From Lampropedia hyalina DSM 16112 (lineage in GTDB: Bacteria > Pseudomonadota > Gammaproteobacteria > Burkholderiales > Burkholderiaceae_C): a stretch of 64,000 nucleotides of DNA. The notes beneath the pieces are model-generated. The model made no database searches. It worked only from the letters and a program-made list of their open reading frames with translations, and was not told where the DNA came from. This document shows, one piece after another, positions 1 through 64,000 of this stretch. The stretch lies in NCBI RefSeq assembly GCF_900129055.1, contig NZ_FQUZ01000010.1, positions 1-64,000 on the forward strand, given 5' to 3'. Position 1 is the stretch's first letter. Each line of letters opens with the position of its first letter. Both the position numbers and the translations under genes were made by a program.

Positions 1-247
1 GCTCCTGCTTAACTTGCCTGAGCTCGCGCCGTAATGCGGTCAATTCTTGGCGCTCAGCGGTGCTCAACGGTGCATCTGAAGACGTATCGCCGGTTTCATC
101 AATTTGACTCTGGCGAACCCAGGTGCCAATGCTGGTGGCGTGGCATCCAAACTCTCGGGCAAGTTCAGCATGTGTGCGACCTGCTTTGGCCAGCTCAACA
201 ATTTGACTGCGAAACTCAGGTGGATACTGCGGGCGTTTTGAAGACAT
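1..247 (-). CDS. IS3-family transposase OrfA, 3' part outside the window
   Basis: This is the N-terminal 82 codons of an OrfA-type helix-turn-helix protein. It begins MSSKRPQYPPEFRSQIVEL and continues through LAREFGCHATSIGTWV to a Leu/Arg-rich segment (ERQELTALRRELRQVKQE) typical of the coiled coil that starts the OrfA leucine zipper. OrfA binds the element ends and regulates transposition; the catalytic DDE part would be OrfB, made by frameshifting, and is not in the window. The ATG at 247 has a good Shine-Dalgarno (AAGGAG) upstream. Whether the element is complete cannot be seen. Confidence 0.8.
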   Translation of the reverse strand, partial: MSSKRPQYPPEFRSQIVELAKAGRTHAELAREFGCHATSIGTWVRQSQIDETGDTSSDAPLSTAERQELTALRRELRQVKQE

Positions 248-301
248 GATGGACTCCTTCTTTGAGAAATATAAGGTGTCCGGTCAATGGGGGGAACTTC
301 A
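1..301 (-). mobile_element. IS3-family insertion sequence, one end, cut by the window edge
   Basis: The minus strand starts with TGAAGTTCCCCCCATTGACC near position 301, which has the TG...C-rich form of IS3-family terminal inverted repeats. The start of a transposase OrfA follows inward. The rest of the element (OrfB and the other repeat) lies left of the window. The exact boundary could be 301 or 303, because TGTGAAG would also begin with TG. The element sits directly downstream of a TPP riboswitch, where a thiamine gene start codon would be expected. Confidence 0.75.
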
Positions 302-309
302 CACTGCAA

Positions 310-403
310 TTCTCCTTCCCTTCGCCGGCATGACCCGGATCAGGTTCAAAGGGTTACGGTAACCACGGCAGTCACCGAATCTCAGCCTCGACAGGCTCCC
401 CCA
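310..403 (-). promoter_or_regulatory. TPP riboswitch (THI element)
   Basis: Read on the minus strand, the hallmarks occur in order: GGGGGAGCC, GGCTGAGATT (complement of 380-389), ACCCTTTGAACCTGATC (338-354), ATGCCGGCG (323-331) and GAAGGGAAGGAG, which ends in a Shine-Dalgarno at 312-317. CTGAGA and GAACCTGATC form the conserved thiamine-pyrophosphate binding core. Such elements shut off thiamine synthesis or uptake genes (thiC and others) when TPP binds, by hiding the ribosome site or terminating transcription. Here the next bases are the end of an IS3 element, so no thi gene follows within the window. Confidence 0.93.
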
Positions 404-443
404 GGAACAGGGGAGATTCTACCGACAGCCGCGCCTGCGCTGG

Positions 444-1772
444 CTATCCCAGGCTGGCAGTGAGTTCTTGCGCCCAGTGTTGGGCCAGCGCGGCATCCTG
501 CGCCTCGACCATGACACGCAGCACGGGCTCGGTGCCGCTGGGGCGCACCAGTACCCGACCCTGCTGGCCCAGCGCGGCCTCGGCCTGGCGGATTTTTTGC
601 TGGAAAACAGTGTTCGATCGCCAATCGGGTTTGCCTTGCAGGCGCACATTAATCATCGTCTGGGGATACAGCTCCAAACCCGACAGGGCCTTGCCAAGGC
701 TGGTGTTCTCGCGCACCACCATTTGCAGCACTTGCAAGGCACTGATGATGCCATCACCCGTGGTATGGCGGTCCAATGCCAGCAAGTGCCCGGAGCTTTC
801 GCCTCCGAGTTGCCAGCCGCGCTGCTCCAGTGCTTCGAGCACATGGCGATCCCCCACTTTGGCACGCACCAATTCCACCCCCAGATCGGCAAAGGCACGC
901 TCCACGGCGAAATTGGTCATCAGCGTTCCGACGACACCGGGAACCGGCAAACCGCTGTTGAGGCGTTCCCTGGCCATGAGGTACAGCAGTTCGTCGCCAT
1001 TGAACAGCCTGCCGCTGCCATCGACCATTTGCAGGCGATCGGCATCGCCATCCAAGGCAATGCCATAGTCGGCATGCTGCGCGATCACTGCGTCGATCAG
1101 GGCCTGAGGATGGGTGGCTCCACAATCTCGATTGATGTTCAGCCCATCGGGCTCGCATCCGATGGAGATAACTTCCGCACCCAGTTCATGGAACACGCGG
1201 GGAGCAACCTGGTAGGCGGCACCATGGGCCGCATCGATCACCAGTTTGATGCCCTTGAGGCTGAGCGCGTGTGGGAACGTGCTCTTGCAGAACTCAATGT
1301 AACGGCCTGCTGCATCATTGAGGCGTTGGGCCTTGCCCAGTTGGTCGGATGCCACCCAGACACAGTCCTGTGCCAATCGCTGCTCGACTTGGGCTTCCCA
1401 GCCATCGGACAATTTGCTGCCGTTGGCACTGAAGAATTTGATGCCGTTGTCGTCGAACGGATTGTGGCTGGCACTGATGACCACCCCCAGACTGGCACGC
1501 AATGCCCGTGTCAGGTATGCCACAGCAGGCGTGGGCACCGGCCCCAGCAGCACCACGTTCACTCCCGCTGAGTTGAAGCCAGACTCCAGTGCACTCTCCA
1601 GCATATAACCCGAAATGCGGGTGTCCTTGCCAATCAGCACGGTAGGGCTGGCATCCTGCTCTTTCAACAACCGCCCGACGGCATGGCCCAGACGCAATAC
1701 AAAGTCGGGGGTGATGGGAGGGATGCCAACGGTGCCGCGAATGCCGTCTGTGCCGAAATACTGGTTTGCCAT
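444..1772 (-). CDS. glmM: Phosphoglucosamine mutase
   Basis: The protein interconverts glucosamine-6-phosphate and glucosamine-1-phosphate, the step before UDP-GlcNAc for peptidoglycan and lipopolysaccharide. It has 442 residues, the usual length. The start [13 protein letters not shown] is the family signature. The phosphoserine loop [12 protein letters not shown] places the active Ser at about residue 102, and the metal-binding DGDADR lies near 242. A C-terminal [14 protein letters not shown] is the phosphate-binding loop. It follows folP on the same strand with a 113-bp gap, as in many proteobacteria, and its end lies only about 40 bp before the TPP riboswitch. Confidence 0.97.
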
Positions 1773-1885
1773 GGGGTTTCAAAATATCGAAAGTCATAGA
1801 AGGCAGGCAGCCATGCAGGGGCTGTTGCCGTTTGGAGGGCATGATGGTAACGGATTGTTCCGTACAACCACCACACCCAAAAATG

Positions 1886-2740
1886 CTAGCAAGAATCTGG
1901 TGCCTGCACGGCCTGCCAGACCCTGAGCGCATCGCGTGTCGCCGCCACATCATGCACGCGCACAATCGTGGCCCCTTTCTGCACGGCCAGCAATGCGGCC
2001 GTAATGCTGGCCGGCATTCTGGCATTCACCTCCCGCCCGGTCACGGCTCCCAGGGATGATTTGCGCGACCAGCCTGCCAATACGGCATGGCCCAATTCCA
2101 GCAGATCGTCCTGCTGGGCCAATAATTGAAAGTTCTGGGCCACGGTCTTGCCAAAGCCAATGCCAGGGTCGAGCACGATGCGGTCGCTGGCAATCCGGGC
2201 CTGCTGCAAGCGCGAGGCCTGCGCATGCAGGAACTGCTTCACAGCCTGCGGCACATCACCCTGCATGGGGGCTATCTGCATGGTTTGGGGATCGTTGTGC
2301 ATGTGCATCAGGCACACACCACAGGAGGCATGACGGGCCACACTCTCCAGCGCGCCCGGCTGGCGCAAGGCCCAGATGTCGTTGATGATGTCAGCCCCTG
2401 CATCCAGCACCTGCCGCATCACTTCGGGCTTGTAGGTATCCACCGACAGCGGGACATTCAGCTTCACAGCCTCCTTCACCAGAGGCAACACACGGCGCAA
2501 TTCTTCTTCCAGTGTCACCGCTGGGCTGCCTGGACGGGTGGACTCCCCGCCGATGTCGAGAATGTCTGCACCCTCCTGGAGCAGTTTCTCGCAATGCTGC
2601 ATGGCCAGCGGCAAGGTGGCATGGTGCGAGCCATCCGAGAAAGAGTCTGGAGTGACATTGACAATGCCCATGATGCGCGGATGTGACAGATCAATCCGAA
2701 AGCGGCTGGTTTGCCAGAAGGATGAGAGAGATGCGGTCAT
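1886..2740 (-). CDS. folP: Dihydropteroate synthase
   Basis: The enzyme joins 6-hydroxymethyl-dihydropterin pyrophosphate to p-aminobenzoate in folate synthesis and is the sulfonamide target. It has 284 residues and a TIM-barrel layout. The first signature IMGIVNVTPDSFSDGS lies at about residues 23-38, followed by DIGGESTRPGS (pterin and pyrophosphate loops) and DPGIGFGKT. It lies between ftsH and glmM on the same strand. A strong hairpin terminator separates it from ftsH, so it probably depends on readthrough or on its own promoter. The Shine-Dalgarno before the ATG at 2740 is weak. Confidence 0.96.
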   Translation of the reverse strand: MTASLSSFWQTSRFRIDLSHPRIMGIVNVTPDSFSDGSHHATLPLAMQHCEKLLQEGADILDIGGESTRPGSPAVTLEEELRRVLPLVKEAVKLNVPLSVDTYKPEVMRQVLDAGADIINDIWALRQPGALESVARHASCGVCLMHMHNDPQTMQIAPMQGDVPQAVKQFLHAQASRLQQARIASDRIVLDPGIGFGKTVAQNFQLLAQQDDLLELGHAVLAGWSRKSSLGAVTGREVNARMPASITAALLAVQKGATIVRVHDVAATRDALRVWQAVQAPDSC

Positions 2741-2764
2741 GTGTGGGATCGAATGGAAAACGAC

Positions 2765-2798
2765 ATAAAAAAACGGGACATATGCCCCGTTTTTTTAT
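2765..2798 (-). terminator. Intrinsic terminator after ftsH (symmetrical)
   Basis: A perfect 13-bp inverted repeat (ATAAAAAAACGGG and its complement) encloses an 8-base loop. The arms end in A- and T-runs, so the hairpin can terminate in both directions. It sits between the ftsH stop and the folP start. Confidence 0.85.
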
Positions 2799-2828
2799 CT
2801 TCAGAGAAAAAGACCTTCAGACACTTTC

Positions 2829-4757
2829 TCAGGCTGCGCTGGGCGAAGGGCTGGAAGCCACACTGTTCGCTCCGCCTCCGGCACTGCCGCCGCTGCCACC
2901 ATCGGCTGGCGGATTGCGTGGTGCCCATCCCTTGGGAGGTTTGGGTTCACGACCTGCCATGATGTCATCGAGTTGCTCAATCTCGATGGTTTCCCACTCC
3001 AGCAAAGCCTTGGCCATGGCGTGCATCTTGTCCTTGTTTTCCTCGATGAGGCGGCGTGCCAAGGCGTATTGCTCATCAATGATGCGGCGCACCTCCACAT
3101 CGACTTTCTGCATGGTGGCTTCGCTGACGTTGGTGGTCTTGGTGACGGAACGTCCCAGGAACACCTCACCTTCGTTTTCGGCATAGACCATCGGCCCCAG
3201 CTCCTGCGACATGCCGTAGCGCGTGACCATGTCACGAGCCAATTGGGTGGCCTTGTTGAAATCGTCCGATGCGCCCGTAGTCATCTGGTTCATGAACACT
3301 TCTTCGGCAATGCGTCCGCCAAACAGCATGGCAATGCGGTTCAATGCCCATTCCTTGTCGTAACCATAGCGGTCTTTTTCCGGCAGGGTGAAGGTGACAC
3401 CCAAGGCACGTCCACGCGGCACGATGGTGACCTTGTGCACCGGGTCGGACTTGGGCAACAGGCGACCAATGAGGGCATGACCTGCCTCGTGGTAGGCGGT
3501 GTTCTTGAGTTCTTCCGGGTCCATGACTGCGGAGCGGCGTTCCGGGCCCATGAAAATCTTGTCCTTGGCGGCCTCGAAATCGCGCATTTCCACTACGCGG
3601 GCATTGCGCCGTGCCGCCATCAGCGCGGCTTCGTTGCACAAGTTGGCCAGATCGGCCCCCGACATGCCGGGAGTGCCACGGGCAATCACATTGGCATTCA
3701 CGTCCGGGCCTACGGGAATCTTGCGCATGTGCACGTTCAGAATCTGCTCACGCCCCTTCACATCCGGCAGCGATACATAAACCTGACGGTCAAAGCGACC
3801 AGGGCGCAACAACGCGGCATCCAGAATATCGGGACGGTTGGTGGCCGCGACCACGATCACGCCCAGGTTGGTCTCGAAGCCATCCATCTCGACCAGCATC
3901 TGGTTGAGGGTCTGCTCGCGCTCATCGTTGCCGCCACCCAGGCCTGCACCACGCTGGCGACCCACGGCATCGATTTCGTCGATGAAGATGATACAGGGCG
4001 CATTTTTCTTGGCGTTCTCGAACATGTCACGCACGCGTGCAGCACCCACACCCACAAACATTTCCACGAAGTCAGAGCCGGAAATGCTGAAGAATGGCAC
4101 CTTGGCCTCGCCAGCAATTGACTTGGCCAGCAAGGTCTTGCCGGTTCCGGGCGGGCCGACCAACAGCAGGCCACGCGGAATGCGTCCACCCAGACGCTGG
4201 AATCTCTGTGGGTCTTTCAGAAATTCCACGACTTCCTTGACTTCTTCCTTGGCCTCATCGGCTCCAGCCACATCGGCAAAGGTCACAGAGTTGTTGCTTT
4301 CATCCAGCATCCGCGCCTTGCTCTTGCCAAAGCTGAACGCGCCGCCTTTGCCGCCGCCCTGCATCTGGCGCATGAAGTACACCCAGACGGCCACGATCAG
4401 CAGAATCGGGGCCATGCTGATGAGCAACTGGCGCAGCAGCGAAGCTTCCTTGATCGGCTCGACGCTGAATTCCACGTTGTTGTTCAGCATGTCATTGACC
4501 AGATCGCGGTCATAGAAGGTCGCAGTGGTGCGCAGCCGCTGGTTGTCTGCCGTCACAGCCTGGATTTCACCCCCTGTCACGCTTTCGGCCAGAACCGCAC
4601 TTTTAATATTGCCGGCCTGGACGGCACGAACGAATTCGGTATAGGAAACTTCCTTGGCACCAGCGTTGCGTCCAGTATCGAACTGGTTGAACACGGTGTA
4701 CAAGACAGCGACGAAGACCAGCCACATCGCGACTTTGGAAATCCATTGATTATTCAA
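2829..4757 (-). CDS. ftsH: ATP-dependent zinc metalloprotease FtsH
   Basis: This membrane-anchored AAA+ protease degrades damaged membrane proteins and short-lived regulators such as sigma-32 and LpxC in E. coli. It has 642 residues. Transmembrane helix 1 is about residues 7-23, a periplasmic part follows, and helix 2 is about 109-129. The Walker A GPPGTGKT is at 201-208, Walker B IIFIDEID at about 256-263, the arginine-finger region RPGRFDR at about 318-324, and the zinc motif HEAGH at 423-427. The start is TTG at 4757 with GGGAG seven bases upstream. A sigma-32-like promoter lies upstream, and rlmE is the upstream gene on the same strand. Confidence 0.98.
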
Positions 4758-4824
4758 GCGAACGCTCCCAATTTAGAAGAATGTCTCCAACGCCAGCCAA
4801 CCCCATGTGGCATTTCTGAAAAAC

Positions 4825-4852
4825 ATTTGAGGCATATTTTATTCTTTTCAAG
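4825..4852 (-). promoter_or_regulatory. Candidate sigma-32 (heat shock) promoter of ftsH
   Basis: Read on the minus strand, CTTGAAA (4846-4852) is an exact sigma-32 -35 heptamer. A 13-base spacer separates it from CCTCAAAT (4825-4832), which resembles the CCCCATnT -10. The predicted start of transcription is about 60 bases before the ftsH TTG codon. Heat-shock control of ftsH is established in E. coli; use of this site is inferred. Confidence 0.55.
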
Positions 4853-4927
4853 GGCAAATGGTGATTTTCGGGGTCATTGCCAAGGGATTGGGCCATATGC
4901 CCCGAGCCGGGTTCAGGCGCGAAACAT

Positions 4928-5584
4928 TCAGGGATGGCGCAGCTTCTGCCCGATCAGGAAGACTTCTGCCGAACGGTCGCGGGATGCTTTGGGCTTGTAG
5001 GGCTTGCTGTGGACAAACGTATCGCGGAATTTTCGCACCAGATTATCGTAGCCTGCCCCATGGAACACCTTGGCCACCATGCTGCCGTCCGGACGCAGGT
5101 GGTGCTGGGCAAAGTCCAGTGCCAGCTCAATCAGGTTTTCCACCCGCGCGGCATCTGCCGAGGCAATGCCACTGAGGTTGGGGGCCATGTCGGAGACGAC
5201 CACATCCACGGCACGGCCCGCCAAAGTGGCCTGCAATGCCTGCAAGATGGCTTCATCCTGAAAGTCGCCCTGGATGAAATGCACGCCATCGATGGGAGCC
5301 ATTTCGAGCAGATCCACGCCGACAATCAGGCCTTTAGCCTCACCGCTGCCCTGCCCGCTTTTTTGCTTGCGCCGCAGGTACTGACTCCATGCACCGGGGG
5401 CGCAACCCAGATCCACCACCACATCGTGCGGCCCGATGAGGCGCAGGGTTTCGTCGATTTCCTTGAGCTTGTACACGGCACGCGCACGGTAGCCTTCCTT
5501 TTGTGCCAGTTGCACCCAGGGATCGTTCACATGGTCATTGAGCCAAGCCTTATTGACCTTCTTGCTTTTGGTGTTGATTTTCAT
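4928..5584 (-). CDS. rlmE: 23S rRNA (uridine-2'-O-)-methyltransferase
   Basis: RlmE (FtsJ/RrmJ) methylates the ribose of U2552 in the A-loop of 23S rRNA and is needed for normal late 50S assembly. From the chosen start MKINTKSKKVNKAW the protein has 218 residues. The SAM motif VVDLGCAPGAWSQYL is at about 57-71. SDMAPN and the catalytic Lys/Asp/Lys arrangement follow, with MVAKVF near the C-terminus. A longer reading from 5629 adds fifteen residues (MVVFSVREDVIIHFF) unlike the family. It lies upstream of ftsH on the same strand, as in E. coli, with a 170-bp gap that holds the ftsH promoter. Confidence 0.95.
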   Translation of the reverse strand: MKINTKSKKVNKAWLNDHVNDPWVQLAQKEGYRARAVYKLKEIDETLRLIGPHDVVVDLGCAPGAWSQYLRRKQKSGQGSGEAKGLIVGVDLLEMAPIDGVHFIQGDFQDEAILQALQATLAGRAVDVVVSDMAPNLSGIASADAARVENLIELALDFAQHHLRPDGSMVAKVFHGAGYDNLVRKFRDTFVHSKPYKPKASRDRSAEVFLIGQKLRHP

Positions 5585-5680
5585 GAAAAAATGAATAATG
5601 ACATCTTCACGGACTGAGAAAACAACCAAGTGCCAGCTTGGCCTCCCTCAAGCCATGGGAAAACAGGATAATACGCGCCT

Positions 5681-6157
5681 ATGGCACAAATCCCACTCAC
5701 TCCCGCGCAACGGCGCGAACTGCGCGCGCAGGCGCACCATCTCCACCCTGTCGTCATGATTGGCGCGGGTGGCTTGACATCGGCCATCGAACGCGAGGTC
5801 GATCATGCACTCTCGGCACATGGACTCATCAAGATCCGCGTCTTCAGCGATGATCGCGGCCAGCGTGAGGACATTCTGCAACGTCTGACCGACACACTCC
5901 ACGCCGCCGCTGTACAGCACATCGGCAAACTGCTGGTGGTGTGGCGCAAACCTGCCGTCAAGGCCGCTGGCGAAAAGGCCGAAGGAGCCGGTCGCGGCCC
6001 GGCAGAATTCAAGGTCGTGAAAAACAGCAAGGTCGCGGGCCAGAAACCCGAAGTGAAGTTTCTGCGCGTGCTGGGCAACCAGCGGCTGACAGCCGGTGGC
6101 ATAGTCAAAAAAGCCAAACCCCGTCAGGCATCACTGAAAAAACGTTCGCTCGACTGA
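5681..6157 (+). CDS. yhbY: YhbY-type CRM-domain RNA-binding protein
   Basis: The first 95 residues are a CRM domain: LTPAQRRELRAQAHHLHP, then VVMIGAGGLTSA (the GxxG loop that contacts RNA), VDHALSAHGLIKIRV and IGKLLVVWRKP. YhbY binds pre-50S ribosomal particles in E. coli. The last 60 residues are basic (Lys/Arg-rich) and longer than in E. coli, which is common in this group. It is transcribed divergently from rlmE with 96 bp between starts, pairing two ribosome-assembly genes. Confidence 0.9.
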   Translation: MAQIPLTPAQRRELRAQAHHLHPVVMIGAGGLTSAIEREVDHALSAHGLIKIRVFSDDRGQREDILQRLTDTLHAAAVQHIGKLLVVWRKPAVKAAGEKAEGAGRGPAEFKVVKNSKVAGQKPEVKFLRVLGNQRLTAGGIVKKAKPRQASLKKRSLD

Positions 6158-6212
6158 AGCTCGCTAAAACCAACCGCACATTCGTTCCCGCCCCTGTGAG
6201 AAAGCAACCACT

Positions 6213-6974
6213 GTGACCGACGCTTCGCAACGTTTTGTACTGTGCATGAAGTGGGGAACCAAGTACGGCCCCGAATATGTGAACCGCCTCTACGCCATGA
6301 GCAGGCGGCATTTGCAAGGAGCCTTCCGGTTCATCTGCCTGACCGATGACACCCAGGGCGTGCGTCCCGAAGTCGAATGTTTCCCTATTCCCGAACTGGA
6401 TTGGCAACGTTACCCGGACCAACCCGACCGGGCTTGGAAGAAGCTAGCGACATTCTCCCCTGACCTGTCGGAAAAATACGGCCTGCACGGCACGGCCCTG
6501 TTTCTGGACCTGGATGTGGTGGTGGTCGGCTCCCTGGATGACTTCTTCACCCAGCCGGGGGCGTTCCGCATCATCCACGATTACGCCCGCCCCTGGAAGA
6601 AACGCCGCATCACTGGCAATTCTTCGGTGTACCGCTACGAAATCGGGGCGCACACCGATGTGATTGCCTATTTTCAGCAGAACGTGGCGCAGGTGCAAAA
6701 ACAGTTTCGCAACGAACAGGCCTACCTTTCCGACTTCCTGCACCGGCAAGGCAAACTGGCTTACTGGCCGCAAGCATGGTGCCCCAGTTTCAAATACCAC
6801 GGCATTCCGACATGGCCGCGCAATTACTGGGAACCGCCTTTTGTGCCCACTAATGCCAGAGTGGTGATTTTCCATGGCGAATGCAACCCGCCCGATGCAC
6901 TGGCAGGCAAGCGCAACCGGCGATTCCGCTACATTCGCCCGGCCCAGTGGATTGCCCAGCACTGGCACGAGTGA
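6213..6974 (+). CDS. Putative glycosyltransferase (GT-A fold, unassigned family)
   Basis: This 253-residue protein has no transmembrane segment or signal peptide. It begins with a strand FVLCMKWGTKYGPEYVNRL like other bacterial glycosyltransferases that act on surface polysaccharides. A DxD-type metal site, FLDLDVVVVGSLDD, lies at about residues 94-107, and WKKLATFSP and NSSVYRYE are further GT-A-like landmarks. The start is GTG at 6213; no strong Shine-Dalgarno is visible. It is convergent with the GtrA/GT2/membrane glycosyltransferase operon, which supports a role in surface glycan synthesis. Donor and acceptor are unknown. Confidence 0.65.
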   Translation: MTDASQRFVLCMKWGTKYGPEYVNRLYAMSRRHLQGAFRFICLTDDTQGVRPEVECFPIPELDWQRYPDQPDRAWKKLATFSPDLSEKYGLHGTALFLDLDVVVVGSLDDFFTQPGAFRIIHDYARPWKKRRITGNSSVYRYEIGAHTDVIAYFQQNVAQVQKQFRNEQAYLSDFLHRQGKLAYWPQAWCPSFKYHGIPTWPRNYWEPPFVPTNARVVIFHGECNPPDALAGKRNRRFRYIRPAQWIAQHWHE

Positions 6975-6991
6975 GTCGCCGCTGAGCAGGT

Positions 6992-7453
6992 TCAAGGTTT
7001 GGTGCGAAACACCAGATAGCGCGCCAATGCGTAATTCACCACCAGGCCCAGAATGCTGCCGGCAGCCACCCCCCACAAAGGCACCCATGTGCCCTGCCAG
7101 GAGGCAATCACCATCGAATAGGCTGCGTAGTTCACCAGTCCTCCCGCCATCATGGAAAACAGGTACTGCATGTATTCCTGCCATATGGATGGCCTGCGTA
7201 GCCTGCATCCGTTCGCAGTCGCAAAAGTGAATCTGCGGTTGAGGGCCCAGGTAAAGCTGGCAGCAGCCAGAAACGACAACACGCGTGCGCCATACCAGCC
7301 GACTGCCCCGGAGAACGCATAGAGCACCGCCGCATCCACGACAAACCCCAGTGCCCCCACCAGCCCAAAACGCAGCAGGGTTGAACGCCGTATTTTCTCT
7401 CCCAGCGTCAAGACCCTGCCATGCTGATTCTTGCTGGCAGACTCAGGGCACAT
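6992..7453 (-). CDS. GtrA-family membrane protein
   Basis: This small membrane protein (153 residues) has four predicted helices (LLRFGLVGALGFVVDAAVLY, VLSFLAAASFTWALNRRF, then two more). The motif LNRRFTF is typical of GtrA. GtrA proteins help flip or present undecaprenyl-phosphate-linked sugars during O-antigen or teichoic-type glycosylation. The chosen ATG at 7453 overlaps the stop of the GT2 gene by 11 bases, which argues for translational coupling and against the longer reading from 7492. Confidence 0.85.
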   Translation of the reverse strand: MCPESASKNQHGRVLTLGEKIRRSTLLRFGLVGALGFVVDAAVLYAFSGAVGWYGARVLSFLAAASFTWALNRRFTFATANGCRLRRPSIWQEYMQYLFSMMAGGLVNYAAYSMVIASWQGTWVPLWGVAAGSILGLVVNYALARYLVFRTKP

Positions 7454-8414
7454 TGCTGCCGTCCTTGCCCAGCTCGAAGGCAGGTGTGGCAAGGTAAGCC
7501 AGATGTTTGGCCTCCTGCCGCCCTATCGTTACCGTGTGCAATACCGTGCCGCACACCAAGGACAGCATGGCAGACAGCATCAAGCCCAGCGAAAGAATGG
7601 CCGTCGGAAACCTGGGCACCAGCCCAGTCTCGATAAATGTCAGCAGCAGTGGAATGCTAAATGCCACGGAACACAAGGCGAGCAACAGGCTGATGATGCT
7701 GAAAAACGCGAGGGGTCGCTCGCTGATGAACAGCTTGGAAATGGTCTTGAGAATACGCCACCCATCCCGATAGGTGGAGAGTTTGCTGACCGATCCTTCT
7801 GGCCGTGCCCGGTAGTGGATATCGACTTCAGCCGTCGGCATGCGCAGCTCCAGCGCGTGAACCGTCAATTCGGTTTCAATTTCAAACTCGCGCGCCATGG
7901 CAGGAAACGACTTCACATACCGCCGCGAGAACACCCGATAGCCGGAGAGCATATCGTTGAAACGTCCCGTGAAAAGCCAGCTCACGAAGCCGGTCAAAGC
8001 CGCATTGCCCCAGCGATGGCCGCGCCGGTATGTGGCATCGTGGCCATCGTCCTGTCGGCACCCCACCACCATGTCCAGCCGCTGGGCCAGCAGCAGGTTG
8101 ATGTGCTGGCGAATGTTGGAGACATCATAGGTTGCATCGCCATCGACCATGACATACACGTCTGCCTCAATGTCTGCAAACATGCGCCGCACCACATTGC
8201 CCTTGCCCTTGCGGGCCACATGCACCACGCAAGCCCCTGCGGCGCGCGCCACCGCAGCGGTTCCATCGGTGGAATTGTTGTCGAAAACATACACACGGGC
8301 TTCAGGCAGTGCCTGGGCGAACTCTTCCAGAACAGCACCAATGGCCGCCGCTTCGTTGAAGCACGGCAAGACCACCGCCACCGTGGCCTGGACGGAATTA
8401 TTCTGAATATTCAT
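7443..8414 (-). CDS. Family 2 glycosyltransferase (DPMS/GtrB-like)
   Basis: This 323-residue protein is a polyprenyl-phosphate glycosyltransferase. It has the nucleotide-sugar fold start VAVVLPCFNEAAAIG, then VYVFDNNSTDGTA, VMVDGDATYD (the DxD site) and SGYRVFSRRYVKSFP, with two C-terminal membrane helices. Such enzymes load a sugar onto undecaprenyl phosphate, which GtrA then flips and a membrane glycosyltransferase uses; all three components lie here in one operon. The start MNIQNNSVQ at 8414 overlaps the upstream gene by 17 bases. The reading from 8513 runs deep into that gene and is unlikely. Confidence 0.9.
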   Translation of the reverse strand: MNIQNNSVQATVAVVLPCFNEAAAIGAVLEEFAQALPEARVYVFDNNSTDGTAAVARAAGACVVHVARKGKGNVVRRMFADIEADVYVMVDGDATYDVSNIRQHINLLLAQRLDMVVGCRQDDGHDATYRRGHRWGNAALTGFVSWLFTGRFNDMLSGYRVFSRRYVKSFPAMAREFEIETELTVHALELRMPTAEVDIHYRARPEGSVSKLSTYRDGWRILKTISKLFISERPLAFFSIISLLLALCSVAFSIPLLLTFIETGLVPRFPTAILSLGLMLSAMLSLVCGTVLHTVTIGRQEAKHLAYLATPAFELGKDGSNVP

Positions 8415-10194
8415 TTTTGTCGTCTCTCCATAAACGATATGCTGTGTCGCCATTATCTTCGGCCACTTTTTCAAAATACTTCCAGAAATCAGGACTCGTC
8501 TCCATCTCTTCAACCTTGGCCTTGCTCAGGGCCAGAATATCGAAATCGTACTGCATCAACTTTCGATGCAACTCCTGCATCGGCAAATAGATAAAATCCC
8601 GATAACGCCATGGACCAAAATGATCACCATATACAGGCTTTGGCCCATAGAAAATTCCACCCTCTAGGCCCACCTGATAAACCTTCTCCCCAGGAAAATC
8701 CAACTTCAACTTCAGCAACAGCCCAAATCCCATCGCGCGCTGATAAATATAGACATGCCGCTCTTGCACCGTGACAGGCACAGCGGCAAATGTCCTGTAT
8801 GTAATCGGCCAAGCATGCACCATGAATCCCAATGCAGTCACCGCCAACAATGGCGCAGCCATACGATGGGATTCATGCCATATTGAATACACTGCATTTT
8901 TCCACTTCGACGACAAGACAAAAGAGCCGGCATAATACAGAGCAAGTGCCGCAAGAACAGCCAGTACCGGATACTGCGGCAACAGATAACGATCATAGTG
9001 TGAAGTCACCAGCCATACCAGCACGGCATAGATGCTCAAAAGCATCAACCAGCGCACCGCCTTGTCGCGCCATGCAGCGGGAAAAAACAGCAACAACAAT
9101 CCAGCCCACAACACCTTGGGTGGCCAGTTCCTGGCATTTTTCAAATCAAACAACTGATAGTCATAATCGCCCTGATTCCAGTCAAAGTAACCAAAAACTC
9201 CACCTGCCAAGGGATTCACAGGATTGCCCGTGAGCAATCCATTGCGAAGATACCAAAAAATACAGGGTAGCAGAAAGACCAATACAATCTTCATCCATAC
9301 CACAATCCGACGCTCATACCACAGCACGGTCACCATGAAGAATGGCAGATAAGTGAATGCCTGGTACTTGGTTCCTGCCGCCAGCCCCATGAAAAATGCG
9401 GCAACCCCTAGCCAAGGAGATTGAACTTTCTTGTCCTCTTCTCGAATCCATATCATCAAGGAAATCGAGCTGGCAAATATGAATAGTGCGGCGCCTAAAT
9501 CGATATAGGAAGTCTGGAAAAGCCATTGACTGACTGACACCCAAATGGCAGTTGCCAGCACAGCTGGCAATATGCCAAATTTTTTTTCAACCAATCTAAA
9601 AATAAATATCGCAATCAGCCAGCCAGCCAAGGCATGCAGCATATTGGCATTCAGCTCACTGCCTACCGCCATTCCTGCCACATAAAGCAGGTTGAAATTA
9701 TATGGAAAATATGGATAGCGCAACCATTCATTGATCGTTATTTTCTCTGCCTGCACCCACTCCCGAACATGCGGCAGATGGTACATCAAATCATCCCAAT
9801 GAACAGGTGGGTAAAGAGGCAATGCCAGTGTAGGAGCCACCAAAGCAAGGAACAACACACCAACCAACAGACAATACCATATATTTCTTGATTTTTTTTG
9901 CTTGATCTGGCTTACTGTTTTTTCATAAAAATCAATTGATGCAATAACCAATCCTATTATTAACACAATCTGAACTGCACTTCGATTCAAAAATCCAGAC
10001 AGTCCGAGAACCTGCAAGGCGATAATCACCACCCCCATTCCAAGCACGATGCGCAACACAGCCTGCAATACGGCATCTGATAAAACTGGAACCCTGAGTC
10101 CAGCATTCGCAACTTTTCCATATCCATAAAATGAAGCAACAAAAACAAAAAGCGTAAAGTACTGCTCAAAAATAAAACTGATTTTGGCAAACAT
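8398..10194 (-). CDS. Polytopic membrane glycosyltransferase (GT-C, PMT-like)
   Basis: This 598-residue protein has about 11-12 hydrophobic helices up to residue ~440, then a soluble C-terminal region. The first loop contains PVHWDDLMYHLPHVREW; an acidic residue in this loop is the catalytic base in GT-C enzymes. It probably transfers the lipid-linked sugar made by the downstream GT2/GtrA pair to a surface glycan. The DNA is clearly more AT-rich than its neighbours (runs such as 9880-9960), which suggests horizontal origin. The ATG at 10194 is preferred to a TTG at 10209; neither has a strong Shine-Dalgarno. Confidence 0.75.
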   Translation of the reverse strand: MFAKISFIFEQYFTLFVFVASFYGYGKVANAGLRVPVLSDAVLQAVLRIVLGMGVVIIALQVLGLSGFLNRSAVQIVLIIGLVIASIDFYEKTVSQIKQKKSRNIWYCLLVGVLFLALVAPTLALPLYPPVHWDDLMYHLPHVREWVQAEKITINEWLRYPYFPYNFNLLYVAGMAVGSELNANMLHALAGWLIAIFIFRLVEKKFGILPAVLATAIWVSVSQWLFQTSYIDLGAALFIFASSISLMIWIREEDKKVQSPWLGVAAFFMGLAAGTKYQAFTYLPFFMVTVLWYERRIVVWMKIVLVFLLPCIFWYLRNGLLTGNPVNPLAGGVFGYFDWNQGDYDYQLFDLKNARNWPPKVLWAGLLLLFFPAAWRDKAVRWLMLLSIYAVLVWLVTSHYDRYLLPQYPVLAVLAALALYYAGSFVLSSKWKNAVYSIWHESHRMAAPLLAVTALGFMVHAWPITYRTFAAVPVTVQERHVYIYQRAMGFGLLLKLKLDFPGEKVYQVGLEGGIFYGPKPVYGDHFGPWRYRDFIYLPMQELHRKLMQYDFDILALSKAKVEEMETSPDFWKYFEKVAEDNGDTAYRLWRDDKNEYSE

Positions 10195-10366
10195 AGATTG
10201 ACTTTGCAAACAGACACACTGTTTTTACGGATTTTTCCCCATGCTGTTTTCTTCCGGGCCACCCATCGGCCCCATGGCTTTCACCCAACAGAATTCATGC
10301 TGCAAAAAGCACTGACTTTACCATTTGTATCTTCATCTGGATGACAAGCAGCCGAAATTTTGCATC

Positions 10367-10394
10367 CAAAAAAAATGTCCACCGAAGTGGACAT
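10367..10394 (-). terminator. Intrinsic terminator after the exported rhodanese gene
   Basis: On the minus strand ATGTCCAC and GTGGACAT pair around a TTCG tetraloop (10375-10394), followed by a run of eight T (10367-10374). It lies about 65 bases after the stop of the sulfurtransferase gene. Confidence 0.9.
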
Positions 10395-10457
10395 GAAAAC
10401 ACCTTGCTCAAAAAATGTACAGGAAGCGACCTCTGCGGGCCTTTTCGATTGGCTGGT

Positions 10458-11429
10458 TTACTTGGCCGCCCAGACCGTGCCGCTGGGGTTGGCAACCGGA
10501 ACACCGACAGCGTTGCCGTATTCCGTCCAGGAACCATCGTAGTTGATGACCTCATAGCCCAGAATTTTGTTCAATGCAAACCAGGTGTGGCTGGAGCGTT
10601 CGCCAATGCGGCAGTAGGTGATGATGGGTTTGGAGCCATCCAGCCCCACGGCACCATAGACTTTCTTCAGGTCTTCAGCCGACTTGAAGGTACCATCGGG
10701 ATTGACGGCCTGCCCCCAGGGCACGTTCACGGCTCCGGGAATGTGCCCGGCCCGCACCGCCAGTTCAATCACCCCGGAAGGCGCGAAAATCTTGCCGGAA
10801 AACTCATCGGGAGAGCGAATATCCAGCAGCTTGGCCTCGCTCTTGCCTTCGGCTACGGCGAGTGCATCGCCCAGACGGGCACGCAGATTCTCATTGACCT
10901 TGGAGACCGTGTATTGGGTCTTGCCGTATTCCGGTACGCGGTTGTTCAGTGGCCGGTTTTCGGCTTCCCATTTGACACGGCCCCCATCGAGCAGCTTCAC
11001 ATTCTGGACGTTGTAGATGTCGAATACCCAGGCTCCCCAGGCCGCAAACCAGTTGTTGGTGTCGCCATAAAGCACCACGGTGGTGTTGTCATCCACGCCC
11101 GCCGTGGAAAGCAGTTTCTCGAAATTTTCCTTGCTGACGATGTCCCGGCGCACCGTATCGTTCAGGTCGGTGTGCCAGGAAAAATTGACGGCTCCCGGAA
11201 TATGCCCACGCTCATAGACACCCGGATTGACACTGACCTCAATCACGCGGATGTTCTTCTGGTTCAGGTTGTCGGCCAGCCATTCGGTGGACACCAGTGC
11301 TCCATCTGGAACAGCGGTCGCGGCCATGGCCACTGTGGCCCACACGGTGCCCACGCCCACCACGCTCGTGCGTACCAGTGCGCGAATGGTTGCTGGAGAA
11401 AAAATAGGTTTTTTTGTCGCTGTGGTCAT
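10458..11429 (-). CDS. Exported thiosulfate/3-mercaptopyruvate sulfurtransferase (two rhodanese domains)
   Basis: This 323-residue protein opens with a signal peptide (KKPIFSPATIRALVRTSV, then WATVAMAAT), so it is probably periplasmic. Two rhodanese domains follow. The first (about 45-160) has DTNNWFAAWGAW where the catalytic loop would be and lacks Cys. The second (about 185-315) carries the active loop TYCRIGERSSHTW with the catalytic Cys. It moves sulfane sulfur from thiosulfate or mercaptopyruvate to thiophilic acceptors. The start at 11429 is chosen for the signal peptide; earlier starts at 11492 and 11561 add a Cys-rich stretch unlike the family. A clear terminator follows. Confidence 0.88.
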   Translation of the reverse strand: MTTATKKPIFSPATIRALVRTSVVGVGTVWATVAMAATAVPDGALVSTEWLADNLNQKNIRVIEVSVNPGVYERGHIPGAVNFSWHTDLNDTVRRDIVSKENFEKLLSTAGVDDNTTVVLYGDTNNWFAAWGAWVFDIYNVQNVKLLDGGRVKWEAENRPLNNRVPEYGKTQYTVSKVNENLRARLGDALAVAEGKSEAKLLDIRSPDEFSGKIFAPSGVIELAVRAGHIPGAVNVPWGQAVNPDGTFKSAEDLKKVYGAVGLDGSKPIITYCRIGERSSHTWFALNKILGYEVINYDGSWTEYGNAVGVPVANPSGTVWAAK

Positions 11430-11666
11430 GAGACTGCCCCGTACCGATAAGAAGGTGTTCCAGAACGGCTGTTTTCTCGAAAGAACTGCCATGCTTGTGC
11501 TCTTGCATTGCGGGCATCGCTGCTGTGCAGTGCATGGTTGGGGACTATAAGCACAATTCATTAATATTTTAAATAATATATTTTTATTTTTTCATATCAA
11601 ATTAAGTATTACCACCCACCATAGGGCATGGATGGGTGGTTGGGTAGCCGCAGAAGGGTCAATGCG

Positions 11667-13148
11667 TCAGAGTTTGACGCGCACCGTATAGTCCAGTTGG
11701 GTGCTTCCATTGGCAGGAACGCGGATTTCCCACTGCGCCAGGTTGGCGGTGGGCTTGGTGGAAGGATGGCTTTCCTTGAGGATGCTCCAGCTTCCCGGCA
11801 CCGGCTCGACGACGTTCACGCTCACTGGCTGATCCTTGGCGTTGCGCAGGTCAATGGTGAAGGAAGCCTCGTATTCATTCTTGCTGATGCGCCGGGTATT
11901 GGTGTGCTTCCAGTTGCCATTGACATCGAAGGCATTGCCCAGCCGCAGGCGCACGTCATCGTTGCGGGCAGTGTGGTCGATGCGGTCTTCTCCCACAAAC
12001 AGGCTGCGTTGGCTGGAATCGTCCTTGTACACCCGCACCACACCCTTGGGCAGCGGCACGCCCAGCTCGCCACCGCTGTTCTTGAATTGCAGGAAGACGC
12101 TGACCTTGCGCTCATCCCCTTTTTCGGGCAGGCTCAGATTGTCGTTGTGCAGCAGGCTCTGGTACCAGTGCTGCGCCCCTTGCAGGCGGTACTCCTTGTC
12201 CACCGGTACCTTGCTGGCATGGAGCAAGGCTACCTGTTTGGTCTGGTTGTTGCGCAAATCGGTGGGGCGACCCAGGGTGTAGAGGTGGTACTCGAACAGT
12301 TCTTCCTGCGCCATCGGGGCTGGAGCGGCCGCCATGGCAACCGACTCCATGGCCCTGAAGCGTTGGCGATTGTCCATTTCCGCCACGCGATTCACATCGC
12401 CGGCCACCAGTTGCAGGCGGGCATTGTCGTAGCTTGCACCACTTTGGTTGGTGAGTGTCACCCATCCCGCCAAGTCCAGGGTTTTCTCATCGGGCGCGAG
12501 AGTGGCCACATAATCGGCCTTCCATGACAGGCCGCCCGTCAGATAGGAAAGGTCTGCCAGACGCTTGCCTGCCTGTGGGGCATGCACATCCACCACGAGC
12601 GTGGGGCGATCGCGCAGATTGCGCGGCAGCGCACCATAGACGATGCGGGCATGCTCCGGCAGACCGGCTTCGACCCGGTCGGCATACTGCAATACCGGCT
12701 CCTGGTTGTTGGCCAGCACGGTGGCGGTTTCGCGGGTTTCCGCGCCAGTCTGGGGGTTGCGCGTCAGGATGGTCACGCTCTGGCCCACATGTTTGTCCAG
12801 CAGTGCCTGTGGGGAAAGCAGATCAAAATCGAAATTCTGTTCCAGCAGGCTCAGGGCACCACCGGAAAGACTGCGCAAGCTGGCGGTTTCGGGGCGAATC
12901 TGCGCCGAGACTTCCCGCAGGGCCACCCGGTTCAACCCCTGTTGCAGCTCCAGTTCGCGCTCTTCGCGCACCAGTGCCAGCGATTCGTTGTAGATGGTCA
13001 CGGATACCGCGCGACGCTGTTCGGCGGTGCTGGTGGTTTCCGCTGGTGCCGCTGTGGCCGCCACACTGGCGGTCAGGGCCGCTGCGGCCCACGCCAGGGC
13101 CGAGGCATGGTGGCGTGCAGGAGAAGAATCAGAGGAAGGTGCGGACAT
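11667..13148 (-). CDS. DUF4139 domain-containing exported protein
   Basis: This 493-residue protein has an N-terminal signal-like segment (ASALAWAAAALTASVAATAAPAE). The mature part starts AVSVTIYNESLALVREER, a pattern of DUF4139 proteins (mucoidy-inhibitor A-like), and the C-terminal half holds LTNQSGASYDNARLQLVAGDVNRV, another family hallmark. The biochemical role of the family is not settled. It is flanked by the exported rhodanese and asd, on the same strand but with gaps of 237 and 117 bp, so it is probably a single-gene unit. Confidence 0.85.
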   Translation of the reverse strand: MSAPSSDSSPARHHASALAWAAAALTASVAATAAPAETTSTAEQRRAVSVTIYNESLALVREERELELQQGLNRVALREVSAQIRPETASLRSLSGGALSLLEQNFDFDLLSPQALLDKHVGQSVTILTRNPQTGAETRETATVLANNQEPVLQYADRVEAGLPEHARIVYGALPRNLRDRPTLVVDVHAPQAGKRLADLSYLTGGLSWKADYVATLAPDEKTLDLAGWVTLTNQSGASYDNARLQLVAGDVNRVAEMDNRQRFRAMESVAMAAAPAPMAQEELFEYHLYTLGRPTDLRNNQTKQVALLHASKVPVDKEYRLQGAQHWYQSLLHNDNLSLPEKGDERKVSVFLQFKNSGGELGVPLPKGVVRVYKDDSSQRSLFVGEDRIDHTARNDDVRLRLGNAFDVNGNWKHTNTRRISKNEYEASFTIDLRNAKDQPVSVNVVEPVPGSWSILKESHPSTKPTANLAQWEIRVPANGSTQLDYTVRVKL

Positions 13149-13265
13149 TCAAAACTCCTTGTAGTGGTCAATCAACCCTGGTCATAGAGGCTGGCGCACC
13201 GATTTGGTTCAACACCCGACGGACATCGGCTTGCCCATTGCGGCAAACCGATGCCATCCTGAAGA

Positions 13266-14393
13266 TCAGTCCACCAGAATCCGCAGCATCCGGCGCAATG
13301 GCTCGGCAGCTCCCCACAGCAGTTGGTCGCCGATGGTGAATGCACCCAGATATTCCGGCCCCATCGCCAGCTTTCGGATGCGCCCAACCGGGATATTCAT
13401 GGTGCCGGTCACGGCCACCGGGGTGAGCTGCTCAATGGTGGCTTCCTTGGTGTTGGGAACGACCTTGGCCCATTCGTTGTCGGCGGCGATCATGCCTTCG
13501 ATCTCATCCAGCGGCACATCCTTCTTGAGCTTGAAGGTCAGTGCCTGGCTGTGGCAGCGCATGGCTCCGACGCGCACACAGAAACCATCGACCGGGATGG
13601 CAGTGGTGCCGAAGCCTTCGCCCTGCCCCAGAATCTTGTTGGTTTCGGCCATGCCTTTCCATTCCTCGCGGCTGACACCATTGCCCAGATCGGAATCGAT
13701 CCAGGGAATCAGCGAGCCACCCAGCGGCACGAGGAAGTTGGCGGTTTCCTGGGCGGACAAGCTGCGTTGCCTGGCGATGACCTGGCGATCGATTTCCAGA
13801 ATCGCGCTTTTCGGGTCGTCCAGCAGGGCCTTGACCTCGGCGTAGAGCGTGCCGTACTGGGTCAGCAGTTCGCGCATGTGCTGCGCACCACCACCAGACG
13901 CTGCCTGATAGGTCTGGGTGCTCATCCATTCGACCAGCCCGGCCTTGTAGAGTGCGCCCACGCCCATCAGCATACAACTGACCGTACAGTTGCCGCCCAC
14001 CCAGGTGTTGCCACCGTGGGCCAAGGCGTTCTGAATGACTGGCAGATTGACGGGGTCGAGCACGATCACGGCATCTTTTTCCATGCGCAGCGACGAAGCG
14101 GCATCGATCCAGTGCCCCTTCCAGCCTGCGGCGCGCAGTTGCGGATAGACCTGCTTGGTGTAGTCGCCACCCTGTGCGGTGATGATGATCTCGCACTGGC
14201 GCAGTGCCTCGATATCGTAGGCATCCTTCAGGACGGTTTCATTCTTCGCATAGGCAGGAGCCTGGCCGCCCGCATTGGAGGTGGAGAAGAATACGGGTTC
14301 GATGACGTCGAAGTCGCCTTCGGCGGCCATGCGGTCGAGCAGCACGGAACCAACCATGCCGCGCCAGCCTACGAGTCCTGTGAGTTTTGTCAT
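13266..14393 (-). CDS. asd: Aspartate-semialdehyde dehydrogenase
   Basis: The enzyme makes aspartate semialdehyde from aspartyl phosphate using NADPH, the branch point to Lys/diaminopimelate, Thr, Ile and Met. The 375-residue protein belongs to the longer proteobacterial type. The NADP loop [13 protein letters not shown] is at about 6-18, and the catalytic Cys lies in [10 protein letters not shown] at about 131-140. An AAGGG Shine-Dalgarno precedes the ATG. Transcription appears to begin about 215 bases upstream near 14608, leaving a long leader with a possible regulatory peptide. Confidence 0.97.
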
Positions 14394-14620
14394 TTGGGAT
14401 ATGCCCTTTTGAAGTGGAGAAAGTTGCGGAATCTGCGAAACTTTTCCTGCCCCGGCTCGTCTGGCCGGTTTTTCAGGGCACGACGATCCGAGAGCAGGTC
14501 AGCTCTTAATCGTCTTGGTGGTGTTGATGGACGCACCCGAGGACCTCCGGCGGCCATCATCGGCCACAGAGCAGGCGGGAAGGAAGGGGGCGTGGATCAA
14601 CATAACGGTTGGCAAGTATA
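14394..14620 (-). promoter_or_regulatory. asd promoter and possible attenuator leader
   Basis: On the minus strand a near-consensus -10 TATACT (14615-14620) starts a leader of roughly 215 bases before asd. The leader contains a short ORF ending in Thr/Ile/Lys codons and two strong hairpins. The first, 14482-14514, pairs GACGAT with ATCGTC and AGAGC with GCTCT and covers the last codons of the short ORF. The second, 14448-14480, pairs TGCC...CCGGC with GCCGG...GGCA. No U-run follows the second hairpin, so a classical terminator is not proven. The -35 is weak. The rest of the gap up to 14834 holds a TAAAAT -10-like box near 14732 for the plus-strand gene. Confidence 0.45.
14499..14603 (-). CDS. 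Putative asd leader peptide ending in Thr/Ile/Lys codons
   Basis: This 34-codon ORF starts with ATG a few bases after the predicted transcription start and ends SINTTKTIKS-stop. Thr, Ile and Lys are end products of the pathway that asd feeds. The codons ACG ATT AAG AGC TGA form the ascending arm of the hairpin at 14482-14514, as the regulatory codons of known attenuator peptides do. The ATG has almost no leader for a Shine-Dalgarno, and the N-terminal half (MLIHAPFLPACSVADD) looks unremarkable. An overlapping reading frame (14390-14557, basic, ending ATGA with asd) competes. Confidence 0.35.
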   Translation of the reverse strand: MLIHAPFLPACSVADDGRRRSSGASINTTKTIKS

Positions 14621-14834
14621 GCGATTTTGCGCCCTGCTGCACAGGGGGCAGGCGAATTTTCGGGATAACCCGGCATGGCCGTGGCTCTCGCCCTCCCAGA
14701 TGCCCTGCCCCCCGGATAGCAGGGTAAAATCGGCATCGTATCCGGCCAGCGTGGAGACACCTTTTCACCTCTGGCCTCGCCTGTCTGTCAATCCCCCCTG
14801 CACTACCTTGGCAGGGTGTGAAAGTACCCCACCG

Positions 14835-15170
14835 ATGGCCGCTACCCCATCCAATCAAGAAGTCTTCATTCTGGGCAAAACCCAGGAAGGCAAAACATTT
14901 CGCCCCAGCGACTGGTCCGAACGTCTGGCGGGTGTCATGAGCAGCTTTCGGCCTGGCGGCAGCGGGGGCCACCGATTGGGAGCGCATCTGTCCTATTCGC
15001 CCTGGTGCGTGCCCACGGTGATCGATGGAGTGAAATGCGTGGTGGTCAATACAGCCCTGCGCGAACACGAGCCAATGGCCTGGGCCTTCGTGATGGACTT
15101 CGCCAGAGACAACCACCTGCAAACCGTGGAAGCCTGCCTGATTCCCGACCCCCCCCCCGCAAGGGCTTGA
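14835..15170 (+). CDS. DUF3579 domain-containing protein
   Basis: This 111-residue soluble protein contains the DUF3579 pattern EVFILGKTQEGKTFRPSDW, AGVMSSFRPGG, LSYSPWCVPTVIDGVKCVVV and PMAWAFVMDFARDN. The family is largely confined to betaproteobacteria and its function is unknown. It ends two bases before the start of the thioredoxin-like gene, so the two are probably co-transcribed. The ATG at 14835 is chosen because similarity starts just after it; the longer frame from 14700 is unlike the family. Confidence 0.85.
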   Translation: MAATPSNQEVFILGKTQEGKTFRPSDWSERLAGVMSSFRPGGSGGHRLGAHLSYSPWCVPTVIDGVKCVVVNTALREHEPMAWAFVMDFARDNHLQTVEACLIPDPPPARA

Positions 15171-15171
15171 C

Positions 15172-15612
15172 ATGTTCCCCGTGCCCTGCGCTGAAACCCT
15201 CACACTCCCTGCATCAGCGCGCCCGCATGGCCTGTGGGTGATCGTGCTGTGCGCCCAGTGGTGCGGGGTGTGCCGGGACTATGAGCCAATGTTCTGGCAA
15301 CTGTCGGCGCAGTTTCCCGGCGTGCATTTCGCCTGGCTGGATGTGGAAGACGATGCCGTTTCTGCCGCACTGGGCGATCAGGAGGTGGAAACTTTCCCGA
15401 CTGTGGCGGCCGGTTTCGCCGGTTCTCCAGAGCCAGACTCTGTCTTGTTCCAGGGCGCGGTGATGCCGCAAATCGGCATTCTGAAACGCATGATTCAGGA
15501 CTGGCTGGAGATGCCAGCCCCTGCGCCCCACTCGCCTGCATGTTCCCACGCTGCCGCCGTGTGGCCAGATTTGCTGGCTCTGGCGCAACAGGCCGACGAC
15601 TCGCCATTCTGA
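15172..15612 (+). CDS. Thioredoxin-like protein with a CGVC site
   Basis: This 146-residue protein has a thioredoxin fold. Strand LWVIVLCAQWCGVCRDYEPM carries the CxxC site (CGVC, about residues 29-32), HFAWLDVEDDA follows, and VETFPTV supplies the cis-proline loop (Phe-Pro). No signal peptide is evident, so it is probably cytoplasmic. The C-terminal part (HSPACSHAAAVW) is outside the usual fold. It follows the DUF3579 gene by one base, and a histidine kinase gene starts 64 bp downstream. Its redox partner is unknown. Confidence 0.82.
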   Translation: MFPVPCAETLTLPASARPHGLWVIVLCAQWCGVCRDYEPMFWQLSAQFPGVHFAWLDVEDDAVSAALGDQEVETFPTVAAGFAGSPEPDSVLFQGAVMPQIGILKRMIQDWLEMPAPAPHSPACSHAAAVWPDLLALAQQADDSPF

Positions 15613-15676
15613 CGCACGGTTGCGCGCTTGCGGCAGTGCCTTGAGGGTATTTCTTTTTGCAAGGAGTGCAATCGCC

Positions 15677-18600
15677 ATGATGTCCGGCTGGGTGGTGCTG
15701 ATTTCTTTGCTGTATGCGGCTATGCTGTTTGCCGTGGCCTGGGTGGGTGATCGCACGTCCATTTATCGCAAGACTCCCTGGCTGCGCACTGTGCTGTACA
15801 GCCTTGCCCTGGCCGTGTATTGCACCTCGTGGACGTTTTACGGCGCGGTGGGCACGGCGGCGCGGTATGGCCTGGGCTACCTGCCGATTTACCTGGGGCC
15901 GCTGCTGCTGATGCTGCTGATGCTGCTGGGCTGGCGCATGTTGCAGCGGCTGGCAGTGGTGGCGCGGGCGCAGAGCACAGTGTCGATTGCCGACTTCATC
16001 GGCTCGCGCTTTGGCCGCTCGCAACGGCTGGCGGCCTGGGTGTCGCTGATCGCATTGGTCGCCGCCGTGCCCTATCTGGCATTGCAGTACAAGGCGGTGG
16101 CCATCAGCCTGGAGATTCTGACCGGCACGGCCACCAGCGCGCATGCCATTCACGACCCGGCCCTGTATGTGGCCGCCATCATGGCCCTGTTTGCCATTCT
16201 GTTCGGCACGCGCCAGGTGGATGCCACCGAGCACCGCCCCGGTCTGATGCTGGCCGTGGCGTTTGAATCGGTCATCAAGCTGCTGGCCCTGGTGGCGGTG
16301 GGGCTGTTTGCCATGCACTGGCTGGGCCAGCAGGGAGTGAACTGGGTGCAGGCATCGGCCACCCTCATCCAGCAGGCCCCACCGGTGGGGTTTGCCGGGC
16401 AGACCGTGCTGGCCTTTGTGGCGATGGTCTGCCTGCCACGGCAGTTCCATGTGGCGATTGTGGAATGCGTCGATGTGGCTGACATCCCGCGCTCACGCTG
16501 GTGGTTCGGCGGTTATCTGGTGGTCGTCAGTGCCATGGTCTTGCCGATTGCCGCTGCCGGGCTGGCCCTGTTCGGCCTGCAAGGCCAGTTCGTTCCCGAC
16601 AGCTTTGTGCTGGCCTTGCCGCTCTCGCAGAACCAGCAGTGGCTGGCTTTGCTGGCCTATATTGGCGGGTTCTCGGCGGCCACCGGCATGGTGATCGTGG
16701 TGAGCGTGGCTTTGTCCAACATGGTCAGCAACGACCTGGTCATGCCCCTGCTGTTGCGCCGCACGGCACTGCGCCACGACGCGCCCGGACACAGCATGGG
16801 CAGCCGCATCGACAGCCTGGGCAATATGGCCTCCACGGTGCTCTGGGTGCGGCGTGTGGCGATTGTGCTGCTGGCCCTGCTGGCCTACAGCTATTCACGC
16901 AACATGGAGTCGAGCACGGAACTGGCCGCGCTGGGGCTGATGTCTTTTGTTGCGGTGGCGCAGTTCGCCCCCGCGCTGCTGGCCGGACTGTACTGGCGCG
17001 GCGTCAGCCGCAAGGGCGTGGAGGCCGGGCTGCTGGCAGGCTTTGCCATCTGGGCCTACACCCTGCTGCTGCCCGAGCTGGCTGCGGCGGGCATCATCGG
17101 TGGCGACTGGGTACAGCGTGGGCTGTTCGGGCAGGCATGGCTGCATCCGCACGCGCTGCTGGGGTTGCAAGGCATGGACCGCCTCAGCCACGGCACGTTC
17201 TGGTCGCTGCTGGTGAACGTCATGACCGTGCTGCTGGTGTCCATCGTGCGTCCCCCCGGCCTGTCCGAACAGTTGCAGGCCGATGCGTTCCTCAACCCTT
17301 CGGCACAACGCCATGCCACGCCCCATGCACCGCCACTGCCCAGCCACCTGCGCGTGGGCGATCTGGAGGCACTGGCTGGCCGCATCATTGGCGAGCGCAC
17401 CGCCCGCAAGGCCTTTGTGGCCCAGGCGCAGAGCGAGCAGCAGCCATTCCGGCCCGATGCGCGCGCCAACGGCTCCTGGATGCACTTCACCGAACTGCTG
17501 CTGGCAGGAGCCGTGGGGGCGGCATCGGCGCGGCTGGTGCTCACCCGCGCCCTGCAAGGCTCCGGCATGGAACTCTCGGCAGTGATGGAGGTGCTGGACA
17601 AGGCCGGCCCCGAGCTGCGCTTCAACCGCGAAATCCTGCTGGCCACCCTGGAAAACATGGATCAGGCCGTCAGCGTGGTCGATGCCGACATGCGGCTGGT
17701 GGCCTGGAATCCGCGCTACCAGCAACTGTTCCAGTATCCAGCGGGCATGCTGTATGTGGGTCGGGCCGTGGAAGAGTTGATTCGCTACAACCTCGAAAGC
17801 GGCCATATCAGCCCGCACATGGCCCCCACCGGCACCGATACGGATGCCAACCCAGCCAACGCCAACCCGCCCCAGCCCGCCGATGTACAGCAGGAAGTCA
17901 CCAAGCGCATCGCTTTCATGAAGGCCGGCTCCGCCTATGTGTACGAGCGCAGCCTGCCCGATGGCCAGGTCATCCAGTTGCGTGGCCACCCCCTGCCCGG
18001 TGGCGGTTACGTCACCAGCTACAGCGACATCACCGCCTTTCGCCGCGCCGAACAGGAACTGCGCGACATCAACGAAACCCTGGAGCAGCGCGTGGCCGAA
18101 CGCACCGCCGAGGCCGAACTGGCGCACGAATCGCGCACACGCTTTCTCACCGCCATCAGCCACGACGTATTGCAACCCGTCCATGCCGCGCGGCTTTTTG
18201 CCTCTGCCCTGTGCGAAAGCCAGCACCCTGCCGAAATGCAGCATCTGGCCGCACGGGTCGATGCCGCACTGCGCTCTGCCGAAGAACTGCTGGATGGCAT
18301 TCTGGACATCTCGCGCCTCAATACCGGCGTGCTCAAGCCCCAGATCAGCACATTCGACATTGCCCCGCTGCTCGCCCAACTCCACCAGCAATACACGCCG
18401 ATGGCCGAGAAACGCGGTCTGGTCATCCGCCTGCACAACCACAGTGTCGGCGTGCGCAGCGATCCCACGCTGTTGCGCCGCGTGCTGCAAAACTTTCTGG
18501 CCAATGCCCTGCGCTACACCCGCAGAGGCCGCATCGTGCTGGCCGCACGGCCACGCGGCAACCAGTTGCTGCTGCAAGTCTGGGACACCGGCTCTGGCAT

Positions 18601-19255
18601 TCCCCCCGACCACCTGCGCCAGATATACGACGAATTCCACCGCTACGAGCAGGACTTCGACTGGGACGGGCGCGGCCTGGGGCTGGGCCTGTCCATCTGC
18701 CAGCGCATTGCCCTGCTGCTCGAACACCCCCTCGTCGCCCACTCGCGCGTCGGCCACGGCAGCGTCTTTGCCATCAGCGTGCCCATTGCCGCACTCGCCT
18801 GCGCCACAACGCCCGACAGCCCGGAACTGCCTGTGGCCATGCCGACAGCCCCCAGTTCCGGCCCCTCCGTGCTGCAAGGGCTGCGGGTGCTCTGCCTCGA
18901 CAACGACCCCGACATCCTTGCAGGCATGCAGGCCCTGTTGCCGCGCTGGGGCGTGGAACTGCTGTGCGCCAGCACCGTCGATGGCGCATTGCAGAGCATG
19001 GCACGCCAGCCCACCGTGGTGCTGACCGACTACCACCTGCACGACCGCCTCAGCGGCTTGCAGGCCCTGCAACTGCTGCGCCAACAGCACCCGCACATTG
19101 CCACCGCCCTGCTCACCGCCGATGGCAGCGACAGCCTGCGCGAAGAAGCCCAGGCGCAAGGCTGCAAAGTGCTCACCAAACCCCTCAAGCCCGCCTCGCT
19201 GCGCGCCTTCCTGACCTCGGTGGCCACGGCGCAAACGCGGATAATGCCACCATGA
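15677..19255 (+). CDS. Hybrid sensor histidine kinase with sodium:solute symporter-type sensor domain
   Basis: This 1192-residue protein resembles CbrA/CrbS-type kinases. Residues about 1-530 form a sodium/solute symporter-like membrane domain with roughly 13 helices. A PAS-like segment follows ([20 protein letters not shown]), then a coiled linker. The dimerisation box [18 protein letters not shown] places the phospho-His at about 829. ATP-binding boxes [10 protein letters not shown] and VWDTGSGIP and a G2 box RGLGLGLSI follow. The C-terminal receiver has acidic LCLDNDPD and acceptor Asp in [10 protein letters not shown] at about 1118. The start at 15677 has AAGGAG ten bases upstream; an earlier frame from 15620 lacks it. 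Its stop overlaps the mnmA start by four bases. Confidence 0.93.
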
Positions 19256-20388
19256 CAGCAAAACACCGAATCATTGTGGGATTGAGCGGCGGCGTGGATT
19301 CCGCCGTCACCGCCTGGCTGCTGAAACAGGCCGGGCACGAAGTCGTCGGCATCTTCATGAAAAACTGGGAAGACGACGATGAAAGCGAATACTGCTCCAG
19401 CCGCCAGGACTTTCTGGATGCCGCCGCCGTGGCCGATGTCATCGGCATCGACATGGAACACGTCAATTTTGCGGCGGAATACAAAGACCGCGTCTTCGCC
19501 GACTTCCTGCGCGAATACCAGGCCGGGCGCACCCCCAACCCCGACGTGCTGTGCAATGCCGAAATCAAGTTCAAATCCTTCCTCGACCACGCCATGCGGC
19601 TGGGCGCGGAACGCATCGCCACCGGCCACTACGCCCGCGTGCGCCACGATGCCGCCAGCGGCCTGCACCAGCTCCTCAAAGGCATCGACCCCGCCAAGGA
19701 CCAGAGCTACTTCCTGCACCGCCTGACCCAGGTGCAACTGGCCAGAACCTGCTTCCCCGTGGGCGAACTGCACAAAACCGAAGTGCGGCGCATTGCCGCC
19801 GACATCGGCCTGCCCAACGCCCGCAAGAAAGACTCCACCGGCATCTGCTTCATCGGCGAACGCCCGTTCCGCGAATTCCTCCACCAGTACATCGCCCACC
19901 GCCCCGGAGCCATCGTGGACGAGCGCGGACGCACCATCGGGCAGCACATTGGCCTGTCGTTCTACACCCTTGGGCAACGCCAGGGGCTGGGCATTGGCGG
20001 CATCAAGGAAAAAGGCGCGCAGCGCGGCGGTGGCGAGCACCAGCCCTGGTTCGTTGCCCGCAAAGACCTGGAGCACAACACCCTGCACGTCGTGCAAGGC
20101 CACGACCACGCCGCACTGCTCTCGCGTCAGGTCATCGCCGGCCAGGCAAGCTGGATTGCCGGACAGCCCCCGGCCCCCGGCGCACATGCCGCCAAGACCC
20201 GCTACCGCCAGGCCGATGCCCCCTGCCAGTTGCTCCCAGGCACCGCAGCACCAGCCACCCCATCCGCCCCCTTCCGGCTGGATTTCAGCGCGCAGGCACA
20301 ATGGGCCGTCACCCCCGGTCAGTCCGCCGTACTCTACGACGGCGACGTGTGCCTGGGTGGTGGCATCATTGAGGCGGCGTTGCCCTGA
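19252..20388 (+). CDS. mnmA: tRNA-specific 2-thiouridylase
   Basis: MnmA thiolates U34 of tRNA-Lys, -Glu and -Gln using persulfide sulfur passed from IscS. The 378-residue protein has the PP-loop GLSGGVDSA at about 11-19, the catalytic Cys pair in NPDVLCNAE (about 101) and STGICFIGE, and the tRNA-interacting [11 protein letters not shown] region. The ATG overlaps the kinase stop (ATGA), so the two genes are probably translationally coupled. Toward the C-terminus there is an Ala/Pro-rich insertion ([13 protein letters not shown]) not present in E. coli MnmA. Confidence 0.97.
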
Positions 20389-20434
20389 AAACACGCTGCC
20401 CCCTGCGCTTGCCCGCCTCCCACAGCATAGGATA

Positions 20435-20823
20435 GGTATCTACACATCTTTGGACGACCAGCAAACACCCCGTTTCCTTGCTCGATCCACTGCTGTCCGG
20501 AATGTTTGGGCAGGCGTGTGGATGCTGCTATTTCAACTGTCTTTTCATCCCAAACTGCCGTCATTCCGGCGTAGGCCGGAATCCAGTGACGACATTGAAA
20601 CAAACACTGATATTGCCCAATGGCACAAGGGGTTACTGGATTCCGGCCTACGCCGGAATGACGGTGTGGGGTAAGTGGATGAAGTGCAGAAATTGGAGTC
20701 GGTTTTCATAGGAAATACCGAAAATCCAGATGTTGCAACGGTTTGCAGGGAGTACTCCCATTTATTCCGGACAGCAGTGGGCCTGCGCCGGAATGACGGG
20801 AATGACCGACTTGCGTAGATACC
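20435..20823. repeat. Nested inverted repeats between mnmA and lpxC
   Basis: Three inverted repeats are nested around one centre. The outer is GGTATCTAC (20435-20443) with GTAGATACC (20815-20823). The middle is CCACTGCTGTCCGGAAT (20487-20503) with its exact complement (20765-20781). The inner is CGTCATTCCGGCGTAGGCC... (about 20562-20590) with its complement (about 20636-20664). A further half copy, GCGCCGGAATGACGG, follows the middle right arm. The inner unit resembles REP/BIME palindromes and is related to the interior of the element at 31238-31434. The rest of the 522-bp gap holds a TAAAAT -10-like box near 20872 before lpxC. Confidence 0.8.
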
Positions 20824-20910
20824 CATGCTCCCGCAGAAGACCATGAACCAGCCACATAGCCGCATGGGCTTAAAATTGATACCCTCGCAATCCCTGACTT
20901 GGACGCCAGC

Positions 20911-21834
20911 ATGCTCGCTCAAAGAACCATCAAGACCCTGACCCGTGCCGTCGGCGTGGGGCTGCACAGCGGCCAGCGTGTGGAACTGACCCTGCGCCCG
21001 GCGGCGGAGAACACTGGCATCGTGTTCCGCCGCATCGACCTGCCCGAGCCGGTCGATATTCCCGTGGCCGCAGAAACCGTGGTCGATACCCGCATGGCCT
21101 CCACCCTGGGACGCGACGGAGCCAAGGTCTCCACCATCGAGCACATCATGTCCGCCTGTGCCGGGCTGGGCATCGACAACCTCCACATCGACATCACCGC
21201 CGAGGAAATCCCCATTCTCGACGGCTCTGCCGCCTCCTTCGTCTATCTGCTGCAAAACGCTGGCATTGCCGTGCAGGCCGCACCCAAGCAATTCGTGCGC
21301 GTCAAGAAGCCCGTGGAAGTGCGCGAAAACGACGGCAAGCAGGAGAAATGGGCACGGCTCGTGCCCTACCACGGCTTCAAGCTGCAATTCCAGATCGACT
21401 TTCGCCACCCCGCCGTCGATTCCACCGGCCAGACCGTGGAATTCGACATGGGCACCGACAACTACAGCCGCGACATCGCCCGCGCCCGCACCTTCGGCTT
21501 CACCAAGGACGTGGAAATGATGCGCTCCCTGGGCCTGGCACGCGGCGGCGGCTTCGACAACGCCATCGTGCTGGACGACTACAAAGTGCTCAACGCCGAC
21601 GGCCTGCGCTACGAAGACGAATTCGCCAAACACAAAATCCTTGATGCCATTGGCGACCTCTACATCCTCGGCAAACCCCTGCTGGCCGCCTACAGTGCCT
21701 ACCGCTCCGGCCACGGCATGAACAACCTGCTACTGCGCGAATTGCTCCGGCATCCCGAAGCCTGGGAAGTCGTCTCCTTCGACGACGAAAAAGCCGCCCC
21801 GCAAGGCTTTGGCCGCCTGGCCACCATCTGGTAA
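20911..21834 (+). CDS. lpxC: UDP-3-O-acyl-N-acetylglucosamine deacetylase
   Basis: LpxC carries out the committed step of lipid A synthesis, a zinc-dependent deacetylation. The 307-residue protein has the start [21 protein letters not shown]. Zinc ligands are His78 in STIEHIMSA and the later HKILDAIGD (His and Asp); [10 protein letters not shown] is another conserved stretch. The ATG at 20911 is chosen over an in-frame TTG at 20899, because the family begins exactly there. It is separated here from ftsZ and the cell-division cluster where lpxC often lies. FtsH, encoded in this window, is its known degrader in E. coli. Confidence 0.97.
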
Positions 21835-21842
21835 TCGCCGCC

Positions 21843-22583
21843 ATGACGGCCTCGGCCCTGCCCCCCTTCGCCCTGCTCCAGCCGGGCGAAGCCTTCCCCG
21901 CCTACGCAAGCGTCAGCGAGGAATTCGGCCCGCTGGCCATCGGCGGCGACCTGAGCACCCGCACCCTGCAAGCCGCCTACCGGCAGGGCATCTTCCCGTG
22001 GTATTCCACCCCGCCGATCCTCTGGTGGTCGCCCGATCCGCGCATGATCCTGCCGGTGGACGCATTTCGCCTGCACCGCAGCCTGCGCAAGACCGTGGCA
22101 CGGTTCCGGCTCCAGGCGCGCTGTGAAATCCGCATCGACACCGCCTTTGCGCAAGTGCTGCACCACTGCGCCCATGTGCCCCGCGCCGGACAGGACGGCA
22201 CCTGGATTCGCCCCGAAATGCAGGCCGCCTACCGCCGCTTCCACGAAGCCGGGCACGCGCACAGCGTGGAAACCTGGGTCGATGGTGAACTCACCGGCGG
22301 CCTCTACTTCATCCACATCGGCCAGGCCGTTTTCGGCGAATCCATGTTCGCGCTGCGCCCCGATGCCTCCAAGATCGCCCTCGCCGCGCTGGTGGCCTTG
22401 TGCCGCAAGCACGGCATAGAATGGATAGACTGCCAGCAGAACACTGCACATCTGGCCTCGCTGGGCGGGCGGGAAATTCCCCGTGCGCAATTCCTCGAAA
22501 GACTGCAACAGACCCGCGACCTGCCCAGCCCCGCGTGGACATTCCACCCTGCCGACTGGCAATATCTGCTGGATACCCAATGA
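21843..22583 (+). CDS. aat: Leucyl/phenylalanyl-tRNA--protein transferase
   Basis: The enzyme adds Leu or Phe to proteins with N-terminal Lys or Arg, marking them for ClpS/ClpAP degradation. The 246-residue protein shows the family signature GPLAIGGDLSTRTLQAAYRQ, then GIFPWYS, ILWWSPDPRMIL and SVETWVDGELTGGLYF. Its start is eight bases after the lpxC stop, so it is probably in the same transcript. Confidence 0.96.
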   Translation: MTASALPPFALLQPGEAFPAYASVSEEFGPLAIGGDLSTRTLQAAYRQGIFPWYSTPPILWWSPDPRMILPVDAFRLHRSLRKTVARFRLQARCEIRIDTAFAQVLHHCAHVPRAGQDGTWIRPEMQAAYRRFHEAGHAHSVETWVDGELTGGLYFIHIGQAVFGESMFALRPDASKIALAALVALCRKHGIEWIDCQQNTAHLASLGGREIPRAQFLERLQQTRDLPSPAWTFHPADWQYLLDTQ

Positions 22584-22591
22584 GGCCCGAC

Positions 22592-23011
22592 ATGAAACAC
22601 CGCATGGTTGCCATCATTCTGGCGTGTACGTCCCTCGGTGCGGTGGCGCAGGTTCACAAGTGCATCAATGCGCAGGGAAAAATCACCTACAGCAACCAGG
22701 ACTGCCCGGCAAGCACCAAGGAAATCGTGCAAGTGCAGCAAGCCCAAGCCCAGACGAATGCGCAACGTAGGCAAACCGAACAGGCCAATGTGCGCAGACA
22801 ACAGCAGCAGATAGCCGAAAACCAGCGCAAGACTGCCGAGCGCAGCCAGATGGCCCAGCAGGCCACCCGCCGCACCTCCTACGGCCACAGCACCAAGGAC
22901 ATCAACCAGTGCGAAAAATGGCAACGGGAAGAAAAAATTGTGCGCAACCTCGTCAAACCCGAACCCGGACGGCTGCAACGCGCCATCCAGATGGTGGATC
23001 GGTACTGCTAG
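22592..23011 (+). CDS. Small exported DUF4124-type protein
   Basis: This 139-residue protein has a short signal peptide (MKHRMVAIILACTSLGAVAQ). A DUF4124-like segment follows (VHKCINAQGKITYSNQDCP) with two Cys that could form a disulfide. A long polar helix rich in Gln, Arg and Ala (about residues 50-95) is probably a coiled coil, and another Cys-containing end segment closes the protein. Function is unknown. The start at 22592 has GAGG nine bases upstream; an alternative ATG at 22580 overlaps the aat stop (ATGA). Confidence 0.75.
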   Translation: MKHRMVAIILACTSLGAVAQVHKCINAQGKITYSNQDCPASTKEIVQVQQAQAQTNAQRRQTEQANVRRQQQQIAENQRKTAERSQMAQQATRRTSYGHSTKDINQCEKWQREEKIVRNLVKPEPGRLQRAIQMVDRYC

Positions 23012-23084
23012 GGCGTCGTATCAATGCCAAAGGCAGTCTGCACGGCCCCCCCCTCACCTTCACAGTTCACACCGAACCAAAACA

Positions 23085-23112
23085 AAAAAAGCCACCAATC
23101 GGTGGCTTTTTT
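23085..23112. terminator. Bidirectional terminator between the small exported protein and the tRNA pair
   Basis: AAAAAAGCCACC and GGTGGCTTTTTT pair around AATC. The hairpin gives a T-run in both directions, so it can end the plus-strand lpxC-aat transcript and the minus-strand tRNA transcript. Confidence 0.9.
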
Positions 23113-23141
23113 GAGTCATTTTATTGCAATGTTCGACTTGG

Positions 23142-23215
23142 CGGAGCGGACGGGACTCGAACCCGCGACCCCCGGCGTGACAGGCCGGTATTCTAACCAA
23201 CTGAACTACCGCTCC
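23142..23215 (-). tRNA. tRNA-Asp (GTC)
   Basis: The 74-base minus-strand sequence starts GGAGCGGTAGTTCAGTTGGT. Its anticodon loop is CCTGTCACG (anticodon GTC), its T-arm is GCGGGTTCGAGTCCCGT, and its 3' acceptor strand is CCGCTCC with discriminator G. CCA is not encoded. It lies 40 bases after tRNA-Glu in the same transcript. Confidence 0.97.
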
Positions 23216-23255
23216 TGGTAGCGACTGAATTTGCCTTGGACAAACCCAGCGTTTT

Positions 23256-23331
23256 TGGCGACCCTACGGGGATTCGAACCCCGGTACCCACCGTGAAAGG
23301 GTGGTGTCCTAGGCCTCTAGACGATAGGGTC
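23256..23331 (-). tRNA. tRNA-Glu (TTC)
   Basis: The 76-base minus-strand sequence starts GACCCTATCGTCTAGAGGCC. Its anticodon loop is CCCTTTCACG (anticodon TTC), its T-arm is CGGGGTTCGAATCCCCG, and the acceptor strand is TAGGGTC with discriminator G and an encoded CCA. Confidence 0.97.
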
Positions 23332-23404
23332 AAAACCTTGGACTTTTTCGATACTGGGCTGGCTTTTTGTTTTCAAAATCAGCCCTGTGCGTCGAGAAGG
23401 CGAG

Positions 23405-23413
23405 ATTCTAGCA
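23405..23413 (-). promoter_or_regulatory. Extended -10 promoter for the tRNA-Glu/tRNA-Asp operon
   Basis: On the minus strand TGCTAGAAT is an extended -10 element (TGN plus TAGAAT) about 75 bases before the 5' end of tRNA-Glu. The -35 is poor. An AT-rich imperfect hairpin at about 23434-23459 (AAATTTCA/TGAAATTT) just upstream may end the globin gene transcript. Confidence 0.5.
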
Positions 23414-23461
23414 TCAGGAAAATACGGCTTTCAGAAAAATTTCAAAAAATTCTGAAATTTT

Positions 23462-23866
23462 TTATCCCCCTTTGTTGCGCATCCAGTCGGCGGTCTGCAT
23501 GAAGCTGCGGGTCAGGCGTTCGCGCAGGGCATCGGGCACGTTGATCTCCTGCATGGCCTGGTTCATGCAGATGACCCATTCATCGCGTTCGCGGATGCCG
23601 ATGGCAAATGGCAGGTGGCGCATGCGCAGGCGTGGGTGGCCGTAGCGTTGCACATAGTAGTCCGGCCCGCCCAGCCAGCCGCACAGGAACAGGAACAGCT
23701 TTTCGCGGGCCTCGTCCAGCGAAGGGCCGTGGGTGGCACGCAAGGCGGCGTAGGTCGGCTCCAGTTCCATGAGGTCGTAGAAGCGTTCCACCAGTTCGCG
23801 CACCCGCGCCTCGCCTCCCAGCCATTCGAAGGGGGTATCGAATGGCGGTTTTTCCTCGATTTGCAT
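23462..23866 (-). CDS. Group II truncated hemoglobin
   Basis: This 134-residue heme protein of the 2-on-2 globin fold contains WLGGEARVRELVERFYDLM, then LFLFLCGWLGGPDYYVQRYGHPRLRMRH with the proximal His in RMRHLPF, and DEWVICMNQAM. These are marks of the TrHbO type. Such proteins bind oxygen, peroxide or NO and are thought to help with oxidative or nitrosative stress; the specific role here is unknown. The gene ends 17 bases before the leuB stop side and is on the same strand as the upstream leucine genes, so it may be transcribed with leuB. Confidence 0.9.
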   Translation of the reverse strand: MQIEEKPPFDTPFEWLGGEARVRELVERFYDLMELEPTYAALRATHGPSLDEAREKLFLFLCGWLGGPDYYVQRYGHPRLRMRHLPFAIGIRERDEWVICMNQAMQEINVPDALRERLTRSFMQTADWMRNKGG

Positions 23867-23883
23867 GGATGGCAGTCGCTGGT

Positions 23884-24963
23884 TCAGCGGGCGTTTTGCA
23901 GTGCGGCCACAACGGCATCGCCCATCTGGGCAGTGCCGACGCGGGTGGTGCCTTCGCTGTAGATGTCGCCGGTGCGCAGGCCCTGTGCCAGCACGGTCTG
24001 CACGGCCTGTTCGATGCGGTCGGCGGCTTCGGCCTGGTTGAGGGAGTAGCGCAGCATCATGGCGGCAGAGAGGATGGTGGCCAGCGGGTTGGCAATGCCT
24101 TGGCCTGCAATGTCCGGGGCACTGCCGTGGCTGGGTTCGTACAGGCCCTGGCTCCTGGCGTTCAGGCTGGCCGATGGCAGCATGCCGATGGAGCCGGTGA
24201 GCATGGCGGCTTCGTCGCTGAGGATGTCGCCGAACATGTTGCCGGTGACGACCACGTCGAGGTTCTTGGGGGCCTTGACGAGCTGCATGGCGGCGTTGTC
24301 CACATACATGTGTTCCAGCGTGACATCCTGGTATTGCTGGTGGACTTCGGTGACCACGTCGCGCCAGAACTGGAAGGTTTCCAGCACGTTGGCTTTATCG
24401 ACGCTGGTGACTTTGTTCTTGCGCTTGCGGGCGGCCTGGAAGGCAGTGTGGGCAATGCGTTCGATTTCGGGGCGGGAGTAGCGCATGGTGTCGAAGGCTT
24501 CTTCCGCGCCGGGGAAGTGGCCATCGGTGGCGGTGCGGCGGCCACGCGGTTGGCCAAAGTAGATGTCGCCGGTGAGTTCGCGGATGATGAGCAGGTCGAG
24601 ACCGGCCACGAGTTCAGGCTTGAGGCTGGAGGCGTGGGTCAGTTGCTCGTAGCAGATGGCCGGGCGCAGGTTGGCGAACAGTCCGAGTTCCTTGCGCAGG
24701 CCGAGGATGGCCTGTTCGGGGCGCAGGTGGCGTTCCAGGTTGTCGTACTGGAAGTCGCCGACTGCGCCGAACAGGATGGCATCGGCCTCCTTGGCCAGCT
24801 TGAGGGTGGATTCGGGCAGCGGATGGCCCTGTTCCTTGTAGGCGGTTCCGCCCACGGAGGCGGTTTCCAGTTCCAGCGACAGGTCGAGCACGTTCAGTAC
24901 CTTGACGGCTTCGGCAATGATTTCGTGACCGATACCGTCACCGGGAAGAACTGCGATTTTCAT
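23884..24963 (-). CDS. leuB: 3-isopropylmalate dehydrogenase
   Basis: LeuB oxidises and decarboxylates 3-isopropylmalate to 2-oxoisocaproate in leucine synthesis with NAD. The 359-residue protein starts [15 protein letters not shown]. Substrate-binding residues are in [22 protein letters not shown], and the metal/substrate signature [20 protein letters not shown] lies in the C-terminal half. The start at 24963 fits the family; the longer frame from 25092 adds a Pro/Ser-rich stretch. It is the last leucine gene of the leuC-leuD-leuB series here. Confidence 0.97.
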
Positions 24964-25030
24964 GTTGTAACTTTCAGAGCAAGGGAAATGGGAGGAAACC
25001 GGTTGGGTGGAGGCAGGCCATCCAGACCGG

Positions 25031-25213
25031 TCAGAGGATGAAGGTATTGGCGATGAACAGGCCGGTGACAATGGAAATGGGGATGGTGGCATGCCCTACC
25101 CAGGCCTCACGGCGCAGGACGCGCCATGGTTTTCGGGTTCTCCACATCCACAGCAGCATCAGCACCGCATGGCTGCACAAACAGGTCAAAAAGATGACGA
25201 TGCCTTCACGCAT
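25031..25213 (-). CDS. Small two-helix membrane protein between leuD and leuB
   Basis: This 60-residue ORF has two hydrophobic segments ([18 protein letters not shown], residues 5-22, and [19 protein letters not shown] at the C-terminus) separated by a basic, Trp-rich loop ([16 protein letters not shown]). The inside-positive loop pattern fits a real inner-membrane protein. It lies 15 bases after the leuD stop and before leuB on the same strand. No known family is recognised. The Shine-Dalgarno is weak, so expression is uncertain. Confidence 0.5.
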
Positions 25214-25228
25214 GGGAGAGTGGGGCTT

Positions 25229-25897
25229 TCAGTTGGCGACCTTGTCCACGCGCAGGGTGTGTGCGAGCCAGGGCTTGGTGGCCAGGCGTTCGGCTTCGTA
25301 GGCCTTGATCTTGTCGGCATGGCGCAGGGTCAGGCCGATGTCATCGAAGCCGTTGAGCAGGCAGTATTTGCGAAATGGCACGACATCGAATGGCAGTTCT
25401 TCGCCTTGCGGGCGGATGATGACCTGGCGTTCGAGGTCGATGGTGAGTTCGTAGCCGGGGAAGGCATAGACATCATCGAACAACTGGCTGACCACGGATT
25501 CGGGCTGGACGATGGGCAGCAGGCCGTTCTTGAAGCTGTTGTTGAAGAAGATGTCGGCATAGCTGGGCGCGATGATGGCGCGAAAGCCGTACTGGTCGAG
25601 TGCCCAGGGGGCGTGTTCGCGGCTGGAGCCACAGCCGAAGTTCTGGCGCGTGAGCAGGATGGACGCGCCTTTGTAGCGCGGCTGGTTCAGCACGAAGTCC
25701 GGGTTGGGCTTGCGTTCGGATTCGGGCACACCCGGCTGGCCGGGCTGGTCGAGGTAACGCCATTCATCGAACAGGTTGGGACCGAAGCCGGTCTTGCGGA
25801 TGGACTTGAGGAACTGCTTGGGGATGATGGCATCGGTATCGACGTTCTCGCGGTCCAGCGGTGCGACGAGTCCCTGGTGGATGGTGAATTTCTGCAT
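25229..25897 (-). CDS. leuD: 3-isopropylmalate dehydratase small subunit
   Basis: LeuD pairs with LeuC to isomerise 2-isopropylmalate to 3-isopropylmalate. The 222-residue protein starts [28 protein letters not shown]. The swivelling-domain signature [15 protein letters not shown] and the substrate loop [21 protein letters not shown] are both present. The start at 25897 matches the family; the longer frame from 25996 overlaps the entericidin gene. Confidence 0.97.
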
Positions 25898-25919
25898 GGT
25901 GTTAGGTATTCCGGGGCTT

Positions 25920-26060
25920 TCACTTGGCGGCGCGCTCGATGGCTCCACCCGCTTTCTGTACGTCCTTGCCGACACCCTGCACGGTGTTGCAGCCACTGAC
26001 GGCCAGGGCAGCCAGCGCGAGTGCGACGGCAGAAACGACGGAGGTGAGGTGTTTTTTCAT
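25920..26060 (-). CDS. Entericidin-family small lipoprotein
   Basis: This 46-residue protein has a signal peptide with lipobox LAVSGC (Cys at about 24), then [22 protein letters not shown]. That short amphipathic tail is typical of entericidin A/B-like lipoproteins. After processing it would be a lipid-anchored peptide of about 23 residues. Entericidins in E. coli have been described as a toxin/antidote pair, but in this group single copies inside leucine operons are common and their role is unknown. It lies between leuC and leuD on the same strand. Confidence 0.88.
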
Positions 26061-26112
26061 GGCGGTTCTCCAGAAATGAAATCGTGGGGGAAGTCGTGAA
26101 TGGGAATGGGGT

Positions 26113-27534
26113 TCAGGCGAAGCGGCGAATGTCCACAAAGTGGCCGTGGACGGCAGCCGCAGCGGCCATTGCGGGGCTGACCAGGTGGGTGCGTCCACCC
26201 GCGCCCTGGCGGCCTTCAAAGTTGCGGTTGCTGGTGGAGGCGCAACGCTCGCCCGGCTCCAGCCGGTCGGCGTTCATGGCCAGGCACATGGAGCAGCCGG
26301 GTTCGCGCCATTCAAAGCCCGCGGCCTTGAAAATCTGGTCCAGCCCTTCGCGCTCGGCCTGTTCCTTGACGATGCCGGAGCCGGGCACGACCATCGCCAG
26401 CTTGATGTTGCGGGCCACTTTCTGGCCCAGCTTCTGCACCACGGCAGCGGCTTCGCGCATGTCTTCGATGCGGCTGTTGGTGCAGGAGCCGATGAAGACC
26501 TTGTCCACATAGATGTCGTCCAGGGGCTTGCCCGGCTCCAGGTTCATGTAGGTCAGGGCACGCTCGATGGCACTGCGCTTGACGGCATCCTTTTCCTTGT
26601 CGGGATCGGGCACGCGGGCATCCACGCCCAGCACCATTTCAGGGGAGGTGCCCCAGGTGACCTGCGGCACGATTTGCGAGCCATCGAGTTCCACGACCTT
26701 GTCGAAATGCGCATCCGGGTCGGAATGCAGCGTGCGCCAGTACGCCACCGCCTGCTCCCACTCCAATCCTTTCGGGGCGAGGGGACGGCCCTTGACGTAT
26801 TCGATGGTTTTTTCGTCCACGGCCACCAGCCCGGCGCGCGCACCCGCTTCGATGGCCATGTTGCACACGGTCATGCGGCCTTCGATGGACATGTCCCGGA
26901 ACACCGAACCCGCAAATTCGATGGTGTAGCCCGTGCCACCTGCGGTGCCGATCTTGCCGATGATGGCCAGCACCACATCCTTGGGTGTCACGCCCGGAGC
27001 CACCTTGCCATCCACCTTGATAAGCATGTTCTTGGCTTTTTTGGCCAGCAGGGTCTGGGTGGTCATGACGTGCTCGACTTCGCTGGTGCCGATGCCATGC
27101 GCCAGTGCGCCAAACGCGCCGTGGGTGGAGGTGTGCGAATCGCCACAGACCACGGTCATGCCCGGCAGCGTCGCGCCGTTTTCCGGCCCCATGACGTGGA
27201 CGATGCCCTGCCCCTTGGACATGAATGGAAAGAAGGCCGCCGCGCCGAATTCGTTGATGTTCTTGTTCAGCGTGGTGATCTGTTCCTTGCTGATGGGGTC
27301 GGCAATGCCGTCGTAGCCCAGTTCCCAGCCGGTGGTGGGGGTGTTGTGGTCGGCGGTGGCCACGATGGAGCTGACGCGCCAGACCTTGCGCCCGGACTGG
27401 CGGATGCCCTCGAACGCCTGCGGGCTGGTGACTTCATGCACCAGATGGCGATCAATGTAGAGGATGGACGTGCCGTCTTCCTCGGTGTGGATGACGTGTT
27501 CGTCGAAAATTTTATCGTAGAGGGTTTTTGCCAT
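26113..27534 (-). CDS. leuC: 3-isopropylmalate dehydratase large subunit
   Basis: LeuC is the aconitase-type [4Fe-4S] subunit of isopropylmalate isomerase. The 473-residue protein starts [16 protein letters not shown]. It has [19 protein letters not shown], then the cluster cysteines in [12 protein letters not shown] and [10 protein letters not shown], as in the family. The start at 27534 is preferred to 27573 because the family starts at MAKTLYDK. The 177-bp gap upstream to the LysR gene presumably carries the operon promoter; no leucine-rich leader peptide was found in it. Confidence 0.97.
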
Positions 27535-27711
27535 GGGGAGACTCGCTGTTGTTATATCAATCGAAAAGGCCAATGCGCCTGGCGGTTGCGGGGTGGGTCA
27601 TGGCCACCACTGGGAAATGATGGGAAAGGCAGGGCTGGCCGTCATGTGCCGCAATCCTGCCGGAATTTCAAGCGTTTCCACCGTTTTTCTCGCACTGTGA
27701 TGGGGTGAATT

Positions 27712-28650
27712 TTACTGCTGTACCGCCGGATTGGCACATTCCTTCAGGTGGGCGACCAGTAGCCGGGTGGTGGGTGGCAGGGCATCGAAATCGCGGGCAA
27801 TGATGCGCGACTGCCGCAGTGCCCATGTGTCTTGCAGCGGCACGGCATGCAGTCGGCCCAGTGGCTGCATGAGGCCGAAGGCTCGGTGGGGCATGAGGCC
27901 GATGCCCAGGCCGTTGTCGATCATGCGGCACATGGTGTCCAGACCACTGACCTGCATGCGCTGGCGCAGCACGGCCCCGGCACTGGCGGCGGCCTGCCGC
28001 ATCAGAAAACCGATGCTGCTGGCACTGTGCAAGCCCACGAAATCGAAGGCCAGAGCCTGTGCGAATGCAATGCTGGACAAACCGGCCAGCCCGTGCCCGC
28101 GCGGCACGACCAGCACCAGTTGGTCGCGGTGGTAGGCGTGGCTTTGCAAAGTGGGGGGAATGTGCGCCCCGCTGTAGCAAATGCCCAGGTCCACCGCGCC
28201 TTCCTGCACGGCCCCGAGCACTTCGGAGCTGAGATGCTCCTGCACATCGAGCTTGATGTTGGGATGCAGCCGCGCAAAGCTGCCCAGGTCTTCGGGCAGG
28301 AACTGCACGATGGCCGAGAGATTGGCGCAGATGCGCACATGGCCACGCACCCCGCTGTCGTACTCCAGGATGTCGGTTTGCAGCCGCTCCACTTCCAGCA
28401 GGATGCGCCGTGCATGGTGCAGCAGCCCTTCCCCGGCCGCAGTGGGAGCCACGCCCCGGCTGTGCCGGTGCAGCAGGGGCGTGCCCATTTCGCGCTCCAG
28501 ATCGGCCAGCCGCTTGCTCACCGCCGAGGCCGCAATGTGCTCACGCTCTGCGGCACGGCCAATGCTGCCCGCCTCGCACACAGCCACGAAAAGCTGCAAG
28601 GAAGCCAGGCTGAGGTTGCGGGCCGAAATGCGGTGGGCGGTGTCGGTCAT
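27712..28650 (-). CDS. LysR-family transcriptional regulator
   Basis: This 312-residue regulator has an N-terminal winged helix (LASLQLFVAVCEAGSIGRAAER, then AASAVSKRLADLEREMG, about residues 14-60) and a periplasmic-binding-like effector domain (VRICANLSAIVQFLPEDLG). Its stop lies 177 bp upstream of leuC on the same strand, and its start faces the TonB receptor gene. It could control either; neither the effector nor the target is evident. The start at 28650 puts the helix-turn-helix at the usual place; the longer frame from 28761 does not. Confidence 0.9.
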   Translation of the reverse strand: MTDTAHRISARNLSLASLQLFVAVCEAGSIGRAAEREHIAASAVSKRLADLEREMGTPLLHRHSRGVAPTAAGEGLLHHARRILLEVERLQTDILEYDSGVRGHVRICANLSAIVQFLPEDLGSFARLHPNIKLDVQEHLSSEVLGAVQEGAVDLGICYSGAHIPPTLQSHAYHRDQLVLVVPRGHGLAGLSSIAFAQALAFDFVGLHSASSIGFLMRQAAASAGAVLRQRMQVSGLDTMCRMIDNGLGIGLMPHRAFGLMQPLGRLHAVPLQDTWALRQSRIIARDFDALPPTTRLLVAHLKECANPAVQQ

Positions 28651-28852
28651 GGTGGCAGGGGCAGAAATGAAGGCGGTGGCAATGGGGTCTGGAAAAGCGG
28701 TGGAAGACTTCTTCAAAAAGAAACTGTGGCTGATTTTCTCGCAAATTCTGCCTCCAGCCATCGTATTTCACGATGGCTACCACAGGAATTGGCGGATGCT
28801 GCCACCCTGCCCTGACGGTCTGGATCGGCTTTGGCAGATACTCTCAAGCCAT

Positions 28853-28873
28853 TGATATTCAAAATAAATATCA
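28853..28873. promoter_or_regulatory. Palindromic operator candidate between LysR and the TonB receptor genes
   Basis: TGATATT, seven bases, then AATATCA form a perfect 7-bp dyad in the 367-bp AT-rich gap between the divergent genes. It lies about 50 bases upstream of a plausible receptor promoter: TTGTAA at 28921-28926, then 17 bases, then ATATAA at 28944-28949. A LysR-type site or another repressor site is possible. I see no convincing Fur box. Confidence 0.4.
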
Positions 28874-29017
28874 CCATATCCGATGGGATTTTCGGCAAAT
28901 TCACCACAGAAAAACCGTATTTGTAACAGCGTCAATTCTGTAAATATAAAAATAATACTGACTTTCATTAAAATTGCGCCTTTCATTTTTCAACCATCCA
29001 CCATGGAGTTGCCTGAC

Positions 29018-31237
29018 ATGGCCGCCATACACCCTTCCCAGCCATTCCATCGCCACCTGCTGGCCTTTGCAGCGGTTTCTGCCCTTGGCGGCATGGCCAT
29101 GCCCGCGCTGGCACAGAACGCCGACAGCAGCGAAGATTCCGCCCAGCAACTGGAAGAAGTCACCGTCACGGCCACTGCCGAAGAACAACTGCGCCAGGCC
29201 GTGGGTGTATCCACCATCACCCAGGAAGACATCGAACGCCGCCCGCCTGCCAATGACCTGTCGGAGCTGATCCGCACCATGCCGGGCGTGAACCTCTCCG
29301 GTGCCAGCTCCACCGGCGCATTCGGCAACCAACGGCAGATCGACCTGCGCGGCATGGGGCCGGAAAACACCCTGATCCTGATCGACGGCAAGCCCGTGCA
29401 ATCGCGCAACGGCTCCATGATGCGCCGCACCGGCGAGCGCAACACCCGTGGCGACAGCAACTGGGTGCCTGCCAGCGCAGTGGAGCGCATCGAAGTGCTG
29501 CGCGGCCCGGCAGCGGCCCGCTATGGCTCGGGCGCGGCAGGCGGCGTGGTCAATATCATCACCAAGCGGCCCACCGATACCCTCAGTGGTGAAGTCACCG
29601 CCTACTACCGCACGCCGCAGTCGGACAACGAAGGCGACAGCCGCCGTCTGGGCTTCAATCTGGCTGGGCCGCTGGCCGACAATCTGTCGTTCCGCCTCTA
29701 CGGCAACGTGGCCAAGACCGAACGCGACGACCCCACCATCAACGAAGGCCAGGGAACCCAGGCCGCACCGGCTGCTGGCCGCGAAGGCGTACGCAACCGC
29801 GACCTGAACGCCCTGCTGCGCTGGGACCTCACCCCCGCACAGGTGCTGGAACTGGAAGCGGGCATCAGCCGCCAGGGCAACCTCTACACCGGCGAACGCT
29901 TCGTGGGCGGCAGCCTCACGGCCATCCAGCAGGAAATGGTCGATTCCGCTGCCGAAACCAACCGCACGCTGCGCCGTACCGCATCGGTGACGCACCGGGG
30001 CAACTGGGGCAGTCTGGGCAGTTCCCGCCTGATCTTCCAGTACGAAGACAACAACCGCCGCTACCTGAACGAAGGCGCGGCCGGCAGTGGCGAAGGTAAC
30101 TTCACGAACCCGCTGACCTGGCGCGAGTCGGAACTGAAGAATTACTTTGTCAATGGCGAGCTGTACACCCCGTTGCGCCTGGGCGGACTCGATCACATGC
30201 TGACCACCGGCGTGGAGTTCCGTCAGGAAAAGATCAATGACCCTGGCTCACAGAACGTCAATCCACCCGCAGGCTTCACCACCGGCGGCACCGGCAAGGC
30301 CGAAGGCGACACCTGGGCACTGTACCTGGAAGACAATATTGCCGTGACCGACGCACTGATGCTGACCCCCGGTGTACGGCTGGATCATCACGACAACTTC
30401 GGCAGCAACTGGAGCCCCAGCCTGAACGCCACCTACCAGCTCAGCAATGAATGGTCGGTCAATGCTGGGGCAGCGCGTGCCTTCAAGGCACCGAACATCT
30501 ACCAGTCCAACCCCGAATACTGGTACACGACGATGGGCAATGGCTACCCGATCGGCATCAGCGGCCCCTGCTATATTCAGGGCAACCCCGACCTGAAGCC
30601 CGAAACCAGCATCAACAAGGAAATCGGCGTAGCCTGGAACAATCATCAGGGCTGGGATGCCAGCCTGGCGTTCTTCGACAACGATTACAAGAACAAGATC
30701 GTGGCCGACATGCCCAATGGCATGCCAGTGGACTACAACACATTCCGCTACTTCCAGTGGTTCAACGCGGGCAAGGCCAAGGTGCGTGGTCTGGAAGGCA
30801 GCCTGAATGTGCCGATTCTGGGGCCATCAGGCAATACGCTCAAACTGTTCAACAACCTGACGGTGATGGATCAGAACAAGAACAAGGATACCGGACAGCC
30901 CCTGTCCATCATCCCCAAGTTCACGCTCAACAGCACCCTGGACTGGCGCATCAACGAGCAATTCAGCACCCAGCTCACCGCCACCCTGTACGGCAAGCAG
31001 GACCCACGCACGCTGGGTTCGCGAGGTCAGGACCTGACCGCCGAAGGGCGCGGCTCCTACGCGCTGTTTGGCCTGCGCGCCAACTGGAACATCACCAAGA
31101 ACCTGCGGGCAGGCTTCGGTGTGGAAAACCTGGGCGACAAACGCCTGTACCGCACAGCCAATGCCGAAGGAGCCGGTGCCGCCACCTACAATGAACCGGG
31201 CCGTGCCTACTACCTGACGCTTACCGGTTCGTTCTAA
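29018..31237 (+). CDS. TonB-dependent siderophore receptor (FepA-like)
   Basis: This 739-residue outer-membrane receptor imports a ferric siderophore using TonB energy. It has a signal peptide (HRHLLAFAAVSALGGMAMPALAQ) and a TonB box-like LEEVTVTATAEEQ. The plug domain has DLSELIRTMPGVNLSG, LIDGKPVQSRNGS, and VERIEVLRGPAAARYGSGAAGGVVNIITK; the Arg-Asn-Gly-Ser and GDSNWVP features recall enterobactin-type receptors. A long beta-barrel ends in YYLTLTGSF with C-terminal Phe. The start at 29018 has GGAG nine bases upstream; ATG at 29003 is an in-frame alternative. The ligand is not known. Its stop codon coincides with the edge of an inserted repeat element. Confidence 0.93.
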   Translation: MAAIHPSQPFHRHLLAFAAVSALGGMAMPALAQNADSSEDSAQQLEEVTVTATAEEQLRQAVGVSTITQEDIERRPPANDLSELIRTMPGVNLSGASSTGAFGNQRQIDLRGMGPENTLILIDGKPVQSRNGSMMRRTGERNTRGDSNWVPASAVERIEVLRGPAAARYGSGAAGGVVNIITKRPTDTLSGEVTAYYRTPQSDNEGDSRRLGFNLAGPLADNLSFRLYGNVAKTERDDPTINEGQGTQAAPAAGREGVRNRDLNALLRWDLTPAQVLELEAGISRQGNLYTGERFVGGSLTAIQQEMVDSAAETNRTLRRTASVTHRGNWGSLGSSRLIFQYEDNNRRYLNEGAAGSGEGNFTNPLTWRESELKNYFVNGELYTPLRLGGLDHMLTTGVEFRQEKINDPGSQNVNPPAGFTTGGTGKAEGDTWALYLEDNIAVTDALMLTPGVRLDHHDNFGSNWSPSLNATYQLSNEWSVNAGAARAFKAPNIYQSNPEYWYTTMGNGYPIGISGPCYIQGNPDLKPETSINKEIGVAWNNHQGWDASLAFFDNDYKNKIVADMPNGMPVDYNTFRYFQWFNAGKAKVRGLEGSLNVPILGPSGNTLKLFNNLTVMDQNKNKDTGQPLSIIPKFTLNSTLDWRINEQFSTQLTATLYGKQDPRTLGSRGQDLTAEGRGSYALFGLRANWNITKNLRAGFGVENLGDKRLYRTANAEGAGAATYNEPGRAYYLTLTGSF

Positions 31238-31434
31238 GAACCTGTTTACGATTTCATGGCGATGCCGTACCAGCAGCACCGTCATTCCGGGCTTGACCCG
31301 GAATCCAGTGACGACGTATCCAAAGAACACCTGGCTTCTCAATGGGATGCCTTGCTACTGGATTCCCGCTTTCGCGGGAATGACGGGTACTTTTCTTGAC
31401 TGAACAGCATCGGGAAGAAATCGTAAACACGTTC
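31238..31434. repeat. TAA-flanked inverted-repeat element A (REP-like interior)
   Basis: The ends GAACCTGTTTACGATTTC and its complement (one mismatch) bound 197 bp. TAA flanks both sides (31235-31237, the receptor stop codon, and 31435-31437). The interior is an imperfect palindrome: CCGTCATTCCGGGCTTGACC near 31281, and ...CGCGGGAATGACGGG near 31385. This interior resembles the inner repeat at 20562-20664. The element lies between the receptor stop codon and its terminator. Confidence 0.8.
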
Positions 31435-31454
31435 TAAGAAGGTTTGCCCCCACA

Positions 31455-31495
31455 AGCCACCGACGGAAGCTATCCCCTGCCGTCGGTGGCTTTTT
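31455..31495 (+). terminator. Intrinsic terminator of the TonB receptor gene
   Basis: AGCCACCGACGG (31455-31466) pairs with CCGTCGGTGGCT (31480-31491), followed by five T. It now lies about 220 bases beyond the receptor stop because element A intervenes. Confidence 0.88.
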
Positions 31496-31542
31496 GCCAT
31501 TTCAACAGCCCACGCCAGCCTTTTTTCGCCCGCTTTTGCCCC

Positions 31543-32922
31543 ATGACCGACCGCCACGATGCCCATGGCTACATCACCGATGTGGCCTACCCCGCCCACT
31601 TCCACCGCGAGATCATGCCCGTCTGGCTGGTCTGCACCTTGCAGGCTCTGGGGCGGCACATGCCCGATCTGCGCCAGCCCTTCACCTGGCTGGAACTGGG
31701 TTGTGGAATGGGCCTGAGCACGCTGGTTGCGGCGGCCTGTCATCCGCAAGGCCGTTTCATCGGCGTGGACTTCAGTGCGCGCGAAATCGACACCGCCCGG
31801 CAACTGGCCCAACAGGCCGGGCTGCACAACGTGGAGTTTGTCTGCGAGAGCCTGAGCGAAACTGCGGCCCACGCGCTGGGCACAGGCACCCCGGATTGCG
31901 ATTTCATCGTCACCCACGGCGTGTACTCGTGGATCAGCGAAGCCGACCGGCAGGCCATTGACCGCTGCATCGAACAACGCCTGCGCCCGGGTGGCATTGC
32001 CTATGTGGCCTATATGAGCCACCCCGGCTCGGCCTCGTTTGCGGCCGCACAGAAACTCATGCGCATGGCCAGCCAGCACCTGCCGGGCGACAGTGCCAGC
32101 CGGGCACGCTCCAGCATGAACCTGTTGCAGCATCTGGCCCGCAACGGCGCGGGCTACTTCATCGAACACCCGGCCATCCAACGGGAGATGGAACGCGCCG
32201 ACCAGATGGACGATGCCTACATGGCCCACGAATTCCTCAACGCAGAGTGGCACTCACTGCACGTCTCCGACGTGATGGCGCGTTTCGCGGCGGCAGGTTG
32301 CGAGTACGCGGGCAGTGCCACGCTGCTGGACAACATCGATGCCATCTCCATCCCCGCCCAGATGCAACCCGTGCTGGCGCAGATGCAGCGGCAGGGAGCC
32401 GATGCAGCGGCCCTGGAAACCACCCGCGACATTGCCCGCAACCAGAACCAGCGGCGCGACCTGTACCAGAAAACCGCCCCGCACGGCAACCGGCTCGGCC
32501 CCGATGCGCACCGCTGTGCCCTGCTGGCACAGCAGGTTATGCGCTTGCCCGCCGCATCCGCTGCCGACGCGCTTTCGGCACCCAGCGAACTGGTGCTGCA
32601 AACGCGCATCGGCCCCGTTGCCGTGCCGATGCCCCAACTCACGCCACTGTTGCAGGCCCTGCGGCAAGGCCCGTGCCACTACGCCGATCTGGCCCGCCTG
32701 CCCGCCTACGCCCGCAATCCTGGCTTCATCAGCCAGTTGCTGCAAGTGTTGGTCTGGAATGGCTGGCTGCACTTCATGCCGCCTCCCTTTCCCGTGGCTT
32801 CGGCCAGTGCGCAGACCTTGCAAGCCGTCCTGGCGCAAGCCGGATTTGGGCAATGGCAGCTTCTGCCCGAAGCAGGCACCGCCATCGAAAAAATGAAAAA
32901 AATGCCCGGCCAGAACACCTGA
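31543..32922 (+). CDS. SAM-dependent methyltransferase with methyltransferase regulatory domain
   Basis: This 459-residue cytoplasmic protein has a class I methyltransferase domain in residues 1-215: motif I WLELGCGMGLSTLVAA at about 46-61, GVDFSAREID as motif II, and DFIVTHGVYSWI. A middle region (about 215-310, LNAEWHSLHVSDVMARFAAAG) matches the regulatory domain seen in such methyltransferases. A C-terminal winged-helix-like part (PLLQALRQGPCHYADLARLP) completes it. The substrate is unknown. It follows the receptor terminator, so it is probably expressed on its own. Confidence 0.85.
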   Translation: MTDRHDAHGYITDVAYPAHFHREIMPVWLVCTLQALGRHMPDLRQPFTWLELGCGMGLSTLVAAACHPQGRFIGVDFSAREIDTARQLAQQAGLHNVEFVCESLSETAAHALGTGTPDCDFIVTHGVYSWISEADRQAIDRCIEQRLRPGGIAYVAYMSHPGSASFAAAQKLMRMASQHLPGDSASRARSSMNLLQHLARNGAGYFIEHPAIQREMERADQMDDAYMAHEFLNAEWHSLHVSDVMARFAAAGCEYAGSATLLDNIDAISIPAQMQPVLAQMQRQGADAAALETTRDIARNQNQRRDLYQKTAPHGNRLGPDAHRCALLAQQVMRLPAASAADALSAPSELVLQTRIGPVAVPMPQLTPLLQALRQGPCHYADLARLPAYARNPGFISQLLQVLVWNGWLHFMPPPFPVASASAQTLQAVLAQAGFGQWQLLPEAGTAIEKMKKMPGQNT

Positions 32923-32951
32923 CCGGGCATGTGTGGAGAGTGCGAACCGGC

Positions 32952-35075
32952 TCAGCCCGCGCGACGCTGGCCTGCCAGACGGCGCACCACCGTGGTCAGG
33001 CTGTCGATCTCGTCAAACGTGTTGTAGAACGCCAGCGACGGGCGCACGGCCGTTTCCACGCCGAAGCGGCGCAGAATTGGCTGGGCGCAATGGTGGCCGG
33101 TGCGCACGGCAATGCCCTCGGCATTGAGTGCCTTGCCCACTTCATCGGTGCTGTAGCCCGCGAGGGTGAACGAGAGCACACTGGCCTTGCCGGGCACGGT
33201 GCCGATCAGGCGCAGACCGGGAATCGCTCCCAGTTGCTCCATGCCGTAATCCACCAGTGCGTGCTCGTAGCGGCTGATGTTCTCGATACCCAGCCGCTCG
33301 ACGTATTCCAGCGCAGCCCCCAGACCCACGGCATCGGCAATATTGCCCGTGCCCGCCTCGAAGGTGTTGGGCAGGGGCTGGAACACGGTTTTCTCGAAGG
33401 TGACATCGGCAATCATGTTGCCACCACCCTGCCAGGGCGGTGTGTCTTCCAGCACGGCCCGCTTGCCCCAGAGTACGCCAATGCCCGTGGGGCCGAAAAT
33501 CTTGTGCCCGGAGAACACGAAGAAATCGGCACCCAGTTCCTGTACGTCCACGGGGGTGTGGGCAATCGACTGCGCACCATCGACCACGGTGGTAATGCCG
33601 TGGCGTTTGGCGATCTCGACGATTTCCTTGACCGGAACCACCGTGCCCAGCACGTTGGAGACGTGCGCCACCGACACAATTTTCGTGCGGTCGTTGATGA
33701 GCTTGCGGTACTCGTCCAGCCGCACCTGCCCCTGGTCGTCCACTGGAATGACCCGCAGCTTCGCGCCCTTGGCCTGCGCCAGTTGCTGCCACGGCACGAT
33801 GTTGGCATGGTGCTCCAGGTGCGAGACGATGATCTCGTCGCCCTCGCCCACATGCTGGCCACCCCAGGCCTTGGCAATCAGGTTGATGGCCTCGGTGGTG
33901 CCACGCAGGAAGATGACTTCGCTCACGTCCGGCGCGTTGATGAAGCGGCGCACCACTTCGCGGGCGTGTTCGTAGGCATCGGTGGCGCGAGCGGCCAGTT
34001 CGTGGGCAGCGCGGTGGATGTTCGAGTTCTCATGCTCGTAGAAATACGAGATGCGCTCGATCACCTGGCGCGGCTTGTGCGTGGTGGCAGCGTTGTCCAG
34101 CCAGATCAGCGGCTTGCCATTGACGCGCTCTTGCAGGATCGGGAAGTCGCGCCGCACGGCATTCACGTCGAAGGCCGGATGGCGGCCCCGGTCGGCCTGC
34201 GGCACGGCGTGGGTACCATGCGGATGCGGCTTGGCCGGTGTGACATAGCCACTGGGCAACGTCACCGAATCGACGAAGTAGTACTGCGGCGTGGCCACTG
34301 CTGCGGGAGCATGTGCCGTCGCCGCACTGCCCGGCAGGTTGGGTGCCACCGTGGGCACAGGCTGTCCACCCGCGAGGGCGGCAATCGCTTGGCGGCTCAG
34401 GGCATCCAGTCCACTGGCATCGGCAGCATGGGCATCCGTGGCAGCACCGCCTGGTGACGGGTTGCCGTGCTGGTCGCCGCCGAAGTAGAACGGCGAGGCA
34501 CCGGCAGCCGGATGCTGCGCACCAGCCGCTGCTGTGGCGGCATGGGCTTGTGGCACGCCATCGGTCAGCCCGGCCAGCCGTGGCTCATAGGCAGGCAATG
34601 TGGAGAATGCCTTGTCGGGCACGCCATTGCCGGCCTGTGCGTGGGGCACAGCCACCCCGGCACGGTTGCCCAGCGACAGCACCTGCGCATGCGAGGTCGG
34701 CGTGAAATTGCCGCCTGGTATCTGCCCCTGCGGAATCGGGGTGCCCGGCAGGTTCGGCGATGTACCAGCGGGGCTGGCCAGGGGCGATCCGGCAGGAGCC
34801 AGTTGGGTCTGGGGCTGCTGGCCAAACGGCAGCGCGTGGCTGGCCGTGGTCGCACTGGCGGGTGCGGAAAGCGGGGTTGCGCTGGCACCCCCACTGGCCG
34901 ATTGCAGCCCTGCCGGTGCAGCAGCCTCTCCCGGCAAGGCACGGAAGAACGCCGTTGCCAACTGTGCGAGCACAGCCGGATCGAACGGTGTCTCCGGTGC
35001 CTGCGGGAGCGCGGCGGCATCGGCAGGGCCTGCCGCGCCTGCTCCGGCGGGTTGGGAGGTGATGATCGAAGTCAA
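32952..35075 (-). CDS. Encapsulin-targeted cysteine desulfurase (SufS-like) with long N-terminal extension
   Basis: This 707-residue protein has two parts. Residues 1-297 are Ala/Pro/Gly-rich and probably disordered, with short islands (NFTPTSHAQVLSLGNRAG at 123-140, SPFYFGG at 194-200, PQYYFVDSVTLP at 263-274). Residues 298-707 are a complete SufS-type cysteine desulfurase: the PLP lysine is in FSGHKIFGPTG (Lys525), the catalytic Cys in RTGHHCAQP (Cys663), and RGTTEAINLIA is the cofactor loop. It releases sulfur from cysteine as persulfide. The start is TTG at 35075, supported by GGAGGAA five bases before it and the 15-bp gap to the encapsulin gene. In known family 2A systems such an extension loads the enzyme into the shell. 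Confidence 0.93.
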   Translation of the reverse strand: MTSIITSQPAGAGAAGPADAAALPQAPETPFDPAVLAQLATAFFRALPGEAAAPAGLQSASGGASATPLSAPASATTASHALPFGQQPQTQLAPAGSPLASPAGTSPNLPGTPIPQGQIPGGNFTPTSHAQVLSLGNRAGVAVPHAQAGNGVPDKAFSTLPAYEPRLAGLTDGVPQAHAATAAAGAQHPAAGASPFYFGGDQHGNPSPGGAATDAHAADASGLDALSRQAIAALAGGQPVPTVAPNLPGSAATAHAPAAVATPQYYFVDSVTLPSGYVTPAKPHPHGTHAVPQADRGRHPAFDVNAVRRDFPILQERVNGKPLIWLDNAATTHKPRQVIERISYFYEHENSNIHRAAHELAARATDAYEHAREVVRRFINAPDVSEVIFLRGTTEAINLIAKAWGGQHVGEGDEIIVSHLEHHANIVPWQQLAQAKGAKLRVIPVDDQGQVRLDEYRKLINDRTKIVSVAHVSNVLGTVVPVKEIVEIAKRHGITTVVDGAQSIAHTPVDVQELGADFFVFSGHKIFGPTGIGVLWGKRAVLEDTPPWQGGGNMIADVTFEKTVFQPLPNTFEAGTGNIADAVGLGAALEYVERLGIENISRYEHALVDYGMEQLGAIPGLRLIGTVPGKASVLSFTLAGYSTDEVGKALNAEGIAVRTGHHCAQPILRRFGVETAVRPSLAFYNTFDEIDSLTTVVRRLAGQRRAG

Positions 35076-35090
35076 GACACTTCCTCCCGA

Positions 35091-36029
35091 TTACTTGTAG
35101 GTGTCCAGCGCGGAATAGTCGTGGTACTTGTTGATTTCCACATCGTCGAGCACGGCCAGTGCATCGGGGGTGAGCACGGCCAGCGAGCAGTACAGGGAGA
35201 TCAGGTAGGACGCAATCGCGTGGTTGTTGATGCCCATGAAACGCACCGACAGGCCGGGGCTTTGCTCACCGGGCAGGCCGGGCTGGAACAGGCCCACCAC
35301 GCCCTGGCGGCGGTCGCCCACGCGCAGCAGCAGAATCTTGGACTTGCCATCGGCCACTGGCACCTTGTTGGAAGGAATCAGTGGAATGCCGCGCCAGGTG
35401 ATGAACTGCGAGCCGAACAGGCTGACGGTGGGCGGCGGCGTGCCACGGCGGGTGGCTTCACGGCCAAAGGCCGCAATGGCCAGCGGGTGTGCCAGGAAGA
35501 ATGCGGGCTCCTTCCAGACCTTGGTGAGCAGTTCGTCCAGATCGTCGGGCGTGGGCGCGCCGGTGAGCGGAAAGATGCGCTGCTCTTCCGACACCTGGGC
35601 CAGCAGGCCGTAGTCGGGGTTGTTGATGAGTTCGCTTTCCTGGTTTTCCTTGATGGTCTCGATGGTCAGGCGCAACTGTTCCTTGATCTGGTCGTGCGGG
35701 CTGCTGTAGAGATCGGAAATGCGGGTGTGCACGTCCAGCACGGTGGAGACGGCATTCAGGAAATACTCGCGGGGCTTCTCGTCGTAATCGACGAAGGTGC
35801 GCGGGAGCTGGAACTCGTCTTCCTTGGCGGTGCAGGTGACCTTGATGTTCTCTGGGTTCTTGACCTGATTGACGCGGTAGATACCGGCTTCCACAGGCAC
35901 CCATTGCAGCAGATGGGTCAGCCAGCGGGGGCTGATGGTGGCCAGCTGCGGGGCAGTCTTGGTGGCATTGGCTAGTTGTCTTGCGGCATTGTCGCCAAGG
36001 GCGGTGGTTCCACCAACGGTTGCGGTCAT
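35091..36029 (-). CDS. Family 2A encapsulin shell protein (SrpI-like)
   Basis: This 312-residue protein of the HK97-fold shell type matches SrpI-like encapsulins. Landmarks are the N-terminal ARQLANATKTAPQLATISPRWL (about 16-37), VPVEAGIYRVNQV, VSTVLDVHTRISDLYS, NNPDYGLLAQV, FGREATRRGTPPPTV, SQFITWRGIPLIPS, and C-terminal SLAVLTPDALAVLDDVEINKYHDY. It would self-assemble into a roughly 25-nm cage around the desulfurase encoded 15 bp downstream. No cNMP-binding domain insertion is present, so it is the 2A and not the 2B type. GGGAG lies nine bases before the ATG. Confidence 0.95.
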   Translation of the reverse strand: MTATVGGTTALGDNAARQLANATKTAPQLATISPRWLTHLLQWVPVEAGIYRVNQVKNPENIKVTCTAKEDEFQLPRTFVDYDEKPREYFLNAVSTVLDVHTRISDLYSSPHDQIKEQLRLTIETIKENQESELINNPDYGLLAQVSEEQRIFPLTGAPTPDDLDELLTKVWKEPAFFLAHPLAIAAFGREATRRGTPPPTVSLFGSQFITWRGIPLIPSNKVPVADGKSKILLLRVGDRRQGVVGLFQPGLPGEQSPGLSVRFMGINNHAIASYLISLYCSLAVLTPDALAVLDDVEINKYHDYSALDTYK

Positions 36030-36192
36030 AACGAAAACTCCCTATTCTGAAGATTGAGGATCAGATGAAAAAACCGTGCGCATTGCCCAATCAATGCAGG
36101 CTGCGCACACTGCAAAAACAGCCGACAGTTTCCAGTCACAGGGGCTTTCCCTCAACCGGCTATCACCATCAATATATGCCGCAAAGAAATAT

Positions 36193-36219
36193 GTTTATTC
36201 AATATCGTTATATATAAAC
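36193..36219. promoter_or_regulatory. Dyad upstream of the encapsulin gene
   Basis: GTTTAT, fifteen bases, then ATAAAC form a perfect 6-bp dyad in the AT-rich 200-bp gap between the XRE gene and the encapsulin gene. On the minus strand TTGAAT and CATATA with an 18-base spacer could form a promoter just downstream of the dyad. It is a candidate operator for the adjacent XRE protein; this is inference. Confidence 0.4.
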
Positions 36220-36229
36220 ACCATAAAGC

Positions 36230-36520
36230 TCACATACCGCATGAAGACGATTCGGCAAATGGACTTCGGCGGCGTTTCTCAATCGCTTCGCAATGAGCGA
36301 AAACCTCGGTGACGCTGGCATTGAAGGCCAGTGCCAGTTTCTCCACCGTGACCACGGAAGGCACGACCCGGCCGCGTTCAATCTCCCCGATGTACGAGCG
36401 ATTCAGGCCCGAATGTCCGGCCAGCTCCTCCTGCGACCAGCCCTGGCGTTCGCGCAACTGGCGCACGGTGATGCCGAAGTTCTCGACCAGTGTGCTGGAA
36501 AAGACCACTCCTGTATTCAT
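36230..36520 (-). CDS. XRE-family transcriptional regulator in the encapsulin operon
   Basis: This 96-residue DNA-binding protein has an HTH_3 domain at about residues 14-72: FGITVRQLRERQGWSQEELA, then HSGLNRSYIGEIERGRVVPSV, and VEKLALAFNASVTEVF. The rest is a short basic tail. The ATG overlaps the stop of the serine acetyltransferase gene (ATGA), so translation is coupled. It lies directly before the promoter-like gap of the encapsulin gene, and it is the natural candidate to control it or the whole operon. The signal it senses is unknown. Confidence 0.9.
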   Translation of the reverse strand: MNTGVVFSSTLVENFGITVRQLRERQGWSQEELAGHSGLNRSYIGEIERGRVVPSVVTVEKLALAFNASVTEVFAHCEAIEKRRRSPFAESSSCGM

Positions 36521-37422
36521 GGCTTGTCCCTTTGCAGGCTGGCCTGCGACACGCTGGCCCCTGGCGGAATGCTTTCGGTGACCCAGACATTGCCACCAAT
36601 CTGCGCGCCCTTGCCCAGCGTGACCCGCCCCAGAATCGTCGCCCCAGCGTAGATCACCACATCGTCCTCCACCACTGGATGGCGCGGCTGCCCTTTGAGC
36701 AGATTGCCTGCCTCGTCCCTGGCAAAGCGGCGCGCGCCCAGCGTCACCGCCTGGTAGATGCGCACGTTGTGGCCGATTTCGGCGGTTTCGCCAATCACCA
36801 CCCCCGTGCCGTGGTCGATGAAGAAACCCGAGCCGATCTGTGCCCCCGGATGAATGTCGATACCGGTCTGACTGTGCGCCAGTTCGGAGATCATGCGTGC
36901 CAGCAGACGCAAGCCCTGCCGGTACAGCACATGGGCAATGCGGTGGTGAATCATGGCCAGAATGCCAGGATAGGAAAGCAGGATTTCGTCCACACCCAGC
37001 GCGGCCGGATCGCCCCGATAGGCTGCCAGCACATCGCTGTCGAGCAGGCGGCGAATGGTGGGCAATTCGCGCACCAGGGTCTGCACCGCCGCTTCAGCCT
37101 GCGAGCGAAGCTGTGCCCCATCGCGCTGACCATGCAGGCGGGCATTGAAGTTCAACTCCAGCGTGGCCTGCTGCACCAGAGCCTGCAATGCAGCGTTGAG
37201 CGTATAGCCCACATAGTAGTCTTCGTTCTCGTGGCGCAGGTCTGTCGGCCCCAGGCGCATCGGAAACAACGCACCCTTGAGCTGTTCCACGATATGCTGT
37301 ACCGCATCGATGGACGGCAATTCGCGTGCAGCCGGATCCTTGACCCGCTGCTGCGACTCACGCCATTCATCCCGCACCTGGTGCAGTGCCTGCACCACCT
37401 CACTCACATCAAACTGGGCCAA
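36517..37422 (-). CDS. Serine O-acetyltransferase (EpsC-type)
   Basis: The enzyme acetylates serine to O-acetylserine, the precursor of cysteine. The 301-residue protein has an alpha-helical N-terminal half and a left-handed beta-helix with hexapeptide repeats: TGIDIHPGAQIGSGFFIDHGTG, then VVIGETAEIGHNVRIYQ and PVVEDDVVIYAGATILG. The active His and Asp are in the IDIHPGA and FIDHGTG segments. It is part of the encapsulin operon, upstream of the XRE and shell genes, and would supply cysteine for the desulfurase. A distinct housekeeping cysE may exist elsewhere in the genome. Confidence 0.93.
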   Translation of the reverse strand: MAQFDVSEVVQALHQVRDEWRESQQRVKDPAARELPSIDAVQHIVEQLKGALFPMRLGPTDLRHENEDYYVGYTLNAALQALVQQATLELNFNARLHGQRDGAQLRSQAEAAVQTLVRELPTIRRLLDSDVLAAYRGDPAALGVDEILLSYPGILAMIHHRIAHVLYRQGLRLLARMISELAHSQTGIDIHPGAQIGSGFFIDHGTGVVIGETAEIGHNVRIYQAVTLGARRFARDEAGNLLKGQPRHPVVEDDVVIYAGATILGRVTLGKGAQIGGNVWVTESIPPGASVSQASLQRDKP

Positions 37423-37482
37423 TTGATTTCTCCGCAGGGCAATCGTTATTTTTCTGGACAGAAGGAAGGCTCAGGGGGCGAA

Positions 37483-37962
37483 TCAGTCCTGCACCCAGGG
37501 CAGACCACGGAAACGCCAGCCATCGGCATGACCGCGCTGCCCCGTGGCATCGATCTCGCCCTCGAATCCTTCCAGCACATTGAAGACGTGGGTGAAGCCT
37601 GCCTGGGTAGCGGCCTGGGCAGCCGAGACCGACCGCTTGCCCGAGCGGCACAACAGCAGGGCCACGGCTTCCTTGCCACCGCGCGAGGCCAGCTTGGCTT
37701 CCAGCTCGCGCACGAAACGGGGGTTGCGCGTCAGTGCCGTGCCAGTGGCCCATGGCACATGGACATTGCCGGGCACCTGCCCGACAAACTTGAGTTCTTC
37801 CGCAGAACGCACATCCACCAGAGCCGCCTCGCCGCTCTGGAGCAAGTCCCACGCCTGCTGGGGCGTGACACTGCCTGCATAGCCCAGTTGGGCGGCGATG
37901 GATTTTTCCAGTTCTTCCCGCAGAATTTCTGGAATGCTGATTTCTGCAATGTCGTCGGCCAT
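37483..37962 (-). CDS. Single-domain rhodanese of the encapsulin operon
   Basis: This 159-residue protein is probably cytoplasmic. A rhodanese domain spans about residues 30-150. LVDVRSAEELKFVG is the structural motif and LLCRSGKRSVSAA the active loop, with catalytic Cys in CRSGKRS. An N-terminal helical piece of 25 residues (EISIPEILREELEKSIAAQLG) precedes it. It transfers sulfane sulfur to acceptors. It is the first gene of the minus-strand sulfur operon, 60 bp upstream of the acetyltransferase gene. The AT-rich region after 37963 probably holds the operon promoter. Confidence 0.9.
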   Translation of the reverse strand: MADDIAEISIPEILREELEKSIAAQLGYAGSVTPQQAWDLLQSGEAALVDVRSAEELKFVGQVPGNVHVPWATGTALTRNPRFVRELEAKLASRGGKEAVALLLCRSGKRSVSAAQAATQAGFTHVFNVLEGFEGEIDATGQRGHADGWRFRGLPWVQD

Positions 37963-38298
37963 CTCGATTTCCTTTCTTGTTGGTCTTGCATGGTGTCTAA
38001 AGCCGACAATTTAGTTTTTTTTCAGTCAAACCACAAAGAATAAAAAGATTTTTCAATATACAGAAAAGTAATTTTTGTGTAGGACAGGTCATCCACCAGA
38101 TTCGCCATCGCGCAAACCTTCCTTAATGCAAGCAAACCCTTGCGAAGCAGTCCACAAAGCCCCCGCAATGGCTGGTTCAAGACGAGCGTCATACAATGGA
38201 ACCTGCACCGACCGCCCACAAGGAGACAAGGTTGGTGCAATGGACTTTTTACCTATTTTCCCCAGGGCCACAGCCCGACACCAGTCGCATTCAATACC
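37963..38298. promoter_or_regulatory. Divergent promoter region between the sulfur operon and the malic enzyme gene
   Basis: This 336-bp gap is AT-rich on the left (38000-38080), including TTTTTTTT and TATA-like stretches fitting a promoter for the rhodanese gene on the minus strand. A TTGACT lies at about 38024-38029 on that strand. On the plus strand TACAAT near 38208 could be a -10 for the malic enzyme gene. No clear palindromic operator or terminator was seen. Confidence 0.3.
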
Positions 38299-40602
38299 AT
38301 GCCTGACAACAGCACCCCGATTCAAAAAAGCGTTTTGCTGCGCGAAGCAGCCCTGGAATACCACGAGAAACCCAAGCCGGGCAAGATAGGGGTAATGGCA
38401 ACCAAGCAGCTCATCAACCAGCATGATCTGTCGCTGGCCTACTCGCCCGGCGTGGCCGCGCCCTGCGAGGAAATCCAGAAAGATCCCGCCAACGCGGCCC
38501 GTTACACCAGCCGCGCCAATCTGGTGGGTGTCATCAGCAACGGCACTGCCGTGCTGGGTCTGGGCAACATCGGCGCACTGGCCAGCAAGCCTGTCATGGA
38601 AGGCAAGGCGGTGCTGTTCAAGAAGTTCTCCGGCATCGATGTATTCGACATCGAAATCGACGAGCTGGACCCCGACAAGCTGATCGACATCATCGCCTCG
38701 CTGGAGCCGACCTTCGGCGGTATCAACCTCGAAGACATCAAGGCCCCCGAGTGCTTCTACATTGAGCGCGAGCTGCGCAAGCGCATGAAGATTCCGGTCT
38801 TCCACGACGACCAGCACGGCACGGCCATCGTGGTCGGTGCGGCGGTGCTGGGCGGCCTGAAAGTGGTGGGCAAGGACATCCGCGAAGTGAAGCTGGTGAC
38901 ATCCGGCGCGGGTGCGGCCGCGCTGGCCTGCCTGGGCCTGTTGCTCAAGCTGGGCCTGCCACGCGAGAACATCTGGGTCACGGACATCCACGGGCTGGTC
39001 TATGAAGGCCGCACCGAGCTGATGGACGAAACCAAGGCGGCCTTCGTCCAGAAAACCGAGCAACGCACCCTGGCCGAAGCCATCGACGGTGCAGACGTGT
39101 TCCTGGGACTGTCGGCAGGCGGCGTGCTCAAGCAGGACATGGTGGCCCGCATGGCCGCCAAGCCGCTGATTCTGGCACTGGCCAACCCCAGCCCGGAAAT
39201 CAACCCCGACGATGTCAAGGCCGTGCGCGACGATGCCGTCATTGCCACCGGCCGCACCGACTACCCCAACCAGGTGAACAACGTCCTGTGCTTCCCCTAC
39301 ATCTTCCGGGGGGCACTGGACTGTGGCGCGACCGCCATCACCGACGAGATGGAAATCGCCGCCGTCAATGCCATCGTTGATCTGGCGCAGGCCGAGCAGA
39401 GCGAGGAAGTGGCACGCGCCTATGTGGGTGAAAAACTCAGCTTCGGGCCGGAATACGTCATTCCCAAGCCATTCGATCCGCGCCTGATGACCAATATCGC
39501 ACCTGCGGTGGCACAGGCCGCACACGACAGCGGTGTGGCTCTGCGTCCCATCACCGACATGGATGCCTATCGCCAGAGCCTGCAAAACTTCGTCTATGCC
39601 TCCGGCACGATGATGAAGCCCATCATCCGCGCTGCCAAAAACTCCAGCAACAAGCGCATCGCCTATGCCGAAGGCGAGGAAGAGCGCATTCTGCGCGCCG
39701 CCCAGATCGTGGTGGACGACAAGATTGCACGCCCCACGCTGATTGGCCGCCCCTCCGTCATTGCCCAGCGCATCGAAAAATTCGGGCTGCGCCTCAAAGA
39801 GGACCGCGACTACGATGTCATCAACGTAGAGAAGGACGACCGCTATAACGACTTCTGGAAAACCTATTACCAGATGACGGCACGCAAGGGCGTGACCCAG
39901 CCGATTGCCAAGATCGAAATGCGCCGCCGCCTGGCCCTGATCGGCAGCATGCTGCTGCACAAAGGCTACGTCGATGGCCTGATTACCGGCACCTGGGGCC
40001 ACAGCAACATGCACCTGCACTACATTGACCAGGTGATCGGCAAGAAACCCGGTGCCAAGACCTACGCGGCCATGAACGCGCTGATTCTGCCCGACCGGCA
40101 AATCTTCCTGGTCGATACCCACGTCAATTACGACCCCAGCGCAGAGCAACTGGCAGAAATCACCATCGCTGCCGCCGAAGAAGTGCAACGCTTCGGCATC
40201 CACCCGCGTGTGGCCCTGCTCTCGCATTCCAGCTTCGGCAGCAGCAACCAGCCCAGTGCCGTGAAAATGCGCGAAACACTGGAATTGCTGAAGATTCAAG
40301 CCCCTTGGCTGGACGTGGACGGCGAGATGCACGGCGATCTGGCCCTCGATGGCAATGCCCGCGCCACCTACCTGCCCGACTCTCCGCTGCAAGGCAATGC
40401 CAACCTGCTGGTACTGCCGAACATCGATGCGGCCAACATCGCCTACAACCTGCTGAAGGTGGCGGCAGGCAACAACATTGCCATCGGCCCCATCCTGCTC
40501 AATGCCGCCAAGCCCGTGCATGTGCTCACCCCCAGCACCACGGTGCGCCGCATCGTCAATATGACGGCCCTGGCGGTGGTGGATGCCAGCTCGCCGCGCT
40601 GA
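38299..40602 (+). CDS. maeB: NADP-dependent malic enzyme with phosphotransacetylase-like domain
   Basis: MaeB decarboxylates malate to pyruvate with NADP. This 767-residue protein has the malic enzyme domain in residues 1-425 ([43 protein letters not shown] with the metal and substrate residues, [12 protein letters not shown]). A C-terminal domain (about 430-765) is related to phosphate acetyltransferase ([30 protein letters not shown]) and is thought to be regulatory, not catalytic. The ATG at 38299 has a weak Shine-Dalgarno, but the family starts here; the longer frame from 38140 is unlike it. Confidence 0.95.
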
Positions 40603-40618
40603 GAGCGACGACACGCGT

Positions 40619-40957
40619 ATGCCTGCCTTCCAGCAGCCACCCGCTGCCCGCCCGCCGCGCCGCAACCAGCCCGTGACGCTGGAGCAGGCAGCGCATGAAG
40701 CCCCGATGCTGGCGCACCTGCTGCGGCAGGCCCAGCAATCACAGGCCATGCTGGCCCTGGTGCAGGCACTGGTTCCCCCCGGCCTGTTCCGCAGTCTGCG
40801 TGCCGGAGCAGTGGAAAATCAGCAATGGTGCCTGTTCGTGGCCAATGCCCCGGCGGCAGCCAAGCTGCGCCAGCTCACCCCGGCCCTGACAGCGCATCTG
40901 CGCACCAAGGGCTACGCCATTCAGGGCATTCGGGTGCTGGTGTCACCGGTACGGTAA
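40619..40957 (+). CDS. DciA/DUF721-like protein
   Basis: This 112-residue basic protein resembles DUF721/DciA proteins, which help load the replicative helicase DnaB in bacteria lacking DnaC. LEQAAHEAPMLAHLLRQAQQSQAML and the KH-like core WCLFVANAPAAAKLRQLTPALTAHL are the visible signs. It starts 17 bases after the malic enzyme stop. The match is moderate, as I judge it only by pattern. The 3' flank is an inserted repeat element. Confidence 0.6.
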   Translation: MPAFQQPPAARPPRRNQPVTLEQAAHEAPMLAHLLRQAQQSQAMLALVQALVPPGLFRSLRAGAVENQQWCLFVANAPAAAKLRQLTPALTAHLRTKGYAIQGIRVLVSPVR

Positions 40958-40973
40958 CGATGGCCGCCGCTTA

Positions 40974-41156
40974 GAACGTGTTTACGATCTCGGCGCGAGT
41001 GCTGTTGTGCCTCAAGAGGCGTAGCTGCAAGGCGAAAACCGCAGTCGGGCTGGTGGCCCGGCGAGGATTTTCAACGCCGCAGATGCGCCTCTTGAGGGGC
41101 AACCCACAGGGTATGGCGTAGCCATACAGCTGCGCGACGAGATCGTAAACACGTTC
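40974..41156. repeat. TAA-flanked inverted-repeat element B
   Basis: The ends GAACGTGTTTACGATCTCG and its complement (perfect over 19 bases) bound 183 bp. TTA lies on both sides (40971-40973, and 41157-41159, which is the ribF stop codon read on the minus strand). Inside are CCTCAAGAGGCG and its complement, and a core at 41026-41082 nearly identical to that of element C read on the opposite strand. Confidence 0.85.
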
Positions 41157-42155
41157 TTATGGAAGGTTGAACCACGCCCGCGCATCGGCGGTGTCGCGGG
41201 CAATGCCTTCGGTCAGGGCTTGCAGGCTGGGGTATTTCAGCTCATCGTGCAGTTTGTGCAGCAATTCCACGCGGATGACCTTGCCATAGCCGCCTTCGCG
41301 CCCCAGGTGGGCAGGCCAGTCCAGGCAGTGGGTCTCCAGCAGAACACGCCCGCCATTGACATCGTTCGGATCGAGTGATGGGCGGATGCCCAGATTCGCC
41401 ACCCCCGGCAAGGGCTTGTCGTCCAGCCCATGCACCTGCACAACGAAGATGCCACTGGCAGCGGGCTTCCAGTGCTTGAAGTGCAGGTTCAGCGTGCGAA
41501 AGCCATCGCTGGCAGCCGTGCTGCTGGCCCCCAGTTGCCGCCCCAGCTTGCGCCCATGCAGCACATGGCCGCTGATGGCATAGGGCCTGCCCAGCAGTTC
41601 GGCGGCATCGGCCATGCGCCCTTCGCGCAGCGCGTGGCGCACCTCCGAACTGGACACACGCACCCCGTGAACCTCGTAGCTGTTCATGCGGGCCACGTCG
41701 AAGCCATGCTGGCGACCGAGCCGGTCCAGCAAGGCGTAATCGCCGCGCCGATCCTTGCCGAACAGAAAATCGTCGCCCACCAGCACATACCTGGCCTGCA
41801 AGGCCTGCACCAGCACACGCTCCACGAACGCCTCTGGCTCCAGTTGTGACAGTGCGCGGTTGAACGCCAGCATGACGGTCTGGTCGATCTGCGTCGTGCC
41901 CAGATCGGCCAGCTTGTCGCGCAGTGTGCCGATGCGTGCAGGGGCGATCTCGGGCCGGTTCAGCACCTTGGCGAAATAGTCGCGCGGGTGTGGCTCGAAG
42001 GTCAGGGCGCAACTGGTGATGCCACGGATGGCCGCCTCGTTGCGCAACAGGGCCAACATGGCCTGATGGCCCCGGTGCAGGCCGTCGAAGTTGCCGATGG
42101 TGACGGCACAGCCCTTGGCAATGCCGCTTTGGTGAATGCCGCGAAAAACTCTCAT
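41157..42155 (-). CDS. ribF: Bifunctional riboflavin kinase/FAD synthetase
   Basis: The enzyme makes FMN and then FAD. The 332-residue protein has an N-terminal FMN adenylyltransferase domain (CAVTIGNFDGLHRGHQAML at about 15-33, FLFGKDRRGD later, and RVSSSEVRHALREGRM). A C-terminal riboflavin kinase domain follows (PYAISGHVLHGRKLGR, NLGIRPSLD, LETHCLDW). No FMN riboswitch is visible before it. Its stop codon is the trinucleotide flanking repeat element B. Confidence 0.96.
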   Translation of the reverse strand: MRVFRGIHQSGIAKGCAVTIGNFDGLHRGHQAMLALLRNEAAIRGITSCALTFEPHPRDYFAKVLNRPEIAPARIGTLRDKLADLGTTQIDQTVMLAFNRALSQLEPEAFVERVLVQALQARYVLVGDDFLFGKDRRGDYALLDRLGRQHGFDVARMNSYEVHGVRVSSSEVRHALREGRMADAAELLGRPYAISGHVLHGRKLGRQLGASSTAASDGFRTLNLHFKHWKPAASGIFVVQVHGLDDKPLPGVANLGIRPSLDPNDVNGGRVLLETHCLDWPAHLGREGGYGKVIRVELLHKLHDELKYPSLQALTEGIARDTADARAWFNLP

Positions 42156-42177
42156 GGTGCTTCTTCGATCCGTTGGT

Positions 42178-43509
42178 TCAGGCAGGCTTGCGGGCTGTGA
42201 TTACCACGCCCACTACCGGCTGGCCCCGTTCGGTTCGCAAGGGCTGCTCCAGCAGTTCAATCTGCACAAAACCTGCTGCTTCCAGCCAGGCTTGCAATGC
42301 GGTTTGGTGGTGCGCATAGCGGCCATTGGCTTGCAGCACATAGCCACGCTCTGCGCCAGCTTGCGCATCGGCCTTTTCGGTGGAGCCGATGAAAACCCCG
42401 CCAGCGGTCAGAATGCGCCCGGCATGGACAATGGCTTGGGCCAGATCACCCACATACGGAAATACATCCAGCGCGGTGATGATCTGGTACTGGTCGGACG
42501 GGGTATCGCGCAGTGCATCGAGCACATTCACCTGGTGCAGTTTGTCGTACACCCCGTGGCGCGCCGCCCTGTCCAGCATGGGGCGTGAAATATCCACCCC
42601 GACCACTGCGCCCTGCCAAGGCCCCAGGTACAGGCCCAGCAGACCCGTGCCACAACCCAGGTCAAGTAGATGCCCGTCCCTGGCAGGGAACAGGCTCCGC
42701 AGTTCTTCAGCCACCTGCTGGGGCAACTGGTAGCCCAGCACCCGCACCATGTGGATGTCGTAGCCTTCGGCCATGCCATCGAAGCGCAAGCGCAGCAGTT
42801 CGACGGGCTGCACCGGCGGAGTCTGCCCCTGGGTCCATTGCTCGTAATAGCGGTACACGGGATCGTCGGGCTGCTGTTGCAGCAGCACCTGCACATCGGC
42901 AGCGGCCTCTGTCGGGCGTTGGGCCTCGACCAGGGCCTCCAGGCGTGCCAGACGCGCCGGGGCATTCTGCGGCTCGCGTTCCAGCACCTGTGCCCACAGC
43001 ACCAGAGCCTCATCCAGCCGCCCCACGGCAGCCAGATCGCGTGCCAGATAGTCCTGCAACAGCGTGTCGTTCGAGCGCAGTTGCAGGCCCTGCTGCAACC
43101 AGCGGATGGCACGCCCCAGATCGCCACTGCGGTGGGCAATATCCACCAGATTGAGCAGCACCGGCAATTGCGTCGGTGCCAACCGGAACACCTGATCGGC
43201 CTGCTCCAGGGCACGCGTGAAACGATTGCTGCGCGCCAGCAGCAAGGCCAGCTCCAGTTGCGCAGGCCACCATTGCGGTGCCAGCCGCGCTGCGTGCTCC
43301 AGTGCCTCGATGGCCTGATCGGTCTTGCCCGATTTCTCGGCCAGCACACCGCCCAGCATGAAGATGCGCGGATCGTTCGGATGGCTGCGCTGCGCCTGAT
43401 TCAGCAACTGCGCCACTTCAGGCAGGGCATTGCGGCCCAGGGCCTGCTGGGCACGCGCCAGCAGCGCGGCCAGGGGATCGGTAGGGGTCTGGTTTGGGGT
43501 AGGCTTCAT
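42178..43509 (-). CDS. TPR-repeat protein with SAM-dependent methyltransferase domain
   Basis: This 443-residue protein has several tetratricopeptide repeats over about residues 10-230 (for example ALGRNALPEVAQLLNQAQRS, QAIEALEHAARLAPQW, RAIRWLQQGLQLRSND). A class I methyltransferase domain follows (LLDLGCGTGLLGLYLGPW at about 293-310, VVGVDISRPMLDRA, ITALDVFPYVGDL). The combination suggests a protein-directed methyltransferase, but the target is unknown. It is 23 bp upstream of ribF on the same strand. The start at 43509 is preferred; the longer frame adds a basic stretch. Confidence 0.83.
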   Translation of the reverse strand: MKPTPNQTPTDPLAALLARAQQALGRNALPEVAQLLNQAQRSHPNDPRIFMLGGVLAEKSGKTDQAIEALEHAARLAPQWWPAQLELALLLARSNRFTRALEQADQVFRLAPTQLPVLLNLVDIAHRSGDLGRAIRWLQQGLQLRSNDTLLQDYLARDLAAVGRLDEALVLWAQVLEREPQNAPARLARLEALVEAQRPTEAAADVQVLLQQQPDDPVYRYYEQWTQGQTPPVQPVELLRLRFDGMAEGYDIHMVRVLGYQLPQQVAEELRSLFPARDGHLLDLGCGTGLLGLYLGPWQGAVVGVDISRPMLDRAARHGVYDKLHQVNVLDALRDTPSDQYQIITALDVFPYVGDLAQAIVHAGRILTAGGVFIGSTEKADAQAGAERGYVLQANGRYAHHQTALQAWLEAAGFVQIELLEQPLRTERGQPVVGVVITARKPA

Positions 43510-43617
43510 GAAAACTCGAACAAGGGCCACGGCACGCATTGGCAGGCAACGCACTGGCATTCGCGCCGTGGTGAAAAACAAGCCAGCCATTATGAAGGAT
43601 GGCAGGCATGGGTGGCA

Positions 43618-44943
43618 TCAGGCAAACAGGTAGCTGCAAATGGCCACAGCGGCCACCACTGCCACCACATCGGCCGTCAGTGCCGCCAGCAGCGTGTGGC
43701 GGATGCGCCGAATCTGCACGGCCCCGAAATACACGGCCAACACATAAAACGTGGTTTCGGTGGAGCCTTGAATGGTGGAGACCAGATAGCCCACATAGCT
43801 GTCGGGGCCAATCGTCGGGTCGTGGATGATGGCACTCATCACCCCATATGCCCCCGAGCCGGACAGAGGCCGCAGCAACGCCATCGGCAACGCCTCGGCA
43901 GGCAGTCCCAGCGGTGCGGTAAAAACCGCCAGAGCCTGCACGATGACATCCAGCGCGCCACTGGCACGCAACATGCCCACCGCCACCAGAATCGCCACCA
44001 GATACGGCATGATGCGCAGGGCCACCTGAAACCCGTCCTTGGCACCTTCCACGAACGCCTCGTACACGCGCACGCCCCGCGCCCAGCCGAACAGCAGAAA
44101 CGACACCATCAGTCCCGGCACAATCCAGGGGGCAATGGCCCGCCCCCAGACAATGGTGGCAGGAATCGCCAGCAACAGGCCCAGCATGGCCAGCCAGCAC
44201 ACCCAGGCCGGATAGGCACGGTCATCTTCCAGCAGGGCCGCCGTCGGGCCAGCATCATCGGTTGCTGTGCCTGCCGCCGTGTCGCTCACCCACGGGCGTG
44301 CCATCGCCAACTCGTGCGCTGTGGCCTGCCCCACCGGGAAATACCGCTGCACCCACCACGCAGCCGCAATCGCGGCCAGCGTGGACACCACGGTGGCAAA
44401 CAGCGTGGTCGGCAGAATGCCCGCAGGGTCTGCCGAACCAGCAGCCGCGCGGATGGCAATCACCTTCGCTGGCAACAGCGTCACGCCTGAGGTATTGATG
44501 GCCAGAAACATGGCCATCGCATTCGTGGCCGTACCGGGGCGCGGATTGAGCTTGTCCAGCTCCTGCATGGCACGAATGCCAAAGGGCGTGGCCGCATTGC
44601 CCAGCCCCAGCCCATTGGCCGACATGTTCAGAATCATCGCCCCCATGGCTGGGTGATTGGCAGGCACCTGCGGAAACAGCCGCACCATCAGCGGGCGAAT
44701 CAGCCGGGCAATGATGACCAGCATCCCGCCTTCCTCGGCCACCTTCATCAACCCCAGGAACAGGGCAAGAACCCCCACCAGCCCGATGGCCAGCTCAATC
44801 GCACCGGTGGCCGATGCCACCATGCCGCTGGAGAGCAGCTCCATCGGGCCACTGCCCTGCGCCTCGGAAGGCACAAAATGCCACTGCTTCCAAGCCGCAG
44901 TGGCGAATGCGATCAGCACAATCGCCAGAAAAATGATGTTCAT
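43618..44943 (-). CDS. Fused SpmA/SpmB-like nucleoside-recognition membrane protein
   Basis: This 441-residue inner-membrane protein has about ten helices. The first half has GAIELAIGLVGVLALFLGLM, then NMSANGLGLGNAATPFGIRAM and GTATNAMAMFLAINTSGVTLLP, the SpmA pattern. The second half has ASGALDVIVQALAVFTAPLG and STIQGSTETTFYVLAVYFGAV, the SpmB pattern. In spore formers SpmA and SpmB are separate; fused forms are frequent in non-sporulating proteobacteria and their substrate is not known. No partner gene is adjacent; it is upstream of the TPR-methyltransferase on the same strand. Confidence 0.87.
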   Translation of the reverse strand: MNIIFLAIVLIAFATAAWKQWHFVPSEAQGSGPMELLSSGMVASATGAIELAIGLVGVLALFLGLMKVAEEGGMLVIIARLIRPLMVRLFPQVPANHPAMGAMILNMSANGLGLGNAATPFGIRAMQELDKLNPRPGTATNAMAMFLAINTSGVTLLPAKVIAIRAAAGSADPAGILPTTLFATVVSTLAAIAAAWWVQRYFPVGQATAHELAMARPWVSDTAAGTATDDAGPTAALLEDDRAYPAWVCWLAMLGLLLAIPATIVWGRAIAPWIVPGLMVSFLLFGWARGVRVYEAFVEGAKDGFQVALRIMPYLVAILVAVGMLRASGALDVIVQALAVFTAPLGLPAEALPMALLRPLSGSGAYGVMSAIIHDPTIGPDSYVGYLVSTIQGSTETTFYVLAVYFGAVQIRRIRHTLLAALTADVVAVVAAVAICSYLFA

Positions 44944-45202
44944 TGAACCCTCGATTCCACTCCAGGCACCGCCTGGGCTTGGTGTATCCGGCACCCTCTT
45001 TGCACGGGCTTAACAGGCCCTCTGCGAGGCTTTGACATGTTTTTGTCATGCGGGGCCATTATGCTGGCCGCGCCCTGGGTTTACCCAGGGCATTCACAGA
45101 AAAAGCCTTGCCAACCCTGGCGGCGTGCCACTGCGCTCACGCATGACGGGCACCCTCCCGGTTGGTGGAATTTTCACCCAGTATCTCCCAAGCAGAATTC
45201 AC

Positions 45203-46141
45203 ATGGACAAAGATTTCGCCCCCGCGATCAACGATGAACCGGACCTGGGTTCGCAAATCCGGCAACTCCAAGCAGACATCATGGATGATCTGGACGAGGA
45301 GCTGGAACTGGAGATGGACGATGCCAGGCTTGATGCCCTGGTCGGCAACGAAAACGCCTCGGCCACCGACATCTCGCGCCGTCGCTACTTCAGCGAACTG
45401 CTGCGCCTGCAAGGCGAGCTGGTGCGCCTGCAAGACTGGGTGGTTCACAAGAAGCTGAAAGTCGTGGTGCTGTTCGAGGGCCGCGATTCCGCCGGCAAGG
45501 GCGGAGCCATCAAGCGCATCACCCAACGGCTGAACCCGCGCGTCTGCCGCGTTGCCGCCCTGCCCGCGCCCAGCGAGCGCGAGCGCACCCAGTGGTACTT
45601 CCAGCGTTACACCGCCCACCTGCCAGCGGGCGGGGAGATGGTGCTGTTCGACCGCAGCTGGTACAACCGCGCCGGGGTCGAAAGGGTCATGGGTTTTTGC
45701 TCCGATGCCGAATACGAAGAGTTCTTTCGCAGCGTGGTGGAATTCGAGCGCATGCTGATCCGCTCGGGCATCGTGCTCATCAAATACTGGTTCTCCATCA
45801 CCGACGAGGAGCAGAACAAGCGTTTCCTGATGCGCATCCACGATCCGCTCAAGCAATGGAAACTCTCGCCTATGGACCTGGAATCGCGCCGCCGCTGGGA
45901 AGACTACACCAAGGCCAAGGAAACCATGTTCGAGCGCACCCACCATGCCGACTCACCTTGGTGGGTCATCGAAGGCGACGACAAGAAAAGCGCGCGCCTG
46001 AACTGCATCGCCCACCTGCTCGACCAGATTCCGTATGGTGACGTGCCGCACGATCCTGTGCAACTGCCCCCGCGCGTGCACAATCCCGACTACATCCGCC
46101 ACCCCGTGCCGGACACCATGAAAGTGCCACGCATTTATTGA
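45203..46141 (+). CDS. ppk2: Polyphosphate kinase 2
   Basis: PPK2 uses polyphosphate to phosphorylate nucleoside diphosphates, mainly GDP and ADP. The 312-residue protein has the Walker A VVLFEGRDSAGKGGAIK, Walker B-like VLFDRSWYNRAGVERVMGFC, lid residues RIHDPLKQWKLSPMD, and C-terminal WWVIEGDDKKSARLNCIAHLL. An acidic N-terminal 60 residues (MDDLDEELELEMDDARLD) precedes the kinase core. It looks like the single-domain class I type. In the 259-bp gap before it, TTGACA at about 45033 could be a -35 element, but no good -10 was found. Confidence 0.93.
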   Translation: MDKDFAPAINDEPDLGSQIRQLQADIMDDLDEELELEMDDARLDALVGNENASATDISRRRYFSELLRLQGELVRLQDWVVHKKLKVVVLFEGRDSAGKGGAIKRITQRLNPRVCRVAALPAPSERERTQWYFQRYTAHLPAGGEMVLFDRSWYNRAGVERVMGFCSDAEYEEFFRSVVEFERMLIRSGIVLIKYWFSITDEEQNKRFLMRIHDPLKQWKLSPMDLESRRRWEDYTKAKETMFERTHHADSPWWVIEGDDKKSARLNCIAHLLDQIPYGDVPHDPVQLPPRVHNPDYIRHPVPDTMKVPRIY

Positions 46142-46284
46142 GCGGTCACATCCGAAAGGGGCAGTGGCATTCAGAGGTGAGGGCCTGCCCCGTTCATGCA
46201 GGCCCATGTTGGCAGCGGCAACCGGTAAGCAGCCGGGTAAAATAGTCCGCTTTGTCCTCTTTACCGACACACTCGGCCACGCGC

Positions 46285-47847
46285 ATGTCTGACAACGCCC
46301 CCAACACCTCCCCAGCCGTGCAGGATGCACCGGCCACCGACGAAAACCAGTTGATCGCCGAACGCCGCGACAAGCTGCGCGAGCTGCGCGAGCAGTCCGC
46401 CGCACGGCAGCAACCCGCCTTCCCCAACGACTTCAAGCCCCAGCACCGTGCCCAGAACCTGCACGACCGCCACGGTGCCGAAGACGGCGCGGCACTGGAG
46501 GCCCAGTCCCTAACCGTCTCGGTCGCCGGACGCATGATGCTCAAGCGCGTCATGGGCAAGGCCAGTTTTGCCACTGTGCAGGATGCCACAGGCCGCATCC
46601 AGCTCTACATTGGCCGCGATGCCGTGGGCGAAGACGTGTACTCCAGCTTCAAACGCTGGGACCTGGGCGACATCGTTGCCGCCGAAGGCAGCCTGTTCAA
46701 GACCAAGACCGGCGAACTCTCCATCAAGGTCGAAACCCTGCGGCTGCTCACCAAGAGCCTGCGCCCGTTGCCCGACAAATTCCACGGCATTGCCGACCAA
46801 GAACTCAAGTACCGCCAGCGTTACGTCGATCTCATCACCGACAGCGACACACGCGAACGCTTTGCCGCCCGCAGCAAGGCCATTTCCAGCGTGCGCCAGT
46901 TCATGGTCGAACACGAATTCCTTGAAGTCGAAACGCCCATGCTGCACCCCATTCCGGGCGGTGCCAACGCCAAGCCCTTCGTCACCCACCACAATGCCCT
47001 CGATCAGGACATGTACCTGCGTATTGCGCCGGAGCTGTACCTGAAGCGGCTGATCGTGGGCGGCTTCGAGCGCGTGTTCGAGATCAACCGCAGCTTCCGC
47101 AACGAAGGCATCTCGGTGCGCCACAACCCCGAATTCACCATGATGGAGTTCTACGCGGCCTACTGGAACTACCGCGACCTGATGGACTTCACCGAAGAGC
47201 TGCTGCGCCACGTCGCCAAGCAGGCCGTCGGCAACCTGCAACTGACCTACCAGGGGCAGGCAGTGGACCTGGCCCAGCCCTTTGCGCGCCTGACCATCCG
47301 CGAAGCCATCGTCGCCCACACCGATGCCGGGGAACACGTCGATGACCGCGACTGGCTCATCACATCCCTGCGCAAGCTGGGCCTGTCGGAAGCCAAGGAT
47401 CGCCTGAGCACCCGCAGCCTGGCCTCGCTGCAAGTCCTGTACTTTGAGGAAGCCGTGGAAGAAAAGCTCTGGCAACCCACCTTCATCATGGAGCACCCCA
47501 CCGAAATCTCGCCACTGGCGCGCGCCAACGATGAACGCCCCGAAGTCACCGAACGCTTCGAGCTGTACATCACCGGCCGCGAAATGGCCAATGGCTTCTC
47601 GGAACTCAACGATGCCGAAGACCAGGCCGAACGCTTCAACGCCCAGGTGGCCGCCAAGGACGGCGGCGACGACGAAGCCATGTTCTACGACCACGACTTC
47701 GTGCGCGCGCTGGAATACGGCATGCCGCCCACCGGCGGCTGTGGCGTGGGGCTGGACCGGCTGATGATGCTGCTCACCGACAGCCCCAGCATCCGCGATG
47801 TCATCCTGTTCCCGGCCCTGCGACGCGAAGCCGGCAAGAACGCCTGA
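46285..47847 (+). CDS. lysS: Lysyl-tRNA synthetase, class II
   Basis: The 520-residue enzyme has an N-terminal anticodon-binding OB fold ([22 protein letters not shown]) and a class II catalytic domain: motif 2 [21 protein letters not shown], and motif 3 [16 protein letters not shown]. An extended N-terminus ([25 protein letters not shown]) is common to the family. The Shine-Dalgarno before 46285 is weak. It lies 143 bp after ppk2. Confidence 0.97.
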
Positions 47848-47885
47848 CCCCATTGCCACCATTCTTCCACGCACCAGAACCGCGC

Positions 47886-48479
47886 ATGTTTCAAGCCCAC
47901 CTGCCCGTCTGGGCACACGAATGGGTCACACCCTTGGTACTGACCTTGCAGATTGCCCTGATTATGGGCATCGCCTGGTTCATCAAACGCATGCTGGGCA
48001 AGCTGATCCAGCGGCTGGCCATGCAATACAGCCTGCCGGCCGACATGGTGGTTCCCATGCGCACCCTGGGCGGCTGGCTCATCATCGCGGTGGCGGCACT
48101 GATGGTGCTGCAACGCCTGGGTGTATCGGCTCCGGTGCTGTGGACGGCCCTGTCGGGCTTTGCCGCAATGGCGGCAGTGGCATTTTTTGCCGCCTGGAGC
48201 GTACTCTCCAACCTGTTTTGCTCGTTCCTGATATTCACGGCCACGCCCTTTCGCATCGGGGACACCCTGGAGATTCTGGATGCTGCCGACAAACCCGGCG
48301 TCAAGGGACGAGTGCTGGTCATTCACCTGCTCTACACCACGCTGGAAGACCTCAACGGCGAAGCCACCGAAGGCGCGCTGCTGCAAATTCCCAACAGCGC
48401 GTTCTTCCAGAAAACCATCCGCCGCTGGCAACCCGACGAAAACGACCGCAAGCACTACCACTGGCAGCGCAGGATTTAG
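47886..48479 (+). CDS. MscS-family mechanosensitive channel-like protein
   Basis: This protein of about 197 residues has three N-terminal hydrophobic helices (VTPLVLTLQIALIMGIAWFI, GGWLIIAVAALMVLQRLG, and the pore-like VLWTALSGFAAMAAVAFFAAWSVLSNLFCS). The helix ends in the MscS signature ATPFRIGDTLEI. The following small beta domain is short (TTLEDLNGEATEGALLQIPNSAFF). It lacks the larger C-terminal vestibule, so it is a minimal MscS member. The ATG at 47886 is preferred to a TTG at 47853. It starts 38 bases after lysS and may be co-transcribed with it. Confidence 0.85.
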   Translation: MFQAHLPVWAHEWVTPLVLTLQIALIMGIAWFIKRMLGKLIQRLAMQYSLPADMVVPMRTLGGWLIIAVAALMVLQRLGVSAPVLWTALSGFAAMAAVAFFAAWSVLSNLFCSFLIFTATPFRIGDTLEILDAADKPGVKGRVLVIHLLYTTLEDLNGEATEGALLQIPNSAFFQKTIRRWQPDENDRKHYHWQRRI

Positions 48480-48748
48480 CGCGGCCACATCCCCAGCAGA
48501 AAACCCACGCACCCGCTTCTTGACAGAAATGTGACCTTCTGACAACACCGGCGGGCACTCGTGGAAAATGGCGTGAAATTTGCTTATAACAATTTCGTGA
48601 ATCCTTTAGACTGGTGTCCGCTACCTGCCCTGATCTTTGTGTGCCCGATGCCCTGACACTGGTTTCATGCCATGTTCCGGTTGCAGCCACGGCACATTCC
48701 TCCTGTCGGGATGGCGACTTTTTTTGACCTTCATCTTTACTGACCACC

Positions 48749-49705
48749 ATGAAAAAAACAGCAATTCACCTGACCGCACTGGCCGCCCTGTTCACGGGCG
48801 TGGCCGCCCATGCCCAAAGCAGCGTGACCCTGTATGGCCGCGTGAACACCACGGTCGAATACGAGGATGTGGACGGCACCAGCGGCTCCACCACCGGCCT
48901 GAAAAGCTCCGGCTCCTTCATTGGCTTCAAGGGCACGGAAGACCTGGGCAACGGCCTGACCGCCAGCTTCGTGCTGGAGCGCGAAGTCGATGCCACCACC
49001 GGTGCCTCCACCGGTTTCGAGCGCGAAACCCATGTCGCCCTCAGCGGTGGCTTCGGTACCGTGAAGCTGGGCAACTACAACTCCACGGCCTACACCTACA
49101 CCGCCGACTGGATCAGCCTGCACAACCACGATGTCGGCTCGTCTGCCGACAAACTGTTCGCCTACCCAGTCACCAACACCTCCAAGATCGGCTACCGCAC
49201 CCCCTCGCTGGGCGGTCTGGTACTGGAAGTGGGCTATGGCTTCGAGGACAACCACGGCAATGACTCCCCCTATGATCTGAGTGCCACCTATCAGGCCGGC
49301 GCACTGGATCTGGGCTTTGGCTTTGCCAAGTGGAACGACTGGGAAGCCTACACGCTGCGCGCACTCTACACCACCGGCCCGTTCACCCTGGGCGGCTATG
49401 TGCAGTACGACGATGACAGCGAGATCAGCACCCGTTATGGCGACCGCTTCTCTGCCCGTCTGGCAGGTGCCTACACCGTGGGCAATTCCGAATTCCACCT
49501 GAACGTGGGCTGGGCCGACGACTACGAAAACCTCAGCGACAGTGCTGCCGTGCAATACACGCTGGCATACAACTACAACCTGAGCAAGCGCACCAAGCTG
49601 TACGGCTTCTACACCGGACTGGAAAGCGACAACGGTGCCGTATATGGCAATAACCCCGGCAAGGATAGCAGCACCATCGCTGTGGGTATCCGCCACCTGT
49701 TCTGA
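48749..49705 (+). CDS. Gram-negative outer-membrane porin
   Basis: This 318-residue porin of the betaproteobacterial type has a signal peptide (KKTAIHLTALAALFTGVAAHAQ), then SSVTLYGRVNTTVEYEDVDG, with FIGFKGTEDLGNGLTASFVLE and ETHVALSGGFGTVKLGNYNS as family landmarks. The protein ends GIRHLF with C-terminal Phe. It is shorter than many trimeric porins (about 350-390 residues). The 269-bp gap before it contains TATAAC near 48585, a possible -10. Confidence 0.9.
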   Translation: MKKTAIHLTALAALFTGVAAHAQSSVTLYGRVNTTVEYEDVDGTSGSTTGLKSSGSFIGFKGTEDLGNGLTASFVLEREVDATTGASTGFERETHVALSGGFGTVKLGNYNSTAYTYTADWISLHNHDVGSSADKLFAYPVTNTSKIGYRTPSLGGLVLEVGYGFEDNHGNDSPYDLSATYQAGALDLGFGFAKWNDWEAYTLRALYTTGPFTLGGYVQYDDDSEISTRYGDRFSARLAGAYTVGNSEFHLNVGWADDYENLSDSAAVQYTLAYNYNLSKRTKLYGFYTGLESDNGAVYGNNPGKDSSTIAVGIRHLF

Positions 49706-49747
49706 TACCCGTCTCCTGCCAGCCCTGCAAGCCAGCGGCTGGCCATC

Positions 49748-49787
49748 AAAAAAACGCTGGCCCGTTACACGGTGCCAGCGTTTTTTT
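49748..49787 (+). terminator. Intrinsic terminator after the porin gene
   Basis: AAAAAAACGCTGGC pairs with GCCAGCGTTTTTTT around a 12-base loop. It is almost symmetrical, so it may also end the convergent DUF3817 gene, whose stop is 15 bases away. Confidence 0.9.
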
Positions 49788-49802
49788 GTACTTCAACCAC
49801 CG

Positions 49803-50177
49803 TCAGAGCCTGCCAGGGCGGCGGTTCGGTCGTGCCGTCGTTACTGCGGCCGGGGCCAGCAGTCCGCGCTTGCGATAGACGATTTCCAGCGGCAGCGTCA
49901 CCAGGGGCGGAATGGCAGCCAGAATCGCCAGTACGGTGTGCCACAGCGACCAGCGCAACTGCGAAGCCGTCCAAACCGCCACCGCCACATAGACCAGAAA
50001 AGCCACTCCATGCAGGCGGCCAAACCACCACACCAGCACTTCAGTGGTACCGGTGCCGTATTTCAGGAACATGCCCAGCAGCAAGCCGGCCCAGGTCAAG
50101 GCCTCCACCAGAGCCACCACACTGAACAGCCGACCGATAGGAGATACGGGAGCCGGAGAAGAAAAAGGATTGGCCAT
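49803..50177 (-). CDS. DUF3817-domain membrane protein
   Basis: This 124-residue protein has three hydrophobic helices: LFSVVALVEALTWAGLLLGMFL, WWFGRLHGVAFLVYVAVAVW and LWHTVLAILAAIPPLVTLPLEI. The pattern GRLHGVAFLVYV matches the DUF3817 family, members of which lack an assigned function. It is convergent with the porin gene. Element C lies immediately upstream of its start, so its promoter must overlap or cross that element. Confidence 0.85.
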   Translation of the reverse strand: MANPFSSPAPVSPIGRLFSVVALVEALTWAGLLLGMFLKYGTGTTEVLVWWFGRLHGVAFLVYVAVAVWTASQLRWSLWHTVLAILAAIPPLVTLPLEIVYRKRGLLAPAAVTTARPNRRPGRL

Positions 50178-50183
50178 GGCTTA

Positions 50184-50451
50184 GAACCTGTTCATGATCT
50201 TTTCATGGGGTACGCACGATGCCAAAACTGTTCCAATCAAGGCGCGCGGCGCAGCACAGACTGGGTGTCTGTGCAAGCCGTGCAACGCCGAGTGGGGCAG
50301 TTTTGGCATCGTGCCCTTTGGGTTGCCCCGTCAGGCAGGCCACTGCGGCGTTGCAAATCCTCGCCGGGCCACCAGCCCGACTGCGGTTTGCGCCTTGCAT
50401 TGACCTGCCTGACGGGGCAACGTACCCCATGAAAAGATCATGAACAGGTTC
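50184..50451. repeat. TAA-flanked inverted-repeat element C
   Basis: The ends GAACCTGTTCATGATCTT and its complement are perfect over about 31 bases, up to CATGGGGTACG. They bound 268 bp, with TTA on both sides (50181-50183, and 50452-50454, which is the dut stop codon on the minus strand). Inside are GCACGATGCCAAAACTG with its complement and GTTGCCCCGTCAGGCAGG with its complement. A core at 50343-50399 matches the core of element B when read on the minus strand. Confidence 0.85.
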
Positions 50452-50898
50452 TTACTGCTTTCCGGTGGAACCGTAACCACCTGCGCCGCGTTCGGAGGCC
50501 ACAAACTCCTGCACGATGTTCAGGCTGGCCTGCACCACCGGCACGATGACAAGCTGGGCGATCCGATCCAGCGGTGCAATCTGCACGGTCTGGCTGCTGC
50601 GGTTCCAGGCACTGACCATCAGTTGTCCCTGATAGTCGCTGTCGATCAGCCCGACCAGATTGCCCAGCACCAGCCCCTGTTTGTGCCCCAGGCCCGAGCG
50701 CGGCAGAATCAGCGCAGCATAGCCGGGGTCTTCGAGGTGAATCGCCAGCCCGGTGGGAATCAGCTCGACCTGCCCCGGCTCCAGGGCCAGCGGCTGCTCC
50801 AGCATGGCCCGCAAGTCCAGGCCGGCACTGCCTGCCGTGGCGTATTGGGGGAGTTGCCCGTGCAGACGGGCATCGAGAATCTTGACATCGAGTTTCAT
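50452..50898 (-). CDS. dut: Deoxyuridine 5'-triphosphate nucleotidohydrolase
   Basis: dUTPase hydrolyses dUTP to dUMP, keeping uracil out of DNA and supplying dTMP synthesis. The 148-residue trimeric-type protein carries the five motifs, including [35 protein letters not shown] and the C-terminal [10 protein letters not shown]. Its ATG overlaps the stop of the upstream lipoprotein gene. The stop codon TAA is the trinucleotide flanking repeat element C. Confidence 0.97.
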
Positions 50899-51686
50899 GG
50901 TCTATCGGAAGGTTCGGCCCCGGTAGCCGGGGCGATGGCAGGGGAAGCACTGGCAGTGCCCCGGTTTTCAATCAGGCGGATGCGCATCTGGCTTTCGACC
51001 AACAGGGCTTCATTGCCGCTGCGCTGGGCGTATTGTGCCTGCAAGGCCAGCCACGCCAGCAAAGGCCGTCGCCACCCCTGTGCCGAAGCGGTGTCAATGG
51101 CGGTTTGCAGCAGGGTCTGCATGGCCGGGCCATCGGCGTTTTCCGGCATATTCTCGGCAGCACCGTAGCGGCGCAATGCCACGGCAGCAGCCAACAGGCG
51201 CGAAAGCGGCTCTTCCACCTTGGCCACTGCTGCCACGGCCTGTGGGAAGGCTGCCGGTGCGTCCGCCTCCAGCACCCGTGCCACACCTTGCTGGGCGGCA
51301 GGCAACAGCGGGGTTTGCAGCGTGGCCGATGGTGCGTACAGATAATCCGCATACGCCTGCTCGACCTGCCCTGCGACCGGGCGCAACACCTCGAAGCCGG
51401 TGCAATCCTGCCAGTCCAGACTGGCCACCTGCACGGCACACCGGCGCAACTCCAGTCGCGCCAGCCGGGCAGGATCGCCAGTGAGCGATACTTGCTCGCG
51501 TGCCTTGTTCCATTCGTGCTGCGCTTCAGAGGTGCGACCTGCCAGCCAGGCATTCTCAGCGGCTTGCAGCGCGGCATGGCTGTTGATCTGCCAGGCGGGC
51601 GTGGGCGGCTTGTGGCCACAGGCCAGCAACAGCAGCCCCGCCAGCAGGGGCAGTGCCATGCGGATGGCCGCAGTGCAAACAGTCAT
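50895..51686 (-). CDS. Putative lipoprotein of unknown function
   Basis: This 263-residue protein has a signal peptide with lipobox LLLLACGHK (Cys at about 23). The rest is alanine-rich and helical ([55 protein letters not shown]). An alternative start at 51659 (MALPLLAG) would place the lipobox closer to the N-terminus. No known family is recognised; it does not look like the usual auxiliary lipoprotein of MCE transporters. It overlaps dut by four bases and lies ten bases after the MCE gene. Confidence 0.7.
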
Positions 51687-51696
51687 CGGCACTCCT

Positions 51697-52716
51697 TCAA
51701 GGCAGGGTGATTTCAGGGGTCTGGCCAAACGGCCAGCGGCTGTTGATTTGCCCCAGCAGGCCATCGACCTTGCGCAGGCTGCTCTGCACTTCCATGCGCA
51801 GCGCGTTCAGGTCGGTAGAGGTTTCGCTGAGGTTGCCACTGATGGTCTTGGCATCGTCGAGCACCCGGTTGATTTTCTCCAGGCTCTGGCGCGTGTCGCT
51901 GAGCAGGGCTTGCAGTTCCTGGGTGCTGGCCTGTGCATCGCGCACCAGCCCGCTGGCTCCGAACACCTGTTCATCGGCATGGCCTGCCATGCGGTTGAGC
52001 CGCCCCACCAAATGGTTGATGCCAGTCAGGGTCTGCCGCACTTGTGCGGCCTCCTCGCCATTGCCCAGCAGTGTGCGCAACAGGCCATCGCGGGCAGTGG
52101 TCTGCCCCAGTGTCGCGCCCAACTGGTTCAGGTGTGCGAGGCTTTGCGCCAGATCGGACTGGCCGGAGGTCAGTTGTCCCAGGTTGTCCAACACCACGCG
52201 GGTGGATGCCAGCAACTGGGGAATCTCTGCCGAAGCGTCGCCGTAGAGCACCGTGCGTTCGGCATTGTCGGGCAGCGGGGGATCGTCCCAGTCGCTGGTG
52301 TAGGCACGCAGGCTGGTGGCTCCCAGAATATTGCGCACCAGTGTGAACAGGCTGGATTCGCGCAGCCGGTGGGCGTTGCTCTCCGGAATGGCAATGTGGA
52401 TGCGCACCGTACCATCGTCGGCCAGTTGAATCTGCTGCACCGAGCCAATCGGGAAGCCGGAAAACGTCAGGTCCATGCCAATGGAGATGCCGTCGGAATT
52501 GTCGGCGGTGAGGATCAGGCTCTGCTTGTCCTCGAATGCCCCGCGTGCGTACAGCAGGTAGAACCCCCCCCCCAGTGCCAGCACCAGCGTCAGTGCCATC
52601 AGCACCAGCGACTGCCAGTGCAGGCGGCGGTTGGGCTGGAGCAGCGGCAAGCCCAGCGACGACAGCGGGGCTGGGTCGGCATCAGGGGAAAGCGGGGGAG
52701 ACTGCGGCGTGCTCAT
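51697..52716 (-). CDS. MCE/MlaD-family lipid-transport protein
   Basis: This 339-residue protein has one N-terminal membrane helix (about 36-57, SLVLMALTLVLALGGGFYLLYA). The MCE domain follows (FEDKQSLILTADNSDGISIGMDLTFSGFPIGSVQQI, about 61-96). A long helical part with repeated heptads (LNQLGATLGQTTARDG, ASTQELQALLSDTRQSLEKI) probably forms a coiled coil in the periplasm. It would carry phospholipid or another hydrophobic substrate across the periplasm together with the MlaE permease encoded just upstream. Confidence 0.88.
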   Translation of the reverse strand: MSTPQSPPLSPDADPAPLSSLGLPLLQPNRRLHWQSLVLMALTLVLALGGGFYLLYARGAFEDKQSLILTADNSDGISIGMDLTFSGFPIGSVQQIQLADDGTVRIHIAIPESNAHRLRESSLFTLVRNILGATSLRAYTSDWDDPPLPDNAERTVLYGDASAEIPQLLASTRVVLDNLGQLTSGQSDLAQSLAHLNQLGATLGQTTARDGLLRTLLGNGEEAAQVRQTLTGINHLVGRLNRMAGHADEQVFGASGLVRDAQASTQELQALLSDTRQSLEKINRVLDDAKTISGNLSETSTDLNALRMEVQSSLRKVDGLLGQINSRWPFGQTPEITLP

Positions 52717-52734
52717 GCGGGAGGGCAGAGGGTT

Positions 52735-53559
52735 TCAGAAGTAGTGCAAGGCCAAGCATAACACCTCGATCAGCAACAGGATCGCCAGCATCCGCGCCAG
52801 CGTGGCCAGCTCGGTGTCGGAACGCAGGCCATAGCGGGTGTTGTAAATGCCCGAGGTCAGCGGAATCAGCCCCACCACAAAACCAAAGGAAAGCACCTTC
52901 AGGAAATAAATGATGCTGAAAGGCGCGGTCATGATGCGCCCGAATTCGTGCGTGAACAGCGACAGCCCGGCTGCCGTATAGCCATACACGCCCACATAAA
53001 GCGTGCCCATCGCCAGCACGCTGCCAAAGGCAGTGAACATGGTGCTGGCGTACAGGCTCATGAGCAGGCGCGGCAATAATTCGCTGCGCAACGGGTCGCC
53101 CCCGGCCTGGCGCACCCGCTGCAAATGCCGTGCGCGCCGCAGGCCGGCCAGCTCGGCCCCCATCGGAATGCCCATCTTGATGGCCACCACCAGGGCCGCT
53201 GCCAGCGGCAACAGTTCCAGCACCAGCACACGCTGCACCAGCGGCATGGTCAAACCCGCCAGCCCATAACCGGCCAGCGATTGCGCCACGATGCGCGTGA
53301 GCACCGACGAGGCCAGAGCCACCAGCAGCAAAAACAGCACCAGCGGCCATTTCAGCCGCACATAGACCCGCTGCGCCACGGTATTCCACAGACGCAGGCT
53401 GTAACTGGCCGGTGATGCCATCAGCAGCAGCGCGGCAGAGCCCACATACAGATTGTTCCACCACAGCAGCCACCACTCATGCAGGTGCTGCCAAAGCTTC
53501 TGCGGAGGCGGTGCAGCAGCGGCCATCCGCTGGCCCGGCTCTGGCTGGCGTTCAGACAT
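52735..53559 (-). CDS. MlaE-family ABC transporter permease
   Basis: This 274-residue permease has five or six helices. VLFLLLVALASSVLTRIVAQ is followed by the conserved loop AALVVAIKMGIPMGAELAGLRR, the segment equivalent to the EQ/GAELGTM coupling region of MlaE, and FLKVLSFGFVVGLIPLTSGI. No STAS or ATPase domain is fused. The expected MlaF-type ATPase gene is absent on both sides: the MerR gene overlaps its start by eight bases and the MCE gene follows after 18 bases. Confidence 0.87.
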   Translation of the reverse strand: MSERQPEPGQRMAAAAPPPQKLWQHLHEWWLLWWNNLYVGSAALLLMASPASYSLRLWNTVAQRVYVRLKWPLVLFLLLVALASSVLTRIVAQSLAGYGLAGLTMPLVQRVLVLELLPLAAALVVAIKMGIPMGAELAGLRRARHLQRVRQAGGDPLRSELLPRLLMSLYASTMFTAFGSVLAMGTLYVGVYGYTAAGLSLFTHEFGRIMTAPFSIIYFLKVLSFGFVVGLIPLTSGIYNTRYGLRSDTELATLARMLAILLLIEVLCLALHYF

Positions 53560-54019
53560 GGCGGGGTCGCGCCGAAGGCACGGCGGTGTGGGCTGTGTCC
53601 ATCTGGTCGGCCTGCTGGTGCAGGGTCTCGATCAGATGGCAGTGCGTGCCCTGGCCGTCGCACACTTGCAGCAGCCCCGCGAGCTTGTGCTCCAGCCCCT
53701 GCAACTCCAGCAGACGTTCGCGCACATGGTGCAGATGCCCGGCAATCGCATCGATGGCCAGCGCGCAGTCCTGCGGGCGGGATTCATCGAGTTGCAGGAT
53801 GTGCGCGGTCTCCTCCAGCGACATATCCAGTGAGCGGCAAAGGCGAATCAGCCGCAAGGTATGAATATCCTGTGCCGTATAGTAACGATATTGGTTGTCG
53901 GCGCGCAGACTGGCCTGCAACAGCCCCTGGCTCTCGTAGTGGCGGATATTGGCCGCCGACACGCCCGACAGCCGTGCCGCCTCGCCAATGCGGTAGTGCC
54001 TGCCGCTATCAGGCGACAC
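53552..54019 (-). CDS. MerR-family regulator, Cd(II)/Pb(II)-type
   Basis: This protein of about 155 residues has the MerR winged helix (HYRIGEAARLSGVSAANIRHYESQGLLQ) followed by a long dimerisation helix. Cysteines in SRPQDCALA and VCDGQGTHCHLIETL occur at positions like those of CadR/PbrR-type metal sites. The start is uncertain: GTG at 54019 gives the expected length, while TTG at 54046 and ATG at 54124 or 54157 are possible. It overlaps the MlaE permease start by eight bases, so it leads the transporter operon. Its own divergent target would be the short ORF at 54234. Confidence 0.8.
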   Translation of the reverse strand: MSPDSGRHYRIGEAARLSGVSAANIRHYESQGLLQASLRADNQYRYYTAQDIHTLRLIRLCRSLDMSLEETAHILQLDESRPQDCALAIDAIAGHLHHVRERLLELQGLEHKLAGLLQVCDGQGTHCHLIETLHQQADQMDTAHTAVPSARPRHV

Positions 54020-54233
54020 GCTCGAAGGGCGTACAGAAGTGCTCAATTTGCCGCGTCCATTCCAAAATGCAGAAGGGCCATAGCGTACCAAAATCCCGCA
54101 TGGGTGAGGCCCATGCAAGACCATGCCACAGCCAAATTGTAAAAAATGTAAATCCACCCCCTACCCTGTCAACGCACAGGCACCTGACCACGTTGTGGAT
54201 GGCATGTTTCATTCCAACGAAAGTGAATCCTCC

Positions 54234-54293
54234 ATGACACACACCGCCATTCTGAGCATCTGGCCCGACGACGAACGCGATCGCAAGCGTTGA
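54234..54293 (+). CDS. Possible 19-residue ORF with its own terminator
   Basis: The ORF reads MTHTAILSIWPDDERDRKR and is preceded by AAAGTGAA, a weak ribosome site. A terminator follows 32 bases after its stop. It lies in the 467-bp region between the MerR gene and gcvH, opposite in direction to MerR. A palindrome CCTGT-N6-ACAGG (54165-54180) lies 54 bases upstream and could be a metal-regulator operator. Whether it encodes a peptide, a small RNA or nothing cannot be decided. Confidence 0.3.
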   Translation: MTHTAILSIWPDDERDRKR

Positions 54294-54324
54294 GCCATCG
54301 CTCCCTGATCCACCCTTGTATTGC

Positions 54325-54360
54325 ATACCAGCCGACAACTGAAGCGGTTGGTATTTTTTT
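54325..54360 (+). terminator. Intrinsic terminator after the short ORF
   Basis: ATACCAGCCG pairs with CGGTTGGTAT (one G-T pair) around a 10-base loop, followed by T7. It implies a plus-strand transcript that ends before gcvH. Confidence 0.85.
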
Positions 54361-54486
54361 GCCTGCCGCAATCGCCCCCTCACTTGCGTACCGCCACATG
54401 CCGCCCATGCACACCAGCCTGATACGGCAACAGGCCCGCACCGGGAAAATGCCCTAGAATTTTTCCCTTTTTCACAGGGGATGGGC

Positions 54487-54861
54487 ATGGGCCTGAAATT
54501 TTCCAAAGACCACACATGGGTGGACGACAGCAATGTGCAGGCGGCCACGGTGGGCATTACCGTCCATGCGCAAGAGACGCTGGGGGACGTGGTGTTCGTC
54601 GATCTGCCAGCGATTGGCCAGCGTTTCCAGCAAGGCGACGTGGTGGGCGTGGTGGAATCGGTCAAGGCCGCAGCCGATGTGCTGCTGCCGGTGGCCGGTG
54701 AAATTGTCGCCGTGAACGAAGCCCTGCGCGACGATCCCTCGCTGGCCAATACCGATCCGCTGGGAGCGGGCTGGTTCGTGCGCATTGCCATCAGCGCGCC
54801 CGAACAGCTCGATGGCTTGCTGCAAGCGCAGGCCTACAGCGACTTTTCGGCCAACGCCTGA
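54487..54861 (+). CDS. gcvH: Glycine cleavage system H-like lipoyl protein
   Basis: This 124-residue lipoyl carrier protein has MGLKFSKDHTWVDD, then TVGITVHAQETLGDVVFVDLP, and the lipoyl site VVESVKAAADV (Lys60). It would shuttle aminomethyl groups in glycine cleavage or serve as a lipoate relay. gcvT and gcvP are not next to it, which is unusual for a complete cleavage operon. AGGGG precedes the ATG at 54487 by six bases; an ATG at 54481 would touch that sequence. Its last 28 bases overlap the end of the convergent LysR gene. Confidence 0.9.
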   Translation: MGLKFSKDHTWVDDSNVQAATVGITVHAQETLGDVVFVDLPAIGQRFQQGDVVGVVESVKAAADVLLPVAGEIVAVNEALRDDPSLANTDPLGAGWFVRIAISAPEQLDGLLQAQAYSDFSANA

Positions 54862-55757
54862 ACTTTCGCCTGTTCGGGCACGGATGCGCAATGCGCCTGC
54901 ACCGTCTGGCGCAGAAAATCCCACACCAGTTTCATGCGGTCGAGGTGGCGGATTTCCGAAGGAATCGACATCCAGAAGGTACGCTGGAAAAATGCCTCGT
55001 CGGGCAATAGCACTTGCAGTTCCGGCAGGCCATCGGCCAGGAAGGCGGGCAGGATGCCCAGCCCATGTCCGGCGCGTACCGCCTGCACCTGGGCCTGGAT
55101 GCTGGTGCTGCGCAAGGCAAAGCGTTCGGGCCGATAAAAGGATTCGAGAAACAGCAACTGCCGCGTGAACAGCATGTCGTCCACATAGCTGACGAAACCA
55201 TGCCGCGCCAGATCGCTCTTGCACCGAATCGGCGGATGGCGGGACAGGTACGCGGTCGCGCCATACAGGCGCAAGCCGTAGTCGCACAGCTTGGTGACCA
55301 CCACACTGCCGCGCGAAGGACGTTCCAGCGAGATGACGATATCCGCCTCGCGGCGCGACAGATGCACCAGCCGGGACAAGGCCAGCAAATCCACGGTCAG
55401 GCCCGGATGCTGTTGGGCAAGCTGTGCCAGCGGGGCCGCCAGCACATGCACGCCCAGCCCTTCGGGTGCCCCCACGCGCACCAGACCGGCAATGCCGCTG
55501 TGGCCAGCCAGTGACTGGTGCTCGATGGCACTGAAGGCCACTTCCATCGCCTGCGCCTGCGTCCACAGCAGCCGTCCGGCTTCGGTCAGTTGCTGGCCAT
55601 GCCGGTCGCGGCTGAACAAGGCCGCTCCCATCTGCTTTTCCAGAGCCTGAATGCGGCGGCTGACGGTGGTGTGATCCACCTGGAGCTGGCGGGCCGCATT
55701 GACGAGCGTGCCTGCCCGTGCCAGCACCAGAAAAAACCGCAGATGATCCCAATCCAT
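54834..55757 (-). CDS. LysR-family regulator, divergent from the valine-catabolic genes
   Basis: This 307-residue regulator has a winged-helix domain (DHLRFFLVLARAGTLVNAARQL, then HTTVSRRIQALEKQMG) and an effector-binding domain (VRVGAPEGLGVHVLAAPLAQLAQ, HGLGILPAFLADGLPEL). Its start is 171 bp from the mmsA start and divergent, so it most likely controls mmsA and the two following genes. The effector may be a branched-chain acyl derivative such as 3-hydroxyisobutyrate. It overlaps the end of gcvH. Confidence 0.9.
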   Translation of the reverse strand: MDWDHLRFFLVLARAGTLVNAARQLQVDHTTVSRRIQALEKQMGAALFSRDRHGQQLTEAGRLLWTQAQAMEVAFSAIEHQSLAGHSGIAGLVRVGAPEGLGVHVLAAPLAQLAQQHPGLTVDLLALSRLVHLSRREADIVISLERPSRGSVVVTKLCDYGLRLYGATAYLSRHPPIRCKSDLARHGFVSYVDDMLFTRQLLFLESFYRPERFALRSTSIQAQVQAVRAGHGLGILPAFLADGLPELQVLLPDEAFFQRTFWMSIPSEIRHLDRMKLVWDFLRQTVQAHCASVPEQAKVQALAEKSL

Positions 55758-55811
55758 TCATCACTCCTTTGATTGCCCAACTTGCATTGCGCGGTATGGC
55801 ACGCGCCAGGT

Positions 55812-55827
55812 TGTGCAATTTTGCACA
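55812..55827. promoter_or_regulatory. Operator candidate for the divergent LysR regulator
   Basis: TGTGCAATTTTGCACA is a perfect dyad (7-bp arms, 2-base centre) 55 bases from the LysR start and about 100 bases from mmsA. A further half-site TTTTGCACAG lies at 55861-55870. This two-site arrangement fits LysR control, with an autoregulatory site and an activation site. Confidence 0.55.
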
Positions 55828-55928
55828 TCTATGCTGCACCTATACCTATTGTCATGGTGATTTTGCACAGATACGATGAACGCCGAATATCTGCTGTGTA
55901 CACCCAAGTCATAAAAAGGAGACCCATC

Positions 55929-57449
55929 ATGAATGCCACCACCGGACAGAACGCCATCCCCACCGTCAAGCTCTTGATCGGGGGCGAGTTCGTCGAATCC
56001 CAGACCACCGAATGGCGCGAGGTCATCAACCCCGCCACCCAGCAAGTGCTGGCGCGCGTGCCATTGGCCACGCAGGCGGAAATCGATGCCGCCGTGGCCA
56101 GTGCCAAGACGGCATTCAAGACCTGGAAGAAAACGCCCATCGGCACGCGCGCGCGCATCTTCCTGAAGCTGCAACAGCTCATCCGCGAAAACATGGCCGA
56201 ACTGGCCGCACTGCTCACCGCCGAACAGGGCAAGACCCTGCCCGATGCCGAAGGCGATGTGTTCCGGGGGCTGGAAGTCGTGGAGCACGCCGCCAGTGTC
56301 GGCAACCTGCAACTGGGCGAGCTGGCCAACAACGTCGCCAACGGGGTGGATACCTATACGCTGCTGCAACCGCTGGGCGTGTGTGCGGGCATCACGCCCT
56401 TCAACTTCCCAGCCATGATTCCGCTGTGGATGTTCCCGATGGCCATTGCCACCGGCAACACCTTCGTACTCAAGCCATCCGAGCAAGACCCGCTGGTGAC
56501 GATGCGCCTGGTGGAACTGGCCCTGGAGGCGGGCATCCCCCCCGGCGTGCTGAACGTGGTGCATGGCGGTGAAGCCACCGTGAACGCCATCTGCGACCAT
56601 GCCGACATCAAGGCCATCTCCTTCGTTGGCTCCACCAAGGTGGGCACACATGTCTATAACCGCGCCTCGCTGGCGGGCAAGCGCGTGCAGTGCATGATGG
56701 GTGCGAAAAACCACGCCATCGTGCTGCCCGATGCCCACAAGGAGCAAACGCTCAACGCGATTGCCGGGGCAGCCTTCGGCGCGGCAGGCCAACGCTGCAT
56801 GGCCCTGCCGGTGGTGGTGCTGGTGGGTGAGGCGCAACGCTGGATTCCCGAGTTGGTGGCAAAAGCCAAGACCCTGAAAATCAATGCAGGCACGGAACCG
56901 GGCACCGACGTGGGGCCGCTGATTTCGTGTGCCGCCCGCGAGCGGGTGGAAAGCCTGATCGAACGCGGCATTGCCGATGGCGCGACACTGGAACTTGATG
57001 GCCGCCAGCCCACCGTGCCAGGTTACGAGAGCGGCAACTTCGTCGGCCCCACCATCTTCTCCAACGTGAAGCCGGGCATGTCGATCTACGACATCGAGAT
57101 TTTCGGGCCAGTGCTCAGCCTGGTGAATGCCGACTCCCTGGACGAGGCCATCGAATTCATCAACGCCAACCCCAACGGCAACGGCACGGCCATCTTCACG
57201 CAGTCGGGTGCGGCGGCACACCGCTTCCAGGAAGACATCGACATCGGTCAGGTCGGCATCAACGTACCGATTCCCGTGCCGGTGCCGCTGTTCTCGTTCA
57301 GTGGTTCGCGCGCCTCCAAGCTGGGCGATCTCGGCCCCTATGGCAAGCAAGTCATCCTGTTCTATACACAGACCAAGACCGTGACAGCGCGCTGGTTCGA
57401 CGACCAGACCGCCGCCACCGGGCTGAATACCACGATCAGCCTGAAATAA
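55929..57449 (+). CDS. mmsA: CoA-acylating methylmalonate-semialdehyde dehydrogenase
   Basis: MmsA oxidises methylmalonate semialdehyde to propionyl-CoA in valine degradation. The 506-residue aldehyde-dehydrogenase-fold protein has [23 protein letters not shown], the cofactor site [28 protein letters not shown], and the catalytic Cys in [12 protein letters not shown] (about 290). AAAAGGAGACCC gives a strong Shine-Dalgarno. It leads a three-gene cluster with an acyl-CoA dehydrogenase and mmsB. Confidence 0.96.
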
Positions 57450-57577
57450 GCGGCAACCAGCCACTGCCGCCAGAACGCGGGCAGGCCAACCACACCGCGC
57501 CTGCCTGCTTCTGTTGCCATCGGCGCACCACTGTCCACGCCAAGAGACAGCTGCCACAAAAACAGGAGACACACACC

Positions 57578-58738
57578 ATGCACTTCGAGCCAAGCGAAGA
57601 ACAGCTTGCCTTTGCAGACACGGCCCGCGCATTCGCACGCGAGGAATTCGCTCCCTTTGCCGCGCAGTGGGATGCAGAGGCCCATTTCCCGCGAGAGACC
57701 CTTGCCAAGGCCGGGGAGTTGGGTTTTTGCGGCCTGTACGCTCCCGAACGCATCGGCGGGCTGGCCCTGCCCCGCCTGGATGCCACCTTCGTATTCGAGG
57801 AGCTGGCCGCCATCGACCCCTCGACCACCGCATTCCTGACCATTCACAACATGGCCACCTGGATGCTGGGCACCTGGGGCACAGACGCTGTGCGGGCCGA
57901 ATGGGGCCAGGCCCTGAGCAGCGGCCAGAAGCTGGCCTCCTACTGCCTGACCGAGCCGGGTGCAGGCTCCGATGCCGCCTCGCTCAAGACCCGCGCCGAG
58001 CGCGTGGGCGACGAGTACATCATCCACGGCAACAAGGCTTTCATCTCCGGTGCGGGAAGCACCGATGTGCTGGTGCTGATGGCCCGCACCGGTGCCGCCG
58101 GGGCAGACGGAATTTCTGCCTTCGTCGTCCCGGCCCATGCCCAGGGCATCAGCTATGGCAAGAAAGAACAGAAAATGGGCTGGAACAGCCAGCCCACCCG
58201 CACCATCAACTTCGATCAGGTGCGCATTCCCGCCCACAACCTGCTGGGCAGCGAGGGCGAAGGATTCAGGATCGCCATGAAGGGGCTGGATGGCGGACGC
58301 ATCAACATTGCCACCTGCTCCGTGGGCGCGGCACAGGGCGCGCTGGCACAGGCGCAACGCCATATGCAGGAACGCGAGCAATTCGGCAGGCCCATTGCCG
58401 GTTTTCAGGCGTTGCAGTTCAAGCTGGCCGACATGGCCACCGAACTGGTGGCGGCACGGCAGATGGTGCGTCTGGCCGCCAGCAAGCTGGACCGGCAGGA
58501 CCCCACGGCCACCACCTATTGCGCCATGGCCAAGCGGTTTGCCACCGATGCGGGCTTTGCCGTGTGCAACGAAGCCCTGCAACTGCATGGCGGCTATGGC
58601 TACATCCGCGACTACCCGCTCGAGCGGCTGCTGCGCGATGCGCGCGTACACCAGATTCTGGAAGGCACGAACGAGATCATGCGCGTCATCATTGCCCGTC
58701 GCATGTTGCAGGACGATGCCCCCGATGCCATCCGCTGA
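57578..58738 (+). CDS. Isobutyryl-CoA dehydrogenase (acyl-CoA dehydrogenase family)
   Basis: This 386-residue flavoprotein probably oxidises isobutyryl-CoA to methacrylyl-CoA, judged from its place between mmsA and mmsB. Landmarks are SYCLTEPGAGSDAASLKTRAE (FAD/substrate loop), GFRIAMKGLDGGRINIA, ADMATELVAARQMVRLAA and LQLHGGYGYIRDYPLERLLRD. The catalytic Glu is in LEGTNEIMRVIIARRML. AGGAG precedes the ATG. It could act on other short branched acyl-CoAs. Confidence 0.9.
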   Translation: MHFEPSEEQLAFADTARAFAREEFAPFAAQWDAEAHFPRETLAKAGELGFCGLYAPERIGGLALPRLDATFVFEELAAIDPSTTAFLTIHNMATWMLGTWGTDAVRAEWGQALSSGQKLASYCLTEPGAGSDAASLKTRAERVGDEYIIHGNKAFISGAGSTDVLVLMARTGAAGADGISAFVVPAHAQGISYGKKEQKMGWNSQPTRTINFDQVRIPAHNLLGSEGEGFRIAMKGLDGGRINIATCSVGAAQGALAQAQRHMQEREQFGRPIAGFQALQFKLADMATELVAARQMVRLAASKLDRQDPTATTYCAMAKRFATDAGFAVCNEALQLHGGYGYIRDYPLERLLRDARVHQILEGTNEIMRVIIARRMLQDDAPDAIR

Positions 58739-58795
58739 AACGGCATCGCACGCACCACCACAGCAATCACCCACACCACACAAGGAGACATCCAC

Positions 58796-59686
58796 ATGAA
58801 AATCGCATTCATCGGCCTGGGCAACATGGGCAGCGGCATGGCCTTGAACCTGCTGCGGGCAGGGCACGAAGTCCGGGGGTTCGATCTCTCGGAAGCCGCT
58901 CAGAAATTCCACGCCGATCAGGGCATTCACATTGCCACCAGTGCCGCCGAAGCCGCCGATGGCGCGCAGGTGGTCGTCACCATGCTGCCTGCCAGCACGC
59001 ATGTACAGGCATTGCTGCTGGGCACGGCAGAGCACCCCGGCCTGCTGGAGCGTCTGCCGACGGGCACGCTGGTCATCGACAGCAGCACCATTGCCGCCGA
59101 CACCGCCCGCACGGTGGGCAAGGCGGCGGCGGCACGGGGCATTGATTTTCTGGATGCGCCGGTCTCCGGCGGCACGGCGGGCGCCGCCGCCGGAACGCTG
59201 ACCTTCATGATCGGCGGCACGGCAGAGGCACTGGAGCGTGCCCGCCCGCTGCTGGAGACCATGGGCAAGAACCTGTTCCATGCCGGTGCCAGCGGCGCAG
59301 GCCAGACCGCCAAAATCTGCAACAACATGCTGCTGGGCATCCTGATGATCGGCACCTCCGAAGCCCTGTCGCTGGGCATGGCCAACGGGCTGGATGCCAA
59401 GGTGCTCTCCGAGATCATGCGCCGCAGCTCCGGCGGCAACTGGGCACTGGAGGTCTACAACCCCGTGCCCGGCGTGCAGGAGGCCTCTGCCGCCACACGC
59501 GGCTACACCGGCGGTTTTGGCACCGACCTGATGCTCAAGGACCTGGGGCTGGCCCTGGAAAACGCCATCACCGCCAAGGCCGCCACCCCACTGGGCGCGC
59601 TGGCCCGCAGCCTGTACGCGGCCCACAGCCTGGGGGGACATGGTGGGCAGGATTTTTCCAGCATCATCGAGCTGTTGCAGAAATAA
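58796..59686 (+). CDS. mmsB: 3-hydroxyisobutyrate dehydrogenase
   Basis: MmsB oxidises 3-hydroxyisobutyrate to methylmalonate semialdehyde with NAD. The 296-residue protein has the Rossmann start IAFIGLGNMGSGMALNLLRAGH, the substrate loop FLDAPVSGGTAGAAAGTLTFM, and the catalytic Lys in SGAGQTAKICNNMLLG (about 171). CAAGGAGA precedes the ATG. It is the last gene of the cluster and is followed by a clear terminator. Confidence 0.96.
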   Translation: MKIAFIGLGNMGSGMALNLLRAGHEVRGFDLSEAAQKFHADQGIHIATSAAEAADGAQVVVTMLPASTHVQALLLGTAEHPGLLERLPTGTLVIDSSTIAADTARTVGKAAAARGIDFLDAPVSGGTAGAAAGTLTFMIGGTAEALERARPLLETMGKNLFHAGASGAGQTAKICNNMLLGILMIGTSEALSLGMANGLDAKVLSEIMRRSSGGNWALEVYNPVPGVQEASAATRGYTGGFGTDLMLKDLGLALENAITAKAATPLGALARSLYAAHSLGGHGGQDFSSIIELLQK

Positions 59687-59714
59687 GCCAGGGCGTTTCT
59701 TCAGATTCTCTTCA

Positions 59715-59741
59715 GGGAGTGTGGCGACACTCCCTTTTTTT
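59715..59741 (+). terminator. Intrinsic terminator after mmsB
   Basis: GGGAGTGT pairs with ACACTCCC around GGCG, followed by T7. Confidence 0.93.
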
Positions 59742-59872
59742 GTATCTGGAATCACCCGCATTCAGACTCCAAATGGCAGACAGGATTCAAGGTTTTTGCC
59801 ATGAAATGCAGTTGAATAATAAGAATTACCATCTAATGCAGGGTTGCTACCATTGTCTGCCGTTCAAAACCC

Positions 59873-62800
59873 GTGAATTCGCTCGCCCGTTTCTTCATTC
59901 GCCGCCCGGTCGCCAGCATGATGCTGGCGATTGCCGTGATTCTGGCGGGCCTGCTGGCATGGCGCATGTTGCCGGTCGCGCCTCTGCCACAGGTGGATTT
60001 TCCATCCATCGAGGTCTCGGCCAGCCTGCCGGGGGCCAGCCCGGAGAGCATGGCCAGCACGGTGGCCGCGCCGCTGGAGCGCGCGCTGGGCAGCATTGCC
60101 GGGGTCACGCGCATCCGCTCCAGCAGCAACCAGGGTTCCACGCGGATTTCGCTGGATTTTGAACTCGACCGCAATCTCGACGATGCCGCCCGCGAGGTGC
60201 AGGCGGCCATCCATGCTGCACGCGGCCAGTTGCCTTCGGGCATGACGGGCAACCCAAGCTACCGCAAGGTCAATCCCTCGCAGGCTCCCATCATGGCACT
60301 GGCGTTGAGTTCGCCCAGCCTGCCGCCTTCGGTGCTGTACGACAACGCTTCCACGGTACTGGCCCAGAAGATCGCCCAGGTGATTGGCGTGGGTGAGGTG
60401 GCCATCGATGGCGCATCCCTGCCTGCCGTGCGGGTGCAGCTCGATGGCGCGGCCCTGACGCACCGGGGGCTGTCGATGGAAGACGTGCGCCGCGCCATCG
60501 GCAACGCCAATGCCTGGCGGCCGCTGGGGGTGCTGGAGCAGGCAGAGTTGCGCTGGCAGATCGGCCTGTCGGCAGCCATGCGCAGTGCCGAGGAATTCCG
60601 CCACCTGGTCATCCGCCACGAAGGCGGCACGATGGTGCGGCTGGGCGATGTCGCGCAGGTAGAGGATTCGGTGGAAAACCGCTACGCCAGCAGCTTCCAC
60701 AACGAGCGCACGGCGGTGGTGCTGTCCATCAGCCGCAGGCCGGGGGCCAACATGGTGCAGACCATCGATGCCATTCACGCGCAGATGCCGCAACTGCGCG
60801 CCCTGCTGCCCGCCGACACCCAACTGACGGTGGTGATGGATCGATCCCCCGGCATTCGCGCCACGCTGGCCGAAGCGCAATGGACGCTGGTGCTGGCCTG
60901 CCTGCTGGTGGTGCTGGTGGTGTGGGCGTTCCTGGGCAGTGTGCGCACCGCGCTGATTCCTGCGCTGGCCCTGCCGGTGTCGCTGATCGGGGCGTTCACC
61001 GTCATGTGGTGGCAGGGCTTTTCGCTCAACAACCTCAGCCTGATGGCCCTGATCGTGGCCGCCGGGCTGGTGGTGGACGATGCCATCGTGGTGCTGGAGA
61101 ACATTCAACGCCACATCGAACACTACCGGCAGATGGCGGTGGCAGGCAGTGCCGCGCGCACCCGCTTGGGCATCTGGCGGGCGGCACTGCGCGGTGCGGG
61201 CGAGGTGGGCTTCACGCTGCTGGCGATGAATGTCTCGCTGGTGGTGGTGTTCCTGTCGATTCTGTTCATGGGCGGGGTGATCGAGAAACTGTTCAGCGAG
61301 TTTTCCGTCACGCTGGTGGCGGCCATCGTCATCTCGTTGCTGGTGTCCGTATCGCTCACCCCGGCCCTGTGCGCCCACGCGCTGCAATCCACACCGCAGC
61401 GCGACGGGCTGGCCGGTCGGCTGGGGCAGGCAGTGCTGGCCGATCTGCAACTGGCCTATGCCCAGAGCCTGGGCTGGGCACTGCGCCACGGTGTGTTCAT
61501 GTTGCTGCTGCTCGCTGGCGTGGTAGGGCTGACGGCATGGCTCTACACCAGCATTCCCAAGGGCATGCTGCCCACGCAGGACACCGGCCAGCTCAGCGGC
61601 TTCGTGCGCGGGGACGACGGCTTCTCCTTCCAGGTGATGCAGCCGAAGATCGAAACCTATCGCCAGTATGTGCTGCAAGACCCGGCGGTGGCGGATGTCA
61701 CCGGCACCAGCGGCGGCTCCGGCGGCATCAGCAATGCGCGGCTCCAGATTCGCCTCAAGCCGCTGGAAGAGCGCGGTGCATCGGCCGCCGAAATCGCCGC
61801 CCGTCTGCGCAGCAACGCGCCACCCCAGCCCGGTGGCGTGCTGAACATGAACGTGGAGCAGGACATCCGCCTTGATGGCGGGCCGGGAGCCTTTGGACAG
61901 GGTGAGCAGCAACTGGTGTTGCGCTCCGACTCCACCGCGCTGCTCAAGCAATGGGCGCGGCCCGTGGGTGAGGCCATCGAGCAACTGCCGGAACTCGTGG
62001 ATGTGCGCGTGCCCAACAGCGAGGATGCCCAGCAGGTGGAGCTGACCATCGACCGCGAAGCCGCCCAGCGGCTGGGCGTGACCATGAGCAGTGTGGCATC
62101 GGTGCTGAACAACTCGTTCTCGCAACGGCAAGTCGCCACGCTGTACGACGACCTGAACCAGTACCGCGTGGTGATGGAACTCTCGCCCGTCTTCGGCAAC
62201 GACCCGACCGCACTGGCGCAGACGAACATCATCAACCAGGACGGCCAGCCCGTGCCGCTGTCATCGCTGGCGCACTGGGGCTATGGTCTGGCGCAGGACC
62301 GCGTACAGCACGACGACCAGTTCGCCTCCATCGGCATCGACTACGGACTGGCTCCGGGCATCACCCTGCCGCAGGCACAGGCGGCGATTGCGCAGAAGCT
62401 GGCGGACATTCACCTGCCCCCGACCATCTTCACCGGTGCGCGGCAGAACGACCCGAACAGCATCGAGGCCACGCTGCAACGCCAGCCCTGGCTGGTGCTG
62501 GGCGTGCTGGTGGCGGTGTATCTGGTGCTGGGCATGTTGTACGAAAACCTGCTGCATCCGCTGACGATTCTCTCCACCCTGCCCGCTGCCAGCGTCGGTG
62601 CCCTGCTGGCCCTGTCGCTGTCGCAGACCGAATTCAGCCTGATCGCACTGCTGGCCCTGTTCCTGCTGATCGGCATTGTCATGAAGAACGCCATCCTGCT
62701 GATCGACTTCGCACTGGATGCTCAGCGCAAACGCAAGCTCTCGCCCGAGGCCGCCATTGCCGAAGCCGCCAGCAAGCGGCTGCGCCCGATTCTGATGACC

Positions 62801-63022
62801 AATCTGGCCGCCCTGCTGGGCGCGGTGCCACTGGTGCTGGGCTTTGGCGAAGGCTCCGAAATGCGCCGCCCGCTGGGCATTGCCATCATCGGCGGGCTGG
62901 CCATCAGCCAGTTGCTCACGCTCTACACCACGCCGGTCGTGTACCTCTATCTGGAACGCCTGCGGCTGCGCTGGCATCGCCACCCACACCCCGCCCCTGC
63001 CGCCGCACCCGCTGCCCGTTGA
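59873..63022 (+). CDS. RND-family multidrug efflux permease (MdtC-like)
   Basis: This 1049-residue inner-membrane pump has 12 helices and two large periplasmic loops. Landmarks are MNSLARFFIRRPVASMML, VDFPSIEVSASLPGASPESMAS, GLVVDDAIVVLENIQRHIE with the proton-relay acidic pair, and late GIVMKNAILLIDFALDAQR. Length and sequence pattern fit the MdtB/MdtC branch. The start is GTG at 59873; no strong Shine-Dalgarno is seen. No periplasmic adaptor gene precedes it; an outer-membrane channel gene follows after 35 bases. Confidence 0.93.
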   Translation: MNSLARFFIRRPVASMMLAIAVILAGLLAWRMLPVAPLPQVDFPSIEVSASLPGASPESMASTVAAPLERALGSIAGVTRIRSSSNQGSTRISLDFELDRNLDDAAREVQAAIHAARGQLPSGMTGNPSYRKVNPSQAPIMALALSSPSLPPSVLYDNASTVLAQKIAQVIGVGEVAIDGASLPAVRVQLDGAALTHRGLSMEDVRRAIGNANAWRPLGVLEQAELRWQIGLSAAMRSAEEFRHLVIRHEGGTMVRLGDVAQVEDSVENRYASSFHNERTAVVLSISRRPGANMVQTIDAIHAQMPQLRALLPADTQLTVVMDRSPGIRATLAEAQWTLVLACLLVVLVVWAFLGSVRTALIPALALPVSLIGAFTVMWWQGFSLNNLSLMALIVAAGLVVDDAIVVLENIQRHIEHYRQMAVAGSAARTRLGIWRAALRGAGEVGFTLLAMNVSLVVVFLSILFMGGVIEKLFSEFSVTLVAAIVISLLVSVSLTPALCAHALQSTPQRDGLAGRLGQAVLADLQLAYAQSLGWALRHGVFMLLLLAGVVGLTAWLYTSIPKGMLPTQDTGQLSGFVRGDDGFSFQVMQPKIETYRQYVLQDPAVADVTGTSGGSGGISNARLQIRLKPLEERGASAAEIAARLRSNAPPQPGGVLNMNVEQDIRLDGGPGAFGQGEQQLVLRSDSTALLKQWARPVGEAIEQLPELVDVRVPNSEDAQQVELTIDREAAQRLGVTMSSVASVLNNSFSQRQVATLYDDLNQYRVVMELSPVFGNDPTALAQTNIINQDGQPVPLSSLAHWGYGLAQDRVQHDDQFASIGIDYGLAPGITLPQAQAAIAQKLADIHLPPTIFTGARQNDPNSIEATLQRQPWLVLGVLVAVYLVLGMLYENLLHPLTILSTLPAASVGALLALSLSQTEFSLIALLALFLLIGIVMKNAILLIDFALDAQRKRKLSPEAAIAEAASKRLRPILMTNLAALLGAVPLVLGFGEGSEMRRPLGIAIIGGLAISQLLTLYTTPVVYLYLERLRLRWHRHPHPAPAAAPAAR

Positions 63023-63057
63023 GCCAAGCCCCATCGACTGACACCGCCCACCCTGCC

Positions 63058-64000
63058 ATGCCCGTTTTGCTTCGCCCCCATTGGCCCCTGCGTCTTCCTG
63101 CCAGCCTGTGTCTGGTGTCACTCGCTGCCCTGCTGGCAGGCTGCGCCGCCACCGCCCCGCATCCTGCACCCCGGCTGGATTTGCCCACGGCCTTCGCGCA
63201 CGAGCAGGGCTGGCTGGCCACCAGCGCGCTGGAGCAGGCCCCGCCCGACACACTACATGCACACTGGTGGCAGGTCTATGCCGACCCCGCGCTGGACGCA
63301 TTGCTGCAACAGGTGACGCAAGACAATGCCACGCTGGAGCAGGCCAGTGCCCAATGGCGACAGGCCGAAGCCGCCGTGGCCGCTGCCCGTGCCAGCCGTT
63401 ACCCGCAACTGGATGGCGATGCGTCGGCCAGCCGCTCCGGTGATTCCGACAGCCGCGCGCAAAGCCGCCTGGCCAGCACCCTGTCGATTGGCTGGCTGCC
63501 CGACCTCTGGGGCCGCACCGCGCTGCAAACCCAGGCCAGCGCGGCACAGGCGCAAGCCGCCGCCGCCAATCTGGCTGCCACCCAACTGGCCCTGCAACTC
63601 ACGGCTGCCGAGCAGTACACCAGCCTGCGCCGTCTGGCCCTCGATGCACGGTTGCTGGAGCAGACACTGGCCGCCTACGCCCGCTCTCTGAGCCTGACGC
63701 AGAACCAGTACGATGCCGGTCTGGTGGCCCGTGCCGATGTGATTCAGGCGCAAATCCAGCACGAATCGGTCCGCAACCAGATGGCCACCAACCAGCAGCA
63801 ACAGGCCCTGGCACGCAACGCACTGGCCCTGCTGGCAGGCACAACTGCAGCGCAATGGGGCTGGAAGCTGCCCGACGATGCACCGCTGCCCGAACCGCCC
63901 GCCATCCCCCGGCAACTGGTGGCCAGCCTGCTGCTGCAACGCCCGGACATTGCCGCCGCCAGCCAGAGCGTGGCCGCTGCCAATGCACGGCTGGGCGTGG
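63058..64000 (+). CDS. NodT-family outer-membrane efflux lipoprotein, 3' end outside the window
   Basis: The first 314 codons are visible. The signal peptide ends in the lipobox LLAGCAAT (Cys at about 29). Then come WWQVYADPALDALLQQVTQDN, a typical helical barrel segment with ARASRYPQLDGDASASRS, SIGWLPDLWGRTALQTQASAA, and YDAGLVARADVIQAQIQHES. The last part, QRPDIAAASQSVAAANARLG, marks the second repeat. It forms the outer-membrane channel of the preceding RND pump. Confidence 0.93.
   Translation, partial: MPVLLRPHWPLRLPASLCLVSLAALLAGCAATAPHPAPRLDLPTAFAHEQGWLATSALEQAPPDTLHAHWWQVYADPALDALLQQVTQDNATLEQASAQWRQAEAAVAAARASRYPQLDGDASASRSGDSDSRAQSRLASTLSIGWLPDLWGRTALQTQASAAQAQAAAANLAATQLALQLTAAEQYTSLRRLALDARLLEQTLAAYARSLSLTQNQYDAGLVARADVIQAQIQHESVRNQMATNQQQQALARNALALLAGTTAAQWGWKLPDDAPLPEPPAIPRQLVASLLLQRPDIAAASQSVAAANARLGV

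Follow-up and report, generated by a model that had tools for sequence, protein, structure and literature searches.

Comparison of related genomes points to a probable Thr/Ile/Lys attenuator upstream of asd whose sensing frame is a leaderless peptide or the 3′ end of leuB

The leader of asd in the Comamonadaceae and allied bacteria probably works as a ribosome-mediated attenuator responding to the charging of the tRNAs for Thr, Ile and Lys, amino acids that all derive from the Asd product. It also seems likely that LeuB, which belongs to a different pathway (leucine synthesis), has been co-opted to sense starvation. At 61 of 143 loci (one being a relic), roughly the final twelve codons of leuB would encode the Thr/Ile/Lys attenuator peptide for asd, each round of LeuB synthesis reading the aspartate-family supply, and at 60 others a leaderless mini-gene would take this part. 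Confidence in the explanation as a whole is held at this level because the contrary folding results given below are taken into account. Comparison among relatives brings out conserved Thr, Ile and Lys (T/I/K) codons, competing predicted pairings, a predicted linker helix and two forms of the sensing frame.

The window, the whole 64,000-nucleotide stretch of Lampropedia hyalina DSM 16112 analyzed here (NZ_FQUZ01000010.1, positions 1 to 64,000), carries asd on the minus strand with its ATG at 14393 (Table 1). The first-pass annotation of this DNA had described an asd leader with a short ORF ending SINTTKTIKS-stop, and this was borne out: the frame has its likely start at ATG 14603, 11 nt 3′ of the TATACT box, and its stop TGA at 14501–14499, and translates as MLIHAPFLPACSVADDGRRRSSGASINTTKTIKS (34 aa), with Thr, Thr, Lys, Thr, Ile, Lys as its control codons. 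The hairpin that it had placed at 14482–14514 is present exactly there (GACGAT..AGAGC/GCTCT..ATCGTC), and the second one, which it had placed at 14448–14480, corresponds to the CCGGC/GCCGG stem at 14468–14452 within that span. On the plus strand, hairpin T (14452–14468) is followed by TTTTT and forms a terminator-like site. The Shine-Dalgarno letters of asd are AAAAGGG. A consensus scan found no full sigma-70 promoter at the window leader. The 220-nt leader (14613–14394) folds at −77.1 kcal/mol compared with −65.5 (sd 4.6) for shuffled sequences (z −2.5; 0/200 shuffles as low).

Table 1. Parts of the asd leader in the window, in window positions
Feature	Position	Strand	Basis or remark
asd, aspartate-semialdehyde dehydrogenase, 375 aa	13266..14393	-	ORF; NCBIfam TIGR01745 asd_gamma 590.1 bits, cut-off 402.9
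asd leader	about 14608-14394	-	sequence
Putative -10 box TATACT of leader promoter	14615..14620	-	sequence; similar boxes in family
Leader ORF, 34 codons, nearly leaderless, ends SINTTKTIKS-stop	14499..14603	-	ending kind conserved in relatives
Hairpin 1:2 (P1), GACGAT-TA-AGAGC / GCTCT-CGG-ATCGTC	14482..14514	-	spans last control codons and stop; inner stem covaries over all loci
Element 2 (CTCTCGGATCGTC)	14482..14494	-	partner is element 1 or element 3
Linker GTGCCCT	14475..14481	-	can pair with AGGGCAT over asd Shine-Dalgarno (helix P0)
Element 3 (GACGAGCCGGGG)	14450..14461	-	pairs with element 2 (2:3) or is 3′ side of hairpin T
Hairpin T, CCGGC / GCCGG, without U-run after it	14452..14468	-	T covariation; 0/111 loci with U-run
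A/U-rich hairpin P3, AAAGTT / AACTTT, between T and Shine-Dalgarno	14420..14444	-	sequence; by eye in some relatives
asd Shine-Dalgarno region AAAAGGGCAT, linker's partner	14401..14410	-	sequence

The same arrangement was sought at asd loci from the best 80 named genome contigs of a longer list and from 150 genomes belonging to the same GTDB family as the window, an Asd match being present in 147. A script found the element at 73 of the best 80 named loci, and one of the seven exceptions offers just 40 nt of upstream sequence. A covariance model built from 56 core sequences, with E 0.001 or better taken as a match, recognizes 119 of the 150 family genomes; in 118 of these the match lies upstream of asd, as confirmed in the upstream stretches, and in G021 the sole match is on another contig and not upstream of asd. 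In G035 the element lies about 590 nt from asd. Because the same elements recur to this extent, the features of the window leader are more than chance. The 147 genomes gave 143 upstream stretches (G041, G043, G104 and G107 dropped out, their asd 5′ end being missing or split), of which 121 have the element and 22 lack it; weak model scores among the 121 are those of L106 (22.3 bits), L142 (23.8 bits) and L202 (16.5 bits). Named hosts include Acidovorax, Limnohabitans, Hydrogenophaga, Rhodoferax, Curvibacter, Roseateles, Mitsuaria, Aquabacterium, Lampropedia and Vandammella. Beyond this one GTDB family, to which the element is nearly confined, a search of the class matched 5 of 369 genomes, three of them from the family and two weakly in other families (G494 and G270), and a search of the order matched 5 of 200, all from the family, with the stricter filters applied to searches over 40 genomes meaning that weak matches can be lost. 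Five extra matches within the family (E 8e-5 to 1e-3) gave no copy resembling the asd element before another biosynthetic gene, judged by eye from the frame translations.

The sensing frame takes two forms. In 60 of the 121 loci, including the window, it is a separate leader ORF encoding a leaderless peptide of 28–45 residues, and in 61 it is the 3′ end of leuB, one of these (L106) being a relic that scores weakly and whose LeuB ends in the ordinary way. Typical endings are ITTKTTTIKG for the separate leaders and GDAVVAAITKTITKG for the LeuB tails, and the frame stop falls at the same offset in 106 of the 121 loci. T/I/K account for 79% of the last ten residues in the 60 separate leaders and 70% in the 61 leuB-fused frames, both values being biased upward, as the frame was chosen among the stops inside the element for most T/I/K in the last 12 residues. 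LeuB controls, with no such choice of frame, give 6% (44 proteins from separate-leader genomes with leuB within the fetched stretch), 16% (21 from genomes without the element; highest single value 0.6) and 3% (27 adjoining asd in other families; 27 were used of 28 loci, the best-matching in a 60-genome sample of the order). From its sequence, the leader frame thus appears to have the enrichment in pathway codons that marks ribosome-mediated attenuators.

The T/I/K-rich tail makes the fused LeuB 5–8 residues longer, with a median of 13 residues after the MGDAV motif compared with 5 and 8 in the controls; in L018, for example, the fused LeuB reaches 489 bits against the leuB model, whose end falls at residue 350 of the protein's 362. 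LeuB has no tail where the leader is separate, nor in other families. In the outside sample leuB usually adjoins asd (27 of 28 loci from other families) and has a plain end, so a gain inside the family is the simplest explanation of the tail. The tail could instead serve the LeuB protein, through stability or assembly, and not be a regulatory peptide at all, since at 61 loci, the tailless relic counted in, it is part of the LeuB reading frame. This we regard as scarcely credible, because genomes with a separate leader combine a tailless LeuB with a separate peptide of the same kind of ending, because LeuB in other families has no tail, and because the tail DNA contributes to an RNA hairpin for which covariation is seen within the leuB form itself (1/2000 permutations for the 1:2 hairpin over the LeuB tail codons). 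The window genome has the separate form, and its leuB (24963–23884, minus strand; TIGR00169) lies about 9.5 kb from asd and has a plain end. Records named Hydrogenophaga include both forms, five each, plus one too short to assign; Hydrogenophaga pseudoflava (L029) has the separate form, and a Roseateles strain (L055) exemplifies the leuB form. A tree of 102 Asd proteins, in which the form labels of L103 and L106 were assigned by hand, implies at least 10 changes among forms, although it is poorly resolved and its starred branches force only one per label.

The separate leaders share a distinctive start. A TANNNT box with at least 4 of the 6 TATAAT letters precedes an in-frame ATG or GTG by 6–11 nt in 59 of the 60, compared with 2.75% of shuffled controls; the box is TACAAT in 42, and the gap is 6–9 nt in 55 and 11 nt in the window. 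The nearly leaderless ORF, which the first-pass annotation had listed among its caveats, is therefore the rule in the separate form (59/60). Another of its caveats, a basic ORF overlapping the leader and ending ATGA with asd, holds for the window (14390–14560) but not for the relatives: a frame of at least 40 codons with a start in frame is found in only 8 of the 51 separate-form loci with ATGA at the asd start, window included.

The predicted RNA pairings are mutually exclusive in part. Element 2 pairs with element 1, which contains the codons, or with element 3, and element 3 alternatively closes hairpin T; 1:2, 2:3 and T therefore share elements 2 and 3, and competing pairings of this kind are characteristic of ribosome-mediated attenuators. 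When arms from the same genome were compared with arms from mismatched genomes over all loci, own-genome pairing was favored for 1:2 (z 3.4), 2:3 (z 5.2), T (z 6.0) and, most strongly, the linker helix (z 12.4), with 0 of 2000 permutations as extreme in each case. This test used one locus per genome and 94–101 distinct pairs, identical arm pairs being counted once and shared ancestry being retained; 10 of the 121 loci were omitted as the script pattern did not fit them. By form, all pairings reach 2/2000 or fewer, except 1:2 in the separate form (197/2000, not significant). A cruder run of the linker helix over 175 loci, with some segments misplaced, gave 15.90 for own and 14.97 for mismatched partners (0/2000). 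Examples of linker and partner are GCGCCCTTTC/GAAAGGGCGT (L083), CACCAAACCC/GGGTTTGGTG (L186), TCTTTCAA/TTGAAAGA (L086) and GTGCCCT/AGGGCAT (window), and a compensated change is seen by eye in L127, which has GGTTTGTC/GACAGGCC where most loci have GGTTCGTC/GACGAGCC.

In the 56-sequence alignment, 93.3% of 2:3 cells are paired, falling to 28–54% when the arms are slid, and for T the values are 90.7% and 18–52%. Shuffle controls are divided on 2:3: the covariation score (2/500), the cells changed on both sides (4/500) and the cells paired (0/500) favor it, whereas the pairs changed on both sides (493/500 as high) and the pair types (500/500) do not. The first-pass annotation had stated that an attenuator should be abandoned if relatives lacked the terminal codons or the hairpin pairing, and neither is lacking. 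The T/I/K codons are kept (79% and 70%) and the pairings covary over all loci, the part of its proposal that falls short being 1:2, which is not significant in the separate form alone. Its suggestion of an amino-acid attenuator for asd with Thr, Ile and Lys control codons thus gains support from the comparison, at the level of sequence. The leuB-fused form lay beyond the reach of an annotation made from this one sequence.

How such a switch may work can be outlined as follows. The sensing frame would be the leaderless leader peptide, as in the window, or the C-terminal tail of LeuB, whose gene is commonly directly upstream of asd. When amino acids are plentiful, the leading ribosome would reach the stop and cover the 5′ half of element 2, so that hairpin T forms, and after its departure at the stop hairpin 1:2 would form; with element 2 out of play, the linker would pair with the ribosome-binding region of asd and turn asd off. 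Under a shortage of Thr, Ile or Lys, the ribosome would stall on the control codons and mask element 1, and 2:3 would then pair, breaking hairpin T and holding the linker in a loop, which would free the asd start. We infer both the stalling and the direction of the response; that translation initiation is the controlled step is suggested moderately for the separate form and weakly for the leuB form.

The same logic of control codons and competing hairpins would also serve classical transcription attenuation, as in the trp or thr operons, with T as intrinsic terminator and 2:3 as antiterminator. Such a mechanism calls for a GC-rich hairpin directly followed by a U-run. As the first-pass annotation had pointed out for the window, no U-run follows the second hairpin, and this extends to the family, as 0 of 111 loci show at least five T within the 8 nt that follow hairpin T (the average is 0.56). 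Longer T runs (5–7) occur further downstream in 36 of the 111, and no intrinsic terminator was found on the minus strand in the window. Intrinsic termination in the asd leader is therefore unlikely, and the lack of a terminator makes classical transcription attenuation an improbable description of the switch. Furthermore, the linker helix, which that model does not need, shows the strongest covariation of all. We accordingly give classical attenuation little credence, and prefer a ribosome-mediated switch acting through the linker.

Whether the linker helix would occlude the ribosome-binding site (RBS) was assessed by overlap counts and by folding with ribosome masks at 30 °C in 101 of the 121 loci (53 separate, 48 leuB). 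The helix overlaps the Shine-Dalgarno core by at least 2 nt in 44 of 53 separate-form and 18 of 48 leuB-form loci, and in the leuB form it ends a median of 14 nt before the ATG. In the separate form, a ribosome 9 nt before the stop gives a predicted P(2:3) of 0.66 with the RBS 0.46 unpaired (53 loci), and one at the stop gives 0.07 and 0.32; without a ribosome the values are 0.48 for 2:3, 0.30 for T and 0.36 for the unpaired RBS, so 1:2 is not a clear winner in that state. In the leuB form, P(2:3) is 0.19–0.24 when stalled and 0.00 at the stop, and the RBS is at 0.46–0.48 in all states. Over both forms, the RBS is more open with a ribosome stalled 18 nt before the stop than with one at the stop in 67 of 101 loci (mean +0.056).

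For the window alone, 2:3 is predicted at 0.82–1.00 with the mask ending at 14506–14496 and at 0.00 in the five other states tried, so that the 1:2 and 2:3 states exclude each other. The linker helix is part of the minimum-energy fold of the leader alone and drops to 0.00–0.12 once 30 nt of asd are added; with these 30 nt, T and the linker helix are at 0.00–0.13 and the Shine-Dalgarno is 0.49–0.54 unpaired in all states. Within the family simulation, the window RBS is 0.66 open at the stop and 0.64–0.66 when stalled, and opening of the Shine-Dalgarno on stalling is not seen in thermodynamic folding of the window alone. Occlusion of the RBS fits the separate form on average and fits the leuB form poorly. 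Support is good for the sensing half of the switch. For the output half it is moderate in the separate form taken collectively, and poor in the leuB form and in the window by itself.

These results leave some room, especially in the leuB-fused form, for a stall that acts on transcription via Rho, on mRNA decay, or on reinitiation following the leuB stop. The leuB form keeps the codons and pairings in spite of its low overlap with the Shine-Dalgarno and the distance of the helix from the ATG, and the linker is C-rich by eye; the overlap of the linker helix with the Shine-Dalgarno in most separate-form loci points the other way. On balance we consider such an output rather unlikely, and tentatively retain occlusion of the ribosome-binding site as the preferred output.

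A metabolite riboswitch or a protein-binding leader, in which the short ORF would be incidental, would likewise account for a conserved structured RNA 5′ of a biosynthetic gene. Rfam release 15 gives three gathering matches in the window and none in the asd leader, where the matches below threshold are msiK on the same strand (E 2) and one on the other strand (E 0.64). Moreover, the frame keeps its T/I/K ending even though all that precedes the final dozen codons changes from leader peptide to LeuB. We therefore regard this reading as highly improbable. Elsewhere in the window, Rfam identifies a TPP riboswitch (RF00059, 74.3 bits) at 300–412 and two adjacent tRNA genes at 23142–23331, all on the minus strand.

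Among known systems, the E. coli thrABC attenuator has a leader peptide rich in Thr and Ile codons and alternative hairpins. The asd leader resembles it in these codons, in the alternative hairpins and in belonging to aspartate-family genes, and differs in having asd as its gene, in its added Lys codons, and in the lack of a U-run and of an Rfam gathering score. Leaderless leader peptides are represented by the poly-cysteine short ORFs of mycobacteria and, reportedly, by trpL of S. meliloti. In both, and by prediction here, the leader ORF starts at or near the transcription start, although other amino acids and lineages are concerned, and to our knowledge none of the leaderless leader peptides sits in the C-terminus of an enzyme. 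In translational attenuators of the ermC type, a stalled ribosome frees the ribosome-binding site, and the antibiotic is sensed via nascent-chain stalling. A freed ribosome-binding site would be common to both, whereas sensing here would be by codon starvation.

Methodologically, the closest parallel is ilvB-II of Corynebacterium, a conserved RNA motif that turned out to contain a uORF with pathway codons and that occurs a single time in each genome, ahead of one biosynthetic gene (PMC10272879). A conserved motif and a pathway-codon frame are shared with the asd element; unlike the latter, ilvB-II has a terminator stem with a uridine stretch, and its uORF is a separate short frame (PMC10272879). 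The Rfam asd RNA (RF01732), likewise named for its place at asd and listed for Lactobacillales in an excerpt of PMC2864571, has no match in the leader studied here. Threonine genes regulated by attenuators in other species and T-boxes that sequester the Shine-Dalgarno have been described (PMC1262725, in excerpt), and a 2010 attenuation survey is cited as outlining a mechanism of overlap with the ribosome-binding site (PMC4833913, in excerpt). The excerpt of PMC4833913 makes no mention of asd, and asd, Acidovorax and threonine are absent from the main text of a survey of premature terminators (PMC2965389). Among the matches listed from the open-access literature, no title or abstract opening concerned an asd attenuator in these bacteria or a LeuB tail as leader peptide.

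If the proposed attenuator is true, it adds asd, with sensing of three amino acids, to the genes controlled by ribosome-mediated attenuation, and does so in a family that is large and mostly environmental. The two forms look like a natural experiment, in which only the last dozen codons of the frame would matter, what precedes them being an unrelated short leader in one form and an enzyme of 350 residues in the other. If the C-terminus of an enzyme can be a regulatory peptide, the tails of upstream genes in other operons are worth checking, and unusual enzyme tails in databases may in some cases be explained at the level of RNA and not of protein.

A few loci depart from the common pattern. 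L106, L189, L204 and L206 are possible relics, with a partial motif or a T/K-containing LeuB tail and a weak or absent model match. L048 and L062 (Roseateles and Mitsuaria) have an additional GC-rich hairpin (GCCCGGCC..GCCGGGC) a short distance 5′ of the asd start. Family genomes with a divergent Asd (64–70% identical), among them L207, L208 and L209, still have the element, and one such genome, G014, gives the best model score of all (100.5 bits).
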